Assembly: GCF_019204045.1 (NCBI RefSeq)
Contig: NZ_JAGSPC010000001.1
Location: 1,612,001-1,676,000 of the forward strand
Source: Erythrobacter crassostreae
GTDB taxonomy: Bacteria > Pseudomonadota > Alphaproteobacteria > Sphingomonadales > Sphingomonadaceae
DNA length: 64,000 bases
Direction: 5' to 3'
In this document: one piece after another, positions 1-64,000 of the stretch
Numbering within the stretch: position 1 is the first letter of the stretch
Layout: every line of letters starts with the position of its first letter
The notes under the pieces: generated by a model
What the model saw: the letters and a program-made list of their open reading frames with translations, nothing else
Databases searched by the model: none
What the model was told of the DNA's origin: nothing
Position numbers and translations under genes: made by a program

Positions 1-2
1 TG

Positions 3-2249
3 CAATTCTCGGCTCTGCCAAGTCAGACGATCCGGCGTGTCTACGCTCATGGGATCATGGCGATCCTCGTTGCGTATCTGTATTTCAGCCATATCCCGAT
101 CGTTTGGTTGGTGGGCTGGCTTGCCGCGTTGGTTTTGATCAACCTGCGCGGAACTCTGTTTGACCGGTCGCTGATAGACACCGATCGGCGGTCGGTTGAG
201 GCGGCCGAATACACTAGGCAAACAATCACTTCCGTGGTGTCTGGAATGCTGTGGTCGGTTCCGATCTTGTTTTTCGCCCCACTAGGGACGGATGCCGATA
301 TGGCGGCACTGCTTGTCATCACAGGCATGCTGGTGACCGGCGCGATAGTGTTTTACCCTGCCGCTCCGGCAAGCGTGGCAGCCTCTACCTTTATTCTCGG
401 CGCCGCCACGATCACTCATCTTGTGTTGTCAGAGCTATGGGTGCTGGCAGTGGCCAGTACGCTGTTCACGATCACAGCTTTGGTGGGTTCGATCACTGTT
501 GGCCGTACTTTCCTGCTTGCCCGCTTGGCAGAGAGCAATCTCGCTGAGAAGGAAGAGGTCGTGTCGCTGCTGCTGCGAGAGTTTGAAGAGAACGAAGCAG
601 ACTGGCTTTGGGAAGTGGACACCAACAGGCGGCTGCGTTCAGTCAGTCCGCGTTTTGCATTCGCTCTCGGCCTCCCTCAAGCCGCGGTCGAGGGGCAATC
701 GCTGATGCAGATGATCACGCAGCCTGATTGCGGGCCATCCGACTATGCGCCCAGCCTGAGAGAGCTTGCGGAAAGCCTTAAGGCGAGAGAGAATTTCTCA
801 AATCTGATCGTCAATGTCTACTTGAACGGACGCGAGCGTTGGTGGGAGCTTTCCGGCACACCCATGCGGGATGAACGCGGCCGGTTCATCGGTTTTCGCG
901 GCGTTGGTTCTGATGTGACTGAAAAGCGGGAATCGAGCGAGAAAATCGCCTATCTCGCGCGCTATGATACGCTTACATCCTTGCCAAACCGATTGCAGGT
1001 TCACGAAGCATTGGGTGACGCGCTGCGCTATGCAGAGAAGTGGCGAACTCGGTGTGCGTTGCTGATGGTGGATCTGGACCGGTTCAAAGCCGTCAACGAT
1101 TCTCTTGGACATATGACAGGCGACAAACTGCTCGCCCAGGTTTCAGCCCGCCTCAAAGCGATTCTTGGCGAGGGTCAGATGTGCGGCCGACTTGGCGGGG
1201 ATGAATTCGCGATCGTCGTCCGCGATGCCTCCGATGGCGACAAGATTGATCTCATCTCTCAGAAAGTCATTGCCGCTTTGTCAGAGCCGTATGAAGTCGA
1301 TCAGCATACCCTTTATGTGGGTGCCAGCGTCGGTTCCGCATTCGGACCGCGAGACGGTGACAGTGTCGAAAATCTCATGCGGAACGCCGACCTTGGACTT
1401 TACCGAGCAAAGGATAAGGGCGGCGGTGAACACTGCCGCTTTGAACCTGCTCTGCATGCAACGGCCGAGGAGCGCCGCAGGCTTGAGGCATCATTGCGCA
1501 CGGCCATTCATGGCGAGGAATTCGTGCTGCATTATCAGCCGGTCGTCGACGCGCGCAAAGAAACAATTGTCAGTTTTGAAGCACTGGTGCGTTGGAACAG
1601 TCCAGAGCACGGTTTCGTAAGCCCTGGGAAGTTTATCCCGCTGGCAGAAGATACCCGACTGATCGTTCCGATTGGCAAATGGGTTCTGGAGCAAGCGTGC
1701 CTCGAGGCGCGCAAATGGCCAGAGCACGTGAAGGTGAACGTCAACGTCTCGCCAGAGCAGCTGCTTGAGCCAGATTTTCATCAGGATGTGATCAAAGCGA
1801 TGGCGGCGAGCGGACTGCGCCCCGAACGGCTGGAGGTCGAGGTAACCGAAAGCATCTTTGTGCGCGATGCGGCAACGGCGCGAAACTCGCTTGAGAAGAT
1901 AATGGCGTTGGGCTGCTCGGTTGCGCTCGATGACTTTGGAACCGGTTATTCGTCACTCGGTTACCTGCGGACGCTAAGGTTCTCTACCATCAAAGTTGAC
2001 CGGACCTTTGTTCAAGGCGCTGCGCAAAATAGCAATGAAAGCCTGGCGATTATCAATGCTGTGGTCGCGATGGCGAAAAGTCTGAATATGACCACCACGG
2101 CGGAAGGCGTGGAAACAGCCGAGGAAGCAGAACTTATCCGCGAAATGGGCTGCGATAAGATCCAAGGGTTCTATTTTGGCAGGCCAATGATCAGCGACGA
2201 AGCGCGCCGCTTATTCAAACGCCATCCTTACGAGTTAAAGGTAGGCTAA
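3..2249 (+). CDS. PAS-GGDEF-EAL cyclic-di-GMP signalling protein, 5' partial
   Basis: Membrane-anchored protein predicted to make and/or break cyclic-di-GMP. Counting from the first ATG in the window (57), residues ~1-155 hold several hydrophobic segments, ~175-290 a PAS-type sensor (WLWEVD; FIGFRGVGSDVTEKR), ~300-470 a GGDEF domain with intact GGDEF at 380-384, and ~490-720 an EAL domain with EAL at 508-510 and DDFGTGYSS later. Both catalytic signatures look complete, so either activity is possible. The frame is open from base 3 to the ATG without a stop, so the real start probably lies outside the window. It converges on purQ. Confidence 0.9.
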   Translation, partial: QFSALPSQTIRRVYAHGIMAILVAYLYFSHIPIVWLVGWLAALVLINLRGTLFDRSLIDTDRRSVEAAEYTRQTITSVVSGMLWSVPILFFAPLGTDADMAALLVITGMLVTGAIVFYPAAPASVAASTFILGAATITHLVLSELWVLAVASTLFTITALVGSITVGRTFLLARLAESNLAEKEEVVSLLLREFEENEADWLWEVDTNRRLRSVSPRFAFALGLPQAAVEGQSLMQMITQPDCGPSDYAPSLRELAESLKARENFSNLIVNVYLNGRERWWELSGTPMRDERGRFIGFRGVGSDVTEKRESSEKIAYLARYDTLTSLPNRLQVHEALGDALRYAEKWRTRCALLMVDLDRFKAVNDSLGHMTGDKLLAQVSARLKAILGEGQMCGRLGGDEFAIVVRDASDGDKIDLISQKVIAALSEPYEVDQHTLYVGASVGSAFGPRDGDSVENLMRNADLGLYRAKDKGGGEHCRFEPALHATAEERRRLEASLRTAIHGEEFVLHYQPVVDARKETIVSFEALVRWNSPEHGFVSPGKFIPLAEDTRLIVPIGKWVLEQACLEARKWPEHVKVNVNVSPEQLLEPDFHQDVIKAMAASGLRPERLEVEVTESIFVRDAATARNSLEKIMALGCSVALDDFGTGYSSLGYLRTLRFSTIKVDRTFVQGAAQNSNESLAIINAVVAMAKSLNMTTTAEGVETAEEAELIREMGCDKIQGFYFGRPMISDEARRLFKRHPYELKVG

Positions 2250-2281
2250 ATCGCGTTTGTGGAGGTAAACCTCCGCTGCGA
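2250..2281. terminator. Stem-loop between convergent genes
   Basis: GTGGAGG-TAAA-CCTCCGC (one G-T pair) is framed by TCGC/GCGA and sits exactly between the stops of the GGDEF-EAL gene and purQ. It has no T-run, so it is a possible bidirectional terminator or RNA-stability hairpin rather than a textbook terminator. Confidence 0.5.
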
Positions 2282-2971
2282 TCAGGCGCTGACGAGAGCT
2301 TTGATCACGCTTTCGAAAACACGCCTACCGTCTTCTCCGCCCATCGCGTGATGCGAAGCGGGGGCGATAGCGCGTTCGGGATGGGGCATCATGCCCAGCA
2401 CCCGGCCATTTTCACTAAGGATACCGGCAATGTCGCGGCGCGATCCGTTGACTGCTTCTTCGTATCGGAATGCCACGCGGCCATCACCCTCAAGGCTGTC
2501 CAGTGTCGCTTCATCGGCGAAGTAGTTGCCATCGTGATGCGCCACAGGAATGCGGACGGTCTCACCCTCGCTATAAGCCTGAGTGAAGAGGGATGAGGTG
2601 TTCTCGACCTTCAGCGGAACGGTGCGGCAAACGAAGGTCTGTCCGGCATTGCGCATCAGCGCGCCGGGAAGCAGGCCGCTTTCGGTGAGGACCTGAAACC
2701 CGTTGCAAACGCCGAGGACGGGAACACCGCGTTCAGCAGCAGCAACGACCGCGCGCATGATCGGGCTTTTGGCGGCCATCGCGCCAGAACGCAGATAATC
2801 ACCGTAAGAAAATCCGCCGGGAAGGGCGATAAAGTCCAGACTGTCCGGCAAATCGGCGTCGCCGTGCCAGATGCGAACCGCAGCCTCTCCCGTAACGGCT
2901 TCCAACGCCACCGCCATGTCGCGGTCGCAATTAGAGCCGGGGAAAGTGATGACGCCAGCTTTGAAAGCCAT
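2282..2971 (-). CDS. purQ: Phosphoribosylformylglycinamidine synthase, glutaminase subunit PurQ
   Basis: Glutaminase subunit of FGAM synthase, supplying ammonia for step four of purine biosynthesis together with PurL and PurS. The 229-residue protein shows a class I glutamine amidotransferase: GSNCDRD near the N terminus, nucleophile Cys89 in GVCNGFQ, and the His/Glu segment MMPHPERA near the C terminus. Length is normal for the small-PurQ type that needs PurS. Its ATG overlaps the purS stop by one base (TGATG), so the pair is translationally coupled. purL is not in the window. Confidence 0.97.
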
Positions 2972-3222
2972 CAGGCTGTTTCCTTTTCGCCTTCTAGTTT
3001 TTCAATCGCGAAATCTTCAATCACCATATTGGCGAGCAGTTTTTCGCACATTGTGTTGAGCGTTTCGTCGGACGTGCCATCGACCACGTCCATCTCGATC
3101 ATCCTGCCGATGCGCACGTCGTCGACACCGTCAAAGCCCATTCCTTCGAGCGAGTGATGCACCGCGCGACCTTGCGGATCGAGCACACCGGGCTTGAGGC
3201 GGACGAGAATGCGGACTTTCAT
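2971..3222 (-). CDS. purS: Phosphoribosylformylglycinamidine synthase subunit PurS
   Basis: Small 83-residue subunit that bridges PurQ and PurL in the FGAM synthase complex. It begins [18 protein letters not shown], typical of PurS, and contains the [15 protein letters not shown] segment. It lies directly upstream of purQ with a one-base overlap. Its promoter must lie in the ~230-base spacer that also separates it from the M16 peptidase stop. Confidence 0.96.
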
Positions 3223-3273
3223 GGGCGATTCCTGCTGAACGAAGCTGTGACTTTGGTCGTCCCTATAGCGTAC

Positions 3274-3558
3274 ATGCGGTACCGCGCAATCGCGCGCCGC
3301 ACCTTGCCCACGGTCCGGAAACGCCGCGTGTTTGCCTTTTGCGCAGTTTGGATTATTGCCAGTCTTCTAATCAGCCTCGGGATCGTACTGAGTTTGAATT
3401 GGATCTGGGGCTGGCAGGAGGCGAACTGTCAGCCCTTTTTCAATTGTGCTGACTATTCGGCCTCTTCGCTTTCGCTGGCCGCGCGGGCGTTTTCACCGGG
3501 CAAGACCTGGATTTCCACAGACACCGCCGGATCGAGATATTGCAGCGCTTCCGCTTGA
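3274..3558 (+). CDS. Possible small single-pass membrane protein
   Basis: A 94-codon ATG frame in the purS/M16 spacer. It has a basic N terminus (RRTLPTVRKRR) followed by a strongly hydrophobic stretch (FCAVWIIASLLISLGIVL) and two cysteines. The last ~106 bases run antisense through the M16 gene, and no clear ribosome-binding site is visible. The membrane-like composition is unlike a simple shadow frame, but I do not recognise a family, so this is a weak call. Confidence 0.28.
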   Translation: MRYRAIARRTLPTVRKRRVFAFCAVWIIASLLISLGIVLSLNWIWGWQEANCQPFFNCADYSASSLSLAARAFSPGKTWISTDTAGSRYCSASA

Positions 3559-6341
3559 ATGTCTTCCGGCGTGATCGCTTTCAGCAGATCAGGTGCATCA
3601 AACCAGCGCTGCAATCGTTCCGGTTCACTCTGCGCGCGCGCCGCCAATCCCATCCAGCCGCCAAGACCTTTGAGTGCGTTGGCGTAGGATTCAAGCACAG
3701 GCTTTCTGGCTCGCTCGACAAGGTCTTGCTCCACCGGAGCATCGCGCAGGTCGGCAATCAAGCCGAGTATCGCAGTTCGCGTCGCTTCGACCTCTGTCAC
3801 ATCGATAGATGCCGATATTGAGAACGTGCCGTAATCATCGTAAATCCGGCTGGTCGAGCTGCCAGCGGACGGCGAATAGGTTTGTCCCAATTCCTCGCGC
3901 AGGCGTTCAGTAAGTTCCAATCGAACCACACGCCCAAGGATCGATAGCCGCAATGCCTCGGCGAAATCCTTGTCATCAGTAGTAGGCCAGATCATCCGCA
4001 GCAGCGCCTGATCTGCTTCGCCTTCGTGTTCCAGGGTGGAGAGCCCGCGTGCGGCAGTGAAAGTTCGCTGACGAGCCTGTTCGCGCGGCATGAAATCAGC
4101 CTCACGTGCTGGCAAAGCGGCCAGCGTCGATGCGACGGATGCAATGGCCGCATCTTCATCAATGTCGCCCACCATCGCGATCTCAATCGCGCCGTTTTGG
4201 AGACGGTCGCTGATCGCGCTTTCCAGCTTGGCATAATCGAGCGCGAGATACGCTTCCTTTGGCTGGAGAGAGAACCGCGGATCACCATCCGAAAGCTTCG
4301 CCCCAATCGCCGTGCTGTATGCCCGGCCGGGAGTGGAAGTGAGCGTTTCAAAGAAGTTATCGATGCCCTTGCGGAACCGCTCTACGCCTTCGGCGCGGTA
4401 GCCCGGATCGGTCAGGATCGCGGCAAACACCTTCATCTGCAAATCAAGATCGCGCGCGGTCGTCGTGCTGCCCATGGTAAAGCCGTCGGCAGAGCTGCCG
4501 AACCCGGTCGAAACGCTGCGGCCGGCGAGCACAGTCTGCAATTCATCCACGCTATGCGCACCAAGACCGCCCGATGAAAGCGAATCTGCAAGATAGACCA
4601 GCAACGGATCGCCTTTGGTCCGCATCAGATCGCCGCCGTCCACGCGGACGGAAATGCGAATGCGATCTTCGCGAATGTCAGTCTTCTTAAGGTTGAGCTG
4701 GACGCCATTGGCAAAGGTGAGTTTGCGAATGCCAAGCTCTTCGTGAGTATCATCGGCGACCACGGCCCCAGCTTCGCCAAAGTCGCTATAGGCGAAGACA
4801 GCAGTGCCGGTATCCTCTGGCGCCGCGATGGGCAGAGCCATTCCATCATCAAAAGCCCTGCGCACGCCTTCCTCGCCGCCCTCTGGCGCGGTTCGGCCGG
4901 TGAAGCGGATCAATGGTTCATCGAGCGGGATAGCATGGTCCAGAACCGCCTTATGCACCGCTTCCGTCGTGATCGACGGTGCAAATGCCTCAAACTGTTC
5001 GAGCGAATAGGTGGGCGTAACGGGGACACGGTCGCCTGATACAAGGCCAAGAGCCTGTCCCATAAAATAGCCGTTGGAGAATGTACTGAAGCCGGAGACT
5101 GCGTTCTCGGCGGCAGTTCGGCTGCGTTTCAATTGCTCGTCCACTTCGGCGGTGGTGAAGCCGTATGTGAGGGCTTCATTCACCACCTGAACGGCGGCGA
5201 GCATGCCTTTTCGCCATTCGCCATCGACACTGCTGATCCCGATGCCTGTGCTGCGGGCGTCTTCGAATATGCTGCCAGTGCCATAGCTTGCGCCGCGATA
5301 CGGCGCGTCAGCCTCACGGGCGAGGCGGGCCAGACGGCGGTTGATAATCGCGTACCCGACCCCTCGAACAAATTGCTGTTTGCGGTTGGCAACATTGTCA
5401 GTCTCTTCGACCCAAGGGCCAAGGCGCGAAATCTGTACGCTCTCCGACAGCGCGGGATCAAGGTAGACATCCGTCAGCCCTTTTCGCGTAACGTCGATAG
5501 GCCCGGCTTCGGGTTCAACCGGTGCCGGTGCAGGTTTCCAGTCGGCGAATTTCGTACGGATCGCGGCTTCCATCACATCGACGGGGTAATCGCCAACAAT
5601 GACCACCACCGTGTTCGATGGCGTATAAATCCGCTCATAAAGGCCGCGCAACTGTTCTGCGGTCGCGGTCTCAAGGCTCTCAATCGTGCCAATCGGCAAC
5701 CGGTCGATATAGCGCGCGCCGGGGCTGCTGAATTCATAGCTGTCTTCGCGGTTGCGCTGGGCAAATCCAGCACGGTCGCGGCGTTCGGACAGTACCACGC
5801 CGCGTTCGCGATCCACAGCATCCTGAGCGATCGTAAGCTCGCTGGCGGTTTCCCGCATCAGCATGAGCGCGGTATCTAGCAAGGCCTCGTCATTGCGCGG
5901 CAGGTTCAGGATATAGGTGATCGCATTCATGCCGGTTGTCGCGTTGGTATCGGCGCCAAACGCCAGACCTTCACGTTCCAGCAGCTTGATCATCTCGCCT
6001 TCGGGGATGCCTTTCGACCCGTTGAAGGCCATATGTTCCAGGAAGTGGGAGAGGCCGCGTTCATCCTCATTCTCGTCGAGCGAGCCTGAGTCGATCCGCA
6101 TACGGACAACGGCGGTTCCTTCGGGGGTGCCGTTCTGCCGGATGATGTAGCGCATGCCATTGTCGAGCTGGCCGAAAGTGTAGCCGGGATCGAGTTCGAC
6201 ATCGCTTTCTTCAAACGCCCATGCGGGGTCATCGGAAACCTCGGCGGCTTCGGTTTCCTGCGCCGCAAGCGCAGATGTCAAAGCAAAATTGGGCAAAGCG
6301 AGCAAAAGCCCGGCAGCGAACACACGTGCAGTCGATTTCAT
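3453..6341 (-). CDS. Secreted M16 family zinc metallopeptidase (pitrilysin type, two-repeat)
   Basis: Periplasmic zinc protease of the pitrilysin/insulinase family. From ATG 6341 the product is 962 residues with a clear signal peptide (KSTARVF, hydrophobic core, ALAAQ). The inverted zinc motif HFLEH occupies residues 99-103 and the third ligand is Glu179, 76 residues later, as expected. The C-terminal half is the second, non-catalytic M16 repeat, ending in an acidic tail. An upstream in-frame start at 6407 exists but would bury the signal peptide. It is transcribed alone; substrate unknown. Confidence 0.93.
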   Translation of the reverse strand: MKSTARVFAAGLLLALPNFALTSALAAQETEAAEVSDDPAWAFEESDVELDPGYTFGQLDNGMRYIIRQNGTPEGTAVVRMRIDSGSLDENEDERGLSHFLEHMAFNGSKGIPEGEMIKLLEREGLAFGADTNATTGMNAITYILNLPRNDEALLDTALMLMRETASELTIAQDAVDRERGVVLSERRDRAGFAQRNREDSYEFSSPGARYIDRLPIGTIESLETATAEQLRGLYERIYTPSNTVVVIVGDYPVDVMEAAIRTKFADWKPAPAPVEPEAGPIDVTRKGLTDVYLDPALSESVQISRLGPWVEETDNVANRKQQFVRGVGYAIINRRLARLAREADAPYRGASYGTGSIFEDARSTGIGISSVDGEWRKGMLAAVQVVNEALTYGFTTAEVDEQLKRSRTAAENAVSGFSTFSNGYFMGQALGLVSGDRVPVTPTYSLEQFEAFAPSITTEAVHKAVLDHAIPLDEPLIRFTGRTAPEGGEEGVRRAFDDGMALPIAAPEDTGTAVFAYSDFGEAGAVVADDTHEELGIRKLTFANGVQLNLKKTDIREDRIRISVRVDGGDLMRTKGDPLLVYLADSLSSGGLGAHSVDELQTVLAGRSVSTGFGSSADGFTMGSTTTARDLDLQMKVFAAILTDPGYRAEGVERFRKGIDNFFETLTSTPGRAYSTAIGAKLSDGDPRFSLQPKEAYLALDYAKLESAISDRLQNGAIEIAMVGDIDEDAAIASVASTLAALPAREADFMPREQARQRTFTAARGLSTLEHEGEADQALLRMIWPTTDDKDFAEALRLSILGRVVRLELTERLREELGQTYSPSAGSSTSRIYDDYGTFSISASIDVTEVEATRTAILGLIADLRDAPVEQDLVERARKPVLESYANALKGLGGWMGLAARAQSEPERLQRWFDAPDLLKAITPEDIQAEALQYLDPAVSVEIQVLPGENARAASESEEAE

Positions 6342-6641
6342 ATTGTTTGGCAGTACCTTCTCATCCCCGTAAGGTGTGCAGCTTAACGCCTTAATCCACG
6401 CTGTCATTTGTTTGTTTGCGCCCTCAGGTGCCGGGCGCGGGCCATCCGGCCCGCTTGGCTACGCCGCATTGGCGGCGGCGCGCAGTCGCGCTTGCGGAAC
6501 CTATCGGTTCCGAAACAGTGCGGTCTTTAGAGGAAAACTGCGGAGCACGGCGCGAAGCGCCGCAAGGGCGCCCGCCCGCCTGCAGGCTTGTCAGGGCCGA
6601 GGAAATCGCACGCCGGATGGCGTGCGTAAAACCAATAAATC
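6342..6641. other. GC-rich intergenic spacer with several stem-loops
   Basis: About 300 bases between purC and the M16 gene with no convincing coding frame. It contains GCGGGCC-ATCC-GGCCCGC (6437-6454), CGGAACC-TATC-GGTTCCG (6495-6512), GGCGC-GAA-GCGCC near 6552, and CGCACGCC-GGAT-GGCGTGCG (6607-6626). Three of the four have 7-8 bp perfect stems with four-base loops. It must also hold the M16 promoter. Confidence 0.6.
6607..6626 (-). terminator. Probable purC terminator hairpin
   Basis: Perfect 8-bp stem CGCACGCC/GGCGTGCG with a four-base loop, 16 bases past the purC stop. On the purC strand it is followed by only a short ATTT run, so termination may be partial. Confidence 0.5.
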
Positions 6642-7451
6642 CTACTTCTTGGGGGTAGGCGCTGGCGTTCCGCGAAGGCGCGTGCGGTGGCTCGACAGGT
6701 CGAGCACTTCGCCCGGATTGCTGTCTTCATCGTGCAGCAAGCCGAGACGCCGCGCGACCTCACGGTAGGCTTCCTCCTCACCGCCCAAATCGCGGCGGAA
6801 GCGGTCTTTATCCAGCTTTTCGCCCGATTTCATGTCCCACAGACGGCAGCCATCCGGGCTGATCTCGTCAGCCAAGATGACGCGGCTGAAATCGCCATCG
6901 TACAAACGGCCAAATTCGAGTTTAAAATCGACCAGACGGATATCGATAGCGGCAAACATACCGCTCATGAAATCGTTGACGCGGATCGCCATGGAAGAAA
7001 TGTCGTGCATCTCTTCGTTGCTGGCCCATTGGAAACACGCAATGTGTTCTTCCGCGACGAGCGGGTCACCCAGCGCGTCGTCTTTGTAGCAATATTCGAT
7101 CAGCGTGTGCGGCAACGGCTCGCCTTCTTCCAGGCCAAGCCGTTTGCAGATCGAGCCTGCGGCGACATTGCGCACGATCACTTCGATCGGAATTATCTCC
7201 ACCTGACGCACCAATTGCTCGCGCATGTTGAGGCGGCGGATAAAGTGCGTCGGGATGCCGATATGCGACAGGCGGCTGAACACGTGTTCGCTGATGCGAT
7301 TGTTGATCACACCCTTGCCGTTGATTGTGCCTTTTTTCTCGGCGTTAAAGGCGGTGGCGTCATCCTTGAAATACTGGATGATCGTGCCTGGCTCAGGACC
7401 CTCATACAGGATCTTGGCTTTGCCTTCGTAAATCTGGCGGCGACGGGACAT
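6642..7451 (-). CDS. purC: SAICAR synthase PurC
   Basis: Phosphoribosylaminoimidazole-succinocarboxamide synthase, joining CAIR and aspartate with ATP in purine synthesis. The 269-residue protein starts [13 protein letters not shown], with the glycine/lysine ATP-binding start, and contains VRNVAAGS and the [11 protein letters not shown] segment typical of the family. A short C-terminal extension ends TPAPTPKK. The start at 7451 is chosen because AAGGGGG lies 7 bases upstream; the frame continues into the adjacent tRNA gene, so longer starts are artefactual. It is separated from tRNA-Phe by 24 bases and is probably co-transcribed with it. Confidence 0.96.
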
Positions 7452-7475
7452 GTGTGAACCCCCTTGTTCAGCGAA

Positions 7476-7550
7476 TGGTGCCCGGGGGCGGATTTGAACC
7501 ACCGACACGCGGATTTTCAATCCGCTGCTCTACCCCTGAGCTACCCGGGC
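7476..7550 (-). tRNA. tRNA-Phe (anticodon GAA)
   Basis: The minus strand folds as a full cloverleaf: acceptor GCCCGGG/CCCGGGC, D arm GCTC/GAGC, anticodon stem GCGGA/TCCGC with loop TTGAAAA (anticodon GAA), T arm GGTGG/CCGCC with TTCAAAT, discriminator A and an encoded CCA (7476-7478). The mature tRNA is 75 nt including CCA. Confidence 0.97.
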
Positions 7551-7670
7551 ATTCGCTGCGGCGTCGATCTATCCTGAATCGGTCAGACCGGCGAGCAAAT
7601 GAGAGCGGGCCTATGGCGAACCCTCGCGCGCTTGGCAAGAGGAAATGGCCATAAACCTGCGGTTGTTTCT

Positions 7671-7859
7671 TCAGTCTTGCCTGTCCCAATCGGCGCTCGC
7701 AATTTCCTCGGGCGAGGCAGGGCGGGCAGGAACGGCGTAACCATCGCCAAACCACTTGGCGAGATCGCGGTCCTTGCAGCGCGTTGAGCAGAATGGTGTG
7801 TGCTCTTCGCTGCGCGGTTTTTTGCAGATGGGGCAGGGCTTTTGAGGCTTGGTCGTCAT
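7671..7859 (-). CDS. yacG: YacG-type zinc-binding protein (DNA gyrase inhibitor family)
   Basis: 62-residue zinc-finger protein of the DUF329/YacG family; the E. coli member binds GyrB and inhibits gyrase. Four zinc ligands are visible as C9-x2-C12 and C24-x3-C28, followed by the family signature KDRDLAKWF. Its ATG overlaps the stop of the RNase E/G-like gene (ATGA), and the maf-RNase-yacG order is common in alphaproteobacteria. Whether this homologue acts on gyrase is inference from the family. Confidence 0.92.
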   Translation of the reverse strand: MTTKPQKPCPICKKPRSEEHTPFCSTRCKDRDLAKWFGDGYAVPARPASPEEIASADWDRQD

Positions 7860-8812
7860 TGAGCGATTATCTGGGCCTGAGCGGCCTCTAGCGCAAGGGA
7901 TGGGTTCGTTTCAATCCGCACCTCTTTTCCTGTCCGCCGCGACAATTCGATCAGCCATTCCTCTTTGAGCTTGGCTTTCAGCGCGGGATGAACGGTCAAC
8001 AGCAGCACCCGTCCACTTCCCTCTGCCATCTCAGCGCGGCGCAGAGCCACGCGCGCGCAGGCACCAACACGCGAAGCCTCGAATCGGTGCAGCAATGATG
8101 GCCCTTCGAGCCGCGCGACCAATTGTACAAAGCCAAAGCCATTCATCGCGGTGCGTTCATGCGGCCAATTCGATAGAGCCGCTTCAAGTGCGGCATCGAC
8201 TTGTTTTCGGCCAAGCTTGTCCTGAATGGTTGGGAAATCGATCCCGATCGAGCCGCCGATATCGAACCATCTGAGCGCTTCAGCGATTGCGGGCACTGCT
8301 GCCAAGGCAAGTTCGCGCGGGCTGCCTGCGCCATCGATATCGATCAGGGTCATTGCGGGCGAGGTGCTGATAAGCAGCGATCCGCCGGAAAAGTCGATTT
8401 GGGCAGAGGATGCCGCGTCCCACACGTCTTCCCACATTCCGCAGGGAAAGCGTCTGACGGTTTCTCCTTGAGGCAAAGGATTTGTGGTCGGTTGTTCAGA
8501 ATCTTCTACGAACCGAGCCTGAGCCATTTTCAATCGCCCGCGCTCCGCTATGGGTGCGCGCGTGATTTGCAAAGCGAACTTTGCGCCTTCGGTTAGATCA
8601 GAAGGTAAGCGGTCAACCAAAACTTCGGTGCCATTTCCCAACACCGCTGTTCCGCGCCGCGATCCCGATGCTTTGGAGGCAAGGTTCGCACCGTCGATCT
8701 GGCCTGCAAAACACTCGCCGGGCCAGAAGAGTTTTGCACCGACAACCTGATCGTTCTCGATCAGCAAAGCGCGGCTTTCACCGATGCCTTCTTCGATCAG
8801 CCATTCAGCCAA
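7856..8812 (-). CDS. Short RNase E/G-like ribonuclease
   Basis: 318-residue relative of RNase E/G, shorter than the usual ~480-residue RNase G. It keeps an S1-like N-terminal part (residues ~20-90) and a DNase I-like core in which Asp158 (LIDID) and Asp192 (GIDF) match the metal-binding aspartates of RNase E. The central region is shortened and the zinc-link cysteines are not evident. It starts with TTG, overlaps the maf stop by 8 bases and overlaps yacG by 4 bases. Likely substrates are rRNA or tRNA precursors, but activity is inferred. Confidence 0.8.
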   Translation of the reverse strand: MAEWLIEEGIGESRALLIENDQVVGAKLFWPGECFAGQIDGANLASKASGSRRGTAVLGNGTEVLVDRLPSDLTEGAKFALQITRAPIAERGRLKMAQARFVEDSEQPTTNPLPQGETVRRFPCGMWEDVWDAASSAQIDFSGGSLLISTSPAMTLIDIDGAGSPRELALAAVPAIAEALRWFDIGGSIGIDFPTIQDKLGRKQVDAALEAALSNWPHERTAMNGFGFVQLVARLEGPSLLHRFEASRVGACARVALRRAEMAEGSGRVLLLTVHPALKAKLKEEWLIELSRRTGKEVRIETNPSLALEAAQAQIIAQ

Positions 8813-9377
8813 TGGGAAAGCCCGCCGATTTCAACAGAGCGCGGGTTTCATAGAGCGGCAGGCCCATCACGCTGGAATGGCTGCCTCTGATCCACTGGAT
8901 CAAGCCTTCTGCAGCACCCTGGATCGCATATCCGCCCGCTTTCCCGCGCCATTCATTGCCCGCAAGATAAGTACTAATCTCTTCGGGGCTCAATGATTTG
9001 AACCGAACGATGTTCTCACTGAGCTTGGCTTTCACCGACCCGTCGGGCGCTTTCAAGACTACGCTAGAAAGCACAGTATGCCGCCTGCCGGATAGCAGTT
9101 CGAGGCACGCTCGCGCTTCGCTCTCTTTTTCGGTCTTGGGCAATATGCGCCGTCCTGCGGCCACCACAGTATCGCCAGCCAGCACAAATCCGGGGGCGCT
9201 GATCGCCGCGGCTTTCTCCGCGCCCATGCGCAGAGCATAGTCGCGCGGGCGTTCCGCCGAGCGCGGCGTCTCATCGATATCTGCAGGCGAGATAGCGTCA
9301 GCCGTCAGACCTAGCCGCGCAAGAAGATCGCGCCTGCGCGGACTGGCCGATGCCAAAGTCAGGTGAAGGGCGCTCAT
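8805..9377 (-). CDS. maf: Maf-family nucleoside triphosphate pyrophosphatase
   Basis: 190-residue Maf protein that hydrolyses non-canonical or modified NTPs (dTTP/UTP or m7GTP type) to the monophosphate. Family marks are LASASPRRRDLLARLG at the N terminus, DETPRSAERPRDYALRMGAEKA, and the catalytic LAGDTVV segment. The infA start lies ~275 bases upstream and infA ends 16 bases before maf begins, so infA-maf-RNase-yacG is probably one operon. Confidence 0.94.
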   Translation of the reverse strand: MSALHLTLASASPRRRDLLARLGLTADAISPADIDETPRSAERPRDYALRMGAEKAAAISAPGFVLAGDTVVAAGRRILPKTEKESEARACLELLSGRRHTVLSSVVLKAPDGSVKAKLSENIVRFKSLSPEEISTYLAGNEWRGKAGGYAIQGAAEGLIQWIRGSHSSVMGLPLYETRALLKSAGFPIG

Positions 9378-9393
9378 CAGCGCACCTTACAAT

Positions 9394-9654
9394 TTATGGT
9401 GTCGGGCCGGGGCCCTGACCTGGGCCGCCGCGACCGGGCATAAAGCGATAGGTGATGCGCGCCTTCGTCAGATCGTATGGGGTCAGCTCGCAAAGCACTT
9501 CATCACCCACGAGCACGCGAATGCGGTTCTTGCGCATTTTGCCTGCGGTGTGGCCGAGCACTTCATGGCCGTTTTCGAGCTCTACCCGGAACATCGCATT
9601 GGGCAGCAGCTCAACGACGCGCCCGCGCATTTCGAGGAGTTCTTCTTTGGCCAT
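9394..9654 (-). CDS. infA: Translation initiation factor IF-1
   Basis: IF-1 binds the ribosomal A site during initiation. The product begins [19 protein letters not shown] and carries the OB-fold signature [25 protein letters not shown]. At 86 residues it exceeds the usual 72 by a Gly/Pro-rich tail ([13 protein letters not shown]). The start at 9654 follows AAGGGA at good spacing; an upstream in-frame start exists but lacks a ribosome-binding site. The leader carries a hairpin at 9687-9706. It is divergent from the TonB receptor gene. Confidence 0.96.
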
Positions 9655-9686
9655 GTAATCCCTTAAAGTTGTGACGCTTACAAATT

Positions 9687-9706
9687 GCGCCGGTCGATAC
9701 TGGCGC
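9687..9706 (-). promoter_or_regulatory. Hairpin in the infA leader
   Basis: GCGCCGGT-CGAT-ACTGGCGC forms an 8-bp stem with one G-T pair, 32 bases upstream of the infA ATG and outside its ribosome-binding site. No known riboswitch is recognised. Confidence 0.35.
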
Positions 9707-9874
9707 GGCATTTAGCGATGCGATCGCCAAAAGGGAACCCTTCAACGATATTTGCCTGATTGGACCGGAACTGGATGCGATACCGTGGGTTCATATTCCA
9801 AACCGTAACAAGCGGTGCAATCCGATACAATTCAGGCGCTTGTTTAGGGCAAGTGTTTCCTCGAAGGGGTAACA

Positions 9875-12800
9875 ATGATCCTCTCTCTATCCTCTCGCGC
9901 GAAATTGCGCACCAGTGTTTGCGGCGCATCTGTGTGGATGGGCTTGGCCGCTATGCCAGCGCTCGCTCAGTCTGACAGCGCCCCTGTCGAAGCGGAAGAG
10001 CCTCGCAATGAAGCGGGTACGGGGACCGGTGAAATTGTCGTGCGTGCAGAGCGAATTCGCGGGCAATTGGACGTCGAGCAAGCTCCACTTTTAGAGCTCA
10101 ATGAAGAAGATATCGCTGCCGAAGGCGTAACATCGATTGCCGATCTTATTACGCAAATTTCCAACCAAACCGGCTCTGCGCGTGGCCGCGGAAGCGGCGG
10201 TCGTCCCATCATTCTGATCAACGGCATCCGGGTTGGTTCATTCCGCGAATTTGCCAACTATCCTCCTGAAGCACTGGAACGGGTTGAAGTCTTTCCCGAA
10301 GAAACAGCGCAGCGTTTTGGCTTTGCACCTGATCGGCGTGTTATCAATCTCATCCTCAAAGAGAATTACAGCAATGCAGAGGTCGAGTTCGAGTTCGAAG
10401 GGCCATCGCGCGGCGGATATCATCGGCGTGAGCAAGAGCTGGGTTTCCTCCAAATCGCAAATGGCGGGCGGATAAATGTAAATTTCGAAGCAAACGATAC
10501 GTCGCTGATGACCGAAAGCGAGCGCGACATTATCCAGACTCCAACGTCGGTGTCGGATGTTGCCGGTGATCCGGGGCAGGCGGGTTTCCGCAGCTTGATA
10601 TCGGATGGCCGCTCTCTCGAAGGCAATTTGAGCTGGGCGAAAGCATATATCGACAGCGGCACATCGGTCAGCGCCAATTTGAATTATGATCGCAGTGACA
10701 GCCGGTCGCTGCGCGGCTTAAACTCGGTCACTCTTACGGATGCCGCCGGGAATAGCGCTTTCCGTGTGTTTGCGGACGATACACCGCTGCAACAGATCAG
10801 CTCGACCGATACTCTGTCCAGTTCCGGTTCTCTGACCAAACGCGTCAATGCGTTCCGCCTCACCAGCACATACGATGTAAGCTACTCGGCAACGGCTCAG
10901 GAAATTGATCAGCGGTTCGACACGAGTGGCTTCGAAGCGTCGGCATTGCTGGGCGATCTAGCCATTGATGCTGCGTTGCCATCGGGCGTTACAACGCGGT
11001 TTGATACGGCGGACACGCGCAACATCGCGTTCAGCACGCTCAACACGCTGCGCGGTCCTCTTGCGAACCTTCCGGGCGGCGAATTGCTGGCGACTTTTGA
11101 TATCGGTTATTCGTGGACCAACCTGCAAACATCGGATTCCCGGTCTTTTCAGGATGTGTCTCTGACGCGCGGTGACCTTTCGACCGGCGTGAACCTGACC
11201 ATTCCGATCACCAGCCGGAGGAACGGTTTTGCAGATGCTCTGGGCAGCTTCACGTTGAACGCGCAAGTTGGCCTCGATAACCTCTCAGATTTCGGAACGT
11301 TGGGCGATTACACGCTAGGCCTGACTTGGGCTCCTACAGACAAGCTCAACCTGTCTGCTACCTATATCCAGCGCGAGGTTGCACCATCGCTTTCCGCGCT
11401 GGGCAATCCCGAGATTAGCTTCGTCAACACGCCGGTGTTTGATTTCACCAATGGCGAAACGGTGCTGGCAACGGTGATAACCGGCGGCAATCCTGATTTG
11501 TTGGCAGAGACCCAGCGAGACTGGAAATTCGCGGCGAACTGGGAATTGCCGTTCGTGGACAACACGCGTTTTACGGTCGAGTATATCCGCAATCGCTCCG
11601 ATGATGTGACACGGGGTTTCCCGAATATCTCGCCGGAGATCGAGGCGGCATTCCCGAACCGTGTTACGCGCGATACTGCGGGCCAACTGCTTGCGGTTGA
11701 TACGCGATCTGTGACGTTCTCCGAAACCCGCGCTGACCGTATCCAGTTTGGCCTGTTTACCCGCGGCAGCATCGGCGCAGGGCAGCGCGGTGGCAGACCT
11801 GGCGGGGGTCGTCCCGGTGGCGGTAGACCGCAAGGCGCGGCGTCCGGAGGAGGCGAAGGCGGCAGTTCCGGTACGCAGCAGCCTGCTACACGGCCAGAAG
11901 GACAGGGCCGACCCCAAGGTGGGCCTCCAGGTGGCCGCCAAGGTGGTCCGCCAAGTGCAGAGCAGCGCGCGGCGTTTATGGAATTCCGTACGCGCATCTG
12001 CGCCGATGATGGTCTCGACGTGCTGACACGCTTGGTCGAGGCAGTCGAGAACGGCGAAGACCTCTCCACAATCGTTCCGGGCTTTGATGCGCAGCGTTTT
12101 GAACGCCTGCTGTCGCGCGTCCGTGATGAAAACGGCGATGTTGATCCGGAGCGACTCGCAGCTGTGCGCGAGCGGATCTGCAGCTTTGACCCTACCGAAA
12201 TGGGCGGGCGCGGTCGCCGTGGAGGACCTCCCGCAGATGGACAAAACGACGCACCTGACGGCGAGCGGCCTCAAGGTTTCGCAGCCTTCCGCGCGATCGC
12301 CTGCGGTGAAGATGGTGCCGCCCGCATCCGCGCTTTGATTACCCGTATCGAAGCGGGCGAAGACGTTTCTGGCGAACTTCCCGGCTTCGATCCCAATATG
12401 GCCGGTATGATGCTGGGCCGCCTGCGTGATGAGAACGGCAATATCACGGACGAGCGGATCGCCGGTCTGCGCGAGCGTTTCTGTTCGAATGAGCAAACCG
12501 CGAGTGGCGGGCAGGGCGGACAAGGTGACGGGCAAGCGCGAGGCGGTGGCGGGTCTCCAGCAGGTTTCAATCCATTGGCACGCGGTTCGCGGCCAGGTTT
12601 CCGCTACTTCCTCTCGCTCAACCACACGATCGAGCTCGAAAACGAGATCATCATTGCGCCCGGCCTCGCGCCGCTAAACCAGCTTGATGGCGATGCCACG
12701 AGCGCGTTTGGCTTGCCTAGGCAGAGCACCCGTTTGGAAGGCGGCATTTTCGGAGCGGGTGTCGGAATGCGCGTTTCGGGCCGCTACACCGGCGAGACGC

Positions 12801-13072
12801 GCCTCAACGGTTCAGGCGTTGCGGGCAGCAGCGATATCTTCTTTGAAGACTTGCTACGCTTCGATCTGCGCGTGTTCTCGAATGTCGGGGAGCTTGTCGG
12901 CAAGAATGAAGGCGTGCTCAAGAATCTGCGGATCAGCCTTCGCGCGGACAACATTTTTGATGCGCGCCAGCAAATTACGGATGAGAACGGCGATACGCCG
13001 ATCAATTACCAGCCATTCCTGATCGACCCGACAGGACGTTTCATCGGGATCGATATCAGGAAGTTGTTTTAA
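9875..13072 (+). CDS. TonB-dependent outer-membrane receptor with duplicated insert
   Basis: 1065-residue outer-membrane transporter. A signal peptide ends at PALAQ (about residue 32), a plug domain occupies ~60-165 (SIADLITQISNQTG, PIILINGIRVGS, VINLILKENY), and a beta-barrel follows, ending in a terminal Phe (DIRKLF). The barrel is interrupted at ~630-890 by Gly/Arg/Pro-rich linkers (GGRPGGGRPGGGRP) that flank two 72-residue repeats. GAAGGGG lies upstream of the ATG. The substrate cannot be told from sequence, since no neighbouring transport or catabolic gene points to one. Confidence 0.92.
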   Translation: MILSLSSRAKLRTSVCGASVWMGLAAMPALAQSDSAPVEAEEPRNEAGTGTGEIVVRAERIRGQLDVEQAPLLELNEEDIAAEGVTSIADLITQISNQTGSARGRGSGGRPIILINGIRVGSFREFANYPPEALERVEVFPEETAQRFGFAPDRRVINLILKENYSNAEVEFEFEGPSRGGYHRREQELGFLQIANGGRINVNFEANDTSLMTESERDIIQTPTSVSDVAGDPGQAGFRSLISDGRSLEGNLSWAKAYIDSGTSVSANLNYDRSDSRSLRGLNSVTLTDAAGNSAFRVFADDTPLQQISSTDTLSSSGSLTKRVNAFRLTSTYDVSYSATAQEIDQRFDTSGFEASALLGDLAIDAALPSGVTTRFDTADTRNIAFSTLNTLRGPLANLPGGELLATFDIGYSWTNLQTSDSRSFQDVSLTRGDLSTGVNLTIPITSRRNGFADALGSFTLNAQVGLDNLSDFGTLGDYTLGLTWAPTDKLNLSATYIQREVAPSLSALGNPEISFVNTPVFDFTNGETVLATVITGGNPDLLAETQRDWKFAANWELPFVDNTRFTVEYIRNRSDDVTRGFPNISPEIEAAFPNRVTRDTAGQLLAVDTRSVTFSETRADRIQFGLFTRGSIGAGQRGGRPGGGRPGGGRPQGAASGGGEGGSSGTQQPATRPEGQGRPQGGPPGGRQGGPPSAEQRAAFMEFRTRICADDGLDVLTRLVEAVENGEDLSTIVPGFDAQRFERLLSRVRDENGDVDPERLAAVRERICSFDPTEMGGRGRRGGPPADGQNDAPDGERPQGFAAFRAIACGEDGAARIRALITRIEAGEDVSGELPGFDPNMAGMMLGRLRDENGNITDERIAGLRERFCSNEQTASGGQGGQGDGQARGGGGSPAGFNPLARGSRPGFRYFLSLNHTIELENEIIIAPGLAPLNQLDGDATSAFGLPRQSTRLEGGIFGAGVGMRVSGRYTGETRLNGSGVAGSSDIFFEDLLRFDLRVFSNVGELVGKNEGVLKNLRISLRADNIFDARQQITDENGDTPINYQPFLIDPTGRFIGIDIRKLF
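11975..12493 (+). repeat. Two 72-residue protein repeats inside the TonB receptor
   Basis: Residues 701-772 and 802-873 align without gaps, with 31 of 72 identities by my count. Shared anchors are F-x2-FR-x3-C at the start, GED and PGFD in the middle, RDENG, and A-x2-RER-x-CS at the end. Each repeat has two conserved Cys (positions 9 and 69). Charged, alternating composition suggests helices. Confidence 0.85.
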
Positions 13073-13087
13073 ATCTAGCACTGTGGC

Positions 13088-13108
13088 GGCGAGGCCTCGG
13101 CCTGCGCC
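13088..13108. terminator. Stem-loop between convergent genes
   Basis: GGCGAGGCC-TC-GGCCTgCGCC forms a 9-bp stem with one bulged G between the TonB receptor stop and the hydrolase stop. It has no T-run. Confidence 0.35.
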
Positions 13109-13128
13109 CCACGTGCGAGGTCCGATGA

Positions 13129-13947
13129 CTATTTCAAGCTAGTCTTCGGAAACATGATGCGCTGATGCGGCTTGGGAAGGAACGGCGACCATTCGCCTTC
13201 TTTTTGAGCCAGCCTGTCAGCCAATGCGACCATGACGCTGGGGTTTACGCCAAGGCCGCAATGGCTCGCATAAACCTCGATGTTCTCGAACGGCTGGGTT
13301 TCGTGCCCCTTATGCGGATGCTGAACGCTGCCGCGCCAGTGAACGACGCCGTCCGTCTTAGTCCAGATCGATGTGGTCGGCACAGGCGGCGCAATGTCTA
13401 GACCTTCAAACTGGCCGCCGCGCAGTTTTTCAGGCTCTTCGCCGTTGAAGAGCTTGAACAGGCGCGCCGCGTTGGTGTGGTTCCTATCATCCGAGATCGG
13501 GCTGCCGAGGCTAATGACCTGACGGACTTTCTCCGGATGCAATTTCGCGAGTTCCCGCGCGAGCACACCGCCAAGGCTCCAGCCAACAAGCGAGACTTTG
13601 CGTCCGCTTGCTTTGTGCTGACGGGTCAACTGGTGTTCCAGTTTAGAGAGCAATTCTTCATTGACGCGAACATTGCGCCCGGCTTCCCAGCCATGCGCAT
13701 CATAATTCAACCGTTTCAGCAGGCGCCGCATCGGCACAGTCGAGCTGTTCGTTGCCATGAAACCGGGCAATGTCAGCACCGAATGTCCATCGCCTTTGGC
13801 AAGGTTCATCAGAAACGGGCTGGTCGCGTAGAACGCGCCAAGTTCGAAGAAGGCGCGGCCTTCGGCGAGGGTCCAGAACCGGTTAGGCGGAACTGCTGCT
13901 GGCAATTCTACTCCGCCGGCGTGCGCGCTGGGTGCCATGCTTGCCAT
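13129..13947 (-). CDS. Alpha/beta hydrolase (lipase/esterase-like)
   Basis: 272-residue alpha/beta hydrolase. The nucleophile elbow is GWSLGG with Ser124, and LTLPGF near residue 60 fits the oxyanion strand. A late His in ASHCGLG is the likely catalytic histidine. There is no obvious signal peptide. Its ATG overlaps the stop of the WS/DGAT gene (TAATG), so it is made together with an acyltransferase of neutral-lipid synthesis. An ester or lipid substrate is therefore plausible but unproven. Confidence 0.85.
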   Translation of the reverse strand: MASMAPSAHAGGVELPAAVPPNRFWTLAEGRAFFELGAFYATSPFLMNLAKGDGHSVLTLPGFMATNSSTVPMRRLLKRLNYDAHGWEAGRNVRVNEELLSKLEHQLTRQHKASGRKVSLVGWSLGGVLARELAKLHPEKVRQVISLGSPISDDRNHTNAARLFKLFNGEEPEKLRGGQFEGLDIAPPVPTTSIWTKTDGVVHWRGSVQHPHKGHETQPFENIEVYASHCGLGVNPSVMVALADRLAQKEGEWSPFLPKPHQRIMFPKTSLK

Positions 13948-15560
13948 TATTTCGTCTCCTTCGACTTGCGACCGATTGTAGTTGTTGGTTTGCGTTTTGC
14001 AGGCTTTTTGCGCGCCGTGCTTGTCTTTGCTGGCGCCGCCTTTTTCGCTGGTATTGTCTTTGTAGCAGGGGCTTTCCTAGCCGGCGCTTTACGGGCCGCA
14101 GGCTTAGCTGCAGCGGGCTTTGACGCAGTCTTCGCATCCACCGCTTTTGCCGCAGCCAGCAGCTCTTCAAAGCTTTCCTGCAGGCATTCCGAATAGAATT
14201 CTGGGTCCGGCATGATGTCGCGGCACGCCGTGAAGCTGATATAGGCTTCATCGACATAGCTTTGCACGACATGCGCGAGGCCCAGACCATCTGTTAGACA
14301 GATCAGCGACAGAGCCATGCTCTCCATCCGCGCGCCTGAAGAATAAATGTGAACGGGCGGGCCGGGCACGTTCGTCACAACAGTGTTGAATGGCATAGCA
14401 AGCTTGTGTGCGATGCTCACGCGGCTGAACAATTGCGCGCCCAAGGCCATATAGAGCAGCGGATTGATCTTGCTGACCTCTGTCATAGTGCGAGCACCCA
14501 GCGCGTTTGTCATCGCTTTGGAATTGCTAGTCTGGCCAAAGACGTATTCGAGCCGCTCTTTCGGATCGGAAAGATGCGTGCCGAGCGGCGCTACCATCGC
14601 TGCGACCTGATTGCCCATATCGCCTTTCTCGTCCTTATCCCGGACAGAAATCGGCGCCATGGCTGTCATGGTCGTTTTCGGCAGGTCGCCCTTGGCTGTC
14701 AGATATTTGTTCAACGCGCCGCCGATGATTGCAATCGCAACATCGTTCACTTTCGCTTCCGGAAGAAGCGCGCGGATCGCTTTGACATCGGCCAGCGGGA
14801 AACTGGCCCCCTCGACAACACGGTGCGCCGAAATTGACCGGTTAAAGCGGGTGCGCGGCGGCACCATGTCCGTGCTCAATTTGAACTCGCGCGTGACCAG
14901 CCCTTTGATCGCGCTGGCGACACCGGGCACGGCCTGCGCCGCAACCTGCGCCTGTTTAAACGGGTTCAGGATTGCGTTGACGTAGGATTTGCCGAGCAAT
15001 TCGACCGGACCCGGCACTTTTTCCGGCTTCCACTCATCGGGAGTGTTCGGCGCAGCGGTGCTGGGCGTGACGGTGTGGAGCGCCTCCATCAGGTCGATCC
15101 CGCTCATCCCGTCAATCGCGGCATGATGAACCTTCGTTACAAACGCAAAACATCCCGGCGGATAGTCGCGCACATTGTCGAGCCCCTCGATCACGGTGAA
15201 TTCCCACGGAGGACGGTTCAGATCGAGCGGGCGGGCGTGGATACGCGCGGCTTGAATGCAGAGCTGACGCCAATCGCCCGGTTTCGGCAGCGCGACGTGG
15301 CGGACATGATATTCAAGGTCGAAGTCAGGATCCTCGATCCAGTATGGATAATCGAGGTCAAACGGCACGCGCACGAGGCGTTGGCGCATGGTTTTTGAAA
15401 GCTGCATCCGGCTTTCGATAAAGCCGAGAATATCCTTGAACCGCACAAAGCCGCCAGGGGCGGTCTCCGGATTGTAAATCAGGACGCTGCCGATATGCAT
15501 CGGCGAATTTGGCGATTCCATCGCGACAAACGATGAATCCATGCCTTGCAATTGGCGCAA
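13947..15560 (-). CDS. WS/DGAT-type O-acyltransferase with lysine-rich tail
   Basis: Wax ester synthase/acyl-CoA:diacylglycerol acyltransferase family, which moves an acyl group from acyl-CoA to an alcohol or diacylglycerol. The active-site motif HHAAIDG is at residues 145-151, and the N terminus MDSSFVAMESPNSPMHIG is typical. The last ~65 residues are a Lys/Ala/Pro-rich tail (KPAARKAPARKAPATK) beyond the enzyme fold. I choose TTG at 15560 because AGGAG lies 6 bases upstream; TTG 15584 and ATG 15542 are alternatives. It overlaps the downstream hydrolase. Confidence 0.9.
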   Translation of the reverse strand: MRQLQGMDSSFVAMESPNSPMHIGSVLIYNPETAPGGFVRFKDILGFIESRMQLSKTMRQRLVRVPFDLDYPYWIEDPDFDLEYHVRHVALPKPGDWRQLCIQAARIHARPLDLNRPPWEFTVIEGLDNVRDYPPGCFAFVTKVHHAAIDGMSGIDLMEALHTVTPSTAAPNTPDEWKPEKVPGPVELLGKSYVNAILNPFKQAQVAAQAVPGVASAIKGLVTREFKLSTDMVPPRTRFNRSISAHRVVEGASFPLADVKAIRALLPEAKVNDVAIAIIGGALNKYLTAKGDLPKTTMTAMAPISVRDKDEKGDMGNQVAAMVAPLGTHLSDPKERLEYVFGQTSNSKAMTNALGARTMTEVSKINPLLYMALGAQLFSRVSIAHKLAMPFNTVVTNVPGPPVHIYSSGARMESMALSLICLTDGLGLAHVVQSYVDEAYISFTACRDIMPDPEFYSECLQESFEELLAAAKAVDAKTASKPAAAKPAARKAPARKAPATKTIPAKKAAPAKTSTARKKPAKRKPTTTIGRKSKETK

Positions 15561-15678
15561 GGGTTTCTCCTGCAATCGAGCCAAGAACTGACCCGTTTCG
15601 GCCCGTTTTCAGGCTCTGTTACCGATGGGTAGGTGTGTTTCAGTCCCGTGACAACCTCACGCGCACGGAAGTGTTGCC

Positions 15679-15700
15679 GTTTCAACAGCTGCATTGAAAC
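15679..15700. promoter_or_regulatory. 22-bp dyad, candidate operator
   Basis: GTTTCAA-N8-TTGAAAC is a perfect 7-bp inverted repeat around a CAGCTG centre, ~120 bases upstream of the WS/DGAT start and 20 bases past the DoxX stop. It has no T-run, so an operator is more likely than a terminator. Confidence 0.4.
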
Positions 15701-15720
15701 TTTCGTGCGTGCGCTTTCGG

Positions 15721-16140
15721 TTATCCGGTCACAGCCTTGTCGCTACGCCACCATCCTGCAGCGGAAAGGCTTCGCGCTGGAGAGAGGCCTGCAAGAACCA
15801 GCAGCCCGGCTAGAATGCCAAGGTTCTTGATGAAGTTTTGCGTTTCGCGCTCGACCATATTCTCGGCCACGCCCCAAAAGCCATGCAACATCACGTTGAC
15901 CAGCACGATATAGACCACGCAGCCATAGGCAACGAGCTTCACATGGCGGCCCGTAATGAGCAGCAGCCCGCCGATAATATTCGCCGCTGCGGCAATCCAC
16001 ATCAGCGGCTGTGCAAAGGCGATATTGTGGCTTTCCATGTAAGCAATCGTTTGCGCTGGCGCGGTGACTTTCATCAGACCGGGCAGAAGAAAATACAGCC
16101 CCAACAGAATGCGTCCAACTGTTATGCTTGCCTGCGACAT
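15721..16140 (-). CDS. DoxX family membrane protein
   Basis: 139-residue integral membrane protein with four predicted transmembrane segments (GRILLGLYFLLPGLMKV; LMWIAAAANIIGGLLLI; LVAYGCVVYIVLVNVML; LGILAGLLVLAGL). The N-terminal R-x-LLG-x-YFLLPGLMK pattern fits the DoxX/DoxD family, whose members link to quinone or thiosulfate oxidation in some organisms, but the role here is unknown. It has its own ATG and lies 30 bases downstream of the flavoprotein gene, so the two may be co-transcribed. Confidence 0.85.
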   Translation of the reverse strand: MSQASITVGRILLGLYFLLPGLMKVTAPAQTIAYMESHNIAFAQPLMWIAAAANIIGGLLLITGRHVKLVAYGCVVYIVLVNVMLHGFWGVAENMVERETQNFIKNLGILAGLLVLAGLSPARSLSAAGWWRSDKAVTG

Positions 16141-16170
16141 GTGATCCCCTTTTGTATTTTCCGGCCCGTT

Positions 16171-17358
16171 CTATGCCAGCGCTTCACCGCAGGCAACGCC
16201 GCTCGCCCATGCCCATTGGAAATTGTACCCGCCAAGCCAACCGGTGACATCAACCGCTTCACCGATCGCATAGAGACCGGGTACTTTCTTGGCTTCCATC
16301 GTTTGAGACGACAGTTCGGCAGTCGAAATGCCGCCAATCGTAACTTCGGCCTTGGCAAAGCCTTCTGTTCCATTCGGCGAAAACCGCCAATCGGCGAGCT
16401 GCGCGCCCGCACTTCGCAGGTCTTTGTCAGGCACATTGCTGAACTCGGTTTCAAGACCGATCCGGTCTGCCAATGCATCCGCGAGCCGATCGGGCAGGTG
16501 GTGCCGCAGCACCGTGCGCAAATTGGCGCGCGGGTAATCTTTCTTGAGGCCGATCAGCCATTCCGCGTCGGCTTCTGGCAGGAATTTGATCCCGATCTCT
16601 TCCCCGCTGCGCCAATAGGATGATATTTGCAGGATCGCCGGGCCTGATAGGCCGCGATGAGTGAACAAAGCAGCCTCGGCGAACTCTGCTTTCTTTTTAC
16701 CAGCGCCAGCGCGCGCGGTGACGGGCGCGGATACGCCTGAAAGCTCGCGGAACAGGACATCATCGCCGCCAAGGGTAAGCGGGACGAGCGCAGGGCGCGG
16801 CTCAACAACTTTCAATCCAAACTGTCGCGCCAAATCATACGCAAATCCGGTCGCGCCCATTTTCGGGATCGAAGGCCCGCCCGTCGCGATCACCAGCTTT
16901 GGCGAGCTGTACATCTGCTCGCTTGCCATCACCGCAAACTGACCACCTTTGTGTTCGACGGCGGTCACTTCAGCGTCGCAGATAACATCGACATTCTCTT
17001 CAGGGCATTCATCGAGCAGCATTTGCACGATCTGCATTGCGGACCCGTCGCAAAACAATTGGCCCAATGTCTTTTCGTGAAAGGCGATCTCGTGCCGCTT
17101 CACAAGGTCGATAAAGTCCCGCGCGGTGTAACGGGCGAGGGCGGATTTGGCGAAATGCGGATTGTCCGAGAGGAAGTTCCCCGCTCCGGCATTCACATTG
17201 GTGAAATTGCAGCGCCCGCCGCCCGAAATCAGGATTTTCTTGCCCGGCTTCTCCGCCTTTTCCAGCACGGCCACGCGCAGGCCTTTTTGCCCAGCTCGCG
17301 CCGCGCACATCAGGCCCGCGGCGCCCGCGCCCAGAATTATTACATCGTATTTTTCCAT
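16171..17358 (-). CDS. BaiN/HI0933-family NAD(P)/FAD-dependent oxidoreductase
   Basis: 395-residue flavoprotein. The N-terminal dinucleotide fold is VIILGAGAAGLMCAARAGQKG, followed by the family hallmark GKKILISGGGRCNFTN. The FAD-binding C-terminal part includes AIGEAVDVTGWLGGYNFQWAWASG. Members are soluble, and most have no assigned substrate. It is divergent from uvrC, with 66 bases between the starts. Confidence 0.92.
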   Translation of the reverse strand: MEKYDVIILGAGAAGLMCAARAGQKGLRVAVLEKAEKPGKKILISGGGRCNFTNVNAGAGNFLSDNPHFAKSALARYTARDFIDLVKRHEIAFHEKTLGQLFCDGSAMQIVQMLLDECPEENVDVICDAEVTAVEHKGGQFAVMASEQMYSSPKLVIATGGPSIPKMGATGFAYDLARQFGLKVVEPRPALVPLTLGGDDVLFRELSGVSAPVTARAGAGKKKAEFAEAALFTHRGLSGPAILQISSYWRSGEEIGIKFLPEADAEWLIGLKKDYPRANLRTVLRHHLPDRLADALADRIGLETEFSNVPDKDLRSAGAQLADWRFSPNGTEGFAKAEVTIGGISTAELSSQTMEAKKVPGLYAIGEAVDVTGWLGGYNFQWAWASGVACGEALA

Positions 17359-17424
17359 ATAGGCTGGCGATAGGCGCAGTCTGCCTCATTGCCAACGGGC
17401 GGGTTCAGACCCTATTTGAATGCC

Positions 17425-19368
17425 ATGGCCAAAACCCCGGCAGGCAAACCATCAAATCCGCACGGGGCCGAGCGTTTCAACGAGGAACGCGCGGCCTACA
17501 CCGTTGCGTCTGCGCAGCCGAATTTGGAGGCCGGTGTCGAGGCGATCCGTGACACGGTCAAAACGCTAAAGCCCGTCCCCGGCGTTTACCGCATGATCGA
17601 TACGCGCGGTGATGTCCTGTATGTGGGTAAGGCCCGCTCGTTAAAGGCGCGGGTGGCCAATTACACGCAAATCAATGGTCTGACGGGCCGGTTGCAGCGC
17701 ATGGTGAGCCAATGCCGCAGCATGGAGATTATCACCACCAATTCGGAGGCGGAGGCGCTGCTGCTCGAAGCGCAATTGATCAAGCGGTTTCGCCCGCCGT
17801 TCAACGTGCTGCTGCGCGATGATAAGAGCTTCCCGTTTATTCTGCTGCGATCCGACCACGCTTTCCCGCGCATTCACAAACATCGCGGCGCGCGCAAGGC
17901 GAAGGGGAATTATTACGGCCCCTTTGCGAGTGCAGGCAGCGTCAACACCACGCTCAACGCGCTGCAAAAGCTGTTCTTGCTAAGAAATTGCACCGACAGC
18001 TTCTTCAACAACCGCGACCGGCCATGCCTGCTGTACCAGATCAAGCGGTGCTCTGCTCCGTGCGTCGGTCGTGTGAGCGAGCATGACTACGAGGCGCTCG
18101 TCAAACAGGCGAAGGATTTCCTCGCTGGTAAGTCGGGGCAAGTTCAGGCGGACCTTGAACGGCAGATGGCGAAGGCTGCGGAAGACCTCGATTTCGAGAC
18201 CGCTGCTATTCTGCGGGACCGTCTGCGCGCGGCGACTTTCATCCAAGGCAGCCAAGCCATCAACGCTAGCGGCGTAGGGGACGCGGACGTGTTCGCGCTG
18301 TCTTCAAAAGGCGGGCACATCGCGGTGCAGGCGTTCTTCATTCGCGGCGGGCAAAACTGGGGGCACCGCGCATTCTTCCCCAGCCACACGAAAGACGTGG
18401 AGGAGGATCAGGTTCTCTCCAACGTCATGCTGCAGTTCTACGAAGAAGTGCCGCCGCCGAGCACAGTTCTGGTCGACCGCGAACTGCCCGAAAGCGAGCT
18501 GATCGGAGCGGCCTTGTCCGAAGTGGCCGAAAAGAAAGTGCAGCTTTCTATTCCGCAGCGCGGCGACCGGCGCAGGTTGATGGAGCAGGCCAGCCGCAAC
18601 GCAGTCGAGGCGCTGGAGCGGCGGCTGGCGGAGAGGGGCACGCGCGCGAAAATTGGCCGTGAGATGGCCGACTTCTTAGAACTCGATGCGCCGCCGGAGC
18701 GGGTCGAGGTGTACGACAACAGCCATATTCAGGGTGCAAAAGCCGTGGGCGCGATGGTGGTTGCGGGGCCGGAGGGCTTCGAGAAATCGCAATACCGCAA
18801 ATTCAATATCAAGACCGCGCAGACCAATGACGATTTCGGCATGATGCGCGAAGTGATGGAGCGCCGCTTTACCCGCGCGATGAAGGATGATCCCGACCGT
18901 GAGCGGGATGGCGTGTGGCCCGATCTTGTTCTGATCGACGGGGGCAAGGGGCAGATGAGCAGCGTGCAATCTGTGCTGGGCGAGCTGGGCATTGACGATG
19001 TGCCGGTGATCGCCATAGCCAAGGGGCCGCATCACGGGCGTGAGGGGCGCGAAGTGTTCCATTTTACCGATGGGCGCGAGAAGACGCTGCCGACCAATTC
19101 GCCGCTATTGTTCCACCTGCAAAACCTGCGCGATGAAGTGCACCGCTATGTCATCGGCGCGCACCGCGCGAAACGCAGTAAGGCAATCACCGCCAGCCCG
19201 CTGGATGAAATCCCCGGCATCGGCCCCGCGCGCAAACGCGCGCTGCTGCTGCATTTCGGCACGGCGAGCAAGGTTCGCGCTGCCGCGCTAGAAGACCTAC
19301 AACGCGCTCCCGGTGTCAGCGAAAAGGTTGCGCAGCAGGTTTATGATTTTTACCATGCAGGCGGCTGA
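17425..19368 (+). CDS. uvrC: Excinuclease ABC subunit C
   Basis: UvrC makes both incisions in nucleotide-excision repair. The 647-residue protein has a GIY-YIG nuclease domain near the start (PGVYRMI, DVLYVGKA), a UVR motif for UvrB contact (AEDLDFETAAILRDRL), a central RNase H-like endonuclease domain (VEVYDNSHIQG, LVLIDGGKGQ) and C-terminal helix-hairpin-helix repeats (IPGIGPARKRALLLHFG). The ATG at 17425 is preferred over the in-frame TTG at 17389. Its final 129 bases recur in diverged form at 20695-20823. Confidence 0.97.
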   Translation: MAKTPAGKPSNPHGAERFNEERAAYTVASAQPNLEAGVEAIRDTVKTLKPVPGVYRMIDTRGDVLYVGKARSLKARVANYTQINGLTGRLQRMVSQCRSMEIITTNSEAEALLLEAQLIKRFRPPFNVLLRDDKSFPFILLRSDHAFPRIHKHRGARKAKGNYYGPFASAGSVNTTLNALQKLFLLRNCTDSFFNNRDRPCLLYQIKRCSAPCVGRVSEHDYEALVKQAKDFLAGKSGQVQADLERQMAKAAEDLDFETAAILRDRLRAATFIQGSQAINASGVGDADVFALSSKGGHIAVQAFFIRGGQNWGHRAFFPSHTKDVEEDQVLSNVMLQFYEEVPPPSTVLVDRELPESELIGAALSEVAEKKVQLSIPQRGDRRRLMEQASRNAVEALERRLAERGTRAKIGREMADFLELDAPPERVEVYDNSHIQGAKAVGAMVVAGPEGFEKSQYRKFNIKTAQTNDDFGMMREVMERRFTRAMKDDPDRERDGVWPDLVLIDGGKGQMSSVQSVLGELGIDDVPVIAIAKGPHHGREGREVFHFTDGREKTLPTNSPLLFHLQNLRDEVHRYVIGAHRAKRSKAITASPLDEIPGIGPARKRALLLHFGTASKVRAAALEDLQRAPGVSEKVAQQVYDFYHAGG

Positions 19369-19585
19369 AAGCCCCTTGCATTAATGGCTGACTTGCAAAT
19401 TTTACATCTTTTCCCTTACTGCAAGCCGCAGTTGACAGGCGGTCACTCATACTCGACACTCATCGGTGGGATTATCGCTGAAATAAGAGAATCGACCGTT
19501 TGAGCGTGCGATGTCCAGATAGAACATCAAAGCGAGCGGTTAGATTAGGCGTAAGGTATCCCGGCGACAGTCAGGGAGTGGGAAA

Positions 19586-20641
19586 ATGTCGTTAGAATTT
19601 CAGGCAGCCGAAACCGATCCGACCAACTGGATCGGCAGTCTGGCTTACCGCAGCAAAGCTACCGCTGATTTGTCAGCGACCGAGCTTCAAGGTCTAACGT
19701 CGAATGCGCGCTTGCGAAATCGGAAGTGCGGGGTCACCGGCATGCTCATCCATCAGGATGGGCAATTCTTCCAGAAACTCGAAGGCCCACCTGCAAGCCT
19801 CAAGCATATTTGGGCGTCGATCAGTCAGGATCCGCGCCATGACGATATCGAGATGTTAAGCGAACATATCGTTCCAGCCCGCCTGTTCAGTGACTGGGAT
19901 TTATTGGTCTACAACAGCGCCAATGCCTCGCCCGCTTTCGGTGGGGAACTCGCGGAAAACAGCGGTTTGTTCTCCAAAGTGCCCAAGCTGGTCGATCTTG
20001 CGCTTGGCGGCGATGATATCGGAACCAACACATTGATCGCTTCCCTTGCCGAGAAAGGCTGGAACGGAGATGCGATCCTTGCTCAATTGATTGAGCCGAC
20101 AGCGCGGGCATTGGGCGATGCGTGGTTGGCCGATGATTGTACCGAGCTGGACCTCACCATGGGGCTAAGCATGTTGCAGCTGGCTGGCCATGCCGTTCGC
20201 CACCGGCCAACGCCAGAGGCTATACGAGAAACCAAATACAGCATCCTACTGGCCACTGCGCCCGGCGAACCGCACATGCTTGGAACATCAATGCTGGCTG
20301 ATTTGTTCACTGATGCGGGCTGGCATGTTGATATGGCATTCCCCGGAAGCGACGAGGCGCTTGCCAATCAACTGGGCGCGCAGCAGCCCGATGCGCTGGA
20401 TATCGGCATGTCAGAGGCGCTTTCCCGTGAGCACACGCTGGCCACTCTGCGTGAGACGATCCAACAAAGCCGCGAGGCTTCGCCTGACCATCTTACGGTT
20501 GTATCCGTTGGTGGCCGCATGTTCGCAGAGGCAGCCGCGACTGCGGCATCCGTTGGCGCGGATCACGCGCGCGATTCCGTAGTGGGAACAACCGTGCGGA
20601 TTGCCGAACTGATCAGACAGAAACGGCAGATTCGCCCCTAG
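19586..20641 (+). CDS. AppA-like BLUF blue-light sensor with B12-binding-like domain
   Basis: 351-residue photoreceptor. The N-terminal BLUF domain binds FAD; its key residues fall at the same numbers as in Rhodobacter AppA: Tyr21 (LAYRS), Asn45, Gln63 (FFQKLEG) and Trp104. Residues ~120-210 are helical, and ~215-340 resemble a cobalamin-binding fold, the SCHIC type in AppA, with E-x-H-x-x-G around His230 (GEPHMLG). The Cys-rich AppA tail is absent. By analogy it may relieve a PpsR-like repressor in response to light and redox, but no photosynthesis gene or ppsR is in the window. A TTGACA at 19433 is a possible -35 box. Confidence 0.9.
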   Translation: MSLEFQAAETDPTNWIGSLAYRSKATADLSATELQGLTSNARLRNRKCGVTGMLIHQDGQFFQKLEGPPASLKHIWASISQDPRHDDIEMLSEHIVPARLFSDWDLLVYNSANASPAFGGELAENSGLFSKVPKLVDLALGGDDIGTNTLIASLAEKGWNGDAILAQLIEPTARALGDAWLADDCTELDLTMGLSMLQLAGHAVRHRPTPEAIRETKYSILLATAPGEPHMLGTSMLADLFTDAGWHVDMAFPGSDEALANQLGAQQPDALDIGMSEALSREHTLATLRETIQQSREASPDHLTVVSVGGRMFAEAAATAASVGADHARDSVVGTTVRIAELIRQKRQIRP

Positions 20642-20694
20642 TGGAAGGCTCGATTTTGGCAGGAGGGCTAGGTTTTCTTGCGCCGCGATGACCT

Positions 20695-20823
20695 GCGCTG
20701 CTGCTGCATTTCGCAACGGCGAGCAAAGTGTGCGCGGCGGCGCTAGAGGATTTGCAGCGAGCGCCGGGTGTGAGCGAGAAAGTGGCGCAGCAGGTCTATG
20801 ATTTTTACCATGCTGGGGGGTGA
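20695..20823 (+). pseudogene. Displaced second copy of the uvrC 3' end
   Basis: These 129 bases align without gaps to the last 129 bases of uvrC (19240-19368), stop codon included. I count 23 mismatches (82% identity), of which only three bases change two residues, leaving 40 of 42 amino acids identical. The first 19 bases are identical. The copy has no start of its own and is preceded by unrelated DNA. The dominance of synonymous change indicates descent from a functional, related uvrC allele rather than long decay in place. Confidence 0.93.
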
Positions 20824-20867
20824 GGAGGAGATTTGGTTTCGCTCGAAATTTGCTCTAGAAAATAGAT

Positions 20868-22304
20868 ATGCCAAAACGCAATTTAAGAAACCCGGTTCTA
20901 TTCAGTAGTCATTTTGGGATTGATCCCGACAAACTAGCTTCGGCAGGACTGCTCGACCCTATTCTTAATAGCGACACCCAACTTTTTATTGATCCACTAT
21001 TAGTACGGAAATCCGACAATAAGCATATCCGTAAGTCAGGGAAAGACGAGCTTTATCATTCCCTAGGTAAGGTGGTACGATTATTGACCATCTCGAAGGA
21101 TGAGGGGGACGCTGCTTGGATAGGAGCATTCGAAGCACTGGATCTACGTGAGCGGCCAGAAACCGGATTAGGATACGGGTCTTCAAGTCGAAGTGGTAGC
21201 TCGCGTCCGCCGGAGCTACGCCACGCGATTTTGAGGACAATCAAAGAAATTATCAGTCTGGGTGTCAATGACCTAGATATGATCCCGTTCATGCCAGCGT
21301 TCCAAGACGACGTAGGAGCTGATACCCTTAGTGACCTAGCAACAAATGCTATGTTGCCGACGCTTTCCAAGCTCACCGAGAAATTTTCTAAGAAGCATGA
21401 TCTAGCAGCTCGTAATTGGGGAGCGAGGTACGGAAAGAGGAAGCTACCAGCAAACCCATTTGACGACAGATATCCCATCATTTCGGTCCCTCGCGATTTA
21501 TTGCGGGAGCTGCCTATCGCTACAGATTGGTCGGACGTCAAACGAGTGATTTCTACAAATCGAGAGCTTCGCGAGAACATCAATTTGATGTTCGGCAATA
21601 TAGCAAAGGTAACTGTCTCGCAGCGCAAGGCTGCGCTCAAGAAGGCAGCTCTACAATCTGATGAGTTGTTACAGAAACTGATATCAGCGGTCGCCGCAGC
21701 AGCCGATAGTTACGACGAAAAAGCGGATCTCGATGGCATATTTATTTTCCGCCAGCTCCTAAACTCAAACCACAAAGCCTTCAGAAATCTAATTTCTGCT
21801 CCGAAGGGTACGGACAAATCTGACCTTATGTCTGTGGTTCTGGCGATCATCACGGTTTTTCAGGACCTCATCGAAAAAAATGACCTTTGGAAATTGCTTT
21901 GGCATTGTGATCGCCCGCGGAAAGAACGTGCGGCCCAATTGGTGTTCTTTGGGATTGCCAAAATTCTATGTGCCGCGAACAACATCGATATCAATCCGGA
22001 ATCTAACAGTGGCGGGGGTCCCGTAGACTTTGCTTTCTCGCGAGGCGCAAAAGAGAAGCTTGTGGTGGAAATTAAGCTATCGAAAGGTCAGGTGGTCGCT
22101 GGCTATCGGAGGCAATTAGAACGCTATAAAGCCGCCGCTGGCACAAATCTGGCTGTTATGCTCATCATAGATGTGGGTGGAATCGGGCGAAAGCTACGCG
22201 ATATCGAACATTTGGCCGAAAAGGCTCGTGAGAGTGGCGATAGAGCCTCAGAGATATTTGTTGTGGATGCTAAGCCACAAAGGAGTGCGAGTAAGCTACG
22301 GTAA
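20868..22304 (+). CDS. PD-(D/E)XK nuclease-like protein, possible defence gene
   Basis: 478-residue protein with a C-terminal RecB/Cas4-like nuclease core: Asp387 in GGGPVDFAF, Glu401-x-Lys403 in VVEIKLS, and a Q-x3-Y motif at 416-420 (QLERY). The N-terminal ~370 residues begin NPVLFSSHFGIDPDKL and contain LFIDPLLV; I recall similar stand-alone proteins but can give no function. Base composition is clearly lower in GC (24/60 at 21001-21060; 26/60 at 21781-21840) than neighbours, suggesting transfer. It starts 44 bases after the displaced uvrC tail. Possible roles are phage restriction or DNA processing; no partner methylase or helicase is adjacent. Confidence 0.8.
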   Translation: MPKRNLRNPVLFSSHFGIDPDKLASAGLLDPILNSDTQLFIDPLLVRKSDNKHIRKSGKDELYHSLGKVVRLLTISKDEGDAAWIGAFEALDLRERPETGLGYGSSSRSGSSRPPELRHAILRTIKEIISLGVNDLDMIPFMPAFQDDVGADTLSDLATNAMLPTLSKLTEKFSKKHDLAARNWGARYGKRKLPANPFDDRYPIISVPRDLLRELPIATDWSDVKRVISTNRELRENINLMFGNIAKVTVSQRKAALKKAALQSDELLQKLISAVAAAADSYDEKADLDGIFIFRQLLNSNHKAFRNLISAPKGTDKSDLMSVVLAIITVFQDLIEKNDLWKLLWHCDRPRKERAAQLVFFGIAKILCAANNIDINPESNSGGGPVDFAFSRGAKEKLVVEIKLSKGQVVAGYRRQLERYKAAAGTNLAVMLIIDVGGIGRKLRDIEHLAEKARESGDRASEIFVVDAKPQRSASKLR

Positions 22305-22357
22305 TCAGCCGCTGTCCACCCTTTCCTACACCTCCCATCCGTGCCTTAATCTTGCGG

Positions 22358-22840
22358 ATGCCCGCCCGCATTCCTCCACTTAAGCTCCCGCCATTTCACG
22401 CCGTTCAAACCCGCGCTCGCGCCGATGGGTGAGTGCCTATGCTTCAGGCGCGCTTTATTGGCTATCTGGCGCAGATCCGCTCGGTCTCGGATGCGGCGCT
22501 GGCTGTCGGCATGGCGCGGGAAGGCGCGTATCGGCTGCGGGGCCGCGACGGGGCGGAGGGTTTTGCTTCCGTTTGGGATATGGCGCTGGCGCGGCGGGAT
22601 ACGGGGGAGGGGCTTGCGCAGTTGGCTGCGGCGCGGCTGCGCGCTTTGGAGGCGCTCGCGCCTTTGCGAAAAGTCACACATGCGCAGCTTGATTGGCGGA
22701 TCGAAAGCGGCAAATTTCAGGTTGTTCTGAAACGCGGGCGGTTCGATAGTGTGCTCCATTCCCCTGATAATAATGCGCTTTTGTGCGCGATGCGGCGGGC
22801 GGGGATGGTTGATCTCAGCGCGATGCGGATGCCGAAATGA
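22358..22840 (+). pseudogene. Helix-turn-helix protein gene interrupted by an in-frame TGA
   Basis: An open frame from ATG 22358 reads ...FHAVQTRARADG, hits TGA at 22430-22432, then continues VPMLQARFIGYLAQ and an HTH-like region (SVSDAALAVGMAREGAYRLR, GAEGFASVWDMAL). Sphingomonad proteins I recall of this type read FHAV..R..DGW(T/V)P in this place, so the TGA replaces a conserved Trp codon (TGG to TGA). Translation could restart at GTG 22433 or ATG 22439, giving a 133-residue protein that keeps the HTH. The rest of the frame is intact to 22840, so the lesion looks recent. Confidence 0.65.
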
Positions 22841-22885
22841 GCGAGCGCCTCTTCATCCGCGACCCCGTTTCGTGTCAAGCAAACC

Positions 22886-22907
22886 CTTGCCAAGACACTT
22901 GCCAAGA
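22886..22907 (+). repeat. Short tandem direct repeat upstream of the AbgT gene
   Basis: CTTGCCAAGA occurs at 22886 and again at 22898, a 12-base period, ~75 bases upstream of the transporter start. It could be a regulator site, but the evidence is weak. Confidence 0.3.
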
Positions 22908-22982
22908 GAAGCGCGGTCTTTATCGGTCTGTGTTCATCTTTGCCCGATTATTGCGGGCCATCCCAACTGACCGGAGCAATCC

Positions 22983-24587
22983 ATGAGCGAGCTTCCCGCC
23001 ACGACCGACGAACACACGCAGGTTAAGCGCAACGCCTTTACCCGCTTCCTTGACGGGGTGGAGTGGCTCGGAAATCTGTTGCCGCATCCGGTGACTTTGT
23101 TTGCACTGCTGGCGGCCGGTATCGTTTTGCTGTCCGGTCTGCTCGGCTGGATGGGCGTTGCGGTTGAGGACCCAAGACCGCTTGGCGCAAAGGGGGTGGC
23201 CGAAGACGGCATGATCCGCGCGATCAGCCTGATGGATGGTGACGGGGTGCGGCGTATCTTCACCGGCCTTGTCGACAATTTCACCGGTTTTGCCCCGCTG
23301 GGCGTGGTGCTGGTCGCTATGCTGGGCGTGGGTGTGGCCGAGAAATCCGGACTGCTCTCTGCCGCCGTGCGCGCCATGGTGCTGGGTGCGCCAAAGCATC
23401 TGGTGACGGTCGCGATTGTGTTTGCCGGTATCATTTCGAACACCGCATCCGAGGTTGGCTATGTGGTGTTGATCCCGCTGGCTGGCGCGATTTTCTATGC
23501 GTTGGGCCGTCATCCGCTCGCCGGTATGGCGGCGGCATTTGCCGGTGTATCGGGCGGCTACAGCGCGAACTTACTGATCGGTACAATCGACCCGCTGCTT
23601 GCCGGTATTACGCAGGAAGCCGCCCGCTTGATCGATCCGGAATACACGGTTGTCGCGACTGCGAACTGGTATTTCATGGTCGCATCGACATTTCTGATCA
23701 CGATCATCGGTTCGCTGGTGACGATCTATATCGTTGAGCCAAAGCTGGGCGCCTATAATTCCGAGGATGCCGACCCCACCATTCTGGATGACCGGATGAT
23801 GGACGAGGTTTCACCGGTGGAACGCAAAGGGCTCCGCTGGGCGGGTATCGCCTTGCTGGGTGTGTTGGCGTTTATGGCGCTGACGCTGGTCCCCGAATGG
23901 GGTATTTTGCGCAATCCTGAGAGCGGTGACCGGATCGACAGCCCGTTTTTTGACGGGTTTGTGGTCTGGATCCTGATCTTCTTTGTCACGCTCGGCTATG
24001 CCTATGGACGCGTGGTGGGCACGATGAAGACCGACCGCGATGTGATTGACGCCATGGCGGCGGCTTTGTCCTCGCTCGGACTCTATATTGTGCTGGTGTT
24101 TTTCGCCGCGCAATTCGTAGCGTTTTTCGGCTGGACCAATCTGGGCGCGATTACGGCGGTGACGGGGGCAAACTTCCTTGTCGAAACTGGCATGACCGGC
24201 CCGGCGGTGTTTTTCCTGTTCATCCTACTATGCGCTGTGATCAACCTGTCGCTGGGTTCTGCCAGCGCGCAATGGGCAGTGACCGCGCCGATATTCGTGC
24301 CGATGCTGATGCTGATCGGATACTCGCCTGAGGCCATTCAGGCAGCCTACCGGATCGGGGACAGCACAACCAACATCATCACGCCAATGATGAGCTATTT
24401 CGGGCTGATCCTCGCCTGGGCGACGCGGTATGACAAGAATCTGGGCGTCGGCACGCTGATCGCGATGATGCTGCCATACTCGATGTTCTTTATGTTTTTC
24501 TGGTCGATATTCTTCTATCTGTGGACATTCGTGCTGGGCATTCCGGTTGGGCCGGGTTCACCCACATATTACACGATGCCGGGATAG
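22983..24587 (+). CDS. AbgT family transporter
   Basis: 534-residue inner-membrane transporter of the AbgT family (E. coli AbgT imports p-aminobenzoyl-glutamate; others export sulfonamides). About a dozen hydrophobic segments are visible, starting LPHPVTLFALLAAGIVLLSGLLG. Re-entrant motifs include SNTASEVGYVVLIPLAGAIF and GDSTTNIITPMMSYF, characteristic of the family. The start follows GGAG. It stands alone, converging on sodB with a strong terminator between. Confidence 0.93.
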   Translation: MSELPATTDEHTQVKRNAFTRFLDGVEWLGNLLPHPVTLFALLAAGIVLLSGLLGWMGVAVEDPRPLGAKGVAEDGMIRAISLMDGDGVRRIFTGLVDNFTGFAPLGVVLVAMLGVGVAEKSGLLSAAVRAMVLGAPKHLVTVAIVFAGIISNTASEVGYVVLIPLAGAIFYALGRHPLAGMAAAFAGVSGGYSANLLIGTIDPLLAGITQEAARLIDPEYTVVATANWYFMVASTFLITIIGSLVTIYIVEPKLGAYNSEDADPTILDDRMMDEVSPVERKGLRWAGIALLGVLAFMALTLVPEWGILRNPESGDRIDSPFFDGFVVWILIFFVTLGYAYGRVVGTMKTDRDVIDAMAAALSSLGLYIVLVFFAAQFVAFFGWTNLGAITAVTGANFLVETGMTGPAVFFLFILLCAVINLSLGSASAQWAVTAPIFVPMLMLIGYSPEAIQAAYRIGDSTTNIITPMMSYFGLILAWATRYDKNLGVGTLIAMMLPYSMFFMFFWSIFFYLWTFVLGIPVGPGSPTYYTMPG

Positions 24588-24600
24588 TTTGTCGGCACAG

Positions 24601-24637
24601 AAAAGCCCGGCCTGTTTTAACAGCAGACCGGGCTTTT
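24601..24637. terminator. Bidirectional rho-independent terminator
   Basis: AAAAGCCCGG (24601-24610) pairs with CCGGGCTTTT (24628-24637), and CTG/CAG can extend the pairing in the loop. It has T-runs on either strand and serves the convergent AbgT and sodB genes. Confidence 0.9.
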
Positions 24638-24660
24638 GAAGCTTTTAAATAAGCCGGTTG

Positions 24661-25272
24661 TTACGCCGGATATGTCCAAGTCGAACCGCGGGCGAGGTTT
24701 TCGCTGGCGAAGGCCCAGTTGAGCTTGTGATCAACAACCGCGTCCAGATAAGCTGGGCGTTTGTTCTGGTGATCAAGGTAATAGGCGTGTTCCCATACGT
24801 CGATCGTCAGGAGCGGGTTGAAACCGCTGTCGGCAAGAGTGTCACCATCGTGGGTTTCTTCGATCGAAAGCGTGCCGTCTTTCTCAGCGAGCCAGACCCA
24901 GCCGCTTGCAAAGTGACCGGCACCGCGATCCTTGAGCTGCTTCTTAAGCTCATCGACTGAGCCAAATGCAGCGTCGATCTTCGCTTTGAGATCGTCGGAA
25001 GGAGCGCTTTCTTCTGCGGCCATTGAATGCCAGTAGAATGCGTGGTTCCAGCTTTGCGCAGCGTTGTTGAACAGTCCCTGATTGCTCCCACGAGCGGCGG
25101 CCACGATGTCTTCCATTGACTTGTCCGCGTGATCGGTGCCGTCAATCGCAGCGTTCATCTTGTCGATGTAGGCCTGATGGTGCTTTCCATAGTGGAACGA
25201 CAGCGTGTTTGCCGAAACGGCCGGTTCAAGTGCGGTATCGGGATAGGGCAGGTTGATCAGTGTGAATGCCAT
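24661..25272 (-). CDS. sodB: Superoxide dismutase (Fe/Mn family, Fe-type)
   Basis: Cytoplasmic superoxide dismutase of 203 residues. Metal ligands are His27 (SFHYGKHHQAY), His77 (NHAFYWHS), Asp158 and His162 (DVWEHAYYLDHQNKRPAYL). Features such as the FNNAAQSWNHAFYW segment favour an iron enzyme. The ATG at 25272 follows AGAGAGG with 7-base spacing, rejecting an upstream in-frame start at 25314. Confidence 0.97.
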   Translation of the reverse strand: MAFTLINLPYPDTALEPAVSANTLSFHYGKHHQAYIDKMNAAIDGTDHADKSMEDIVAAARGSNQGLFNNAAQSWNHAFYWHSMAAEESAPSDDLKAKIDAAFGSVDELKKQLKDRGAGHFASGWVWLAEKDGTLSIEETHDGDTLADSGFNPLLTIDVWEHAYYLDHQNKRPAYLDAVVDHKLNWAFASENLARGSTWTYPA

Positions 25273-25361
25273 TTTTGGGCCTCTCTGTTTGGAAAATGTA
25301 TCTTGCCTAAGCAACGCGCCGCCGCGCTAAAAGTTTCGAGATTGTCTGGCAATCCCTGGCG

Positions 25362-26855
25362 TTAGGCCGCGAAACTCGCGCGTTTGAAATCCATGTCGCT
25401 TTTCAACTGGGAATGCTCGACCCATGTCGAGTGCACACCGCTGGAAATTTTGTGCGGCAGGCGCGCGCGGCAAATCGGGCCTTTGGTCACATCGCTGGCA
25501 TCAAGGATCGCAAGCTCTGAAGTGCCGGTATTCTCGTCGATCAGGAACGTGATGAGATAGCCGTCATCTTCTGATGTTGCGTTCTTGCGCGGTACCACCG
25601 GGCTCTCGCTGGCATAGACACCGTCGGGCAATTGATAAACCTGCTCATCACCGCTGTCGGTATCGTGGCGGACATATCCGTTGAACAGGAACCATCCGGG
25701 CCGTGTGGTGGTGGACCAGATGTACCGACTTTTGCGCATGAGATAGTCAGGATTGATCATGCCGAACTCGACGATCTTGTCGCACAGCCGCTCTTCGGTC
25801 GTTTCGCCCGTTTTCAAATTGAACCGCCAGCGATGAAGACGGCTTTGGAAAGAGTGTTCGTCAACATAGGCCATCATGTGGCTGTATTCGCCCGCTTCCT
25901 TAATCGGGTCGGGCATTGGCTTATCCTGATAATACCCCTCTAAGACTACTTCATCGCCCTGTTCATAGGCATTGGTCCAATGAAGAACGTAAGTTGGCGA
26001 GGCTTCGAACCAGCGGATGTCTTCCGGCTGACCATGGCGCGGAATTAGAGCGAAACGGGTTGGGACACCTTCGTGAATGCGCGCTGCGTGGATGTCGCGT
26101 TTGAGCAGCTCCTCATCCCAGAACAAGGGCATATCGTTCAGGATCGACCAATTCTTTGTGATCGCCATATCATGCGGCAGGCGCGGGCCAGACAACGGGA
26201 TGGGCACGTAATGCGCAAGCTTACCCGCACGGTCGACCACACCGTAATGCATGTACGGGACATGCTTTGAGTAATTGAAGAACATCATCTCGCCGGTCGT
26301 CTCGTCCACTTTCGGGTGAGCGGAAACACCGTCAATCGGCCCCCAAGAGGCTTTTCCGAGGTTCTCCAGCGTGACCGGATCCATCTGCCATGCCTCGCCG
26401 CATTGATAGAGCGTTGCAATTGCTGTTCCGGCGTGGACGATGATGTCGGTGCTTGCGGTGTCTTTCAGGCTGCCATGCGCGCCAAAACCAGGGCGTTTGG
26501 ATAGAGCGGGAGGGTCCATTAATCCGCCCCATAGCGCCCCGCCAGCGATCTGTTCCTGCGTAAAGCAGTGGGTGCGGATGAAGCGGTTGCGATAGCTGGC
26601 CTTGCCGCCGCTGATATTGACCTGATGCACCATCGCATCGCCATCGAATGGATGATGGCGGCCGAGAGGTTGATGCACCGGGTTTTCGGTGTTGCGCAGA
26701 TAAATCCCGTCAATATCTGCCGGAATTTCACCTTCGATCACCTCCAACTCGTCCACATCGGCCTCTTCATGAACAGGCGTCCATGGTCCGGATAGATACG
26801 GGTGATTGGACGGTTCAAGCGTCGTTTTGACCGGCGGCTGGCGAGTGGTTTGCAT
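25362..26855 (-). CDS. Carotenoid/stilbene cleavage oxygenase family protein
   Basis: 497-residue non-heme iron oxygenase of the carotenoid cleavage/lignostilbene dioxygenase family. Four iron-ligand histidines of the seven-bladed propeller are recognisable: His180 (SAHPKVD), His228 (LPHDMAIT), His292 (YVLHWTNAYE) and His475 (SSGVHSTWV). No signal peptide is seen. The start at 26855 has AGGAG 6 bases upstream; the longer frame to 26990 is not supported. Substrate could be a carotenoid, apocarotenal or stilbene. It is divergent from the UspA gene. Confidence 0.92.
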   Translation of the reverse strand: MQTTRQPPVKTTLEPSNHPYLSGPWTPVHEEADVDELEVIEGEIPADIDGIYLRNTENPVHQPLGRHHPFDGDAMVHQVNISGGKASYRNRFIRTHCFTQEQIAGGALWGGLMDPPALSKRPGFGAHGSLKDTASTDIIVHAGTAIATLYQCGEAWQMDPVTLENLGKASWGPIDGVSAHPKVDETTGEMMFFNYSKHVPYMHYGVVDRAGKLAHYVPIPLSGPRLPHDMAITKNWSILNDMPLFWDEELLKRDIHAARIHEGVPTRFALIPRHGQPEDIRWFEASPTYVLHWTNAYEQGDEVVLEGYYQDKPMPDPIKEAGEYSHMMAYVDEHSFQSRLHRWRFNLKTGETTEERLCDKIVEFGMINPDYLMRKSRYIWSTTTRPGWFLFNGYVRHDTDSGDEQVYQLPDGVYASESPVVPRKNATSEDDGYLITFLIDENTGTSELAILDASDVTKGPICRARLPHKISSGVHSTWVEHSQLKSDMDFKRASFAA

Positions 26856-26988
26856 TGGTGTCTCCTGCGCTAACCCTAACCGAGAGAGCGCACAGGGCAA
26901 GCCCGCCAAAATATTGGCAATTTGACCTTGATCAATGCGCAAGGCGGGGTGTGCGGCCATTCTTCTCCACACAACAAGGAGAAGCCCC

Positions 26989-27804
26989 ATGAAATCGATC
27001 CTCGTTCACGCCGCTGATGATAGCGCAATGGAGTCCCGTATGCAGGTCGCACTCGACATTGCGCGGGCAACGGGCGCACACATCACATTCCTTCAATCTG
27101 TTAGCTACGAAGTCTTCGCACCCGGCGATTTTTATGGCTCGGCGATGGCTGCCGCGCTGCCCCAAATCAAACAGGCAGCCGAAGATTTTCGATCAAAGAC
27201 CGAGGCTGACCTCGCCAATGAGGACGCGGTTTGGGAATGGAAATTTCTGTATGGCATGGCGGAAGCCCGTTTGCTGGAGCAATCCGCGCTGCATGATCTG
27301 ATCATTGTCGGTCCGCACGACATTGGTGAAGGAGGCAAACGGCCTTCGCGTATGGCAGGAGAATTGGCGCTTAAAGCACCCGTGCCCGTGCTCGTTGTGC
27401 CTGACCAAGCGAAACGGTTCGATTTGAGCGCGCCTGTTTTGGTCGCGTGGAATGGCTCTTCAGAAGCCGGCGTTGCGCTTCGCGCTGCGGTCCCGCTGCT
27501 CAAATATGCGAGCGACGTGTTCCTTGCCTGCGTGTCGGAAGAGAAGAGCCGCGAACGCAGTGATTTCCGTCTGGATGAGGGCGCAAAATATCTCAGCCGT
27601 CACGGTGTCGAAGCGGAGATCATTGAGATACCGCGCGACAAGCAAAAGGTTGCAGACACGCTGTTTGCGGCGGCAGAAACGCGTGGTTGCTCGATGATGG
27701 TCATGGGCGCTTATGGCCATTCAAGGCTGGCGGAGCTGCTGCTGGGAGGAGTTACCCGCCGATCGCTAACTGATCCGCGCCTGCCGATATTCCTGGCGCA
27801 TTAG
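26989..27804 (+). CDS. Tandem universal stress protein
   Basis: 271-residue UspA-type protein with two Usp domains. The first begins MKSILVHAADDSA; the second (from ~residue 145, APVLVAWNGSSEA) ends with the nucleotide-binding signature VMGAYGHSRLAELLLGGVTR. It begins after AAGGAG. The stop overlaps that of the convergent glutathionylspermidine synthase-like gene in a shared TTAG. Confidence 0.93.
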   Translation: MKSILVHAADDSAMESRMQVALDIARATGAHITFLQSVSYEVFAPGDFYGSAMAAALPQIKQAAEDFRSKTEADLANEDAVWEWKFLYGMAEARLLEQSALHDLIIVGPHDIGEGGKRPSRMAGELALKAPVPVLVVPDQAKRFDLSAPVLVAWNGSSEAGVALRAAVPLLKYASDVFLACVSEEKSRERSDFRLDEGAKYLSRHGVEAEIIEIPRDKQKVADTLFAAAETRGCSMMVMGAYGHSRLAELLLGGVTRRSLTDPRLPIFLAH

Positions 27805-28967
27805 CCCAAGATAATATGCGGCAGGAACCGCGCGAGATCGCGGGTGATCGGGCTGGCATCTTCGCGGATGGACATGCCAGCCGGGTCATCACCGACCACC
27901 CAGCTGCCTATGACCGCATGGTTCTCGCCGTGGCGCGCGATCGGGGCGTATGCCTGAATGATCGCACCTTCCTCGCCATATCCTTGCTCTGGTCCCTTAT
28001 GGTGCTGTGAGCCGTCGAACAGCTCAATATCTGCGCCCTCGCGGCTGAAGAATGGCTTGGTGACATGCGCATCGTTTAGCATCGCCTTGGCCGCTTCTGT
28101 GCCTGCGACCGCGGCTGGCAACAGGTTGCGGTGGCCCTTATGCCGATCCCATAGAAGGGGTAGCATCGCCTTGTTTGATAGGATTGCCTTCCACGCCGGT
28201 TCGACGAATGTGGTGTTCGACTTTGCCACCTGCTCAGCAAATTCTTCGCGCATCATGTCTTCCCACGGATACAGCTTGAAGATCGCGCCGATTTGATAGC
28301 CTTCGGGATCGATAAACTGCCCACTCTCGTCGATACCGACATTGTCGATGCCGATAAAGCGCGGTTCCAAGCCGGCCTGGCCTGCAACATCCTCGAAATA
28401 GGCAACAGTTGCGCGGTCTTCGATATGCTCCGCAACGGCTGAAAAATGGACGAGGCTGCCAGCGGTGAACATCTGTCCGAAACGCTCGACCAATGCTTCG
28501 TGCAGACGGTTGAACTGATCGCTTTCCGCCGGAAGCTCTCCTGCGGCGATTTTGTCCTCCAACCAACGCCACTGAAAAAATGCGGTTTCGTAGACGCTGG
28601 TTGGGGTGTCAGCGTTAAATTCGAGCAGTTTTGCAGGACCGCTGCCATCATAGGCAAAATCAAACCGGCCATAGAGCGAGGCCTCGCCGCTGCGCCATGA
28701 ATTGGCGATGATGTCCCACATGGATCGCGGTATCGCCAGCTTCTCCATCAGTTCCTGAGAAGCGCAGGCATCGTCGACCAGCGACAGACACATTGCATAA
28801 AGTTCGGTCGTGGGGTCTTCGATTTCCTCCTCGACCTCTTTTAGGGTGAACTGCCAACAGGCACGCTCGTCCCAATAAATTTCGCCATCTACGTGGTGGA
28901 ATACAAAGCCGTTTGCCTCGGCAATCGCCTGCCAGTCAGGCCGTTCATCCATGTTTCTACGCTGCAT
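27801..28967 (-). CDS. Glutathionylspermidine synthase-like ATP-grasp protein (YgiC family)
   Basis: 388-residue member of the YgiC/YjfC family, homologous to the ATP-grasp synthetase domain of glutathionylspermidine synthase. Recognisable segments are YGRFDFAYDGSGPAKLLEFNADTPTSVYE and, near the end, FFSREGADIELF and IGSWVVGDDPAGMSIRED. The amidase domain of the bifunctional enzyme is absent, so the substrate is uncertain. A YgiB-like lipoprotein gene is divergent 99 bases away, recalling the ygiB-ygiC pairing. The start at 28967 follows GAGAG. Confidence 0.88.
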   Translation of the reverse strand: MQRRNMDERPDWQAIAEANGFVFHHVDGEIYWDERACWQFTLKEVEEEIEDPTTELYAMCLSLVDDACASQELMEKLAIPRSMWDIIANSWRSGEASLYGRFDFAYDGSGPAKLLEFNADTPTSVYETAFFQWRWLEDKIAAGELPAESDQFNRLHEALVERFGQMFTAGSLVHFSAVAEHIEDRATVAYFEDVAGQAGLEPRFIGIDNVGIDESGQFIDPEGYQIGAIFKLYPWEDMMREEFAEQVAKSNTTFVEPAWKAILSNKAMLPLLWDRHKGHRNLLPAAVAGTEAAKAMLNDAHVTKPFFSREGADIELFDGSQHHKGPEQGYGEEGAIIQAYAPIARHGENHAVIGSWVVGDDPAGMSIREDASPITRDLARFLPHIILG

Positions 28968-29066
28968 ATGTCTCTCATTTGGCAGTCGAAAAAGCGCGAG
29001 TGCAACCTTGTGATAACCATTTGCGTCTAAGCCAACACTGATAACCGCGTGGACGGGGGATATGTG

Positions 29067-29750
29067 ATGGTAATGCCGGTAGTTTCAAAGCGTTCGAAGC
29101 GCTCTTCAAAGGTCGCTTTGACCACAATGGCCGCGATTGGCGGCGGAGCGATGCTTTCTGCGTGCGGCGGTGAGCCTGCTGCGCCTGTAGCAAATGCGAT
29201 CACGAAAGACACGAACCAGACCGAAGTTCAAGTTTTTGAAAACATTTTTGCGTGCGCCAAAGAGACCGGCAAGACCCGCGAAGAATGCGATCAGATGCGT
29301 CAGGAAGCCTTGGCGAAAGCTGACGAGGAAGCTCCGCGCTTCGCGGCTTTGCAAGATTGCGAAGCCCAGTACGGCGCGGGCCAATGCGTTGAAGCTGCCG
29401 CTGGCACGGAAGAAACCCAGGGCGAGCGTCGGCATTTCTCACCGTTTGTCGTGGCGTGGTTTTCTAGCAACCGGAACGCCAGCGGTCCTTTGTTCAAGAA
29501 CAAGGCGGGCGGGTATCAGTCGGCCAATGGCTCACGCGTGAGCTTCGCTGGTCAGCCGGGTAAATACACGACTTCAAACCGCGCCTTTGAGCGCCCCAAG
29601 TCTGTTCCAAAGGTGAAACCCGCTTCGCGTCTCGCGAAGAAGGGCGGCTTTGGCGGACGCAGTACCGGTTGGAACCTGTCCGATCGCGACGATGGAAAGT
29701 CGAAGCGCAGCGCAAGCAACGCCGGATCAAGCCGCAGCAAAGGCGGCTAA
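29067..29750 (+). CDS. YgiB-like (DUF1190) putative lipoprotein
   Basis: 227-residue exported protein. The basic N terminus (SKRSKRSSK), hydrophobic run and MLSAC lipobox indicate a lipoprotein signal. The mature part has paired cysteines (FACAKETGKTREECDQM; LQDCEAQYGAGQCVEA) and a Ser/Lys/Gly-rich C terminus, as in DUF1190/YgiB. GGGGGA lies 6 bases upstream of ATG 29067; the GTG at 29049 is less likely. It sits divergently beside the YgiC-like synthetase, implying a joint envelope function not yet defined. Confidence 0.82.
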   Translation: MVMPVVSKRSKRSSKVALTTMAAIGGGAMLSACGGEPAAPVANAITKDTNQTEVQVFENIFACAKETGKTREECDQMRQEALAKADEEAPRFAALQDCEAQYGAGQCVEAAAGTEETQGERRHFSPFVVAWFSSNRNASGPLFKNKAGGYQSANGSRVSFAGQPGKYTTSNRAFERPKSVPKVKPASRLAKKGGFGGRSTGWNLSDRDDGKSKRSASNAGSSRSKGG

Positions 29751-29755
29751 GACTG

Positions 29756-30676
29756 CTACTCCGGCTTTTTCTTGCGCTTTCGGATCATGCCTTCTTGGGC
29801 GACGCTGGCGACCAGTTCGCCTGACCGGTTGAATATCCGACCGCGATTGAACCCACGCCCGCTGCCGGACCATGGCGCGTCTGTCGCATAGAGCAGCCAT
29901 TCATCGGCGCGCGCTTCGCGGTGAAACCAGATTGTGTGATCCAGACTGGCCCCGACCAACTCACCGCGCATCCATGAAAGACCATGGGGCAGGGCGCTTG
30001 TGCCCAGCAATGTGAAGTCGCTGGCATAGGTCATCACTGCGCGGTGCAAGTTGGGATTGTCGGGCAGAGGTGCGGCGGTTTTGAACCACGTGTGGGCACG
30101 CGGCTCTCGCTTCTCCGAATTCATCCAGTGTAGCCGGTCAATTGTGCGCATTTCGACAGAACGCGGGCGGAGCATTAGATTGCGCTGCGCCTCATTCAGC
30201 TTGTCACCCATCGCGGTGACCATTTGCTGCCGCATCTCCATGTCCGATTTGAGATCATCCGGTCCTGCAACGTCGGGCATCGGAGAATCGCTGTGCTCCA
30301 TCCCTTCCTCGGGCGTCTGAAAACTCGCCGTGAGGTTCAAGATCGGAGTGCTCGATCCATCTTCGGCCTCTTGCATCGCGACAACCCGCCGATTGGCAAA
30401 GCTGCGCCCGTCGAAATCGCGCTGAATGCGGTATTCGATCGGAATGCCTTCTTTGCCGCCACGAAGGAAATAGGCGTGGAGCGAATGTGCAACTTTGCCG
30501 TCGGTCACGCTTGCTTGCGCAGCTTGAAGAGCCTGAGCCAACACCTGCCCGCCAAACACGCGGCCAATTCCGCCTATTTGCGGCTTGCCGATATAGATGT
30601 CTTCGGCGCTATTTTCGATAGTCAGCAGGCTAACGAGGCCATCGACCAGCTTTTCGGGGGTAGGATTGTCGTGCAT
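29756..30676 (-). CDS. tesB: Acyl-CoA thioesterase II
   Basis: 306-residue TesB, hydrolysing medium- and long-chain acyl-CoA. Double hot-dog fold marks include IGRVFGGQVLAQALQAA near residue 40 and LGTSALPHGLSW and ASLDHTIWFHREARADEWLLY in the second half. Start 30676 gives MHDNPTPEKL; further upstream in-frame ATGs (30688) are possible. It lies 32 bases downstream of the cupin gene, so the cupin, GNAT and tesB genes may share a transcript. Confidence 0.93.
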   Translation of the reverse strand: MHDNPTPEKLVDGLVSLLTIENSAEDIYIGKPQIGGIGRVFGGQVLAQALQAAQASVTDGKVAHSLHAYFLRGGKEGIPIEYRIQRDFDGRSFANRRVVAMQEAEDGSSTPILNLTASFQTPEEGMEHSDSPMPDVAGPDDLKSDMEMRQQMVTAMGDKLNEAQRNLMLRPRSVEMRTIDRLHWMNSEKREPRAHTWFKTAAPLPDNPNLHRAVMTYASDFTLLGTSALPHGLSWMRGELVGASLDHTIWFHREARADEWLLYATDAPWSGSGRGFNRGRIFNRSGELVASVAQEGMIRKRKKKPE

Positions 30677-30708
30677 GCCATTGCCCATGCGGGGCAGGCA
30701 AACAGAGG

Positions 30709-31608
30709 TCAAGATTTCGCGTTCAGACCGATCTTGCGAAGCGCACGGTATGCATATGCCTTTGCCTTGTTATTGGCAGGCCAGCGGGCCGTTGCCTGCG
30801 GCGTCAGGCCCCGTTTGCGCATCAAGTGATTGAAGGCACGCGCATCGCTTTCGCGGTAGCTCCATTCTGACCGCCAAGTGATTGAAAGCGAGATTGAACT
30901 GTCAGGCCCGTTCTGAACGTAATGCGGAGCCATAACTGGCACATATACGGCATCACCTGGACCAAGTGCGAAGGGCAGCCCCTGTTCGCGAAATCCCTCT
31001 TGCCAGGAAAGTTCACGTGGGCCGCCGGTGTGGTAGCTTTCATGAGTGGTATCAGGTGCAAAGCGCGGATTGCCAGCCGGAAACTGGGTCATCACTTTGC
31101 TGCCGCTGACTTGAAGCAGAATGTTGTGCTCGGGATCAAAGTGATACGGGGTTACGGCGCTGGGGCTTGAAATGAATACATATGCCTGCGGCGTGAGCAT
31201 GCGGCCGGTCGCAGCTTCAATCTCGGATTGAACATCGCCCAACAGATCGATCAGCAATCCGTTATATGCAGGCACTTGCTCTACATTCTTCAGAACCGCC
31301 CAACTGTTCGCATCGTGCACGCTGCGAATTGTTTCGCCGATTGATAGGCCTGTGGCCCCGGGTTTATCGTCGATCCCAATGGGTAAATCGCCGCGATTAT
31401 ACTCGACGCTTTCTTCGGAAAGCCGCTCTGCCAGATCGGCAAGCGCCTCAATTTCGAGCAATGGGTGCCGGTCGAGCCCGTGGCGCAGCAAATGCGGTGT
31501 TTCCGGATAGCACTGTGCAAAGCGCGCCTTGGCGTCAGAATTGAACATTCCAAGCGATGCTGACTTGGGTGATTGCCAATCGGTCTCCGGACCATGCGGG
31601 GCGTTCAT
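30709..31608 (-). CDS. JmjC-like cupin protein (putative 2-oxoglutarate/Fe oxygenase)
   Basis: 299-residue cupin-like protein. The iron motif HFD is at 156-158 (VTPYHFDPEHNILLQVSGSK), and a distal His follows in APHYVQNG, the expected HxD...H triad of JmjC-type hydroxylases. The C terminus is basic (LRKIGLNAKS). Its ATG overlaps the stop of the upstream GNAT-type gene (ATGA), so the two are made together. A protein or peptide substrate is typical of the fold, but none is evident here. Confidence 0.8.
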   Translation of the reverse strand: MNAPHGPETDWQSPKSASLGMFNSDAKARFAQCYPETPHLLRHGLDRHPLLEIEALADLAERLSEESVEYNRGDLPIGIDDKPGATGLSIGETIRSVHDANSWAVLKNVEQVPAYNGLLIDLLGDVQSEIEAATGRMLTPQAYVFISSPSAVTPYHFDPEHNILLQVSGSKVMTQFPAGNPRFAPDTTHESYHTGGPRELSWQEGFREQGLPFALGPGDAVYVPVMAPHYVQNGPDSSISLSITWRSEWSYRESDARAFNHLMRKRGLTPQATARWPANNKAKAYAYRALRKIGLNAKS

Positions 31609-32777
31609 GACGAGGGTTTCCTGCGGGTTTCGAACGCCATCATCTGGCGAAAGGCAGCACGGCGAAGCGGACCGCCAATGGCTATGTTTCGACTGACTAG
31701 TTGGCGTCGCTCCGTCCACAACCTGTCAATCATCGGGTGGCCTTCGGCTGCGCAGCTATCAGTCCATTTGATTTTGGGGTGGTCTAAGCTTGAAAGGTTA
31801 TCGATCTGCAATTGCAGGCCCGGCGAATTGGCTGCGTAACGTTCATTAAAGGCAGTCTTAAAACTGTATGCACCGGGGGCTGTGACAAAGCTTGCGAGCA
31901 TTGCTACCGGGCTCCGGTCAAGGTGCAACGTCAGCCGCTCCAACTTGCCTGCCTGTGCTGCTCCTTGCAGAGCGCATTTGAAGAAGTCGCCCGTCGCAGA
32001 ATCATCGGAGAGCGCGGATCCTGCTGCGCCTTTCCATCCCGCAGCTTCCAGCGCGAGAAATTGGTCGGTCCATCTGGCCAAATCCGTCTCGTCGCTCAGT
32101 CGCTCGACGGTCAGATCGCCTTCATCAGCGAGGCGGCGGCGCTGGCGGCGCAGCTCTTTGCGGTGTTTCTTGCTAAGCGCATTTGCCAAGTAATCTTCAC
32201 ATGACAAGTCTGATGCGAGCATGGCGCGTTCACGGCGCAGCACGACCGCATTAAATCGCTCGGAACCGGCCAAGACCGCCTCTAGCGCGCGGTCAAGAAC
32301 GCCGCCTTGTTCGAGCAACGGCAAGTGTAGAAAGAGCGCGCGCCCTGCGCTCTTATCCATATGTTCCAACGTCGCTTCCCAAAAGGCGTGTTCGCAGCCC
32401 GACGCCACAAGAGGCGCGCCGTAGAACGCGTTGTCATGGAGCCAACACGCGATGTGTGGTACGGGATAGCCATAATATCTGATTGATCGATTGATCGGCA
32501 GAACACCCGTCAGCGTATCGCGGGTGTAGTGCGCGATCACCGCAATAGAGCTGTTCTGGCCTGCAAATGCACTCAGCGAAGGAAGAAGGAACCAGGGCTC
32601 GAAGAAAGGGTTCGGCTCGCTCGCTTGCGCAGCCAGTCTTTCCCAATCGGCAATGAATTGCGGGTTGCTGACCTGATCAATGTCCAGAAGTCGCAAAGAG
32701 CCGCGCCGATCAACTGTGTGATCGGCGGCTTTCGCAGTCCTTTGCAGATCAGGCGCGTTCGCCAGGTCCATTACCAT
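31605..32777 (-). CDS. GNAT/FemAB-like acyltransferase (BioF2 type)
   Basis: 390-residue soluble protein resembling the BioF2-type acetyltransferases: NPFFEPWFLLPSL in the first half, a basic helix KKHRKELRRQRRRL, and AMLASFVTAPGAYSFKTAFNERYAANSPGLQLQ in the second GNAT unit. Substrate unknown. Start ATG 32777 chosen; ATG 32771 is equally possible, while a TTG at 32813 lacks spacing. Translationally coupled to the downstream cupin. Confidence 0.78.
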   Translation of the reverse strand: MVMDLANAPDLQRTAKAADHTVDRRGSLRLLDIDQVSNPQFIADWERLAAQASEPNPFFEPWFLLPSLSAFAGQNSSIAVIAHYTRDTLTGVLPINRSIRYYGYPVPHIACWLHDNAFYGAPLVASGCEHAFWEATLEHMDKSAGRALFLHLPLLEQGGVLDRALEAVLAGSERFNAVVLRRERAMLASDLSCEDYLANALSKKHRKELRRQRRRLADEGDLTVERLSDETDLARWTDQFLALEAAGWKGAAGSALSDDSATGDFFKCALQGAAQAGKLERLTLHLDRSPVAMLASFVTAPGAYSFKTAFNERYAANSPGLQLQIDNLSSLDHPKIKWTDSCAAEGHPMIDRLWTERRQLVSRNIAIGGPLRRAAFRQMMAFETRRKPSS

Positions 32778-32894
32778 ACTCGTTTCGCGGCGCACGGCAC
32801 TGCACGCCAGCAATTCCTATGCCACAGGGCAGTAAAGAAACCTTTTGCGGCAAAGCACGTGTCCGAATTCTGGACGGAATGCAGGCAAAAAATA

Positions 32895-32922
32895 ACCCCG
32901 CCGAAATTGCTCCCGGCGGGGT
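32895..32922 (-). terminator. Rho-independent terminator of hppA
   Basis: ACCCCGCCG pairs with CGGCGGGGT (9 bp); on the minus strand it is followed by TATTTTTTG. It lies 31 bases beyond the hppA stop. Confidence 0.9.
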
Positions 32923-32952
32923 CGGATTTTTCAGTTTTGAACTGAGATCAGA

Positions 32953-35058
32953 TCAATGTCCGGCAAGAGCCGCGAGCAGAAGCAGCGCGACGATGTTGGT
33001 GATCTTGATCATCGGGTTCACAGCCGGACCTGCGGTATCCTTGTAAGGATCGCCAACAGTGTCGCCTGTCACAGCAGCTTTATGAGCTTCGGAACCCTTA
33101 CCGCCGTGATTGCCGTCTTCGATGTACTTCTTCGCATTGTCCCATGCGCCACCACCGGCGGTCATGGAAATTGCAACGAACAGACCGCCTACGATCACAC
33201 CCAGAAGCAGAGCGCCCAATGCGGCGAACGCCTCATTCTGGCCTGCGATCAGGTAGATTACGAAATAGGTCACAATCGGAGCAAGCACCGGAAGCAGCGA
33301 AGGAACGATCATTTCTTTAATCGCAGCCTTGGTGACAAGGTCCACCGTCCGGGCGTAGTCAGGCTTTTCGGAGTAATCCATGATGCCCGGCTTTTCTTTG
33401 AACTGCTCGCGCACGTCCTTCACCACATCACCAGCGGCGCGGCCAACAGCGGTCATGCCCATCGCTCCGAAGAGATAAGGCAAGAGCGCACCGAGCAGCA
33501 GACCAACAATCACATACGGGTTCTCAAGGCCGAAATCGACGTTTGCATCCGGGAAGTAGCGACGAAGGTCAGCGGTGTAAGCGGCGAACAACACGAGCGC
33601 AGCCAGAGCAGCCGAACCAATGGCATAGCCCTTGGTCACGGCCTTCGTGGTGTTACCAACTGCGTCGAGCAGGTCGGTTTTCTCACGCACACTTTCATCA
33701 AGGCCTGCCATTTCGGCAATTCCGCCAGCGTTATCCGTAACCGGACCATACGCATCGAGCGCCACAACCATTCCGGCCAAAGCCAGCATTGCTGTCGCAC
33801 CGAACGCTAGACCGATCAGGCCGGCGAGCTGGTACGCACCGATGATCGCTGCGATGATGACGATGGTCGGCAGTGCCGTCGATTCCAGACTGATCGCGAG
33901 ACCCTGGATCACATTGGTGCCGTGGCCCGTTTCTGAAGCTTTGGCGATTGACCGCACCGGGCGATAGTTTGTGCCGGTGTAGTATTCGGTGATCCAGATG
34001 ATGATGCCGGTCAGCGCAAGGCCGATCAGCGAGCAATAGAACAGATCGCGGCCATGGAATTCAATTCCACTTGGACCCGCGCCCAGCACCGTGCTCATAT
34101 CACCCAGAGCATATTGCGTAGCGAGGTAGATCAACGGAATTGCCAGAACGGCAGTTACGATGAAGCCTTTGTACATTGCACCCATGACATTGGTGCCATT
34201 GCCTAAACGCACGAAGTACGTGCCGATGATCGAGGTCACGATACACGCGCCGCCGATGAGAAGCGGCAAAGCCATCATCGGAAGCAGCAGGTCGCCCAGC
34301 ACTTCTGAGAAAAGCAGCGCCGTCAAAACCATGGTCGCGCCAACGGTCACAACATAAGTTTCGAACAAGTCAGCGGCCATACCAGCGCAGTCGCCCACGT
34401 TGTCGCCTACGTTATCGGCGATCGTCGCAGGGTTGCGGGGGTCATCTTCTGGGATAGAGGCTTCGACCTTGCCAACAAGATCAGCGCCAACGTCGGCCGC
34501 CTTGGTGAAAATACCGCCGCCAAGACGCGCAAAGATCGAAATCAGCGACGCGCCAAAGGCAAGACCGACGAGGCCAAAGATGACTTCGTTATCGTTTGGA
34601 GCAAGTTCCATTGGCCCGACCAGGACGTAGAAAAACACTGCGATTGCAAGGAGGGCTAAACCCGCCACAAGCATGCCGGTGATCGCACCTGCGCGAAACG
34701 CAATGGTGAGACCTTGTTGCAGCCCTTCTTCAGCAGCAGCCGCCGTCCGCACGTTGGAGCGAACCGAGATGTTCATCCCGATATAGCCTGCAACGCCCGA
34801 AAGGACTGCGCCAATGACAAAGCCCACAGCCGGGATCATGCCCAGCGCGACACCAACGATGATCGCGGCGACAACGCCAACGATCGCAATCGCGGTGTAT
34901 TGACGGTTGAGGTAAGCTTGAGCGCCTTCTTGAATGGCGCCTGCAATCTCTTGCATTTTTTCGTTACCAGCGCTGGCACCCAGCACTTGGCGGCTGGTGA
35001 CGATGCCATAAACAATGGCGAGCAAACCAAGCCCGATTGATATAAGAATTAGGTCCAC
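32953..35058 (-). CDS. hppA: Membrane proton-pumping pyrophosphatase, K+-independent type
   Basis: 701-residue, ~16-helix enzyme that couples pyrophosphate hydrolysis to proton (or possibly sodium) export. The catalytic loop [19 protein letters not shown] is intact. In [18 protein letters not shown] the residue after GNTT is Lys rather than Ala, the marker of K+-independent pumps. The gene starts with GTG at 35058, six bases after AGGGGA. A strong terminator follows. No gene function is seen in the ~190-base spacer to thiL. Confidence 0.96.
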
Positions 35059-35250
35059 GAATAATCCCCTCTCGTGACGCGGAAATGTATGGGAACTGCG
35101 CCAGTTTAAAGATCCCGCTTTATTATTATGCGGCGCAAGAGCGCACAGTCATACGGGCTTGCTTCTGTGTGACAAGACTCAAACGCCTGGGATTGCGGCG
35201 ATTGCAGCCGGTTTCACCAGTTTTGAGCGTTCGTGAAGCGTCAGAAGCGC

Positions 35251-36111
35251 CTAACTGTGCTGATAGCCGAGTCCTTCGGCGTCAGCCATCGCCTCACCGT
35301 CGAGGTACAGTGGCGCAGACCCGCGCGGCTCGACAGTTCCGATCATCGTCGCCGGAAATGGCAACTGGGTTCCTTGAGGTAGGGTGAAGAGCAGCTCGTA
35401 ATCATCACCCCAGCGCATGCATTCCCCGCGCCGGTCGGGTTGGGCAACAGGCACCGCGCTGCTTTCAACCGAGATGGAAAGTTCGCTGGCCCGCGCCATG
35501 CGGTGAATGTCGAGCAAGAGCCCGTCCGATACGTCCATCATCGCGCCCACGTGGGGGGCAAGCTGCTTGCCGGCATCAATCTGCGGCCTGGGGCGGTTGA
35601 AGGCCTCCAAATATTCCTTGTCACCTTCAAAGCCAAGCATCGCACGTCCGATGGTCCCAGTTACGAACACTCCGTGCCCGATCCGCGCCGCGTCGCGTGA
35701 TGGAACTGGTTTGCATGTCGCGCGGCCAATCGCCGTCATGGAATAGGTGCTGGCCCCGGTCGTTGCGACCGTATCACCTCCCAGAAGCGGGACATCATAG
35801 GCGGTCAGCACTTGGCGTAAGCCTTCGATAAATTGGCGATCATTGCCGCCCAGCGCATGGCCGAACAGGACACCGATCGGCTCCGCGCCTTTTGAAGCAA
35901 GATCGGACAAATTTATAGCGACGAGTTTCCAAGCGACATCGGCAAGATCGGCTTCAGGGCGGAAATGGGTGCCCTCCGCCATTGAATCGTGATTGAAGAT
36001 GAGCGTTTCATCGCCGATCTCGATCAGCCCGCAATCATCCTTTAGACCGCGCGCTCCTTTATGAAGGGGCAATGTTCTCAGCGCAGCGAGAAACTCATGT
36101 TCGGTCATCAT
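35251..36111 (-). CDS. thiL: Thiamine-monophosphate kinase
   Basis: Phosphorylates thiamine monophosphate to the active diphosphate. The 286-residue protein shows KDDCGLI and HDSMAEGTHF near the N terminus, NLSDLASKGAEP, LLGGDT and MDVSDGLLLD, all ThiL/AIR synthetase-fold metal and ATP sites. It starts with two consecutive ATGs (36111, 36108). It follows nusB by 38 bases, the common nusB-thiL order. No TPP riboswitch was recognised. Confidence 0.95.
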   Translation of the reverse strand: MMTEHEFLAALRTLPLHKGARGLKDDCGLIEIGDETLIFNHDSMAEGTHFRPEADLADVAWKLVAINLSDLASKGAEPIGVLFGHALGGNDRQFIEGLRQVLTAYDVPLLGGDTVATTGASTYSMTAIGRATCKPVPSRDAARIGHGVFVTGTIGRAMLGFEGDKEYLEAFNRPRPQIDAGKQLAPHVGAMMDVSDGLLLDIHRMARASELSISVESSAVPVAQPDRRGECMRWGDDYELLFTLPQGTQLPFPATMIGTVEPRGSAPLYLDGEAMADAEGLGYQHS

Positions 36112-36149
36112 GGCATCTGCGATACCACGCCAACGCTATGCTTGCGAAG

Positions 36150-36617
36150 TCAGGTTCGCACTTCTTTTGCCACAGCGTCCAGAATTCCGTTCACAAACTT
36201 CGCCTCGCGGTGATCGAAGAATGCTTTGGCGACATCGACATACTCGCTGATCACGGTCGCGGTGGGCACATCAGCGCGGGCGAGCAATTCATATGCCCCG
36301 CCGCGCAAGACCTGAACCATCGTCTTGTCGAGGCGCGCAATTGTCCAACCATCGGCCAGTTTTGCTAGCAAAACGCCGTCAATCTCCTCGCGGCGTGCAT
36401 CGACACCGCGAACAATATCATCAAAGAATTCGGTCTCTGCATCGGCAAAAACCTCACCTTCGTGATCTTCATCGTCAACTTCACGGCCCAAACGGTGTTG
36501 GTGAAACTCGTTGAGCAGTTTGGAAAGCGCGGTGCCCTCCATATGAAGCTGATAGAGTGCTTGCACGGCGGCAAGGCGTGCTGTCGAGCGGGCTTGAGAA
36601 CGGGCAGGCGTGTTCAT
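36150..36617 (-). CDS. nusB: Transcription antitermination factor NusB
   Basis: 155-residue all-helical factor which with NusE binds boxA RNA for rRNA antitermination. It contains ARSTARLAAVQALYQLHMEG at the N terminus and DVPTATVISEYVDVAKAFFDHREAKFVNGILD at the C terminus, both typical, with an acidic insert (REVDDEDHEGE). Its ATG overlaps the hisD stop (ATGA). Confidence 0.96.
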   Translation of the reverse strand: MNTPARSQARSTARLAAVQALYQLHMEGTALSKLLNEFHQHRLGREVDDEDHEGEVFADAETEFFDDIVRGVDARREEIDGVLLAKLADGWTIARLDKTMVQVLRGGAYELLARADVPTATVISEYVDVAKAFFDHREAKFVNGILDAVAKEVRT

Positions 36618-37906
36618 TTGCGGCGAAGCTCCACCGATTTGGCGTGGGCAGGAAGGCCCTCTGCATGGGCAAGAGTGGCCGCAGCGGGACCGATCTTGGC
36701 GAAGGAAGCCTCATCAAGTCCGAGGAAGCTGGTGCGTTTCATAAAGTCGAGTACCGACAGCCCGCTGGAAAAGCGTGCGCGGCGTCCAGTGGGAAGCACG
36801 TGATTTGGCCCAGCGACATAATCGCCGACGGCTTCCGGTGTCATGCGGCCAAGGAAAATACTGCCCGCGTGACGGATGCTCTGCAGCATGGGTTCGGGAT
36901 CGTCCAGCGCCAGTTCTACATGCTCCGCGGCGAGGCGATTGGCCAATGGCGGTGCTTCGCTTTCCAGGTCATTCACCACAATGATCGCGCCATGCGCATC
37001 CCAGCTCGCTTTCGCCACTTTGCCGGTCGAAAGCTGGCTCAGTTGAACAGCGACGCTATCCTCCACCAAGGCGGCAAAGCCAGCATCATCGGTGATCAGG
37101 ATTGATTGCGAGGTCGGATCATGTTCGGCTTGAGAAAGCAGGTCAGCGGCGATCCAATCGGGATCACTCTTACCGTCGGAAATGACGAGAATTTCGGACG
37201 GTCCGGCTACCATATCGATGCCGACGACACCGTAAAGCTGACGCTTTGCTTCCGCGACATAGGCGTTTCCGGGACCGGTTATTACGTCCACCGGCTTGAT
37301 CTTCTCTGTTCCGTAAGCAAGCGCGCCCAAAGCGTGCGCTCCGCCAACGCGCCAGATTTCATCGACACCAGCGACATGCGCCGCGGCGAGCACCAGCGGG
37401 TTGGAATTGCCCTTTGGCGTCGGGGTGACAACGACTGTGCGCTCGACGCCAGCCACCTTGGCAGGGATGGCATTCATCAGCAGCGAAGAGGGGTAGGCCG
37501 CGCGTCCGCCAGGAACATACAGTCCGGCTGCATCCACTGGGCGCCAGATCGCGCCGAGTCTTACACCGGCATCGTCGGTATAGTCGCGGTCTGTTGGAAG
37601 CTGTGCTTCGTGATATGCGCGAATGCGCGTTGCAGCGAGATCGAGAGCTTCGCGCAGCTCGGCGTCCAGTTCCGCATATGCCTGGGCGTAGCGTTCGCGA
37701 GGTATGACCCAATCGCTGTCGTCGATTAGCGAATAGCCGTCAAAACGCTGGCTATATTCAACCAGCGCGGCATCACCGCGATTTTTGACGGCGCTCAGGA
37801 TGTCGGAGACTTGTCCCGCAACATCGCTGTCGGCTTCTCGGCGCGCGTTGACGAGGCGGCGAAAGCGCTTTTCGAAGTCGGGATCGAGTGAGCTAAGCGT
37901 TTGCAT
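36614..37906 (-). CDS. hisD: Histidinol dehydrogenase
   Basis: 430-residue zinc enzyme for the last two steps of histidine synthesis. The signature region VDVITGPGNAYVAEAKRQLYGVVGIDMVAGPSEILVI is present, as is SQAEHDP with zinc-ligand His and, later, VGDYVAGPNHVLPTGRRARF. It overlaps hisG by one base (TGATG) and nusB by four, forming hisG-hisD-nusB(-thiL). Confidence 0.97.
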   Translation of the reverse strand: MQTLSSLDPDFEKRFRRLVNARREADSDVAGQVSDILSAVKNRGDAALVEYSQRFDGYSLIDDSDWVIPRERYAQAYAELDAELREALDLAATRIRAYHEAQLPTDRDYTDDAGVRLGAIWRPVDAAGLYVPGGRAAYPSSLLMNAIPAKVAGVERTVVVTPTPKGNSNPLVLAAAHVAGVDEIWRVGGAHALGALAYGTEKIKPVDVITGPGNAYVAEAKRQLYGVVGIDMVAGPSEILVISDGKSDPDWIAADLLSQAEHDPTSQSILITDDAGFAALVEDSVAVQLSQLSTGKVAKASWDAHGAIIVVNDLESEAPPLANRLAAEHVELALDDPEPMLQSIRHAGSIFLGRMTPEAVGDYVAGPNHVLPTGRRARFSSGLSVLDFMKRTSFLGLDEASFAKIGPAAATLAHAEGLPAHAKSVELRRK

Positions 37907-38592
37907 CAGTCAGACTGCCCTGCGCGAGCTTCTGCGTCGTTGCGGAATGCGGCAACCAATTCGGCAACGCGTGGGTCTTTCTTAAGAGCCGCACGGTTGA
38001 CGATCAGGCGTGCGGAGATGTCGATGATCTTGCCTGTCTCAACCAGACCGTTCTGTTTCAGAGTCGCACCGGTAGACACAAGATCGACAATCTGCCGCGC
38101 AAGGCCCAGCACGGGAGCGAGTTCCATGGCGCCATTCAATTTGACGCATTCGGCCTGAACGCCCTGCTTTTCAAAATGACGACGGGTCAGGTTGGGATAT
38201 TTGGTCGCGACACGCAGGTGGCTCGCGCCTGTGCGATCATCGGTATCATCGGCCAGCCGCGCAACGGAAAGGCGGCAGTGCTGAATGTCGAGGTCTACTG
38301 GTGCATAAAGATCGGCGTAGTCAAACTCTTCAACTACGTCAGAACCGACAATGCCGATTTGCGCCGCACCGTGCGCGACGAATGTCGCCACGTCGAACGC
38401 ACGAACACGTATCAACCGCATGTCCTCGCGGGTCGTCTCGAATGAAAGAGCGCGGTTGGACTTGTCGTGAAAGCTTTCATGAGGCACCACGCCCGCACGC
38501 GCCATCACTGGCAGCGCTTCGTCGAGAATGCGTCCCTTGGGTACAGCGAATGTAAGCTGCCCGAATGTATCAGTGGCTTGATCGGTGGTCAT
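37906..38592 (-). CDS. hisG: ATP phosphoribosyltransferase (short form HisG)
   Basis: First enzyme of histidine biosynthesis. The 228-residue length and lack of a regulatory C-terminal domain mark the short form, which needs a HisZ partner not in this window. Motifs: [24 protein letters not shown] and the PRPP-binding [22 protein letters not shown]. First gene of the his-nus run; divergent from the DUF2332 gene. Confidence 0.95.
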
Positions 38593-38665
38593 CAGGCGCG
38601 GGACTTAGGGATTGCGCCCGCAAAGGGCAACACAATCGAGACCGTCAAAGGCAAGGAATTCGCAC

Positions 38666-39748
38666 ATGAGCAAGACAGGGATCATGGCTATCGAGGAATT
38701 CAACGAAGCGCTCGATTGGCAAGCGACCCATGCCGATGAGAACAATGCTCCGTGTACCGCGCGAATAGTCAGAGCGCTTGCAAAGGTTCGCGATAGTGAC
38801 ACGGCCACGGGCCGGAGGATCGCCAATTGGGAAGGGTTGACGCTGAAAGACGCTATGCCGCTGCGCATGGCGGGCGGTCTCCATCATCTGCTTTTGTCCG
38901 GTCAGGACGACAGGCTGGCGCGGGTTTACAGCGGCCAGATAACCGATCAGGGCCTGATCGATGCGCTGGTTTGCGAATTGGTCGAGACGTACGACACACA
39001 GCTGCTCCCGTGGTTGGATGGCCCGCCGCAAACTAATGAAGCCGGGCGCGCTGCCAGTATTATGGGCGGCCTTCTCTGGGTTGCTCAGCGAGCCATACCC
39101 AAGCTTGAGTTGTTCGAGCTGGGAGCGAGTGCCGGTGTGCTGACGATGCTGGAACGATACCGGTTCCATCTGGGTGAAACCGCGGTCGGGCCTCTTGGGT
39201 CGCCGATGCAAATTGAGCCTGCTTGGCGCGGGGAGGGCGCTCCGCCAGCGCCTCCGGAGAATTTCCAGATTCTTTCTGTGCGCGGTTGTGATGTCGGGCC
39301 GATTGATCTGGCCGATCCGGATAGCGCGCTGCGCTTAAAAAGCTACGTCTGGCCTGATGCTCCGGGAAGGATGGCGCGGATCGATGCGGCTATCGCACTC
39401 GCGAGCGCCAAGCCGCCCGAACTGGTGAAACAGGATGCGGGAGAATTCGTCACCGCGATGCTTGCCGAGCCGCAAACCGAAGGCGTCACGCGGGTCATGT
39501 TTCATTCGATCATGTGGCAATATATGCCTGCGAGCACGCAGGAAGCGATTACAGCCGAATTCGAGGCCGCAGGAGCGGAGGCGACTGAAGAACGTCCGCT
39601 CGCCTGGGTGTCGCTTGAAACCGATCCGGCGACTTTCAGGCATGAGCTTAAAGTGCGGCTATGGAATGGCTCGGCCGAAGACGGCACCACACACCTGCTC
39701 AGCCATGCCCATCCGCACGGCGCTTGGGTTGAATGGCTGGATGGTTAG
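38666..39748 (+). CDS. DUF2332 family protein
   Basis: 360-residue soluble protein of unknown function. Family-like segments are PLRMAGGLHHLLLSG, LELFELGASAGVLTMLERYRF (methyltransferase-like glycine loop), VMFHSIMWQYM and, at the end, HAHPHGAWVEWL. The fold could be Rossmann-like, but no activity is assigned. Start at 38666 follows AAGGAA. Its stop overlaps that of the convergent hydrolase in a shared TTAG. Confidence 0.82.
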   Translation: MSKTGIMAIEEFNEALDWQATHADENNAPCTARIVRALAKVRDSDTATGRRIANWEGLTLKDAMPLRMAGGLHHLLLSGQDDRLARVYSGQITDQGLIDALVCELVETYDTQLLPWLDGPPQTNEAGRAASIMGGLLWVAQRAIPKLELFELGASAGVLTMLERYRFHLGETAVGPLGSPMQIEPAWRGEGAPPAPPENFQILSVRGCDVGPIDLADPDSALRLKSYVWPDAPGRMARIDAAIALASAKPPELVKQDAGEFVTAMLAEPQTEGVTRVMFHSIMWQYMPASTQEAITAEFEAAGAEATEERPLAWVSLETDPATFRHELKVRLWNGSAEDGTTHLLSHAHPHGAWVEWLDG

Positions 39749-40641
39749 CTGGCCAGAAAATCGTCCATCGCTGCATTGAACTCGGCTGGGGCCTCCCAAG
39801 TTACAAAGTGGCTGCAATCCGGCACTTTCACTATCGTCAGCGGGTTGATGATTTCCTCCATCCCATCGAGGTTTTCGGGAGGTAATGCGAGGTCATCCAT
39901 CGCCCAGATCACCAATGTCGGGATGGTAAGATCTGGAAGCGTCGGCGGACTATACCCGTCTGGCAAAGCATAAGGCGCATCCACTGGCGGCACGTGCATC
40001 TGACTGGCGCGGTAGTAGTTGATCATACCAAAACAGGCGTCACGGTCTTCCCAGTCCTGTAACAGCCGACCGCGCTCTTGTGGCTCCATTTTGCTCGGCT
40101 GATCCCAGCTGGCTTCCTTGGCCATCAAACCGGCGATTCCTTTGTCACGGATGAGCTGATCACTGGCCGGATCGCGGAATGCGCGAATATACTGACTCGC
40201 CTCACGTTGACCTTTGTGGGTGTAGAGCAGGTTCTGAAAGATCGCAGGGTGCGGCGCATTCGCGATGATGGCGCGCTCAACCCGCATGTGTTGACCGCCC
40301 AACGCCACGCCCCAAGCAATCGCTCCGCCCCAATCGTGGCCCACGATGGTGAACGTTGCGATGCCGAGCGCATCGGCCAGCAGGAATATGTCACCGATCA
40401 GTTTGTCGGGCGTGTAGGCCTCGACCTCTTGCGGTTTGGATGATCCGCGATAGCCGCGTTGATCGGGCGCAATGCAGCGATACTGCTTGGAGAAATGCGC
40501 GATTTGGTGGCGCCATGTCCGATGGCTTTCCGGAAAGCCGTGCAGGAAAATGAGGGCAGGAGCATCAACTGGCCCTTCATCAACCACATCCAGTTCGATC
40601 CCGTTCGCCAGCACAACACGCTTTTGCTCCATCGCAATCAC
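39745..40641 (-). CDS. Alpha/beta hydrolase, epoxide hydrolase-like
   Basis: 298-residue alpha/beta hydrolase with an aspartate nucleophile: HGFPES (oxyanion, residues 34-39), GHDWGG with Asp103, and a late CSHFVTWEAP histidine, the pattern of epoxide hydrolases and haloacetate/haloalkane dehalogenases. GTG start at 40641 overlaps the SDR stop (GTGA), after GGAAGA; ATG 40632 is an alternative. Co-expressed with the SDR. Confidence 0.88.
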   Translation of the reverse strand: MIAMEQKRVVLANGIELDVVDEGPVDAPALIFLHGFPESHRTWRHQIAHFSKQYRCIAPDQRGYRGSSKPQEVEAYTPDKLIGDIFLLADALGIATFTIVGHDWGGAIAWGVALGGQHMRVERAIIANAPHPAIFQNLLYTHKGQREASQYIRAFRDPASDQLIRDKGIAGLMAKEASWDQPSKMEPQERGRLLQDWEDRDACFGMINYYRASQMHVPPVDAPYALPDGYSPPTLPDLTIPTLVIWAMDDLALPPENLDGMEEIINPLTIVKVPDCSHFVTWEAPAEFNAAMDDFLAS

Positions 40642-41450
40642 ACGCTGTCTTCCATCTTCTCCATATATCCATTCGCGACCATGGCGGCGACTTGATCGAA
40701 CAAAGCATCGGGCGTGCGGCGCATTTCGCCCATGCCCTCTTCCATGCCTTGCGCGACGATAATCTCGCGTGTGCCCGCGGCCATTTCGTCGAGCATTTTC
40801 TTGGCCGCGTCCGCCGCCGGAATGCCTTCGTCGATCACTTTGTCGCTTACGCCGCGCTTTGAACCGTCAGCCACCATGGCATTGCGAGCAACATCTGTGG
40901 CGACAGATCCGGGATAGATCACATGGACGTTCACGCCGGTCTGGCTAAGTTCTCCGCGAAGCGCGTCGCCATATCCGGCGAGGCCGAACTTGACCGCGCT
41001 ATAAGCGGTTCGCATCGGCACGCCGACTTTGCCCGCGATGGAGGAGATGAAGGCGAGAGCGCCCGAGCCGCGCTTGGTCATGTGACCTATCAAGCCTTGG
41101 CTAAATGCGATTTGCGATGTGAGGTCGATATCGATGATATCGCGGTAAACCTGCATGTCAGTTTTGAGAGCGCGGCTGCGCTGAGACACACCGGCGTTGG
41201 CAAACGCGACATCAATGCCGCCTTTCCAGGCAATTGCTTTGGCGGTCGCATCGGCAAGTGCGGCATCGTCGCGAACGTCGAAGGGCAGGATGAGTGCCTC
41301 ACCGCAATCCGCGGCAACGTCGGCAAGGCGAGCTTCATCACGGCCAGAGAGAACGATATGCGCACCTCGCGAGGCCGCATCGCGGGCCAGTGCCGCGCCA
41401 ATGCCTGATGATGCGCCAGTGATCCAAATGACTTTTCCAGTATAATCCAT
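40638..41450 (-). CDS. Short-chain dehydrogenase/reductase
   Basis: 270-residue NAD(P)-dependent SDR. Cofactor motif TGASSGIG is at 11-18, NAG at 85-87, and catalytic Ser137, Tyr150 and Lys154 (YSAVK) are in place. Start ATG 41450 gives the standard short N terminus. Substrate unknown; overlaps the epoxide hydrolase-like gene by 4 bases. Confidence 0.93.
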   Translation of the reverse strand: MDYTGKVIWITGASSGIGAALARDAASRGAHIVLSGRDEARLADVAADCGEALILPFDVRDDAALADATAKAIAWKGGIDVAFANAGVSQRSRALKTDMQVYRDIIDIDLTSQIAFSQGLIGHMTKRGSGALAFISSIAGKVGVPMRTAYSAVKFGLAGYGDALRGELSQTGVNVHVIYPGSVATDVARNAMVADGSKRGVSDKVIDEGIPAADAAKKMLDEMAAGTREIIVAQGMEEGMGEMRRTPDALFDQVAAMVANGYMEKMEDSV

Positions 41451-41464
41451 ATCGGCTCCGCTTG

Positions 41465-42031
41465 TTATTTTTTGGGCTTTCTCACTGGCGATGCTGAAGG
41501 CAGGCTGCCGTCGGAAAACCACACAGAAGTGCTCGAGGCGAATGCGCGTACTGTGCTCAACTCAATGACAAGGCCGGTGTCGCGTTCCCAGCGATAATAG
41601 GCTGCCGAGGGGTTACCCTCTTTTTTGGTCGGCCGACCATATTTCTCGGTCAGGGTTTTTACCGATTCACGAAAGTATGCGTTTGCCAGAAGTGTTCTCT
41701 CGCTCATCGAGAGCTTCTTGGACCGGACCATTTCAGTGACGTCGGCGTGAACCCGGACCATCACAAGCTTGTCGTCTTTGAAGTGATAGCATTGCTGCAT
41801 TTCCATGCCGCTGATCGAGTAGTTCCAGCGAACCAGTTCGCAAGTAGTGCCATGGACGTATGGTTTTTCGCCGACTGGCGGCTTGGGTATGCTGGACAGA
41901 GCTTTAAGCTCTTCAACCGTCGCGCCAGCGCGCGCACCTCCGTATAGCAAAGGCTCTCGATCAGCCGCAATTGCGGTGCTGCTTGAAGACCATACAGCCA
42001 ATGCGCACAGAGTTTTGAAAAGAGAACTCAA
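41465..42031 (-). CDS. Hypothetical secreted protein
   Basis: 188-residue protein with a signal peptide (SSLFKTLCALAVW...TAIAA). The mature part has two cysteines (TTCELVRWNYSI; MQQCYHF), a YGRPTKK segment and a basic tail (PVRKPKK). I do not recognise the family. The pattern KTLTEKYGRPTKKEGNPSAAYYRWE resembles small periplasmic proteins of unknown role. It lies 14 bases upstream of the SDR gene and may be in its operon. Confidence 0.7.
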   Translation of the reverse strand: MSSLFKTLCALAVWSSSSTAIAADREPLLYGGARAGATVEELKALSSIPKPPVGEKPYVHGTTCELVRWNYSISGMEMQQCYHFKDDKLVMVRVHADVTEMVRSKKLSMSERTLLANAYFRESVKTLTEKYGRPTKKEGNPSAAYYRWERDTGLVIELSTVRAFASSTSVWFSDGSLPSASPVRKPKK

Positions 42032-42102
42032 ATGTCTTCTCCTTGCTCGATATCTCGCCCCGAAATGGAGCCATTGAAAGCGCGGCGCAAGTGAATTCTA
42101 GG

Positions 42103-42558
42103 TCAGTCTGTAGCTGCGGTTTCTATGATCTTGCCGAGCGTTTCTGGAAAGACGGCCTCATGCCAATTGGCTAGCTCATCCAGTGTGAACCAGCGGTGCT
42201 GCGTCATCACCTTTTGTTCAAGCTCCGTTTGGCCAGCGGTGTCGATTTCGGCACTGTCGGCATGGACGATAAAGTACCGCTCGTCCGCTTGAACGGGCTC
42301 GCCTTCGACGGTGATGAATTCCGGAGTGGTTCGCGCGACTTGTTGGCCGGTATCGGCGTCGATGCCCGTTTCTTCCATCAATTCGCGCCGCGCTGCATCT
42401 TCGAAACTCTCGCCCGTCTCGCATTCGCCGCCAGCAGTCACCCAAAATGGCGGCCGATCCGGCACATCAAATCGGAACATAAGCGCGCGTTTCAGTGGGT
42501 CGAGCACGATAACCCGCGCTGATCTTCGCAACCGCTTGTTCGGTTTAAGCGCGGTCAT
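42103..42558 (-). CDS. Nudix hydrolase
   Basis: 151-residue Nudix enzyme hydrolysing a nucleoside diphosphate linked to a moiety X. A perfect Nudix box, G-x5-E-x7-REU-x-EE-x-GU, reads GECETGE...RRELMEETGI. The ATG overlaps the bolA stop (ATGA). Substrate unknown. Confidence 0.92.
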   Translation of the reverse strand: MTALKPNKRLRRSARVIVLDPLKRALMFRFDVPDRPPFWVTAGGECETGESFEDAARRELMEETGIDADTGQQVARTTPEFITVEGEPVQADERYFIVHADSAEIDTAGQTELEQKVMTQHRWFTLDELANWHEAVFPETLGKIIETAATD

Positions 42559-42827
42559 GCGGCAGGCGCGCTGGCCTTGATAGCGACAGCGTGAACCCGC
42601 TGTCCGACAATATCACCCAGTGCCGCAATCACCGCGCGCTGGCGAGCAAGGCGGTTCATTTCTGCAAAGGTGGGCGCTTCGATCACGATGGTGAAGTGGC
42701 TCTCACCAGAACCGTCATCGCCAGAATGGCCCGAATGCTGTGCGCTGTCGTTGATAATCTCAAGCGCGGTCGGAGTGAAAGCCTCGGTCAAAAGCTGCTG
42801 CATTTCCTGCGTAACGGTTCCGCTCAT
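42555..42827 (-). CDS. BolA family protein
   Basis: 90-residue BolA protein, which usually partners monothiol glutaredoxins in Fe-S handling. The core ESHFTIVIEAPTF and NRLARQRAVIAALGDIV..VHAVAIKA is typical; the insert GHSGDDGSG sits in the metal-binding loop. Start ATG 42827 gives the normal length. Divergent from the J-domain gene, a pairing often seen in alphaproteobacteria. Confidence 0.93.
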   Translation of the reverse strand: MSGTVTQEMQQLLTEAFTPTALEIINDSAQHSGHSGDDGSGESHFTIVIEAPTFAEMNRLARQRAVIAALGDIVGQRVHAVAIKASAPAA

Positions 42828-42897
42828 TTCGGCTTGTCCTTTTTGCAATAATGATTGGCTTGGAATTTGGGGTCAAAGACACCATTCTCAAGCCCCT

Positions 42898-43491
42898 ATG
42901 CCTTCTGCAAAGTTTCATGGCCGCCACGAAGACGCGGATCGGGTGTGTGAACACCCCACTTGCCGCGAGGCGGGTGAGTTTCGCGCGCCGGGCTATCAAC
43001 CCAACGGTTTTGACGGGCCGGGAACGTGGCGTTGGTTCTGCCTTGAGCATGTGCGCGAGTTCAACGCGGGCTATGATTGGTTCGAAGGGATGAGCGCGGA
43101 TGAAATTCTGTCTGCGCAATCACCAGCCAGCGGCTGGCGCACAGAAAGCGCGGCGTTTTCTCCGAAAGCAGCGGTCGATGGTGTGCCGCGCTGGGCGGAT
43201 TATACTGATCCGCTGGAGGCGATTTCCGCACGAGCAGGCGGCATCCGCAGCCGTGCCGAGCGTGAAGCAAAGATGGCGATGAGCGGACGGTTCTCGAAAG
43301 ACGAAGCGGCGGCGCTCGAAACGATGGGCCTTGGCAGCGACACGGACAGGCAGCGTTTGCGGCGGCGCTATTCGGAACTCGTCCGTCGCTATCACCCAGA
43401 CCGCAACGGCGGCGACAGGCAGTACGAAACGCGCCTGAACCGTGTTGTAGAGGCGTATCAGTTACTCAGGAAAAGCACCATTATCGCCTAG
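42898..43491 (+). CDS. J-domain (DnaJ-like) protein
   Basis: 197-residue protein with a C-terminal J domain (~residues 135-195; YHPDRNGGD has the HPD motif needed to stimulate DnaK ATPase). The N-terminal part has RVCEHPTCREAGEFRAP and WRWFCLEHVREFN with cysteines and histidine that may bind zinc. This architecture is common next to bolA and cobS in alphaproteobacteria. Its stop is shared with the convergent DUF1428 gene in a CTAG. Confidence 0.9.
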   Translation: MPSAKFHGRHEDADRVCEHPTCREAGEFRAPGYQPNGFDGPGTWRWFCLEHVREFNAGYDWFEGMSADEILSAQSPASGWRTESAAFSPKAAVDGVPRWADYTDPLEAISARAGGIRSRAEREAKMAMSGRFSKDEAAALETMGLGSDTDRQRLRRRYSELVRRYHPDRNGGDRQYETRLNRVVEAYQLLRKSTIIA

Positions 43492-43841
43492 CGGCTGTGA
43501 AAGATATTCTCGAAACTGCCGAAGATCATGCGCCCGCCATCGAACGGCATTTCTGATGGCATTTCCTGCATGCGCGGATCCTGTATCATCTTTTCATGCG
43601 CGGCATCGTGGGTCGCTTTGTCAGGCCACACAATCCATGAAAACACGATCTTTTCGTCATCCTCGGCTTTGACAGCTCTGCGAAAATCGGTCTGCTCGCC
43701 GTCTTTCACATCTTCTTCCCAATTCTCCGCAACCTCGATTGCGCCGAATTCGCGAAACATGTCGCCCATCCAACGCGCCATTTCGAGGTAGTCGGCTTTC
43801 TTGCCTTCCGGCACGGCCAGAACAGCTCCCATTACATGCAT
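43488..43841 (-). CDS. DUF1428 family protein
   Basis: 117-residue small dimeric alpha/beta-barrel-type protein. Family pattern: VLAVPEGKKADYLEMARWM, GAIEVAENWEEDV, IVFSWIVWPDKATHDAAHEKM and the end PFDGGRMIFGSFE. No activity is established. It ends at the shared CTAG with the J-domain gene. Confidence 0.88.
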   Translation of the reverse strand: MHVMGAVLAVPEGKKADYLEMARWMGDMFREFGAIEVAENWEEDVKDGEQTDFRRAVKAEDDEKIVFSWIVWPDKATHDAAHEKMIQDPRMQEMPSEMPFDGGRMIFGSFENIFHSR

Positions 43842-43892
43842 GTTCTCTCTCCCTTGATTGGTATCATACCACGGAGGTCGAGGCGCAGCACA

Positions 43893-44732
43893 TCAATTCT
43901 GTTTGAAGGCCCAGCGGAGTGTGCGGCCCACGCCCCAAGTCGCCGCGCGAGCGGGCAGGGCAGTGAGGACCGGCTTTTGCAGCTTGAGCATCCCGCGCGC
44001 CCAATCAGGCAGCATCGCGACGGATTCCGCCCCAATCACTTTTTGCAATGCAGGCGGCGTTCCTTTCGGTCGTTGGCTTAAAACCAATTGTGCAATCTCG
44101 CGTGCTTCAGCTGAAGGCTGCAAATCACCGCGCAGTTCTCGGAAGATCGCGTCGGCCTCGCTGCGTGTCTCGGGTACGGGATCAGCACCCAACAAGCGGG
44201 CGATCACGGCAAACTGGCGGTAATACTCGTCCTGCTCTGCTCCCGACATATCGGGCCGCACGTGGCGAAGGTAACCTGCCAAAAAACTCTGCGCTTCTGC
44301 AACATGCACCCAAGCAAGCGTGCGCGGATTGTTGGCGATGTAGGGCGTGCCATCGGGCAAGGTGCCGCCAACCTTTGCGTGAATGCGGTTCACCCGATCA
44401 ATCGCTTTCATCGCATCATCGCGGTCCCCGAAAGATGTTACCGCAATGAACTTTGCCGTGCGTTGCAAGCGGCCATGCATGTCTTCTCGAAAGTTGGAAT
44501 GGTCGAGCACGCCTTGCAAGGCGTGCGGGTGCAGCATTTGCAGCATCAGACTGCGAATCCCGCCAGTCATCATTCCGACCAGATCGGCATGCACCATTCT
44601 GATCGGGGTATCCCGCTCGAACAGGGCATTGTCGGACGGTGGGGTCGGCTTCTGTCCCTTTGAGGCATCGTTGAAAACACCGCGCACTTGCTCAACGAGG
44701 CGAAGGCGCAGAGATTCGATCGGGTCAGCCAT
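43893..44732 (-). CDS. Oxygenase-like MpaB family protein (DUF2236)
   Basis: 279-residue protein of the MpaB/latex-clearing-protein family, whose characterised members are heme-dependent or oxygenase-like. Family marks: VHADLVGMMTGGIRSLMLQMLHPHALQGVLDHS, FGDRDDA..AIDRVNRIHAKVGG, ANNPRTLAWVHVAEAQSFL. His residues in HPHAL and WVH could be metal or heme ligands. ATG 44732 gives the standard N terminus; longer frames run toward the neighbouring cupin start. Substrate unknown. Confidence 0.85.
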   Translation of the reverse strand: MADPIESLRLRLVEQVRGVFNDASKGQKPTPPSDNALFERDTPIRMVHADLVGMMTGGIRSLMLQMLHPHALQGVLDHSNFREDMHGRLQRTAKFIAVTSFGDRDDAMKAIDRVNRIHAKVGGTLPDGTPYIANNPRTLAWVHVAEAQSFLAGYLRHVRPDMSGAEQDEYYRQFAVIARLLGADPVPETRSEADAIFRELRGDLQPSAEAREIAQLVLSQRPKGTPPALQKVIGAESVAMLPDWARGMLKLQKPVLTALPARAATWGVGRTLRWAFKQN

Positions 44733-44814
44733 TTTGCCAACGTAGTCACTGTGATCGGGAAATTCGAGATTGATGTCTCTTAATTTTCCTGCGTGATCCA
44801 CCCATATCGATTGA

Positions 44815-45492
44815 ATGGAAATCAATGCGCGATTCGACGAGCCTGTGCTCACTCACACCGATCAGATTGATTGGGTCCCTTCGCCGATGGCAGGCGTAGA
44901 CCGCCGCATGCTGGACCGCATCGGCGATGAAGTCGCTCGGGCGACGTCGATTGTGCGATATGCCAAAGGCAGTTCCTTCCCCGAGCATACGCATTCGGGC
45001 GGTGAGGAGTTCATCGTTCTGGAAGGCGTGTTTCAGGATGAGCACGGCGATTATCCGGCGGGCACGTATATCCGCAATCCTGTCGGCACGCACCACGTGC
45101 CCGGTTCAGAACCGGGGTGCACAATCTTCGTCAATCTCTGGCAATTCGATCCGGCGGATCAGGAGCAGATGTCGGTTGATCTAAACTCCCTCAAAGTTGA
45201 GCCTGATCCCAACCGTCCCGGCGTCTCAACGGCGGCAATTGCCGAGCGCGATTACGAAAAAGTGTCATTGGAAGTTTGGGAAGCAAACACCGAAGTTGTG
45301 CTCACCGATACGGGCGGTTTCGAATTGTTGATTCTGGACGGAACGTTGAGACATAAAGATGCAGAATATGCGCGCCACGATTGGATTCGTTGGCCCGCCG
45401 GCAAGGAGGCGAAATTTACCTCTGGCGGCCAAGGCGCGCGGGTCTGGATCAAGCGCGGCCACCTCACAAACATCACCGCACCGGTAAAATAA
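44815..45492 (+). CDS. ChrR-like double-cupin protein
   Basis: 225-residue cupin protein resembling the C-terminal domain of the anti-sigma factor ChrR. The first cupin has a full metal site ([17 protein letters not shown] ... GTHHVPG). The second ([26 protein letters not shown]) has lost the His cluster. The N-terminal zinc domain of ChrR is missing and no sigma factor gene is adjacent, so an enzymatic or storage role is equally possible. Divergent from the MpaB-like gene. Confidence 0.8.
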
Positions 45493-45575
45493 GTCGCAAA
45501 AACGCACTGACTTGCAAATTTAGCAGCGGTGACTGTCTTGCCCCATCGGCAAACGCTCTTTATCGCGGGCGCGCA

Positions 45576-46565
45576 ATGAACTCACATTCCTCAGAAGAAT
45601 TCACCGGCCAAAGCGGCCTGCCCTCAACGCCAGACGCGATGATTGATGTGCGCGATACGTTCGGTATCGACATTGATCTGCAGGTTCCGGCCTTCGCGGA
45701 CGCGACCGAGCATGTGCCAGAAATCGACGATGCTTATGTCTTTGATGATGACACGACACTGGCGATCCTTGCGGGCTTCACGCACAATCGCCGCGTCATG
45801 GTTCAGGGGTATCACGGCACCGGTAAGTCGACCCACATTGAGCAGGTCGCCGCGCGCCTGAATTGGCCGAGTATCCGCGTGAACCTTGATGCGCATATCA
45901 GCCGGATCGATCTGGTTGGCCGCGATGCCATCGTTTTGAAAGACGGCTTGCAAGTCACCGAGTTTAAGGAAGGTATCCTTCCATGGGCCTTGCAGCATCC
46001 GGTTGCTCTGACATTCGACGAATATGACGCAGGCCGCCCTGACGTTATGTTCGTGATCCAGCGTATTCTCGAATTTGATGGTCGTCTGACGCTGCTCGAT
46101 CAAAACCGCGTGATCACGCCGAACCCGTATTTCCGCCTGTTTGCGACCACCAACACGGTTGGCCTTGGCGATACGAGCGGGCTGTATCACGGCACGCAGG
46201 CGATCAACCAAGCGCAGATGGACCGTTGGAACATCGTTGTGGCGCTCAACTATTTGCCTGCAGAGATTGAGCAGCAGATCGTCAAATCGAAAACGCCAGA
46301 TGCGGACGACGCTTTGATCGCGGATATGGTCAAAGTGGCCGAGCTGACACGTCAGGGCTTCATGACCGGCGATATCTCGACTGTGATGAGCCCGCGCACC
46401 GTGATCACATGGGCGCAGAATGCCGCGATCTTCAACAATGTCGGCTTTGCGTTCCGCCTGTCATTCCTCAACAAATGCGATGAGGCGGAGCGCACTCTGG
46501 TCAGCGAGTATTACCAGCGCGTGTTCAACGAAGACCTGCCGGAAAGCGCTGCAAGCGCCGCGTAA
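45576..46565 (+). CDS. cobS: CobS-type AAA+ ATPase
   Basis: 329-residue AAA+ ATPase of the cobaltochelatase CobS family. Walker A is GYHGTGKS (78-85), Walker B ALTFDEYD, with [19 protein letters not shown] (sensor/metal-channel region). In cobalamin makers CobS works with CobT and CobN to insert cobalt; neither cobT nor cobN is next to it here, the gene being followed at 40 bases by a penicillin-binding protein. The start at 45576 is the only ATG fitting the family; upstream frame sequence belongs to the cupin gene. Confidence 0.9.
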
Positions 46566-46605
46566 ATCTTGCGTTCAGGCGTATTAGTCTGATAATACAG
46601 TCTAC

Positions 46606-48756
46606 ATGGGCCTGTTTGCGCGATTCCGGAAACGTTCGAATGATGAACCGCGTGGCGGTGACGGGGGCTATTACGCCACCTACGAATCGCAGCGTGCCTA
46701 TGATCCGGATGACGATTTCGAGCCGGCGCCACGTACGCGGCCTGCGCCTGACTATGGCGTATGGGATCACCAGCTTTCGCAGCTAGACGATAGCGTCATA
46801 CGTGAAGAGCGGCGTCGTGCACCTTGGTGGCAACCCGAACACTATCGCGGCCGGAAAAAGCGCTGGTGGGTGTTCCGAGCGATTGCCGCAATACTCCTGA
46901 TGTTTTTTGCGCTCGTTGCGTGGCTGGCCATCACCGCACCGCTGTCCAAGTCACTCGAACCGATTGCTGCGCCGCAGGTTACGCTGCTTGCTAGTGATGG
47001 CACGCCGATTGCGCGCAGCGGGGCCGTGGTGGATGCTCCGGTTGAGGTCGCTGATCTGCCCGAACATGTCACTCAGCCATTCCTCGCCATCGAAGACCGC
47101 CGGTTCTATTCGCACTGGGGTGTCGACCCGCGCGGCATCGCCCGTGCCGCGTGGACTGGCAATGGCGGCGGCAGCACGATCACGCAGCAGCTGGCGAAGT
47201 TCACATTTCTAACGCCAGAACAAACGCTGACGCGAAAGGCACGCGAGGCATTGATCGCGTTCTGGCTGGAGAGTTGGCTGACCAAAGACGAGATACTTTC
47301 CCGCTATCTGTCGAACGCCTACTTTGGGGACAACCAGTACGGGCTTCGCGCGGCCAGCCTACACTATTTCTATCGCAAGCCTGAGAACCTGAAGCCGGAA
47401 CAGGCGGCGATGCTCGCAGGGCTGCTTCAGGCCCCTTCGCGGTACAACCCGACAAAGCATTATGACCGTGCGAAACGGCGCATGGACCTTGTCGTGGGTT
47501 CGATGGTTGCCGTCGGATATATGACAGAGGCAGAGGCGGCCAAGCTGCCCGCTCCAAAGATTGATGTACGCGCCAGAAACGATGTGCCGACAGGAACCTA
47601 TTTTGCAGACTGGGCGTTGCCAATCGCCCGTGAAGGGATGGAGGCAAGCTATTCCAAACAAGTGATTACGACCACACTGGATGCCCAGCTTCAGGCGCTG
47701 GCAAGCCGTGTGACCAGCCGTGCCGCGTTGGGCGATGCGCAGGTCGCATTGGTAGCTATGCGACCGACAGGCGAGGTTGTCGCGATGGTCGGGGGGAAAA
47801 GCTATGCGGCCTCTCCGTTCAACCGCGCGACCCAAGCGAAACGTCAGCCAGGTTCGACGTTCAAGATGTTTGTCTATCTTGCTGCTCTGGAAGCCGGATG
47901 GGATCCGGAAGACACTATCGCCAATACGGCCATCGAGTCAGGTAGTTACCGCCCGAAAAACTCGCTCGAAAAATACTCGGACACCCTTACGCTCGAGGAG
48001 GCATTTGCCAGTTCAAGCAATGTCGCCGCCGTCCGCTTGTTCAACGAGATCGGCAGTCAAAATGTTATCCGCACAGCGCGTTCGTTGGGCGTGAAATCGC
48101 CGCTGCCCGAAGGTGATCCCAGCCTCGCGCTTGGTACATCAACGATGACGTTGCTGGAACTAACCTCGGCATATGCAGGCGTAGCAGCGAATACATTTCC
48201 GGTTCGTGCTCACGCAATCCCTGAGGAAGAGGAAGGTTGGTGGGAATGGATGACGACTCCCGAACGCAGCGTTTCCGGCCGCGCACACGAAGATCTTGAG
48301 CAGATGCTGCGCGCTGCGATCAATCGCGGCACAGGGCGCGCGGCGACCCTCCCAATCGCAAACTACGGCAAAACGGGCACCACGCAGAATTATCGTGATG
48401 CGCTGTTCGTTGGCTATGCAGGCGATCTGGTGGTCGGCGTTTGGGTTGGTAATGATGACAATTCGCCGCTGAACAAGGTTACCGGCGGTGGCATGCCAGC
48501 CCGCATCTGGAAAGATTTCATGCGGTCTGCGCTTGAGCTTCCTGCGCCGAAGCCTTCGTCATCGCCCGATCCCGAAGGACCGGTTCAGCCGCTCGATATC
48601 GATATTGAAGAAGGCGAGGAAATTCCATTGGGTGAGGATGGAACATCGATCCGCTTCGAAGAAGACGGCATTGTCCTGTCGCAAGACGGTGTGCCGGTTG
48701 AACTAAGGCTCGATGAGAATGGTTTTAACGTCGAGGAACTAGTTCCCCGTCGTTAG
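46606..48756 (+). CDS. Class A penicillin-binding protein (PBP1A type)
   Basis: 716-residue bifunctional peptidoglycan synthase. Cytoplasmic N terminus, one membrane helix (~88-108), GT51 transglycosylase with catalytic Glu163 (EDRRFYSHWG) and GGGSTITQQLAK, then transpeptidase with STFK (Ser417, Lys420), SSN in the FASSSNVAAV segment, and KTGT at 589-592. An acidic C-terminal tail (EEGEEIPLGEDG) follows the enzyme domains. It is close to the conventional PBP1A layout. Confidence 0.95.
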   Translation: MGLFARFRKRSNDEPRGGDGGYYATYESQRAYDPDDDFEPAPRTRPAPDYGVWDHQLSQLDDSVIREERRRAPWWQPEHYRGRKKRWWVFRAIAAILLMFFALVAWLAITAPLSKSLEPIAAPQVTLLASDGTPIARSGAVVDAPVEVADLPEHVTQPFLAIEDRRFYSHWGVDPRGIARAAWTGNGGGSTITQQLAKFTFLTPEQTLTRKAREALIAFWLESWLTKDEILSRYLSNAYFGDNQYGLRAASLHYFYRKPENLKPEQAAMLAGLLQAPSRYNPTKHYDRAKRRMDLVVGSMVAVGYMTEAEAAKLPAPKIDVRARNDVPTGTYFADWALPIAREGMEASYSKQVITTTLDAQLQALASRVTSRAALGDAQVALVAMRPTGEVVAMVGGKSYAASPFNRATQAKRQPGSTFKMFVYLAALEAGWDPEDTIANTAIESGSYRPKNSLEKYSDTLTLEEAFASSSNVAAVRLFNEIGSQNVIRTARSLGVKSPLPEGDPSLALGTSTMTLLELTSAYAGVAANTFPVRAHAIPEEEEGWWEWMTTPERSVSGRAHEDLEQMLRAAINRGTGRAATLPIANYGKTGTTQNYRDALFVGYAGDLVVGVWVGNDDNSPLNKVTGGGMPARIWKDFMRSALELPAPKPSSSPDPEGPVQPLDIDIEEGEEIPLGEDGTSIRFEEDGIVLSQDGVPVELRLDENGFNVEELVPRR

Positions 48757-48760
48757 ACGG

Positions 48761-49150
48761 CTACGCCATGAGGATGTTCATGATTGCGGTCGCGATTGGG
48801 CGATCACGATTGTCCTGCCACGCCTCTACCGTGATGTTTGCGTTGCGCCGGCCAAGCCGTGTGATCCGTCCCTTCGCAAAGCTCGGCTGGACCTTTCCCG
48901 CGGAGAGGTATTGGACCGTGATATTGACCGGCTTCAGCTGGGCTATGCGGCCTTCCTCGATCAGCCGAGCGCGTAGGGCCGCATAGCCTGCGTTTTCCAG
49001 CAATCCGGCCGTAGCCCCGCCATGGTAATGGCCTGGGCGTCCCTCAACAGACGGTCCGAATTCGACCGTAAGAACCGGCACACCGTCCTCCATTTGATGC
49101 GCACAAATGCCCAATGCGCGCGCATAGGGCGGTAATTCGAGCTTACTCAT
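48761..49150 (-). CDS. PaaI-type hot-dog thioesterase
   Basis: 129-residue hot-dog protein. The PaaI pattern is visible: GRPGHYHGGATAGLLENAGYAAL (active-site region) and LKPVNITVQYLSAGKV...RNANITVEAW. It overlaps the upstream paralogue by eight bases, so the two may form a hetero-oligomer. Substrate: an aromatic or aliphatic acyl-CoA, unspecified. Confidence 0.87.
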   Translation of the reverse strand: MSKLELPPYARALGICAHQMEDGVPVLTVEFGPSVEGRPGHYHGGATAGLLENAGYAALRARLIEEGRIAQLKPVNITVQYLSAGKVQPSFAKGRITRLGRRNANITVEAWQDNRDRPIATAIMNILMA

Positions 49151-49643
49151 CGCCGGTCCCCGCTTCGCTGCCAGAGGCGCTGGCATCTGGCACTTTCCCT
49201 TGGCGTGGATCTTTGTCGATGGTCATGAACACACCCGCGACATGTGCGACCGGATCAGCGCGATCCCCGTCATGTGCGATCCCGCGAACAAATGCGGCCG
49301 AGCGTGTGATGCGGTAACATTCGACGCGTCCCCAAACGGCGCTGCATTCGCGGGCGGGGCGTTGGTAATCAACCCGGAGGTCCAAGGTGGCAATTGGTGT
49401 GAATGTGCCCTTGGTCTGCCAGATCGACATCCCGCTTGCCATGTCCATCAGGCTTATGATCGGACCGGACGCCAAAACTGCGCGGTCAGCTTCGCCGAGC
49501 AAATCTTCGCGCCATGGCAGCTCCAACTCAACCCAGTTGTCTGCATGAGCACTGTACTTCAGCCCTAACCAGCCCGTGTGACCGTGCTTGAAGAAAAACT
49601 TTGACGCTTCGCTTGGGTCAAAAGGCGGCAGTGGGCTTGTCAT
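49143..49643 (-). CDS. PaaI-type hot-dog thioesterase
   Basis: 166-residue PaaI-family protein. Hot-dog core: GLKYSAHADNWVELELPW, SGPIISLMDMASGMSIW (helix region), PIATLDLRVDYQRPAR. A C-terminal extension (PRQGKVPDASASGSEAG) is low-complexity. First gene of the two-gene operon with the other thioesterase; divergent from the peptide cassette. Confidence 0.87.
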   Translation of the reverse strand: MTSPLPPFDPSEASKFFFKHGHTGWLGLKYSAHADNWVELELPWREDLLGEADRAVLASGPIISLMDMASGMSIWQTKGTFTPIATLDLRVDYQRPARECSAVWGRVECYRITRSAAFVRGIAHDGDRADPVAHVAGVFMTIDKDPRQGKVPDASASGSEAGTGDE

Positions 49644-49771
49644 GAAAATCGTCTTGGAAGCGGTCGCAGCGCATTACAATCATTTAATTTCTCAGAAGAC
49701 TACGGGCGATGCACTTTGGCCTCAGCGCTTCGACAATTCCGTCGCAGTGCGGGTGCAAAGGAAATCTACCA

Positions 49772-49930
49772 ATGAAACTTCCGACACTTGATCTCGCGGC
49801 CATTCCCGGCCTCGAATCCGCTCAGGGCCTGTATGGATCGGTCTCTCAAATCGGCGGTGCCTATGAGGACTCGATCGTGGCCATCATGGTCTATGTTTAC
49901 GACAATATTCCGCCAGATTCGATCATTTGA
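49772..49930 (+). CDS. 52-residue peptide, first gene of an uncharacterised cassette
   Basis: Small protein MKLPTLDLAAIPGLESAQ... ending VYVYDNIPPDSII. Start ATG 49772 follows AAAGGAA at normal spacing. It has no Cys and no signal peptide. The N-terminal half is leader-like, with hydrophobic positions spaced by turns; the C-terminal half is hydrophobic and aromatic (SIVAIMVYVYD). Nineteen bases separate it from the next gene on the same strand. I vaguely recall sphingomonad short proteins ending in a similar IVAIMVYVYD-like segment but know of no function. Precursor peptide, toxin or small regulator are all open. Confidence 0.65.
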   Translation: MKLPTLDLAAIPGLESAQGLYGSVSQIGGAYEDSIVAIMVYVYDNIPPDSII

Positions 49931-49949
49931 TCCGGCGGGGAGTGAACCG

Positions 49950-50933
49950 GTGAAAATCCACTCCGATATCGCGGCGCTGCGGAGCGACCCCGTCTCGCAG
50001 CGCCGCATCGCGGGCCGCATGCGCAAGGCGAAGCAAGTGTGGCAAGATGACACTTGGACTGCGAGAATTCTCGAAGACCTAAGGGCATATGGAGCGGGGT
50101 GTTCTATCGAGAATTGCCCAGAGCTCACCGCGATCACGAACGATCATGCGCTGGCTACAGACTTCGCTGAGTTTTGGATGAACGGATTTGCCTCCGCGCT
50201 GCGCGATGAACCCTTGGGAGAGGTGCCCTTCCTTTATCGCAGCGCCGCAGGCTTTTCGAGCATGCGGATTGCGGCGGCGGGGCGGGCTGCGATCAATCTT
50301 GTGGTCTATGAACGGTGTCAGGACGAAGCGAGAGGCTCGGCAATGAGCGCTCTTTTCGTTGATAGTGAAAGCCACGAGATGGTGCTCACCGGCACCGCAT
50401 CCGCGACGTTCCATGCTGTCTCTGATGGTAACGGCGGACGTCCGACGATCAGGACAAAAGAGCTCAAACTTTCTCCTGGCGACCAATTGTCCCTGAATGG
50501 ACTCCAAGAGAGCCGCCAGATCAATTCAGTCGATGGCTCAATGGTGATGCTTCAGGTTTCTCGCGTTCCCGATAAGCCCGCGCCGTCGTTGGAATATCGA
50601 CTTTCGGATTGTGCGCTGATCAAAACAGTAAGCGGCGACAAAAGCGCGAGCCAACGGTTCGTTGCGCTTGGTGTTTTGCGCGAATTGGGAGGCGGATCAG
50701 CGCGTTCGCTTGAAGCGATGCAAAACACCGCGCTTAACAAGAATGAAGACATCGAAGTGCGTTGGGAGGCCGTCAGGCATTGTCTTGCGGCTGATACGAA
50801 GCGCGGATGGGCGTTGCTCGATCGGCTGATCGTAGATGCCGATGATGATTTGACGCAGCCGGCTCTTAGGTTGCGCGAGCAGCTGGTGGCTCACGAGCCA
50901 ATTCTGGCGCAATTGAGTAAGGATGCCGCGTGA
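49950..50933 (+). CDS. Uncharacterised protein with cupin-like middle and HEAT-like C terminus
   Basis: 327 residues from GTG 49950, which follows GGGGAG by 7 bases. Residues ~1-125 are mainly helical with two cysteines (CSIENC). Residues ~130-205 look like a beta-rich cupin-like unit (MVLTGTASATFHAV; LSPGDQLSLNGL). Residues ~235-312 are helix pairs of HEAT type (FVALGVLRELGGG; EVRWEAVRHCLA). No complete metal triad is evident in the cupin part. It is transcribed with the upstream peptide, and its stop overlaps the next start (TGATG). Confidence 0.78.
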   Translation: MKIHSDIAALRSDPVSQRRIAGRMRKAKQVWQDDTWTARILEDLRAYGAGCSIENCPELTAITNDHALATDFAEFWMNGFASALRDEPLGEVPFLYRSAAGFSSMRIAAAGRAAINLVVYERCQDEARGSAMSALFVDSESHEMVLTGTASATFHAVSDGNGGRPTIRTKELKLSPGDQLSLNGLQESRQINSVDGSMVMLQVSRVPDKPAPSLEYRLSDCALIKTVSGDKSASQRFVALGVLRELGGGSARSLEAMQNTALNKNEDIEVRWEAVRHCLAADTKRGWALLDRLIVDADDDLTQPALRLREQLVAHEPILAQLSKDAA

Positions 50934-51829
50934 TGCCGCTACTACTAGAAAATTCTTCTACCGAGAGCTGTTCACTGCAAGAATGCATCGAAGCGCTCTC
51001 GATCTGCGAGTTCGATCCGCGCGATCCCGAAAGCACAGCGGTGGCCGCCGATTGGCTCAGACGGTTGACCAACAACCGCGAATTTCTGGCTGATATGTTG
51101 ATCGATAGACTGGCTGGCCGGACGCAGGGCGAGGTTGATAGCGGCTATGGTCCTCAAGCCATCGTGCTCAGTCCAAAGCGCGGCAATACCTTTCTGCGCG
51201 CGAATATCTGGCCTGCCGAGCACGATCTGTGTTTCCGCAACAGCGGAGCCAAGAGCTTCGTTTACGGAGAACCGCACGACCACAATTTCTCTTTCCTAAC
51301 CAGCGGCTATTGCGGGCCAGGCTATCGCAGCGATTACTTTGAATATGACTATGAGGCCGTGACAGGGTTTTCGGGTGAAAGCGCTTCGCTGAAATTCATT
51401 GAGCGCAGCGCCCTGAATGAAGGCAAGCTGATGCTTTACCGCGCGCACCGCGATGTGCATTCGCAGTTGCCGCCTGAAAGCCTTTCAGTTTCGCTCAACG
51501 TGATGCATGTCGATCCGGCACAAGGGTGGTTTGATCAATACGCCTTTGATCAGGAGCGCCGTCTGGTGACGAAAGTCCTTAGCCCCAATGCGACCGAAGC
51601 ATTCTTGCGATTGGCTGTGGGAATGGGGACCGGCGAAGCGCTGGATTTTGCCGATTGGGTAGGGCGAAGCCATCCGAGTGACCGGCTGCGTCTGGCTAGT
51701 TTCGAGGCAAGAGCGGCGAGATCGATTGACGCTGCCGAGGAGGATGCGCTTTGGCGATCCGGTGAACTGGGCGGAGGCAACATGGTCGCTCAGATCGCAA
51801 AGAAACGGCGTGCGCTGCTCCGCGCCTAG
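50933..51829 (+). CDS. Uncharacterised His-rich cupin-like protein
   Basis: 298 residues from ATG 50933 (GTG 50930 is possible). The central part carries a likely metal site: E113-x-H115-x-H117 (GEPHDHNFSF), then H172, H176 and H192 (YRAHRDVHSQLPPESLSVSLNVMH). This suggests an oxygenase- or isomerase-like cupin. The N-terminal ~60 residues (RDPESTAVAADWLRRLTNN) are helical. I recall similar proteins in sphingomonads, sometimes mislabelled transposase, but know of no function. Coupled to the preceding gene; its stop is shared with convergent ruvX in CTAG. Confidence 0.78.
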   Translation: MPLLLENSSTESCSLQECIEALSICEFDPRDPESTAVAADWLRRLTNNREFLADMLIDRLAGRTQGEVDSGYGPQAIVLSPKRGNTFLRANIWPAEHDLCFRNSGAKSFVYGEPHDHNFSFLTSGYCGPGYRSDYFEYDYEAVTGFSGESASLKFIERSALNEGKLMLYRAHRDVHSQLPPESLSVSLNVMHVDPAQGWFDQYAFDQERRLVTKVLSPNATEAFLRLAVGMGTGEALDFADWVGRSHPSDRLRLASFEARAARSIDAAEEDALWRSGELGGGNMVAQIAKKRRALLRA

Positions 51830-52311
51830 AGTATTCCGCCAGCCAATCGGTCGATTGCGCCCTGAAGGATGACGGCGGCGGCGTGGCTGTCGATGGCTTC
51901 TGCTCGTTTGGCTCGGCTCATATCCTGCCCGATCATTGCGGCTTCGGCGCTTTGTGTCGACCAGCGCTCATCCCACAGCAAAACAGGCAATCCGTAAGCT
52001 TCCGAGCAATTGCGCGCCAATGCGCGGGTCGCCTGAGCGCGGGGGCCTTCGGTGCCATCCATATTGCGCGGGAGACCCAAGACGAGGCCTTTGACGGCGC
52101 GCGCGGCAATCAGCTCTCCCAGTACGCCTTTGTCACGCGACCATTTGCCGCGGCCCAGTGTTTTTCCGTTCGTCGCAAAGCGCCATCCCGCATCGCAGGT
52201 TGCAGTACCAATCGTCTTGGTTCCAGGGTCAAGGCCGAGCAGGACGCCGCCGTCAGGCAGCGCCTCAGAAAACTCCAATGCTGCTTCGGTAATCAGCGCG
52301 CTGCTGCCCAT
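51826..52311 (-). CDS. ruvX: Holliday junction resolvase-like RuvX (YqgF)
   Basis: 161-residue RNase H-fold protein, implicated in pre-16S rRNA 5' processing. Motifs: LLGLDPGTKTIGTATCD, VKGLVLGLPRNMDGTEGPRA, LPVLLWDERWST and DSHAAAVIL, covering the acidic catalytic residues. It overlaps the upstream DUF3089 gene by 19 bases. Confidence 0.94.
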   Translation of the reverse strand: MGSSALITEAALEFSEALPDGGVLLGLDPGTKTIGTATCDAGWRFATNGKTLGRGKWSRDKGVLGELIAARAVKGLVLGLPRNMDGTEGPRAQATRALARNCSEAYGLPVLLWDERWSTQSAEAAMIGQDMSRAKRAEAIDSHAAAVILQGAIDRLAGGIL

Positions 52312-53495
52312 GCAGACACGCGGCGGTTCACATCAGCCTGTGTATTGGCCCAGAACAGCGGCACGTCATAGACGTGGTAATTGTTGCCGGGCAGCACATA
52401 TGACCCAAGCTCCGGCGGATCGCCGATAAGCAAGAGCCCGCGTTCATCGCACCGTGCTGGTACGGCGGCGCGCACAAGCTCTCCATTAGACATGCTGTCG
52501 TCAGGCACCAGCGTTCCAAGGTTTGCGCTCGCATCAGCAGAGCCGCCAAATACTCCGGTCAATGGATTGGTGCACAAGATTTGGCTGCTGCCGCGTTTGT
52601 CACCATCAAAACCGATGGAGTTCGCATAGGTCTCGATCACTCGCGAAGGGTCGGCTGGTTCGGCAAAGCTGGACCATGAGAGGACGCAGCCGGTCTGCGC
52701 TGGCGTCGCGCAAGCCGCAAAACCAAGAGCAGGGACGTCATGCTCAATCGAGATCGGCCAGCCGATAACATAAGCGCCGACTAGGCGGTCCGCGACGGGT
52801 GATCCGTTCACTTCCTCGCGCAGCAGGCGCAGCAGGTGAAGCGAGCCTTGAGAATGGCCCGCAAGAACGATTGGCGTGTCTTCGTCGAGTGAGCTCAAGA
52901 AATATCGATACGCTTCTGCGACATCGGCATAGGCCGCTTCAATCGCTTGCCCGCCTTCGGGTTCTTTGGTCAGGAATGATCCCATCGTTGCGTGACGGTA
53001 GCGAGGTGGCCAGATTTCACTTGCCGAGTTAAACGGGCTGGCCATGCCACGCACATAGATACGCGCGATGCGTTCGGCCTCTTCATCGCCAATTGGTGCG
53101 TTCCAATTGTCACGGCTTAGATAACTGGTCGGGTGGACGAAGAAGACTGCGTAGTCAGGCACAATAGGTGCTTTCCGCTGCTCGGCTCGTTGGGTAGTCG
53201 CCGCAGCTTCTGCCTGATCGGCGACCTGCTCGGCGACCAGGTCGGTTTCTTCTTGGCTCATTGCGGCATAGGCGGGCTGCCAACGCGCAGGGTCATTTAC
53301 GCCGATACCGGGCCGCGAATACCACATGGCCGGGTCTTGATAGGCGTTGGCCTCCATCGGCTCCGTCGGGGTGAATTCCGCCGAAGGGACAAGGGCAAGC
53401 TCTGCGAGTTCATCCTGAAACATCTCGTAGCCAATTCGGCCAACAAGGAACAGAACGATGCAGATCGCGATGAAGTAGAGAAATTTCTTGGCCAT
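52293..53495 (-). CDS. DUF3089 alpha/beta hydrolase-like protein
   Basis: 400-residue protein anchored by an N-terminal hydrophobic helix (FLYFIAICIVLFLVGRIGY). Nucleophile elbow is GHSQGS in IVLAGHSQGSLHLLRLL; VFFVHPTSYLSRDNWNAP and a C-terminal NNYHVYDVPLF are characteristic of DUF3089. Likely faces the periplasm. Substrate unknown. It lies between lepB and ruvX and is coupled to ruvX. Confidence 0.85.
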   Translation of the reverse strand: MAKKFLYFIAICIVLFLVGRIGYEMFQDELAELALVPSAEFTPTEPMEANAYQDPAMWYSRPGIGVNDPARWQPAYAAMSQEETDLVAEQVADQAEAAATTQRAEQRKAPIVPDYAVFFVHPTSYLSRDNWNAPIGDEEAERIARIYVRGMASPFNSASEIWPPRYRHATMGSFLTKEPEGGQAIEAAYADVAEAYRYFLSSLDEDTPIVLAGHSQGSLHLLRLLREEVNGSPVADRLVGAYVIGWPISIEHDVPALGFAACATPAQTGCVLSWSSFAEPADPSRVIETYANSIGFDGDKRGSSQILCTNPLTGVFGGSADASANLGTLVPDDSMSNGELVRAAVPARCDERGLLLIGDPPELGSYVLPGNNYHVYDVPLFWANTQADVNRRVSAWAAAR

Positions 53496-53516
53496 GATGC
53501 TTAGCTAACGCGCCGG

Positions 53517-54503
53517 TTACTCTTCCGTTTCATAGCCTTCGGCGATTGCCGGGCGCAAAGTGGTCCAAGCACGGTCACCGCGCATGCTGGAAAACCAGCT
53601 TGCCGGATTCCATGTGGTGGAACCGTCGAGGGAGAATGTGATGAACTCGGCCCGGCCACCGATATTTTCCATCGGAATCGCGCCGCCTAATCCGCGAGCC
53701 TCTGCGGGAGCGCGGCTATCTGCGCTTTCATCACGGTTGTCACCCATCACAAAAACGTGGCCTTCAGGGATCATCAATGGGCCAAAATTATCTAGATCGC
53801 TCAGGCCGCTGGCCGTCAGGCTTTGATCGCGGTGGTCGATAACAAGATAAGTCGCGCCATTGGGCAGAGTTTCGCGATACGTCGCGGGTTCGTAATAATC
53901 CTTACCGTCTTCGCCAGTGCGTCGATACGGTTCAAAATTCTCAAGGCATGCGCGCTGACCCATGCTGCTGTCGCACAGAAGATCAGGCTCGAAAGGAATG
54001 CGGACCGGTGGAAGCACCTCGCGCTTGATTGGATCGCCATTCAATACAACGCGTCCGTCGCGCACTTCGATAGTGTCACCGGGCAACGCAACAACGCGTT
54101 TGATGTAATCTTCATCGCGGGTCGGATGGACCGGGATCACTATGTCGCCATATTCGGGCGTTGCGGGAAATACGCGCCATTCGCCGCGCGGCAACATGTG
54201 AAAGCTCGCCGATGCCCATGACCAGCCATATGGATATTTGCTGACAACCAAGCGGTCACCGACGTGCAAGCTCGGCATCATTGATGTCGACGGGATGTAG
54301 AATGGTTTTGCGACCAGCGAATGGAACGCGAGCACCGCGAGCAGCATGATCGCGAGACCGCGCAGTTCGGCAAACCAGTCGACTTTGTCATCGACCTCTT
54401 CATCGGTATTTGCGCTGGAAGCGGACGCGTCTACTCGCGTCGACGTATCAGGTGCATCGCCGGATGTCTGGGTCTCGGCCGGAGTGGGGGTAGGCTGGTT
54501 CAC
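53517..54503 (-). CDS. lepB: Signal peptidase I
   Basis: Membrane serine/lysine protease that removes signal peptides. From GTG 54503 it is 328 residues: a disordered N terminus, one membrane helix (GLAIMLLAVLAFHSLVAKP), nucleophile Ser74 in PSTSMMPSL, general base Lys135 in YIKRVVALPGD, and the GDNRDESADSR box. The long frame upstream overlaps acpS and is unlikely; the start is uncertain because the ribosome-binding site is weak. Confidence 0.94.
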   Translation of the reverse strand: MNQPTPTPAETQTSGDAPDTSTRVDASASSANTDEEVDDKVDWFAELRGLAIMLLAVLAFHSLVAKPFYIPSTSMMPSLHVGDRLVVSKYPYGWSWASASFHMLPRGEWRVFPATPEYGDIVIPVHPTRDEDYIKRVVALPGDTIEVRDGRVVLNGDPIKREVLPPVRIPFEPDLLCDSSMGQRACLENFEPYRRTGEDGKDYYEPATYRETLPNGATYLVIDHRDQSLTASGLSDLDNFGPLMIPEGHVFVMGDNRDESADSRAPAEARGLGGAIPMENIGGRAEFITFSLDGSTTWNPASWFSSMRGDRAWTTLRPAIAEGYETEE

Positions 54504-54526
54504 GATTTTGGTTTCAGCACTTTCGT

Positions 54527-54937
54527 TCAACCGCCCGTAATGCGTGTGGCTTCGATAATTACGAAGGCCTGCGCCCATGGATGATCGTCGGTTAGGGTAA
54601 GATGAATGTTAGCCTCATGGCCTGACGGGATCATTTCTTCAAGCCGCTTCGCAGCTCCGCCCGTCAGCGCAAGAGTTGGCGCGCCCGACGGGGCGTTTAC
54701 AACACCGATATCTTTCATAAAGACGCCGCGCCTAAATCCGGTGCCGACAGCTTTGCTGAAGGCTTCTTTCGCAGCGAAACGCTTCGCATAGGTTCCGGCT
54801 ATCGTGAAAGGGCGCCGCTGGGCCTTGGCACGCTCGATATCCGTGAAAACGCGGTTCTCAAACCGCTCGCCAAACCGGTTCAATGAATTTTGAATTCGTT
54901 CGATGTTGCAGAGATCAGAGCCCAATCCGATGATCAT
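54527..54937 (-). CDS. acpS: Holo-[acyl-carrier-protein] synthase
   Basis: Transfers 4'-phosphopantetheine from CoA to ACP. 136 residues, [15 protein letters not shown] at the start with Mg ligand Asp8, and Glu58 in [17 protein letters not shown] at 54937 overlaps the stop of the upstream membrane protein. Sits between pdxJ and lepB as in many alphaproteobacteria. Confidence 0.96.
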
Positions 54938-55254
54938 ATTCCCAAGCCTCCGGCGACAGCAAAGCTCCCAAGAACCACAACGACACTTGCCGCTGTGATG
55001 CCGTACGCAAACTGCCGCTTCGCCGTATTCCAAAAATACAGGGTTGCAGCGAAAAAGCCGCCCGAAACGACGAGCGGACCAGCGATGAATGCCAACTCAA
55101 CCAGCGGGATTGGCGAATTGCGATACGCCTCTGAACCGAATGCGAGACCGAGCAGAAATAAACTCCCTGATCCCAGCAAAAGGAGGCAGTACCAAATGAC
55201 AATCGGGACAAGTGGCCAATTGCTGTCGGAGTTGTTGTCTGCACTCTGTGTCAT
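54934..55254 (-). CDS. Hypothetical three-helix membrane protein
   Basis: 106 residues with three hydrophobic segments ([64 protein letters not shown]). No recognised domain. It overlaps acpS by 4 bases and follows another small membrane ORF by one base, inside the pdxJ-acpS cluster. No close family is recalled. Confidence 0.7.
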
Positions 55255-55255
55255 T

Positions 55256-55540
55256 TTAAGAGGTCGCCCGGATAAATAGAGCGGTTAGCAAGCCCAAGAC
55301 CAGCCCGTGCATCACCACCTGAGATTTGAACAACGGGTGCGCGATTTCGCCGTTGGCCATTTTCAATGCCCCGACATAGCCGAATATCTGCAATGCGACC
55401 CAGCCAATCGCAAAGGTAAGCATGAAGCCTTCTGCAAAAGCGAACCCCAGAAACCCGACCGAGGTAAGGAACAGCGTCGAGCCGAAAAATGCCCAGCGCT
55501 TTTGCTCCGGCGTCAGGTCTGGCGCGTCGCTCGTGTCCAT
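55256..55540 (-). CDS. Hypothetical small membrane protein
   Basis: 94 residues. Segments: WAFFGSTLFLTSVGFLGFAFA, FMLTFAIGWVALQIFGYVGAL and VVMHGLVLGLLTALFI, three likely transmembrane helices. No family recognised. Lies 15 bases downstream of pdxJ; probably the same operon. Confidence 0.7.
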   Translation of the reverse strand: MDTSDAPDLTPEQKRWAFFGSTLFLTSVGFLGFAFAEGFMLTFAIGWVALQIFGYVGALKMANGEIAHPLFKSQVVMHGLVLGLLTALFIRATS

Positions 55541-55555
55541 TTCAGCCAGCCCTGA

Positions 55556-56311
55556 TCATCGGGCAGCATCCATCAATTCGCGCATCCGCAAAACGGCGTT
55601 TTCAAGGCCGACAAACACGGCCTCTCCAACAAGATAGTGCCCGATGTTCAGCTCAGCGAGATGCGGGATCGCGGCGATTGGCTGGACATTGTCATATGTC
55701 AGGCCGTGACCGGCATGAGGTTCGATACCGTTCTTGGCTGCAAGCGCGGCCATATCGGAAACGCGGCGCACCTCGCTTTCAACGCGTTCATTGTCACCAT
55801 CGAGCACTGCATGAGCATATTCGCCCGTATGGAATTCGACCACCGGCGCGCCCAAGCGCAGGGCAGCATCCAACTGGCGCTCATTCGCTTCGATGAACAG
55901 CGAAACACGGATGCCGGCGCTGCGCAGTTCGTCGACGATCGGAACAAGCGTGTTGTGAAGTCCGGCTGCATCAAGCCCGCCTTCGGTCGTGCGCTCTTCC
56001 CGTTTTTCCGGGACGATACATGCTGCATGCGGTTTATGACGCAGCGCGATTTCCAACATTTCAGGCGTCGCCGCCATTTCAAGGTTGAGCGGCAGGTTGG
56101 TCGCGGCCTGAATGCGCGCCAAGTCTTCGTCGCGGATATGCCGCCGGTCTTCGCGCAGGTGAGCCGTGATCCCGTCACCGCCGACCCGGCTAACAATCTC
56201 CGCCGCGCGCACAGGATCGGGATGGTCGCCGCCGCGCGCGTTTCGAATCGTTGCCACGTGATCGATATTCACGCCGAGCCGAAGGGGGATGGGATGGAGC
56301 GATGCGTTCAT
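55556..56311 (-). CDS. pdxJ: Pyridoxine 5'-phosphate synthase
   Basis: Condenses 3-amino-2-oxopropyl phosphate with deoxyxylulose 5-phosphate in vitamin B6 synthesis. 251 residues with LGVNIDHVATIRNARGG, DGITAHLREDRRHI, NLEMAATPEMLEIAL and NIGHYLVGEAVFVGLENAV, all PdxJ hallmarks. Starts ATG 56311, 10 bases after the pyrE stop. Confidence 0.97.
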   Translation of the reverse strand: MNASLHPIPLRLGVNIDHVATIRNARGGDHPDPVRAAEIVSRVGGDGITAHLREDRRHIRDEDLARIQAATNLPLNLEMAATPEMLEIALRHKPHAACIVPEKREERTTEGGLDAAGLHNTLVPIVDELRSAGIRVSLFIEANERQLDAALRLGAPVVEFHTGEYAHAVLDGDNERVESEVRRVSDMAALAAKNGIEPHAGHGLTYDNVQPIAAIPHLAELNIGHYLVGEAVFVGLENAVLRMRELMDAAR

Positions 56312-56321
56312 AGTCTGCCTG

Positions 56322-56924
56322 TTACTTCCGGCTGCCAGGTTTTGTAATAGCTACGCTGGCGAGGCTTTCGGGGATGCTGTCTTCGTCATAGGTCGGGAAA
56401 TCAAACGCAGCGAGCGGGTAAAATGGCACGCCCAGATCGACAGATCCCAGTGAACGGTCGATGAGTGAACATTCCGCAATCACTTCGCCTCCTTCGCGTG
56501 CGACAGCGGCGATGGCTTCGCGGCTGGAAAGACCGGTTGTGACGACATCCTCTACCATCAGCACTTTCGCGCCTGGTTCCAAGGCAAAGCCGCGGCGCAG
56601 ATGGAATGTGCCTTCGGGACGCTCGAGGAACAGAGCGTCCTTGTCCAGCACGCGTGCGACTTCATGGCCGATGATGATGCCGCCCATCGCCGGAGATACC
56701 ACTGTATCGATGTTTTCCACTATTTCGGGCGGGAGTCCTGCAACGACTGCCTGCGCAAGACGCGCGGCGCGTGCCGGGTTCATCAGGACGCGGGCGCATT
56801 GTAGGTAGTGACCGCTATGTTTGCCTGAAGAGAGCTTGAAGTGCCCCTCTAATAGGGCGCCGCAACTGCGAAATTCGGCAAGCACTTCTTCTTCAGTACG
56901 CGGCAAGGAAGGAACGGAATTCAT
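56322..56924 (-). CDS. pyrE: Orotate phosphoribosyltransferase
   Basis: Forms OMP from orotate and PRPP in pyrimidine synthesis. 200 residues; PRPP-binding VLMVEDVVTTGLSSREAI and the catalytic-loop region KLSSGKHSGHYLQCARVL are clear. ATG 56924 is preferred over a TTG at 56927. First gene of the minus-strand run; divergent from coxB. Confidence 0.96.
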   Translation of the reverse strand: MNSVPSLPRTEEEVLAEFRSCGALLEGHFKLSSGKHSGHYLQCARVLMNPARAARLAQAVVAGLPPEIVENIDTVVSPAMGGIIIGHEVARVLDKDALFLERPEGTFHLRRGFALEPGAKVLMVEDVVTTGLSSREAIAAVAREGGEVIAECSLIDRSLGSVDLGVPFYPLAAFDFPTYDEDSIPESLASVAITKPGSRK

Positions 56925-57051
56925 CAATCAGACGCCTTCATTTTCAAAGGTTCTTACGGGCGGGCTTGCGCGTGGATCATGGCGCATTGCATAATTTTCT
57001 CCCTAGAACCGCTTGAGGCACGGGGCAAGCGCGGCTAATAGGCCATCGAAG

Positions 57052-57067
57052 CTGACAGAAATGTCAG
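57052..57067. promoter_or_regulatory. Inverted repeat upstream of coxB
   Basis: CTGACA-GAAA-TGTCAG is a perfect 6-bp inverted repeat 51 bases before the coxB ATG, in the ~195-base pyrE/coxB divergent spacer. A candidate operator; nothing else is recognised in the spacer. Confidence 0.35.
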
Positions 57068-57118
57068 TAAAACCGTCGACCGATTCAACTTCCTATTTCG
57101 GAGTAGTTTACGGGCGGC

Positions 57119-58168
57119 ATGGGATTAAAATCGAAAGCTAGTTTGGGCACATTTATGATGGGGCACATCCATACCCGTTTGAAGTTTGGCTTCATGGCGC
57201 TGTTCGCCGCGATGCTTGCTGTTGCGATTCCGCACACAGCCTTTGCACAGGAAACTGTCGGTTCTGAAGTACCAGCGACTGCGGCTCCGGACGAAGTGCC
57301 TGCGGGCGAAACCGAAGCGCCAGAGGCAGTCGGTGCTTACACGCCGCTTGAGCCTGTCGAAGGTAAGGGCATGCCAACGGCAGCGACCGATGACATATGG
57401 AAGAGCATGACGTTTCAGGACCAGTATACTGAAGACGGCATCTACGCTCTTAACATGCACGATTACATCCTGATGCCGGTTATCACCGCGATCAGCATTT
57501 TCGTGCTCGGCCTGCTTCTCTGGGTTGTTGTCCGCTACAATCGCCGCGCCAATCCCGAGCCATCGCGGACAACGCACAACACTTTGATCGAAGTGATCTG
57601 GACAATTGTTCCTGCACTTATCCTTGTTGTGATTGCTGTCCCTTCGATCACTCTGCTTGCGCGCCAATATGAAACGCCGCCAGAAGAGGCGATCACCATC
57701 AAGGCGACCGGTTATCAATGGTATTGGGGCTACACATACCCTGACCACGGCGAAGTTGAGATTATCTCCAACATGCTTTCGGATGCTGATGCCATCGCGA
57801 ATGGCGAGCCAGCCAAACTGGCAGTTGATAACCGTATGGTTGTCCCGGCTGGCGTTCCGCTTCGCATCCAGACGACCGCGGCTGACGTAATTCATGCATT
57901 CGCAGTTCCATCGCTGTGGTTCAAAATGGACGCTGTCCCGGGCCGCTTGAATGAAAAGCTACTGACGATCAAAGAGCCTGGCCTCTATTACGGCCAATGT
58001 TCTGAGCTTTGCGGTGCGCGTCACGGTTACATGCCGATCGCAGTTGAGGCATTGCCGATGGAAGAGTTTGAGGCATGGGTTCTGGAGCAGGGCGGTTCGC
58101 TGCCAGGTGCAGAACCCGCCGCAGAAGAAGCTGTCGAAGACACTGCTGAACCAGCTCCAGCAGCTTGA
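57119..58168 (+). CDS. coxB: Cytochrome c oxidase subunit II
   Basis: 349-residue CuA-bearing subunit. A signal region (FGFMALFAAMLAVAIPHTAFAQ) is followed by an Ala/Glu/Pro linker, two membrane helices (~118-138, 157-180), and the periplasmic CuA domain with His259, Cys294, Glu296, Cys298, His302 and Met305 (YGQCSELCGARHGYM). An acidic/Ala tail closes it. Electrons from cytochrome c enter here. First gene of the cox operon. Confidence 0.96.
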   Translation: MGLKSKASLGTFMMGHIHTRLKFGFMALFAAMLAVAIPHTAFAQETVGSEVPATAAPDEVPAGETEAPEAVGAYTPLEPVEGKGMPTAATDDIWKSMTFQDQYTEDGIYALNMHDYILMPVITAISIFVLGLLLWVVVRYNRRANPEPSRTTHNTLIEVIWTIVPALILVVIAVPSITLLARQYETPPEEAITIKATGYQWYWGYTYPDHGEVEIISNMLSDADAIANGEPAKLAVDNRMVVPAGVPLRIQTTAADVIHAFAVPSLWFKMDAVPGRLNEKLLTIKEPGLYYGQCSELCGARHGYMPIAVEALPMEEFEAWVLEQGGSLPGAEPAAEEAVEDTAEPAPAA

Positions 58169-58220
58169 TCCGACGCCGAACCGAATAACGAACACGATAC
58201 GAACCGAGAGAATCTGAACC

Positions 58221-59933
58221 ATGGCCACCACCGCTGAAGGTTTCGACACCCACACAGAAGACCATGCTCATGATCATGCCGATCATAAGCCTGGTTTCTT
58301 CAAACGTTGGTTCATGTCGACCAACCACAAAGACATTGGCACGCTCTACCTGATATTCGCGATTATCGCGGGTATCGTCGGCGGCGCGATGTCGGGCGTG
58401 ATGCGTTTGGAACTGGCTGAACCGGGTATCCAGTATCTCGCCGGTGCGGTTGAGTTCTTCGGCGGTAACCCGTCAGAAAATGCCAATCTCCATATGTGGA
58501 ACGTGTTTATCACGGCTCACGGACTGATCATGGTCTTCTTCATGGTCATGCCGGCCATGATCGGCGGTTTCGGTAACTGGTTCGTTCCGCTGATGATCGG
58601 CGCGCCGGATATGGCGTTCCCGCGCATGAACAACGTATCGTTCTGGCTGACTGTTGCTGGCTTTATCAGCCTGTGTTTCTCGCTGTTTGTGCCGGGTACC
58701 GGACCAGATGCGCTGGGCGCGGGTGTTGGCTGGACTGTCTACGCACCGCTTTCGACCACGGGTAATCCGGGGCCTGCGGTCGACTTTGCGATCTTCTCTT
58801 TGCACCTTGCGGGCGCTGGCTCGATCCTTGGTGCAACCAACTTCATCACCACCATTTTCAACATGCGCGCGCCGGGTATGACCCTGCATAAAATGCCGCT
58901 GTTCGTATGGTCGGTTCTGGTCACTGCATTCCTGCTGCTGCTCGCGCTTCCAGTGCTTGCTGCTGCTATCACAATGCTTCTGACAGACCGTAACTTCCAG
59001 ACCACATTCTTCGATCCAGCGGGCGGCGGAGACCCTGTTCTCTACCAGCACCTGTTCTGGTTCTTTGGTCACCCAGAGGTCTACATCATGATCCTGCCGG
59101 GCTTCGGTATGATCTCCCAGATCGTTGCAACCTTCAGCCGTAAGCCTGTGTTTGGCTATCTCGGTATGGCCTACGCCATGGTTGCCATCGGTGTTGTCGG
59201 TTTCATCGTGTGGGCGCACCACATGTATACCGTAGGCCTCGACGTAAACACGAAGATGTACTTCACCGCGGCAACGATGGTTATCGCTGTTCCGACCGGC
59301 GTGAAAATCTTCAGCTGGATTGCCACGATGTGGGGCGGCAGCATGGAGTTCAAATCGCCGATGGTTTGGGCGATGGGCTTCATCTTCCTGTTTACCGTTG
59401 GCGGTGTGACCGGGGTTGTGCTCGCCAATGGCGGCATCGATGATAACCTGCACGACACATACTACGTGGTGGCTCACTTCCACTATGTGCTGTCGATGGG
59501 CGCGGTCTTCTCGCTGTTTGCCGGTTTCTATTACTGGTTCCCGAAAATGAGCGGCCGGATGCACAGCGAATTTCTCTCGCACCTGCATTTCTGGGGCTTC
59601 TTTATCGGCGTGAACGTGATCTTCTTCCCGCAGCACTTCCTGGGTATGAACGGAATGCCGCGCCGTATTCCTGATTATCCAGAGGCGTTTGCATACTGGA
59701 ACGAGATCAGTTCCTACGGCTATATGATCATGGCTCTTTCGATGATCGTGTTCTTTGTGAACCTCGCTTACGCGTTCACCATCGGCAAGAAAGCCGCTGC
59801 GAACCCATGGGGCGAAGGCGCGACGACGCTGGAATGGACATTGTCCAGCCCGCCGCCATTCCACCAGTTCGAAACGCTTCCGGTGATCGAAGACCACCAC
59901 GATTACCACGATCACCGTCCGGCTTCGGCCTGA
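58221..59933 (+). CDS. ctaD: Cytochrome c oxidase subunit I
   Basis: 570-residue catalytic subunit of the aa3 oxidase, 12 helices. CuB ligand His284 with Tyr288 (HPEVY), CuB ligands His333-His334, heme a3 ligand His419 and heme a ligand His421 ([11 protein letters not shown]) are all present. The K/D-channel motifs are embedded in normal surroundings. A His/Asp-rich C terminus ends the protein. Start ATG 58221. Confidence 0.98.
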
Positions 59934-59998
59934 TACTGACGGATCGTCAAGGCAGCGCGCAATGCTGAACCGGATGATCGGAAAAACGAAAACGGGGG

Positions 59999-60024
59999 AG
60001 GGCGCGCTGGCGATGGCGCGCTCT
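59999..60024 (+). other. Hairpin between ctaD and ctaB
   Basis: AGGGCGCGC and GCGCGCTCT form a 9-bp stem with one G-T pair and an 8-base loop, followed by CTCTTTCA. A possible attenuator or mRNA-processing site within the cox operon. Confidence 0.4.
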
Positions 60025-60058
60025 CTTTCAAATAGGATAAACGCCTGAAAAGCTGACT

Positions 60059-61006
60059 ATGGATACGCTTTTAACCCCGACTGCCAAACCGCACCCGATG
60101 CCAGCCGATTGGCGTGATTTTTTCACGCTTACCAAGCCGCGCGTCATGACACTGGTGATCTTCACCGGTATCTGCGGACTGCTGGCTGCACCGGGTAGTA
60201 TCCATCCTGTTCTTGGCTTTACCGCAATCCTCGCGATCGCGATGGGGGCCGGCGGCTCTGCTGCCCTGAACCATTGGTGGGAAATGGATCTTGATGCGGG
60301 GATGAAGCGCACGGCCAATCGCCCGCTGCCTTCGGGTCGCATGCTGCCCAAGGATGCGCGCGATTTCGGTATCTTTCTATCGGTGACGTCGGTTGGCCTG
60401 ATGGGTGTTGCAATCGGTTGGCTGGCGGCGATCTCACTCGCAGTCGCGATCGTCTACTACGCCGTGATTTACACGATGTGGTTGAAGCCGCGCACACCGC
60501 AGAATATTGTCATTGGTGGCGGATCGGGCGCATTCCCTCCGTTCATCGGCTGGGTTGCCGTAACGGGCGAAATCACGCTGATGCCGGTGCTGTTGTTTGC
60601 GATTATCTTTATGTGGACGCCGCCGCATTTCTGGGCGCTCGCGCTGTTTATGAAATCTGACTATGCGAAAGTCGGCATTCCGATGATGCCGGTCGTCGCA
60701 GGCGAGAAATCGACGCGCACGCAAATCCTCGTTTACACGGTGCTCCTTGCCCCTGTTGCGATTGCTCCATGGGCAATTGGCGCGACAAGCTGGGTTTATG
60801 GTTCGGTTGCGGTGGTTCTCTCGTTGCTCTTCCTCGCCTTTGCGATGCCTGTCGGCACGCGGACGCGCGCAGACGAAGACGCGATGCAGCCGGAAAAGAC
60901 GCTGTTCAAATTCAGCATCTACTATCTGTTTGCATTGTTCGCTGCGCTCGTCGCTGATCGCTTGCTCGAAAACAATGGTCTGATCGGTGGAGGTATGTTC
61001 GCATGA
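60059..61006 (+). CDS. ctaB: Protoheme IX farnesyltransferase
   Basis: 315-residue membrane prenyltransferase converting heme b to heme o, the first step to heme a. The aspartate-rich motif [23 protein letters not shown] (N..D..D..M.RT..RPL) is intact, and eight or so hydrophobic helices follow. Its stop overlaps the next small gene (ATGA). Confidence 0.96.
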
Positions 61007-61131
61007 CCCCTGAAGAAGAAGCCGAAACAAAGCGCCGCCAGAAAGCCCGCAACCTTGTGGTTGGCGGAACGCTGCTGTTCTTTGTCGTGCTGTTCTACAT
61101 GATCACCATTGCGCGGATTGGCGGGCAATAG
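61003..61131 (+). CDS. Small membrane protein in the cox operon (CoxF-like)
   Basis: A 42-residue frame: a charged N terminus ([17 protein letters not shown]) and one transmembrane helix ([18 protein letters not shown]). It overlaps the ctaB stop by 4 bases and the ctaG GTG by one (TAGTG), so it is locked into the operon. Small single-helix proteins are common here in alphaproteobacterial cox clusters; the exact function is unknown. Confidence 0.85.
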
Positions 61132-61709
61132 TGAACACCGCGCAGCCATCCATCGATGATCGCAATATGCGCACCGGCGGTATGGCGCTGCTCGGCGCGC
61201 TGGCGATGCTCGGTCTCGGTTATGCGGCAGTACCGCTCTACGATCTGTTTTGCCGTGTCACAGGCTTTGGCGGGACCACTCAGGTCGCGACAGAAGCAGA
61301 GGCGGTAAGCGCAGCGCGCGCTGGCATCGCAAAAGAAATTTCGATCCGGTTTGATGCTTCAACTGCGCGCGACGTTCCGTGGAGCTTTGCCCCTGCGCAA
61401 GCGACCGACACCGTCCGCATTGGGCAGCGCGATCTGGCTTCGTACATCGCTCGCAATGATAGCAATTACCCGGTCACAGGTACGGCGACATTTAATGTTG
61501 AGCCTGCGCAGGCCGGAAAATACTTCCATAAAATTCAATGCTTCTGCTTCACGCAGCAGACGCTTCAGCCCGGGCAGGAAGTGAACATGCCTGTGCTGTA
61601 TTATGTCGATCCGGCGATCCTCGAAGACGAGTTCATGGCCGATGTCGAACAGATCACTTTGAGTTACACTTTTCACCGCGCGAAAGAGGCCGTAGACACG
61701 GATTCCTAA
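61131..61709 (+). CDS. ctaG: Cytochrome c oxidase assembly protein CtaG/Cox11
   Basis: 192-residue copper chaperone delivering CuB to subunit I. N-terminal membrane anchor (MALLGALAMLGLGYAAVPLYDLFC) and copper ligands Cys137 and Cys139 in KIQCFCFTQQTL. It starts with GTG at 61131, overlapping the previous stop. Confidence 0.95.
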   Translation: MNTAQPSIDDRNMRTGGMALLGALAMLGLGYAAVPLYDLFCRVTGFGGTTQVATEAEAVSAARAGIAKEISIRFDASTARDVPWSFAPAQATDTVRIGQRDLASYIARNDSNYPVTGTATFNVEPAQAGKYFHKIQCFCFTQQTLQPGQEVNMPVLYYVDPAILEDEFMADVEQITLSYTFHRAKEAVDTDS

Positions 61710-61755
61710 CGCGAACATGATTGACTACGCATCCTAAGGGACGGGAAAGCAGACC

Positions 61756-62640
61756 ATGGCTGGCAACGTAAACCACGACTATCACATTCTTGAACCCGAC
61801 ATCTGGCCGCTTATCGGCTCGTTGTCGGCGGTGACATTTACCTCAGGTCTGGTGCTCAACATGCACCCTGATACCTTTGGTACCTCGGGCAGCATCGTGA
61901 TGTGGGCCGGCCTTGCCGGTCTGATCGCCACATTCTTCATGTGGTTCAAGAACATCGTGACCGAAGCAGAGCAAGGCGATCACACGCCGGTGGTTCAGCT
62001 TCACATGCGTTACGGCATGATCCTGTTCATCGCTTCCGAAGTGATGTTCTTTGTCGGCTGGTTTTGGTCGTTCTTCGACTTCGCACTGTTCCCTGCGCCG
62101 CTTTCTGTGACTGATGCAGGCACGGCGGCACAGGCCACTGCCAATGCGTTTCTAACCGACAACACCGCGTCTGGCGGCGATCTGGTGCCCCAGGGCATGG
62201 AAGTGCTTGATGCATTCAGTCTCCCGCTTCTGAACACGCTGATCCTGCTCTGCTCCGGTACGACTGTAACTTGGGCGCACCACGCGCTGATCCACGGTGA
62301 TCGCGATGGTCTTAAACAGGGCCTGATCGCGACTATCGCCCTCGGCGTTCTGTTCAGCGGTATCCAAGCTTACGAGTACAGCATCGCGCCGTTCAACTTC
62401 GGCCAGAACACGTACAGCTCGGCATTCTACATGGCGACCGGCTTCCACGGCTTCCACGTTCTGATCGGCACCATCTTCCTCGCTGTCTGCCTGTTCCGCG
62501 TTTACAAAGGCCACTTCACGCCGCGCCAGCACTTCGGTTTCGAAGCGGCTGCTTGGTACTGGCACTTTGTTGATGTTGTTTGGCTGTTCCTCTTCGTTGC
62601 CATCTATGTATGGGGCGGTTGGGGCGCACCGGTCCATTGA
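61756..62640 (+). CDS. coxC: Cytochrome c oxidase subunit III
   Basis: 294-residue membrane subunit. Family patterns: FMWFKNIVTEAEQGDHTPVV, GMILFIASEVMFFVGWFWSFF and GFHGFHVLIGTIFLAVCL..WYWHFVDVVWLFLF. Start ATG 61756 follows GGGAAAG. Its stop overlaps the next TTG. Confidence 0.97.
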   Translation: MAGNVNHDYHILEPDIWPLIGSLSAVTFTSGLVLNMHPDTFGTSGSIVMWAGLAGLIATFFMWFKNIVTEAEQGDHTPVVQLHMRYGMILFIASEVMFFVGWFWSFFDFALFPAPLSVTDAGTAAQATANAFLTDNTASGGDLVPQGMEVLDAFSLPLLNTLILLCSGTTVTWAHHALIHGDRDGLKQGLIATIALGVLFSGIQAYEYSIAPFNFGQNTYSSAFYMATGFHGFHVLIGTIFLAVCLFRVYKGHFTPRQHFGFEAAAWYWHFVDVVWLFLFVAIYVWGGWGAPVH

Positions 62641-63029
62641 TCGAACCGGGCACCAGTCCCAAAGACAAGCAAGGGCAGCCCGGTTTATTCCAGGCTGCCC
62701 TTTCTGGTTTGTGCCCCCGCTGCGGGAAAGCGACTCTGTTCGAGGCGCCCGCGCGCATTGCGACTGAATGCGAGGCGTGCCAGCTTGACTATTCAGAGCT
62801 GGAGCGCGGTGCGCGCTGGTCTGGACTGCTCACTATCATCATGGCGGTGCTGCTGATCTCTGCCGCGATGGGCATCGACATTGCATTGCAACCACCATTC
62901 TGGCTGCAGGTGCTAATCTGGAGCGTTGTGACTGTGGCCGGAATTCTGGGCGGACTGCGCCTGTACAAGACAGCTCTCCTCTACGCCCAGTATGAAGCCA
63001 AGCTCGAGAAAGAGAACGCAGACACATGA
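62637..63029 (+). CDS. DUF983 family zinc-ribbon membrane protein
   Basis: 130-residue protein from TTG 62637, which overlaps the coxC stop (TTGA). A C-terminal pair of helices (LLTIIMAVLLISAAMGIDIAL; VLIWSVVTVAGILGGLRL) follows a zinc ribbon, CPRCG..CEAC. It often accompanies coxC and surf1. Function unassigned, perhaps oxidase assembly. The TTG start is inferred from coupling. Confidence 0.85.
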   Translation: MIEPGTSPKDKQGQPGLFQAALSGLCPRCGKATLFEAPARIATECEACQLDYSELERGARWSGLLTIIMAVLLISAAMGIDIALQPPFWLQVLIWSVVTVAGILGGLRLYKTALLYAQYEAKLEKENADT

Positions 63030-63595
63030 ATTCTCGTATCCCCGTCATTCCGACCATTCTTGTGATTGCCGCGGTGATCACGATGATTGGCCTTGGCTTT
63101 TGGCAGCTTGGCCGCATGGACGAGAAAGAGGCTATGCTGGCCGCCTATTCCGAGGCGACGCAGGAGGTGGACGCGGTATCCTTCCCAGTGTCGGGCGACG
63201 GGAAAGATCTGTGGTTTCGCCAGAGTACAATCGAGTGCATTGATGTGCTCGATATCGAAACGGTGGCGGGTACATCCGACAAAGGGCAAAAGGGGTGGGC
63301 TCAAAGAGCGACCTGTAAGATAGACGAAGATGCCGCCGTGCTCGTTGATCTTGGCTATTCGCGCAGCCTTCAAACCCCGCGATGGACCGGCGGCGCAGTC
63401 ACCGGCGTAATCGCTCCGGGCCCGCGTCTTGTCGCGAACCCTCCGCAGGCAGGACTGCAGTCGCTCGCAAAGCCCGATCCAGGCAACCTGCCAAACAATC
63501 ACCTCGCCTATGCGGGGCAGTGGTTCTTCTTCGCGTTGACCGCGGTGCTGATCTACGGATTTGCGGTTCGTTCGCGTCTTCGAAAGAAAGACTAG
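63026..63595 (+). CDS. SURF1 family oxidase assembly protein
   Basis: 189-residue SURF1 protein, shorter than the usual ~240. N-terminal helix (IPTILVIAAVITMIGLGFWQLGRM), a periplasmic loop, and a C-terminal helix (YAGQWFFFALTAVLIYGF). SURF1 aids heme a insertion in oxidase. It overlaps DUF983 by 4 bases. Confidence 0.93.
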   Translation: MNSRIPVIPTILVIAAVITMIGLGFWQLGRMDEKEAMLAAYSEATQEVDAVSFPVSGDGKDLWFRQSTIECIDVLDIETVAGTSDKGQKGWAQRATCKIDEDAAVLVDLGYSRSLQTPRWTGGAVTGVIAPGPRLVANPPQAGLQSLAKPDPGNLPNNHLAYAGQWFFFALTAVLIYGFAVRSRLRKKD

Positions 63596-63656
63596 GGTGA
63601 GTGGCAAGGCACCCTTGCTTGCTCTCGCAATCATGGCCCGCTAACCGCAAGAATAT

Positions 63657-64000
63657 ATGGAATACATCTCCACCCGAGGAAGCGCGCCTACGCTTGATTT
63701 TGAAGGCGCAACATTGGCCGGTCTTGCCAGCGATGGCGGGCTGTACCTGCCGCGCAAATGGCCGCGCTTTAGTGCGGCGGAAATTCGCGATCTTCGGGGC
63801 TGCGAATATTGGGAAGTCGCCGTCGCGGTGATGAAGCCTTTCGTTGGCAAAAGCTTGACGGAAGCAGAGCTGATCGAAATTTGCCAGCAGGTTTATGGCA
63901 AGGAATTCAGCCACGCTGCGGTTACGCCTTTGGTGCAGCTTGACGGCCAGCATTGGCTGCTCGAACTGTTCCATGGCCCGACGCTGGCGTTCAAAGACGT
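63657..64000 (+). CDS. thrC: Threonine synthase, 3' partial
   Basis: The first 114 codons of threonine synthase, which makes threonine from O-phosphohomoserine with PLP. Typical start MEYISTRGSAPTLDFEGATLAGLASDGGLYLP and the segment FHGPTLAFKD, where the Lys in LAFKD is the PLP lysine. The gene continues beyond the window. Confidence 0.95.
   Translation, partial: MEYISTRGSAPTLDFEGATLAGLASDGGLYLPRKWPRFSAAEIRDLRGCEYWEVAVAVMKPFVGKSLTEAELIEICQQVYGKEFSHAAVTPLVQLDGQHWLLELFHGPTLAFKD

Follow-up and report, generated by a model that had tools for sequence, protein, structure and literature searches.

Three adjacent genes in the window, by which we mean the whole 64,000-nucleotide stretch of DNA that was analysed, probably form a RiPP-type peptide-modifying cassette, in which P3, a putative enzyme of predicted thiol-dioxygenase fold, and its inactive paralogue P2 would act on the short peptide P1. 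We favour this reading because the peptide family keeps its N-terminal block and varies its core, because P3 has the predicted fold of a metalloenzyme and P2 is a paralogue that lacks the site, and because exporters adjoin the cassette in some clades. Whether the cassette represents a new RiPP class, in which a thiol-dioxygenase-fold enzyme works with its own inactive paralogue on a thiol-free peptide, is in our judgement evenly balanced. If it does, the 3-His iron site would have found a new use, for example in oxidising aliphatic or Tyr residues of the core, and the cassette would yield one conserved molecule derived from the peptide in Erythrobacter-type bacteria and a diversity of exported peptides in other lineages. 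The protein family, which occurs in 145 of the 396 genomes sampled from the order and has database entries called transposase or hypothetical if they have a name at all, looks peptide-modifying; if true, this adds a kind of enzyme to those of peptide natural products, with the thiol-dioxygenase fold turned to a non-thiol substrate and accompanied by a pseudo-enzyme partner.

Results

Layout of the cassette

The window is chromosomal, and its relatives mark it as Erythrobacter-like. The features of the cassette are collected in Table 1. P1 carries its own RBS-like stretch (AAAGGAAA) 5' of its ATG, 19 bases separate it from the GTG of P2, and P2 and P3 overlap by one base (TGATG); this arrangement had been described in the earlier note, and the ORF coordinates agree with it exactly. 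Two thioesterase-superfamily genes on the opposite strand flank the cassette on one side and a convergent ruvX on the other. A promoter scan gave 0 matches against 0.9 expected, and a terminator scan stayed at chance level, with 2 matches against 2.9 expected. A ChrR-type cupin (Cupin_7) gene lies at 44815-45492 of the window, about 4 kb off the cassette, and no link between the two was seen.

Table 1. Coordinates of the cassette genes and their parts in the window
Feature	Position	Strand	Basis
P1, 52-residue precursor-like peptide MKLPTLDLAAIPGLESAQGLYGSVSQIGGAYEDSIVAIMVYVYDNIPPDSII	49772..49930	+	ORF and RBS-like stretch; conserved in relatives; pN/pS <1
Leader block of P1, residues 4-23 (PTLDLAAIPGLESAQGLYGS)	49781..49840	+	mean entropy 0.87 bits over 39 distinct peptides; alignment A6
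Core block of P1, residues 32-44 (EDSIVAIMVYVYD), hydrophobic	49865..49903	+	
P2, 327-residue partner protein, GTG start	49950..50933	+	predicted thiol-dioxygenase-type cupin fold without His triad, with C-terminal HEAT-type helices
P2 beta-barrel, residues 95-227	50232..50630	+	AF2 secondary structure
P2 C-terminal HEAT-type helices, residues 231-326	50640..50927	+	AF2; HEAT_2
P3, 298-residue putative metalloenzyme, ATG start, H115-D-H117 and H176	50933..51829	+	
P3 cupin barrel with three-His site, residues 76-215	51158..51577	+	predicted fold; His conservation
P3 C-terminal HEAT-type helices, residues 220-298	51590..51826	+	AF2

P1, P2 and P3 form a discrete unit

The three genes are gained or lost together. 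By tblastn, P2 and P3 occur together in 57 of the 58 loci L001-L058, a set in which some genomes are counted twice as they were fetched from two collections, and the exception (L052) ends at a contig edge; P1 is present in 55 of the 58, and a diverged peptide was read by eye in L056 and L057. Across 91 genomes of the genus (G000-G090) P1 and P3 are both present in 52 and both absent in 38, and P1 stands alone in one, the fragmented G005. Internal stops were seen in four of 56 genus peptide matches (G005, G035, G043 and G1306). We checked 13 genomes that lack the cassette. In every one the thioesterase and ruvX matches are separated by 62-262 bases, and tblastn detected no trace of P1, P2 or P3 between these flanks; a weak P3 match (E 3.9e-4) occurs at another place in the genome of one of the 13, G002. 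Given this joint presence and absence and the clean empty sites, we take the three genes as one unit and the thioesterases as landmarks; the latter were also considered as part of the system and rejected, since in all 13 genomes without the cassette they are still found next to ruvX.

The pairing extends to more distant relatives, as P2 adjoins P3 in 102 of 103 P3-bearing loci (100 by profile, L086 and L096 by reading), the only unpaired locus being again L052, cut at the contig end. The 145 matches in the order were obtained with profile A1, two of them being weak (G002 and G313), and every genome listed as matching belongs to the window's own family. The same holds for the class-wide sample, where the family accounts for every match (3 of 289 genomes). 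Profile A5, which is broader, detects 15 of 398 phylum genomes, of which 13 fall within the family and two outside it (G848 and G1006); in the class of G1006 the count is 2 of 229. Relatives are also found on plasmid records of Alteromonas stellipolaris and Vibrio sp. ED002, and protein databases returned 1816 entries with P3 as the query and 2980 with profile A5 (of 8000 candidates scored), of which 120 were listed per query. Phage cargo was considered and set aside, as the Alteromonas P3 has no match in the phage collection.

P1 is a conserved peptide with a leader and core pattern

P1 is under purifying selection. Its pN/pS relative to the window copy is 0.11-0.63 in 48 of 48 comparisons, a set that includes duplicate genomes; the other 10 loci are L001 itself or lack an ungapped match over 40 residues. 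Neither Pfam nor NCBIfam matches P1. Across the 39 distinct close peptides the leader block and residues 32-44 are conserved, the latter at 0.93 bits, and are separated and followed by a variable linker (residues 24-31, 2.25 bits) and a variable tail (residues 45-52, 2.15 bits); M39 and Y43 are found in all 39. A looser version of the N-terminal motif IDxxxLPxL is also found in distant clades, where the hydrophobic C-terminal end is replaced, for instance by LCLGVVVAVLLAL, DVVDIIIAVITGSGD or FDYIIGVAILIYEIYPNG, and in a 30-row peptide alignment no column reaches 90% conservation. Judged by eye, the type of core tracks the P3 tree, which uses 63 of 83 rows with close Erythrobacter rows left out, and in which several deep forks are weak and four branches long; among its peptide labels both L095 rows carry the same one by a script fault, and L140 is shown without peptide. 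The leader-plus-core organisation of a RiPP precursor is therefore seen at the level of sequence, the motif being kept while the core type changes between clades. The proposal that the N-terminal half is conserved and the C-terminal half variable holds between clades and fails among the 39 close peptides, in which both blocks are conserved, and that the core is as conserved as the leader among these close relatives counts against the RiPP reading.

A regular absence of a short upstream ORF from relatives of the two large proteins, which the earlier note had held up against its own interpretation, did not occur. A peptide scores at HMM E<1e-3 for 70 of the 97 distinct P2 copies, and 24 of the other 27 are accompanied by a leader-like peptide of weaker score (E 0.001 to 7.2, judged by eye). 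Of the remaining three, L140 has a peptide that was found by reading, and L027 and L078 represent fragments of disrupted P2 genes. When the peptide HMM was run on 626 upstream regions of other genes as a control, the single match at E<1e-3 was itself a cassette peptide, that of L122, in which P2 had gone unannotated by the gene caller. These HMM counts are used here because a regular expression (motif plus hydrophobic tail) proved too narrow, finding 66 of 97 cassettes versus 14 of 626 controls. P1 lies 11-36 bases from P2 for 38 of the 39 distinct peptides, and 119 bases from it in L027. G1257 (L165) has P2 and P3 with no leader-like ORF in front, and just upstream of this pair lies a gene for a Cupin_8/JmjC-type protein (L165:7073-8020). 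For G1006 (L163) and G848 (L164) the peptide was chosen by visual inspection.

P3 is a putative metalloenzyme

AF2 predicts for P3 a thiol-dioxygenase-type cupin followed by C-terminal HEAT-type helices, and VIA-align and Foldseek rank thiol dioxygenases first, with other cupin families as candidates too. This predicted fold makes the earlier description of the third protein as a putative metal oxygenase more precise. In alignment A3, where an 82% redundancy filter and a length filter leave 78 of 100 distinct P3 relatives alongside the window copy, H115 and H117 are each conserved in 78 of 79 rows and H176 in 76. Of the metal pattern first proposed, these three His residues stand; H172 (60/79) and H192 (44/79) are less conserved, and E113, kept in 5 of 79 rows only, falls away.

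Thiol dioxygenases have a Ser-His-Tyr outer-sphere motif. Two bacterial CDO-like proteins show it as S-x-H-x-Y, and the P3 rows (S187 in 75/79, N189 in 73/79, M191 in 55/79) mostly read S-x-N-x-M/L/V/I at the stretch paired with it, a pairing made by motif order and not by superposition. Pfam CDO_I has no match among the 79 P3 rows at E<=0.1, and hhalign of P3 against the two CDO-like proteins gave no significant match, for which reason the assignment of P3 as an enzyme rests on the predicted fold and the conservation of the His residues. As judged from its sequence, P3 is not a plain thiol dioxygenase. PDB sequence searches with A1, A3 and A5 returned no P3 relative (best E 1.1, 0.083 and 0.41, respectively). 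HEAT_2 is matched by 13 of the 79 rows at E<=0.1, and the window copy is not among them. An equivalence of P3 R89 with CDO R60, suggested by equal spacing to HxH, was dropped because P3 has helices between the strand and HxH; the weak hhalign pairing, which puts the strand elsewhere, also opposes it.

Three P3 relatives have a broken His triad. The copy at L134:9075-9992 has R, Y and N at the triad, and H176 is changed to R at L137:9805-10716 and to Q at L138:9724-10632. All three belong to one clade, whose peptides end in DDN-rich cores such as DDNHAVLMPCLFPFALLD and whose members L132, L133 and L098 keep the triad; perhaps the enzyme was lost together with a change of the core in L134, L137 and L138.

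P2 is a paralogue of P3

AF2 predicts the same layout for P2, a thiol-dioxygenase-type cupin with HEAT-type helices, and hhalign of P2 versus P3 gives E 6.3e-6 over 245 columns. At P2 positions 142, 144 and about 193, which were matched by eye to the P3 triad from hhalign, His is found in 25, 5 and 5 of 80 P2 rows, respectively, and HxH is found somewhere in 17 of the 80. By profile comparison and predicted structure, P2 is a paralogue of P3 without the metal site. These 80 rows make up alignment A4, namely the window copy plus 79 of the 85 P2 references that passed filtering; L001, whose copy is identical to that of the window, and L094, L102, L104, L125 and L140 were omitted. HEAT_2 is matched by 46 of its 80 rows at E<=0.1, the window copy reaching only E 0.053. 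A PDB search with A4 gave six matches below E 0.01, each of them to a designed alphaRep repeat protein and each at the C-terminal end of P2. The cupin-like and repeat regions that had been assigned to the second protein are therefore predicted there and are shared with the third, and what had been called a binding protein is better described as a paralogue of P3 lacking its metal site. Neither P2 nor P3 has a Pfam or NCBIfam match to an RRE/PqqD leader-binding domain.

Neighbours of the cassette in distant relatives

Beside the window cassette we found no exporter or protease, and no sigma factor or OmpR-type regulator. The earlier remark that no transporter or protease is adjacent thus holds at the window, and some relatives do adjoin exporters. 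On the Alteromonas plasmid (L146) the order is a Yip1 protein, HlyD, an ABC ATPase (as annotated), a MacB-type permease, two short peptides, P2, P3, an ABC ATPase and an ABC-2 permease. In G155 (L112) a C39-peptidase ABC transporter and a HlyD-like gene, the latter recognised by eye, are divergent from the peptide, P2 and P3, and the peptide has a double-glycine-like leader. Two cassettes follow one another in G446 (L111/L095); an ECF sigma factor precedes them, HlyD comes immediately after the second P3, and an FtsX permease lies at a greater distance. In the P3 tree one of the G446 copies clusters with the Alteromonas P3 (98/98).

Of the 40 loci L106-L145, 15 show a match to OmpR-type regulators that is co-directional with P3 and begins no more than 365 bases after it (e.g. 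L115:10277-10999, L136:8344-9006 and L140:8968-9576). L107, which has an ordinary response regulator further off, is not counted among the 15. The three OmpR-type genes scanned have Trans_reg_C and no receiver match. An ECF sigma factor is found upstream in L107, L111 and L116. At L107:6618-7801 and L111:5143-6278, both second-copy cassettes, the ECF sigma factor gene (Pfam-scanned in L111) and a second gene, by its position possibly an anti-sigma factor, lie directly upstream of the peptide.

The P3 of the Vibrio sp. ED002 plasmid is short and lacks the HEAT-type end, and the protein encoded upstream of it does not match HEAT. A peptide candidate is found downstream only; a 59-residue ORF overlapping the end of P3 (L147:12644-12823) could be the cassette peptide.

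Discussion

A model for the cassette

Based on our data we propose that P1 would be a precursor whose N-terminal block (IDxxxLPxL...GLFGS) serves in recognition and whose hydrophobic C-terminal part is the core, and that P3 would be a non-haem metal enzyme, presumably of Fe(II), which uses its 3-His site to oxidise or otherwise modify the core. P2 and P3 probably act as a pair in which P2 is inactive, and the HEAT-type domains may hold the leader and present the core to P3. Cores of other kinds may be served by these enzymes in the more distant clades, where some cassettes lie beside exporters or a DNA-binding regulator, as for secreted bacteriocin-like or signal peptides. The metal identity, the P2-P3 complex, leader binding, the modification of P1 and the function of the product are all inferred. 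The RiPP-like interpretation of the earlier note is supported, as the peptide, the protein of metalloenzyme fold and its paralogue co-occur and the leader is kept while the cores change. Several results weigh on the other side: P2 and P3 show no RRE/PqqD domain, the window cassette adjoins neither exporter nor protease, three P3 relatives have a broken His triad, HxH occurs in 17 of 80 P2 rows, G1257 has no leader-like ORF before P2, the Vibrio candidate peptide is downstream, and four of 56 genus peptide matches carry internal stops. Erythrobacter-type genomes have a conserved core and no exporter next to the cassette, for which reason the product there is probably a fixed molecule, perhaps internal or signalling.

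Thiol oxidation of the peptide cannot be the general reaction, as P1 of the window has no Cys and several distant peptides have neither Cys nor an internal Met; judging from the peptide sequence, the reaction in the window is probably not thiol oxidation either.

Comparison with known systems

P3 was compared with cysteine dioxygenase, 3-mercaptopropionate and mercaptosuccinate dioxygenase, PCO and ADO. It shares with these thiol dioxygenases the predicted type of cupin fold and the three-His site, and unlike them it has a C-terminal HEAT-type domain, adjoins a peptide gene, mostly reads S-x-N-x-M/L/V/I at the stretch paired by motif order with S-x-H-x-Y, and is not matched by CDO_I at E<=0.1. 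The lack of Cys in P1 argues against the window peptide being a thiol substrate, other substrates being possible.

Peptide-derived cofactors such as PQQ (from PqqA) and mycofactocin arise from a short precursor with a conserved Tyr-bearing core and are not known to have an adjacent exporter. The window cassette resembles them in all three respects and differs in that no radical SAM enzyme or PqqD-like protein was recognised among P2 and P3. With the export loci of bacteriocins and signal peptides (C39-peptidase ABC transporter; MacAB-type) the family shares exporters beside peptide, P2 and P3 in some distant members; unlike such loci, the window cassette has no adjacent exporter and its core is conserved in its clade.

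A further parallel is offered by the RiPP systems of MNIO/DUF692 enzymes with a partner protein and of PbsQ, a cupin-like hydroxylase described as related to a JmjC-domain protein (PMC12257519). The likeness lies in a short precursor with an N-terminal block, a metalloenzyme-like protein with a partner protein and exporters in some loci, and the difference in the predicted thiol-dioxygenase fold of P3 and in a partner, P2, that is a paralogue of the enzyme and carries HEAT-type helices. In the open-licence literature we found, among the matches listed, nothing on the P1-P2-P3 family and no RiPP with a thiol-dioxygenase-fold enzyme.

Alternative readings

P1 might instead stay unmodified and serve as the ligand or partner of a P2-P3 complex that acts as a sensor or chaperone (for oxygen, metal or redox state) with a regulatory output, a reading that we consider unlikely and still the most serious of the alternatives. 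Thiol dioxygenases of the PCO/ADO type are known as oxygen sensors, and the conserved core of close relatives, the OmpR-type regulators behind P3 and the ECF sigma factors in L107, L111 and L116 would all suit a regulatory device. P1, however, has no N-terminal Cys that could make a PCO/ADO-like degron, exporters adjoin some of the relatives, and cores differ between clades while the enzymes stay alike.

Less probable again, and in our view improbable, is a toxin-antitoxin or immunity pair, in which a membrane-active hydrophobic peptide would be neutralised through binding by P2 and P3. The hydrophobic C-terminal ends and the precise presence or absence of the unit are consistent with it. Such a pair would leave the conserved 3-His site of P3 unexplained, the N-terminal motif of the peptide is conserved, and the five P2/P3 proteins scanned have no PADLOC match, on which ground a defence system was likewise rejected.

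That the short ORF is a mere translational leader, an attenuator for P2, seems very improbable. Its position, 19 bases 5' of P2 in the window and similarly close for 38 of the 39 distinct peptides, is what one might expect of an attenuator, but its two blocks are conserved at the amino-acid level, its pN/pS is 0.11-0.63, and the Alteromonas locus has two peptide ORFs.

Finally, relatives of P3 bear the names 'transposase', 'putative ISXo8 transposase', 'hypothetical' or 'uncharacterized' among the matches listed, and NCBI and UniRef names are the support for a transposase, which is ruled out for practical purposes by the predicted thiol-dioxygenase-type cupin fold, by domain searches that found no transposase domain in P3 or the 79 rows, and by its genomic behaviour, namely a single copy in its own genome (G000, 84% complete) and in most matching genomes and a fixed position, between the same neighbouring genes, in the genomes of the genus that were checked. 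The naming appears to be a spreading misannotation.
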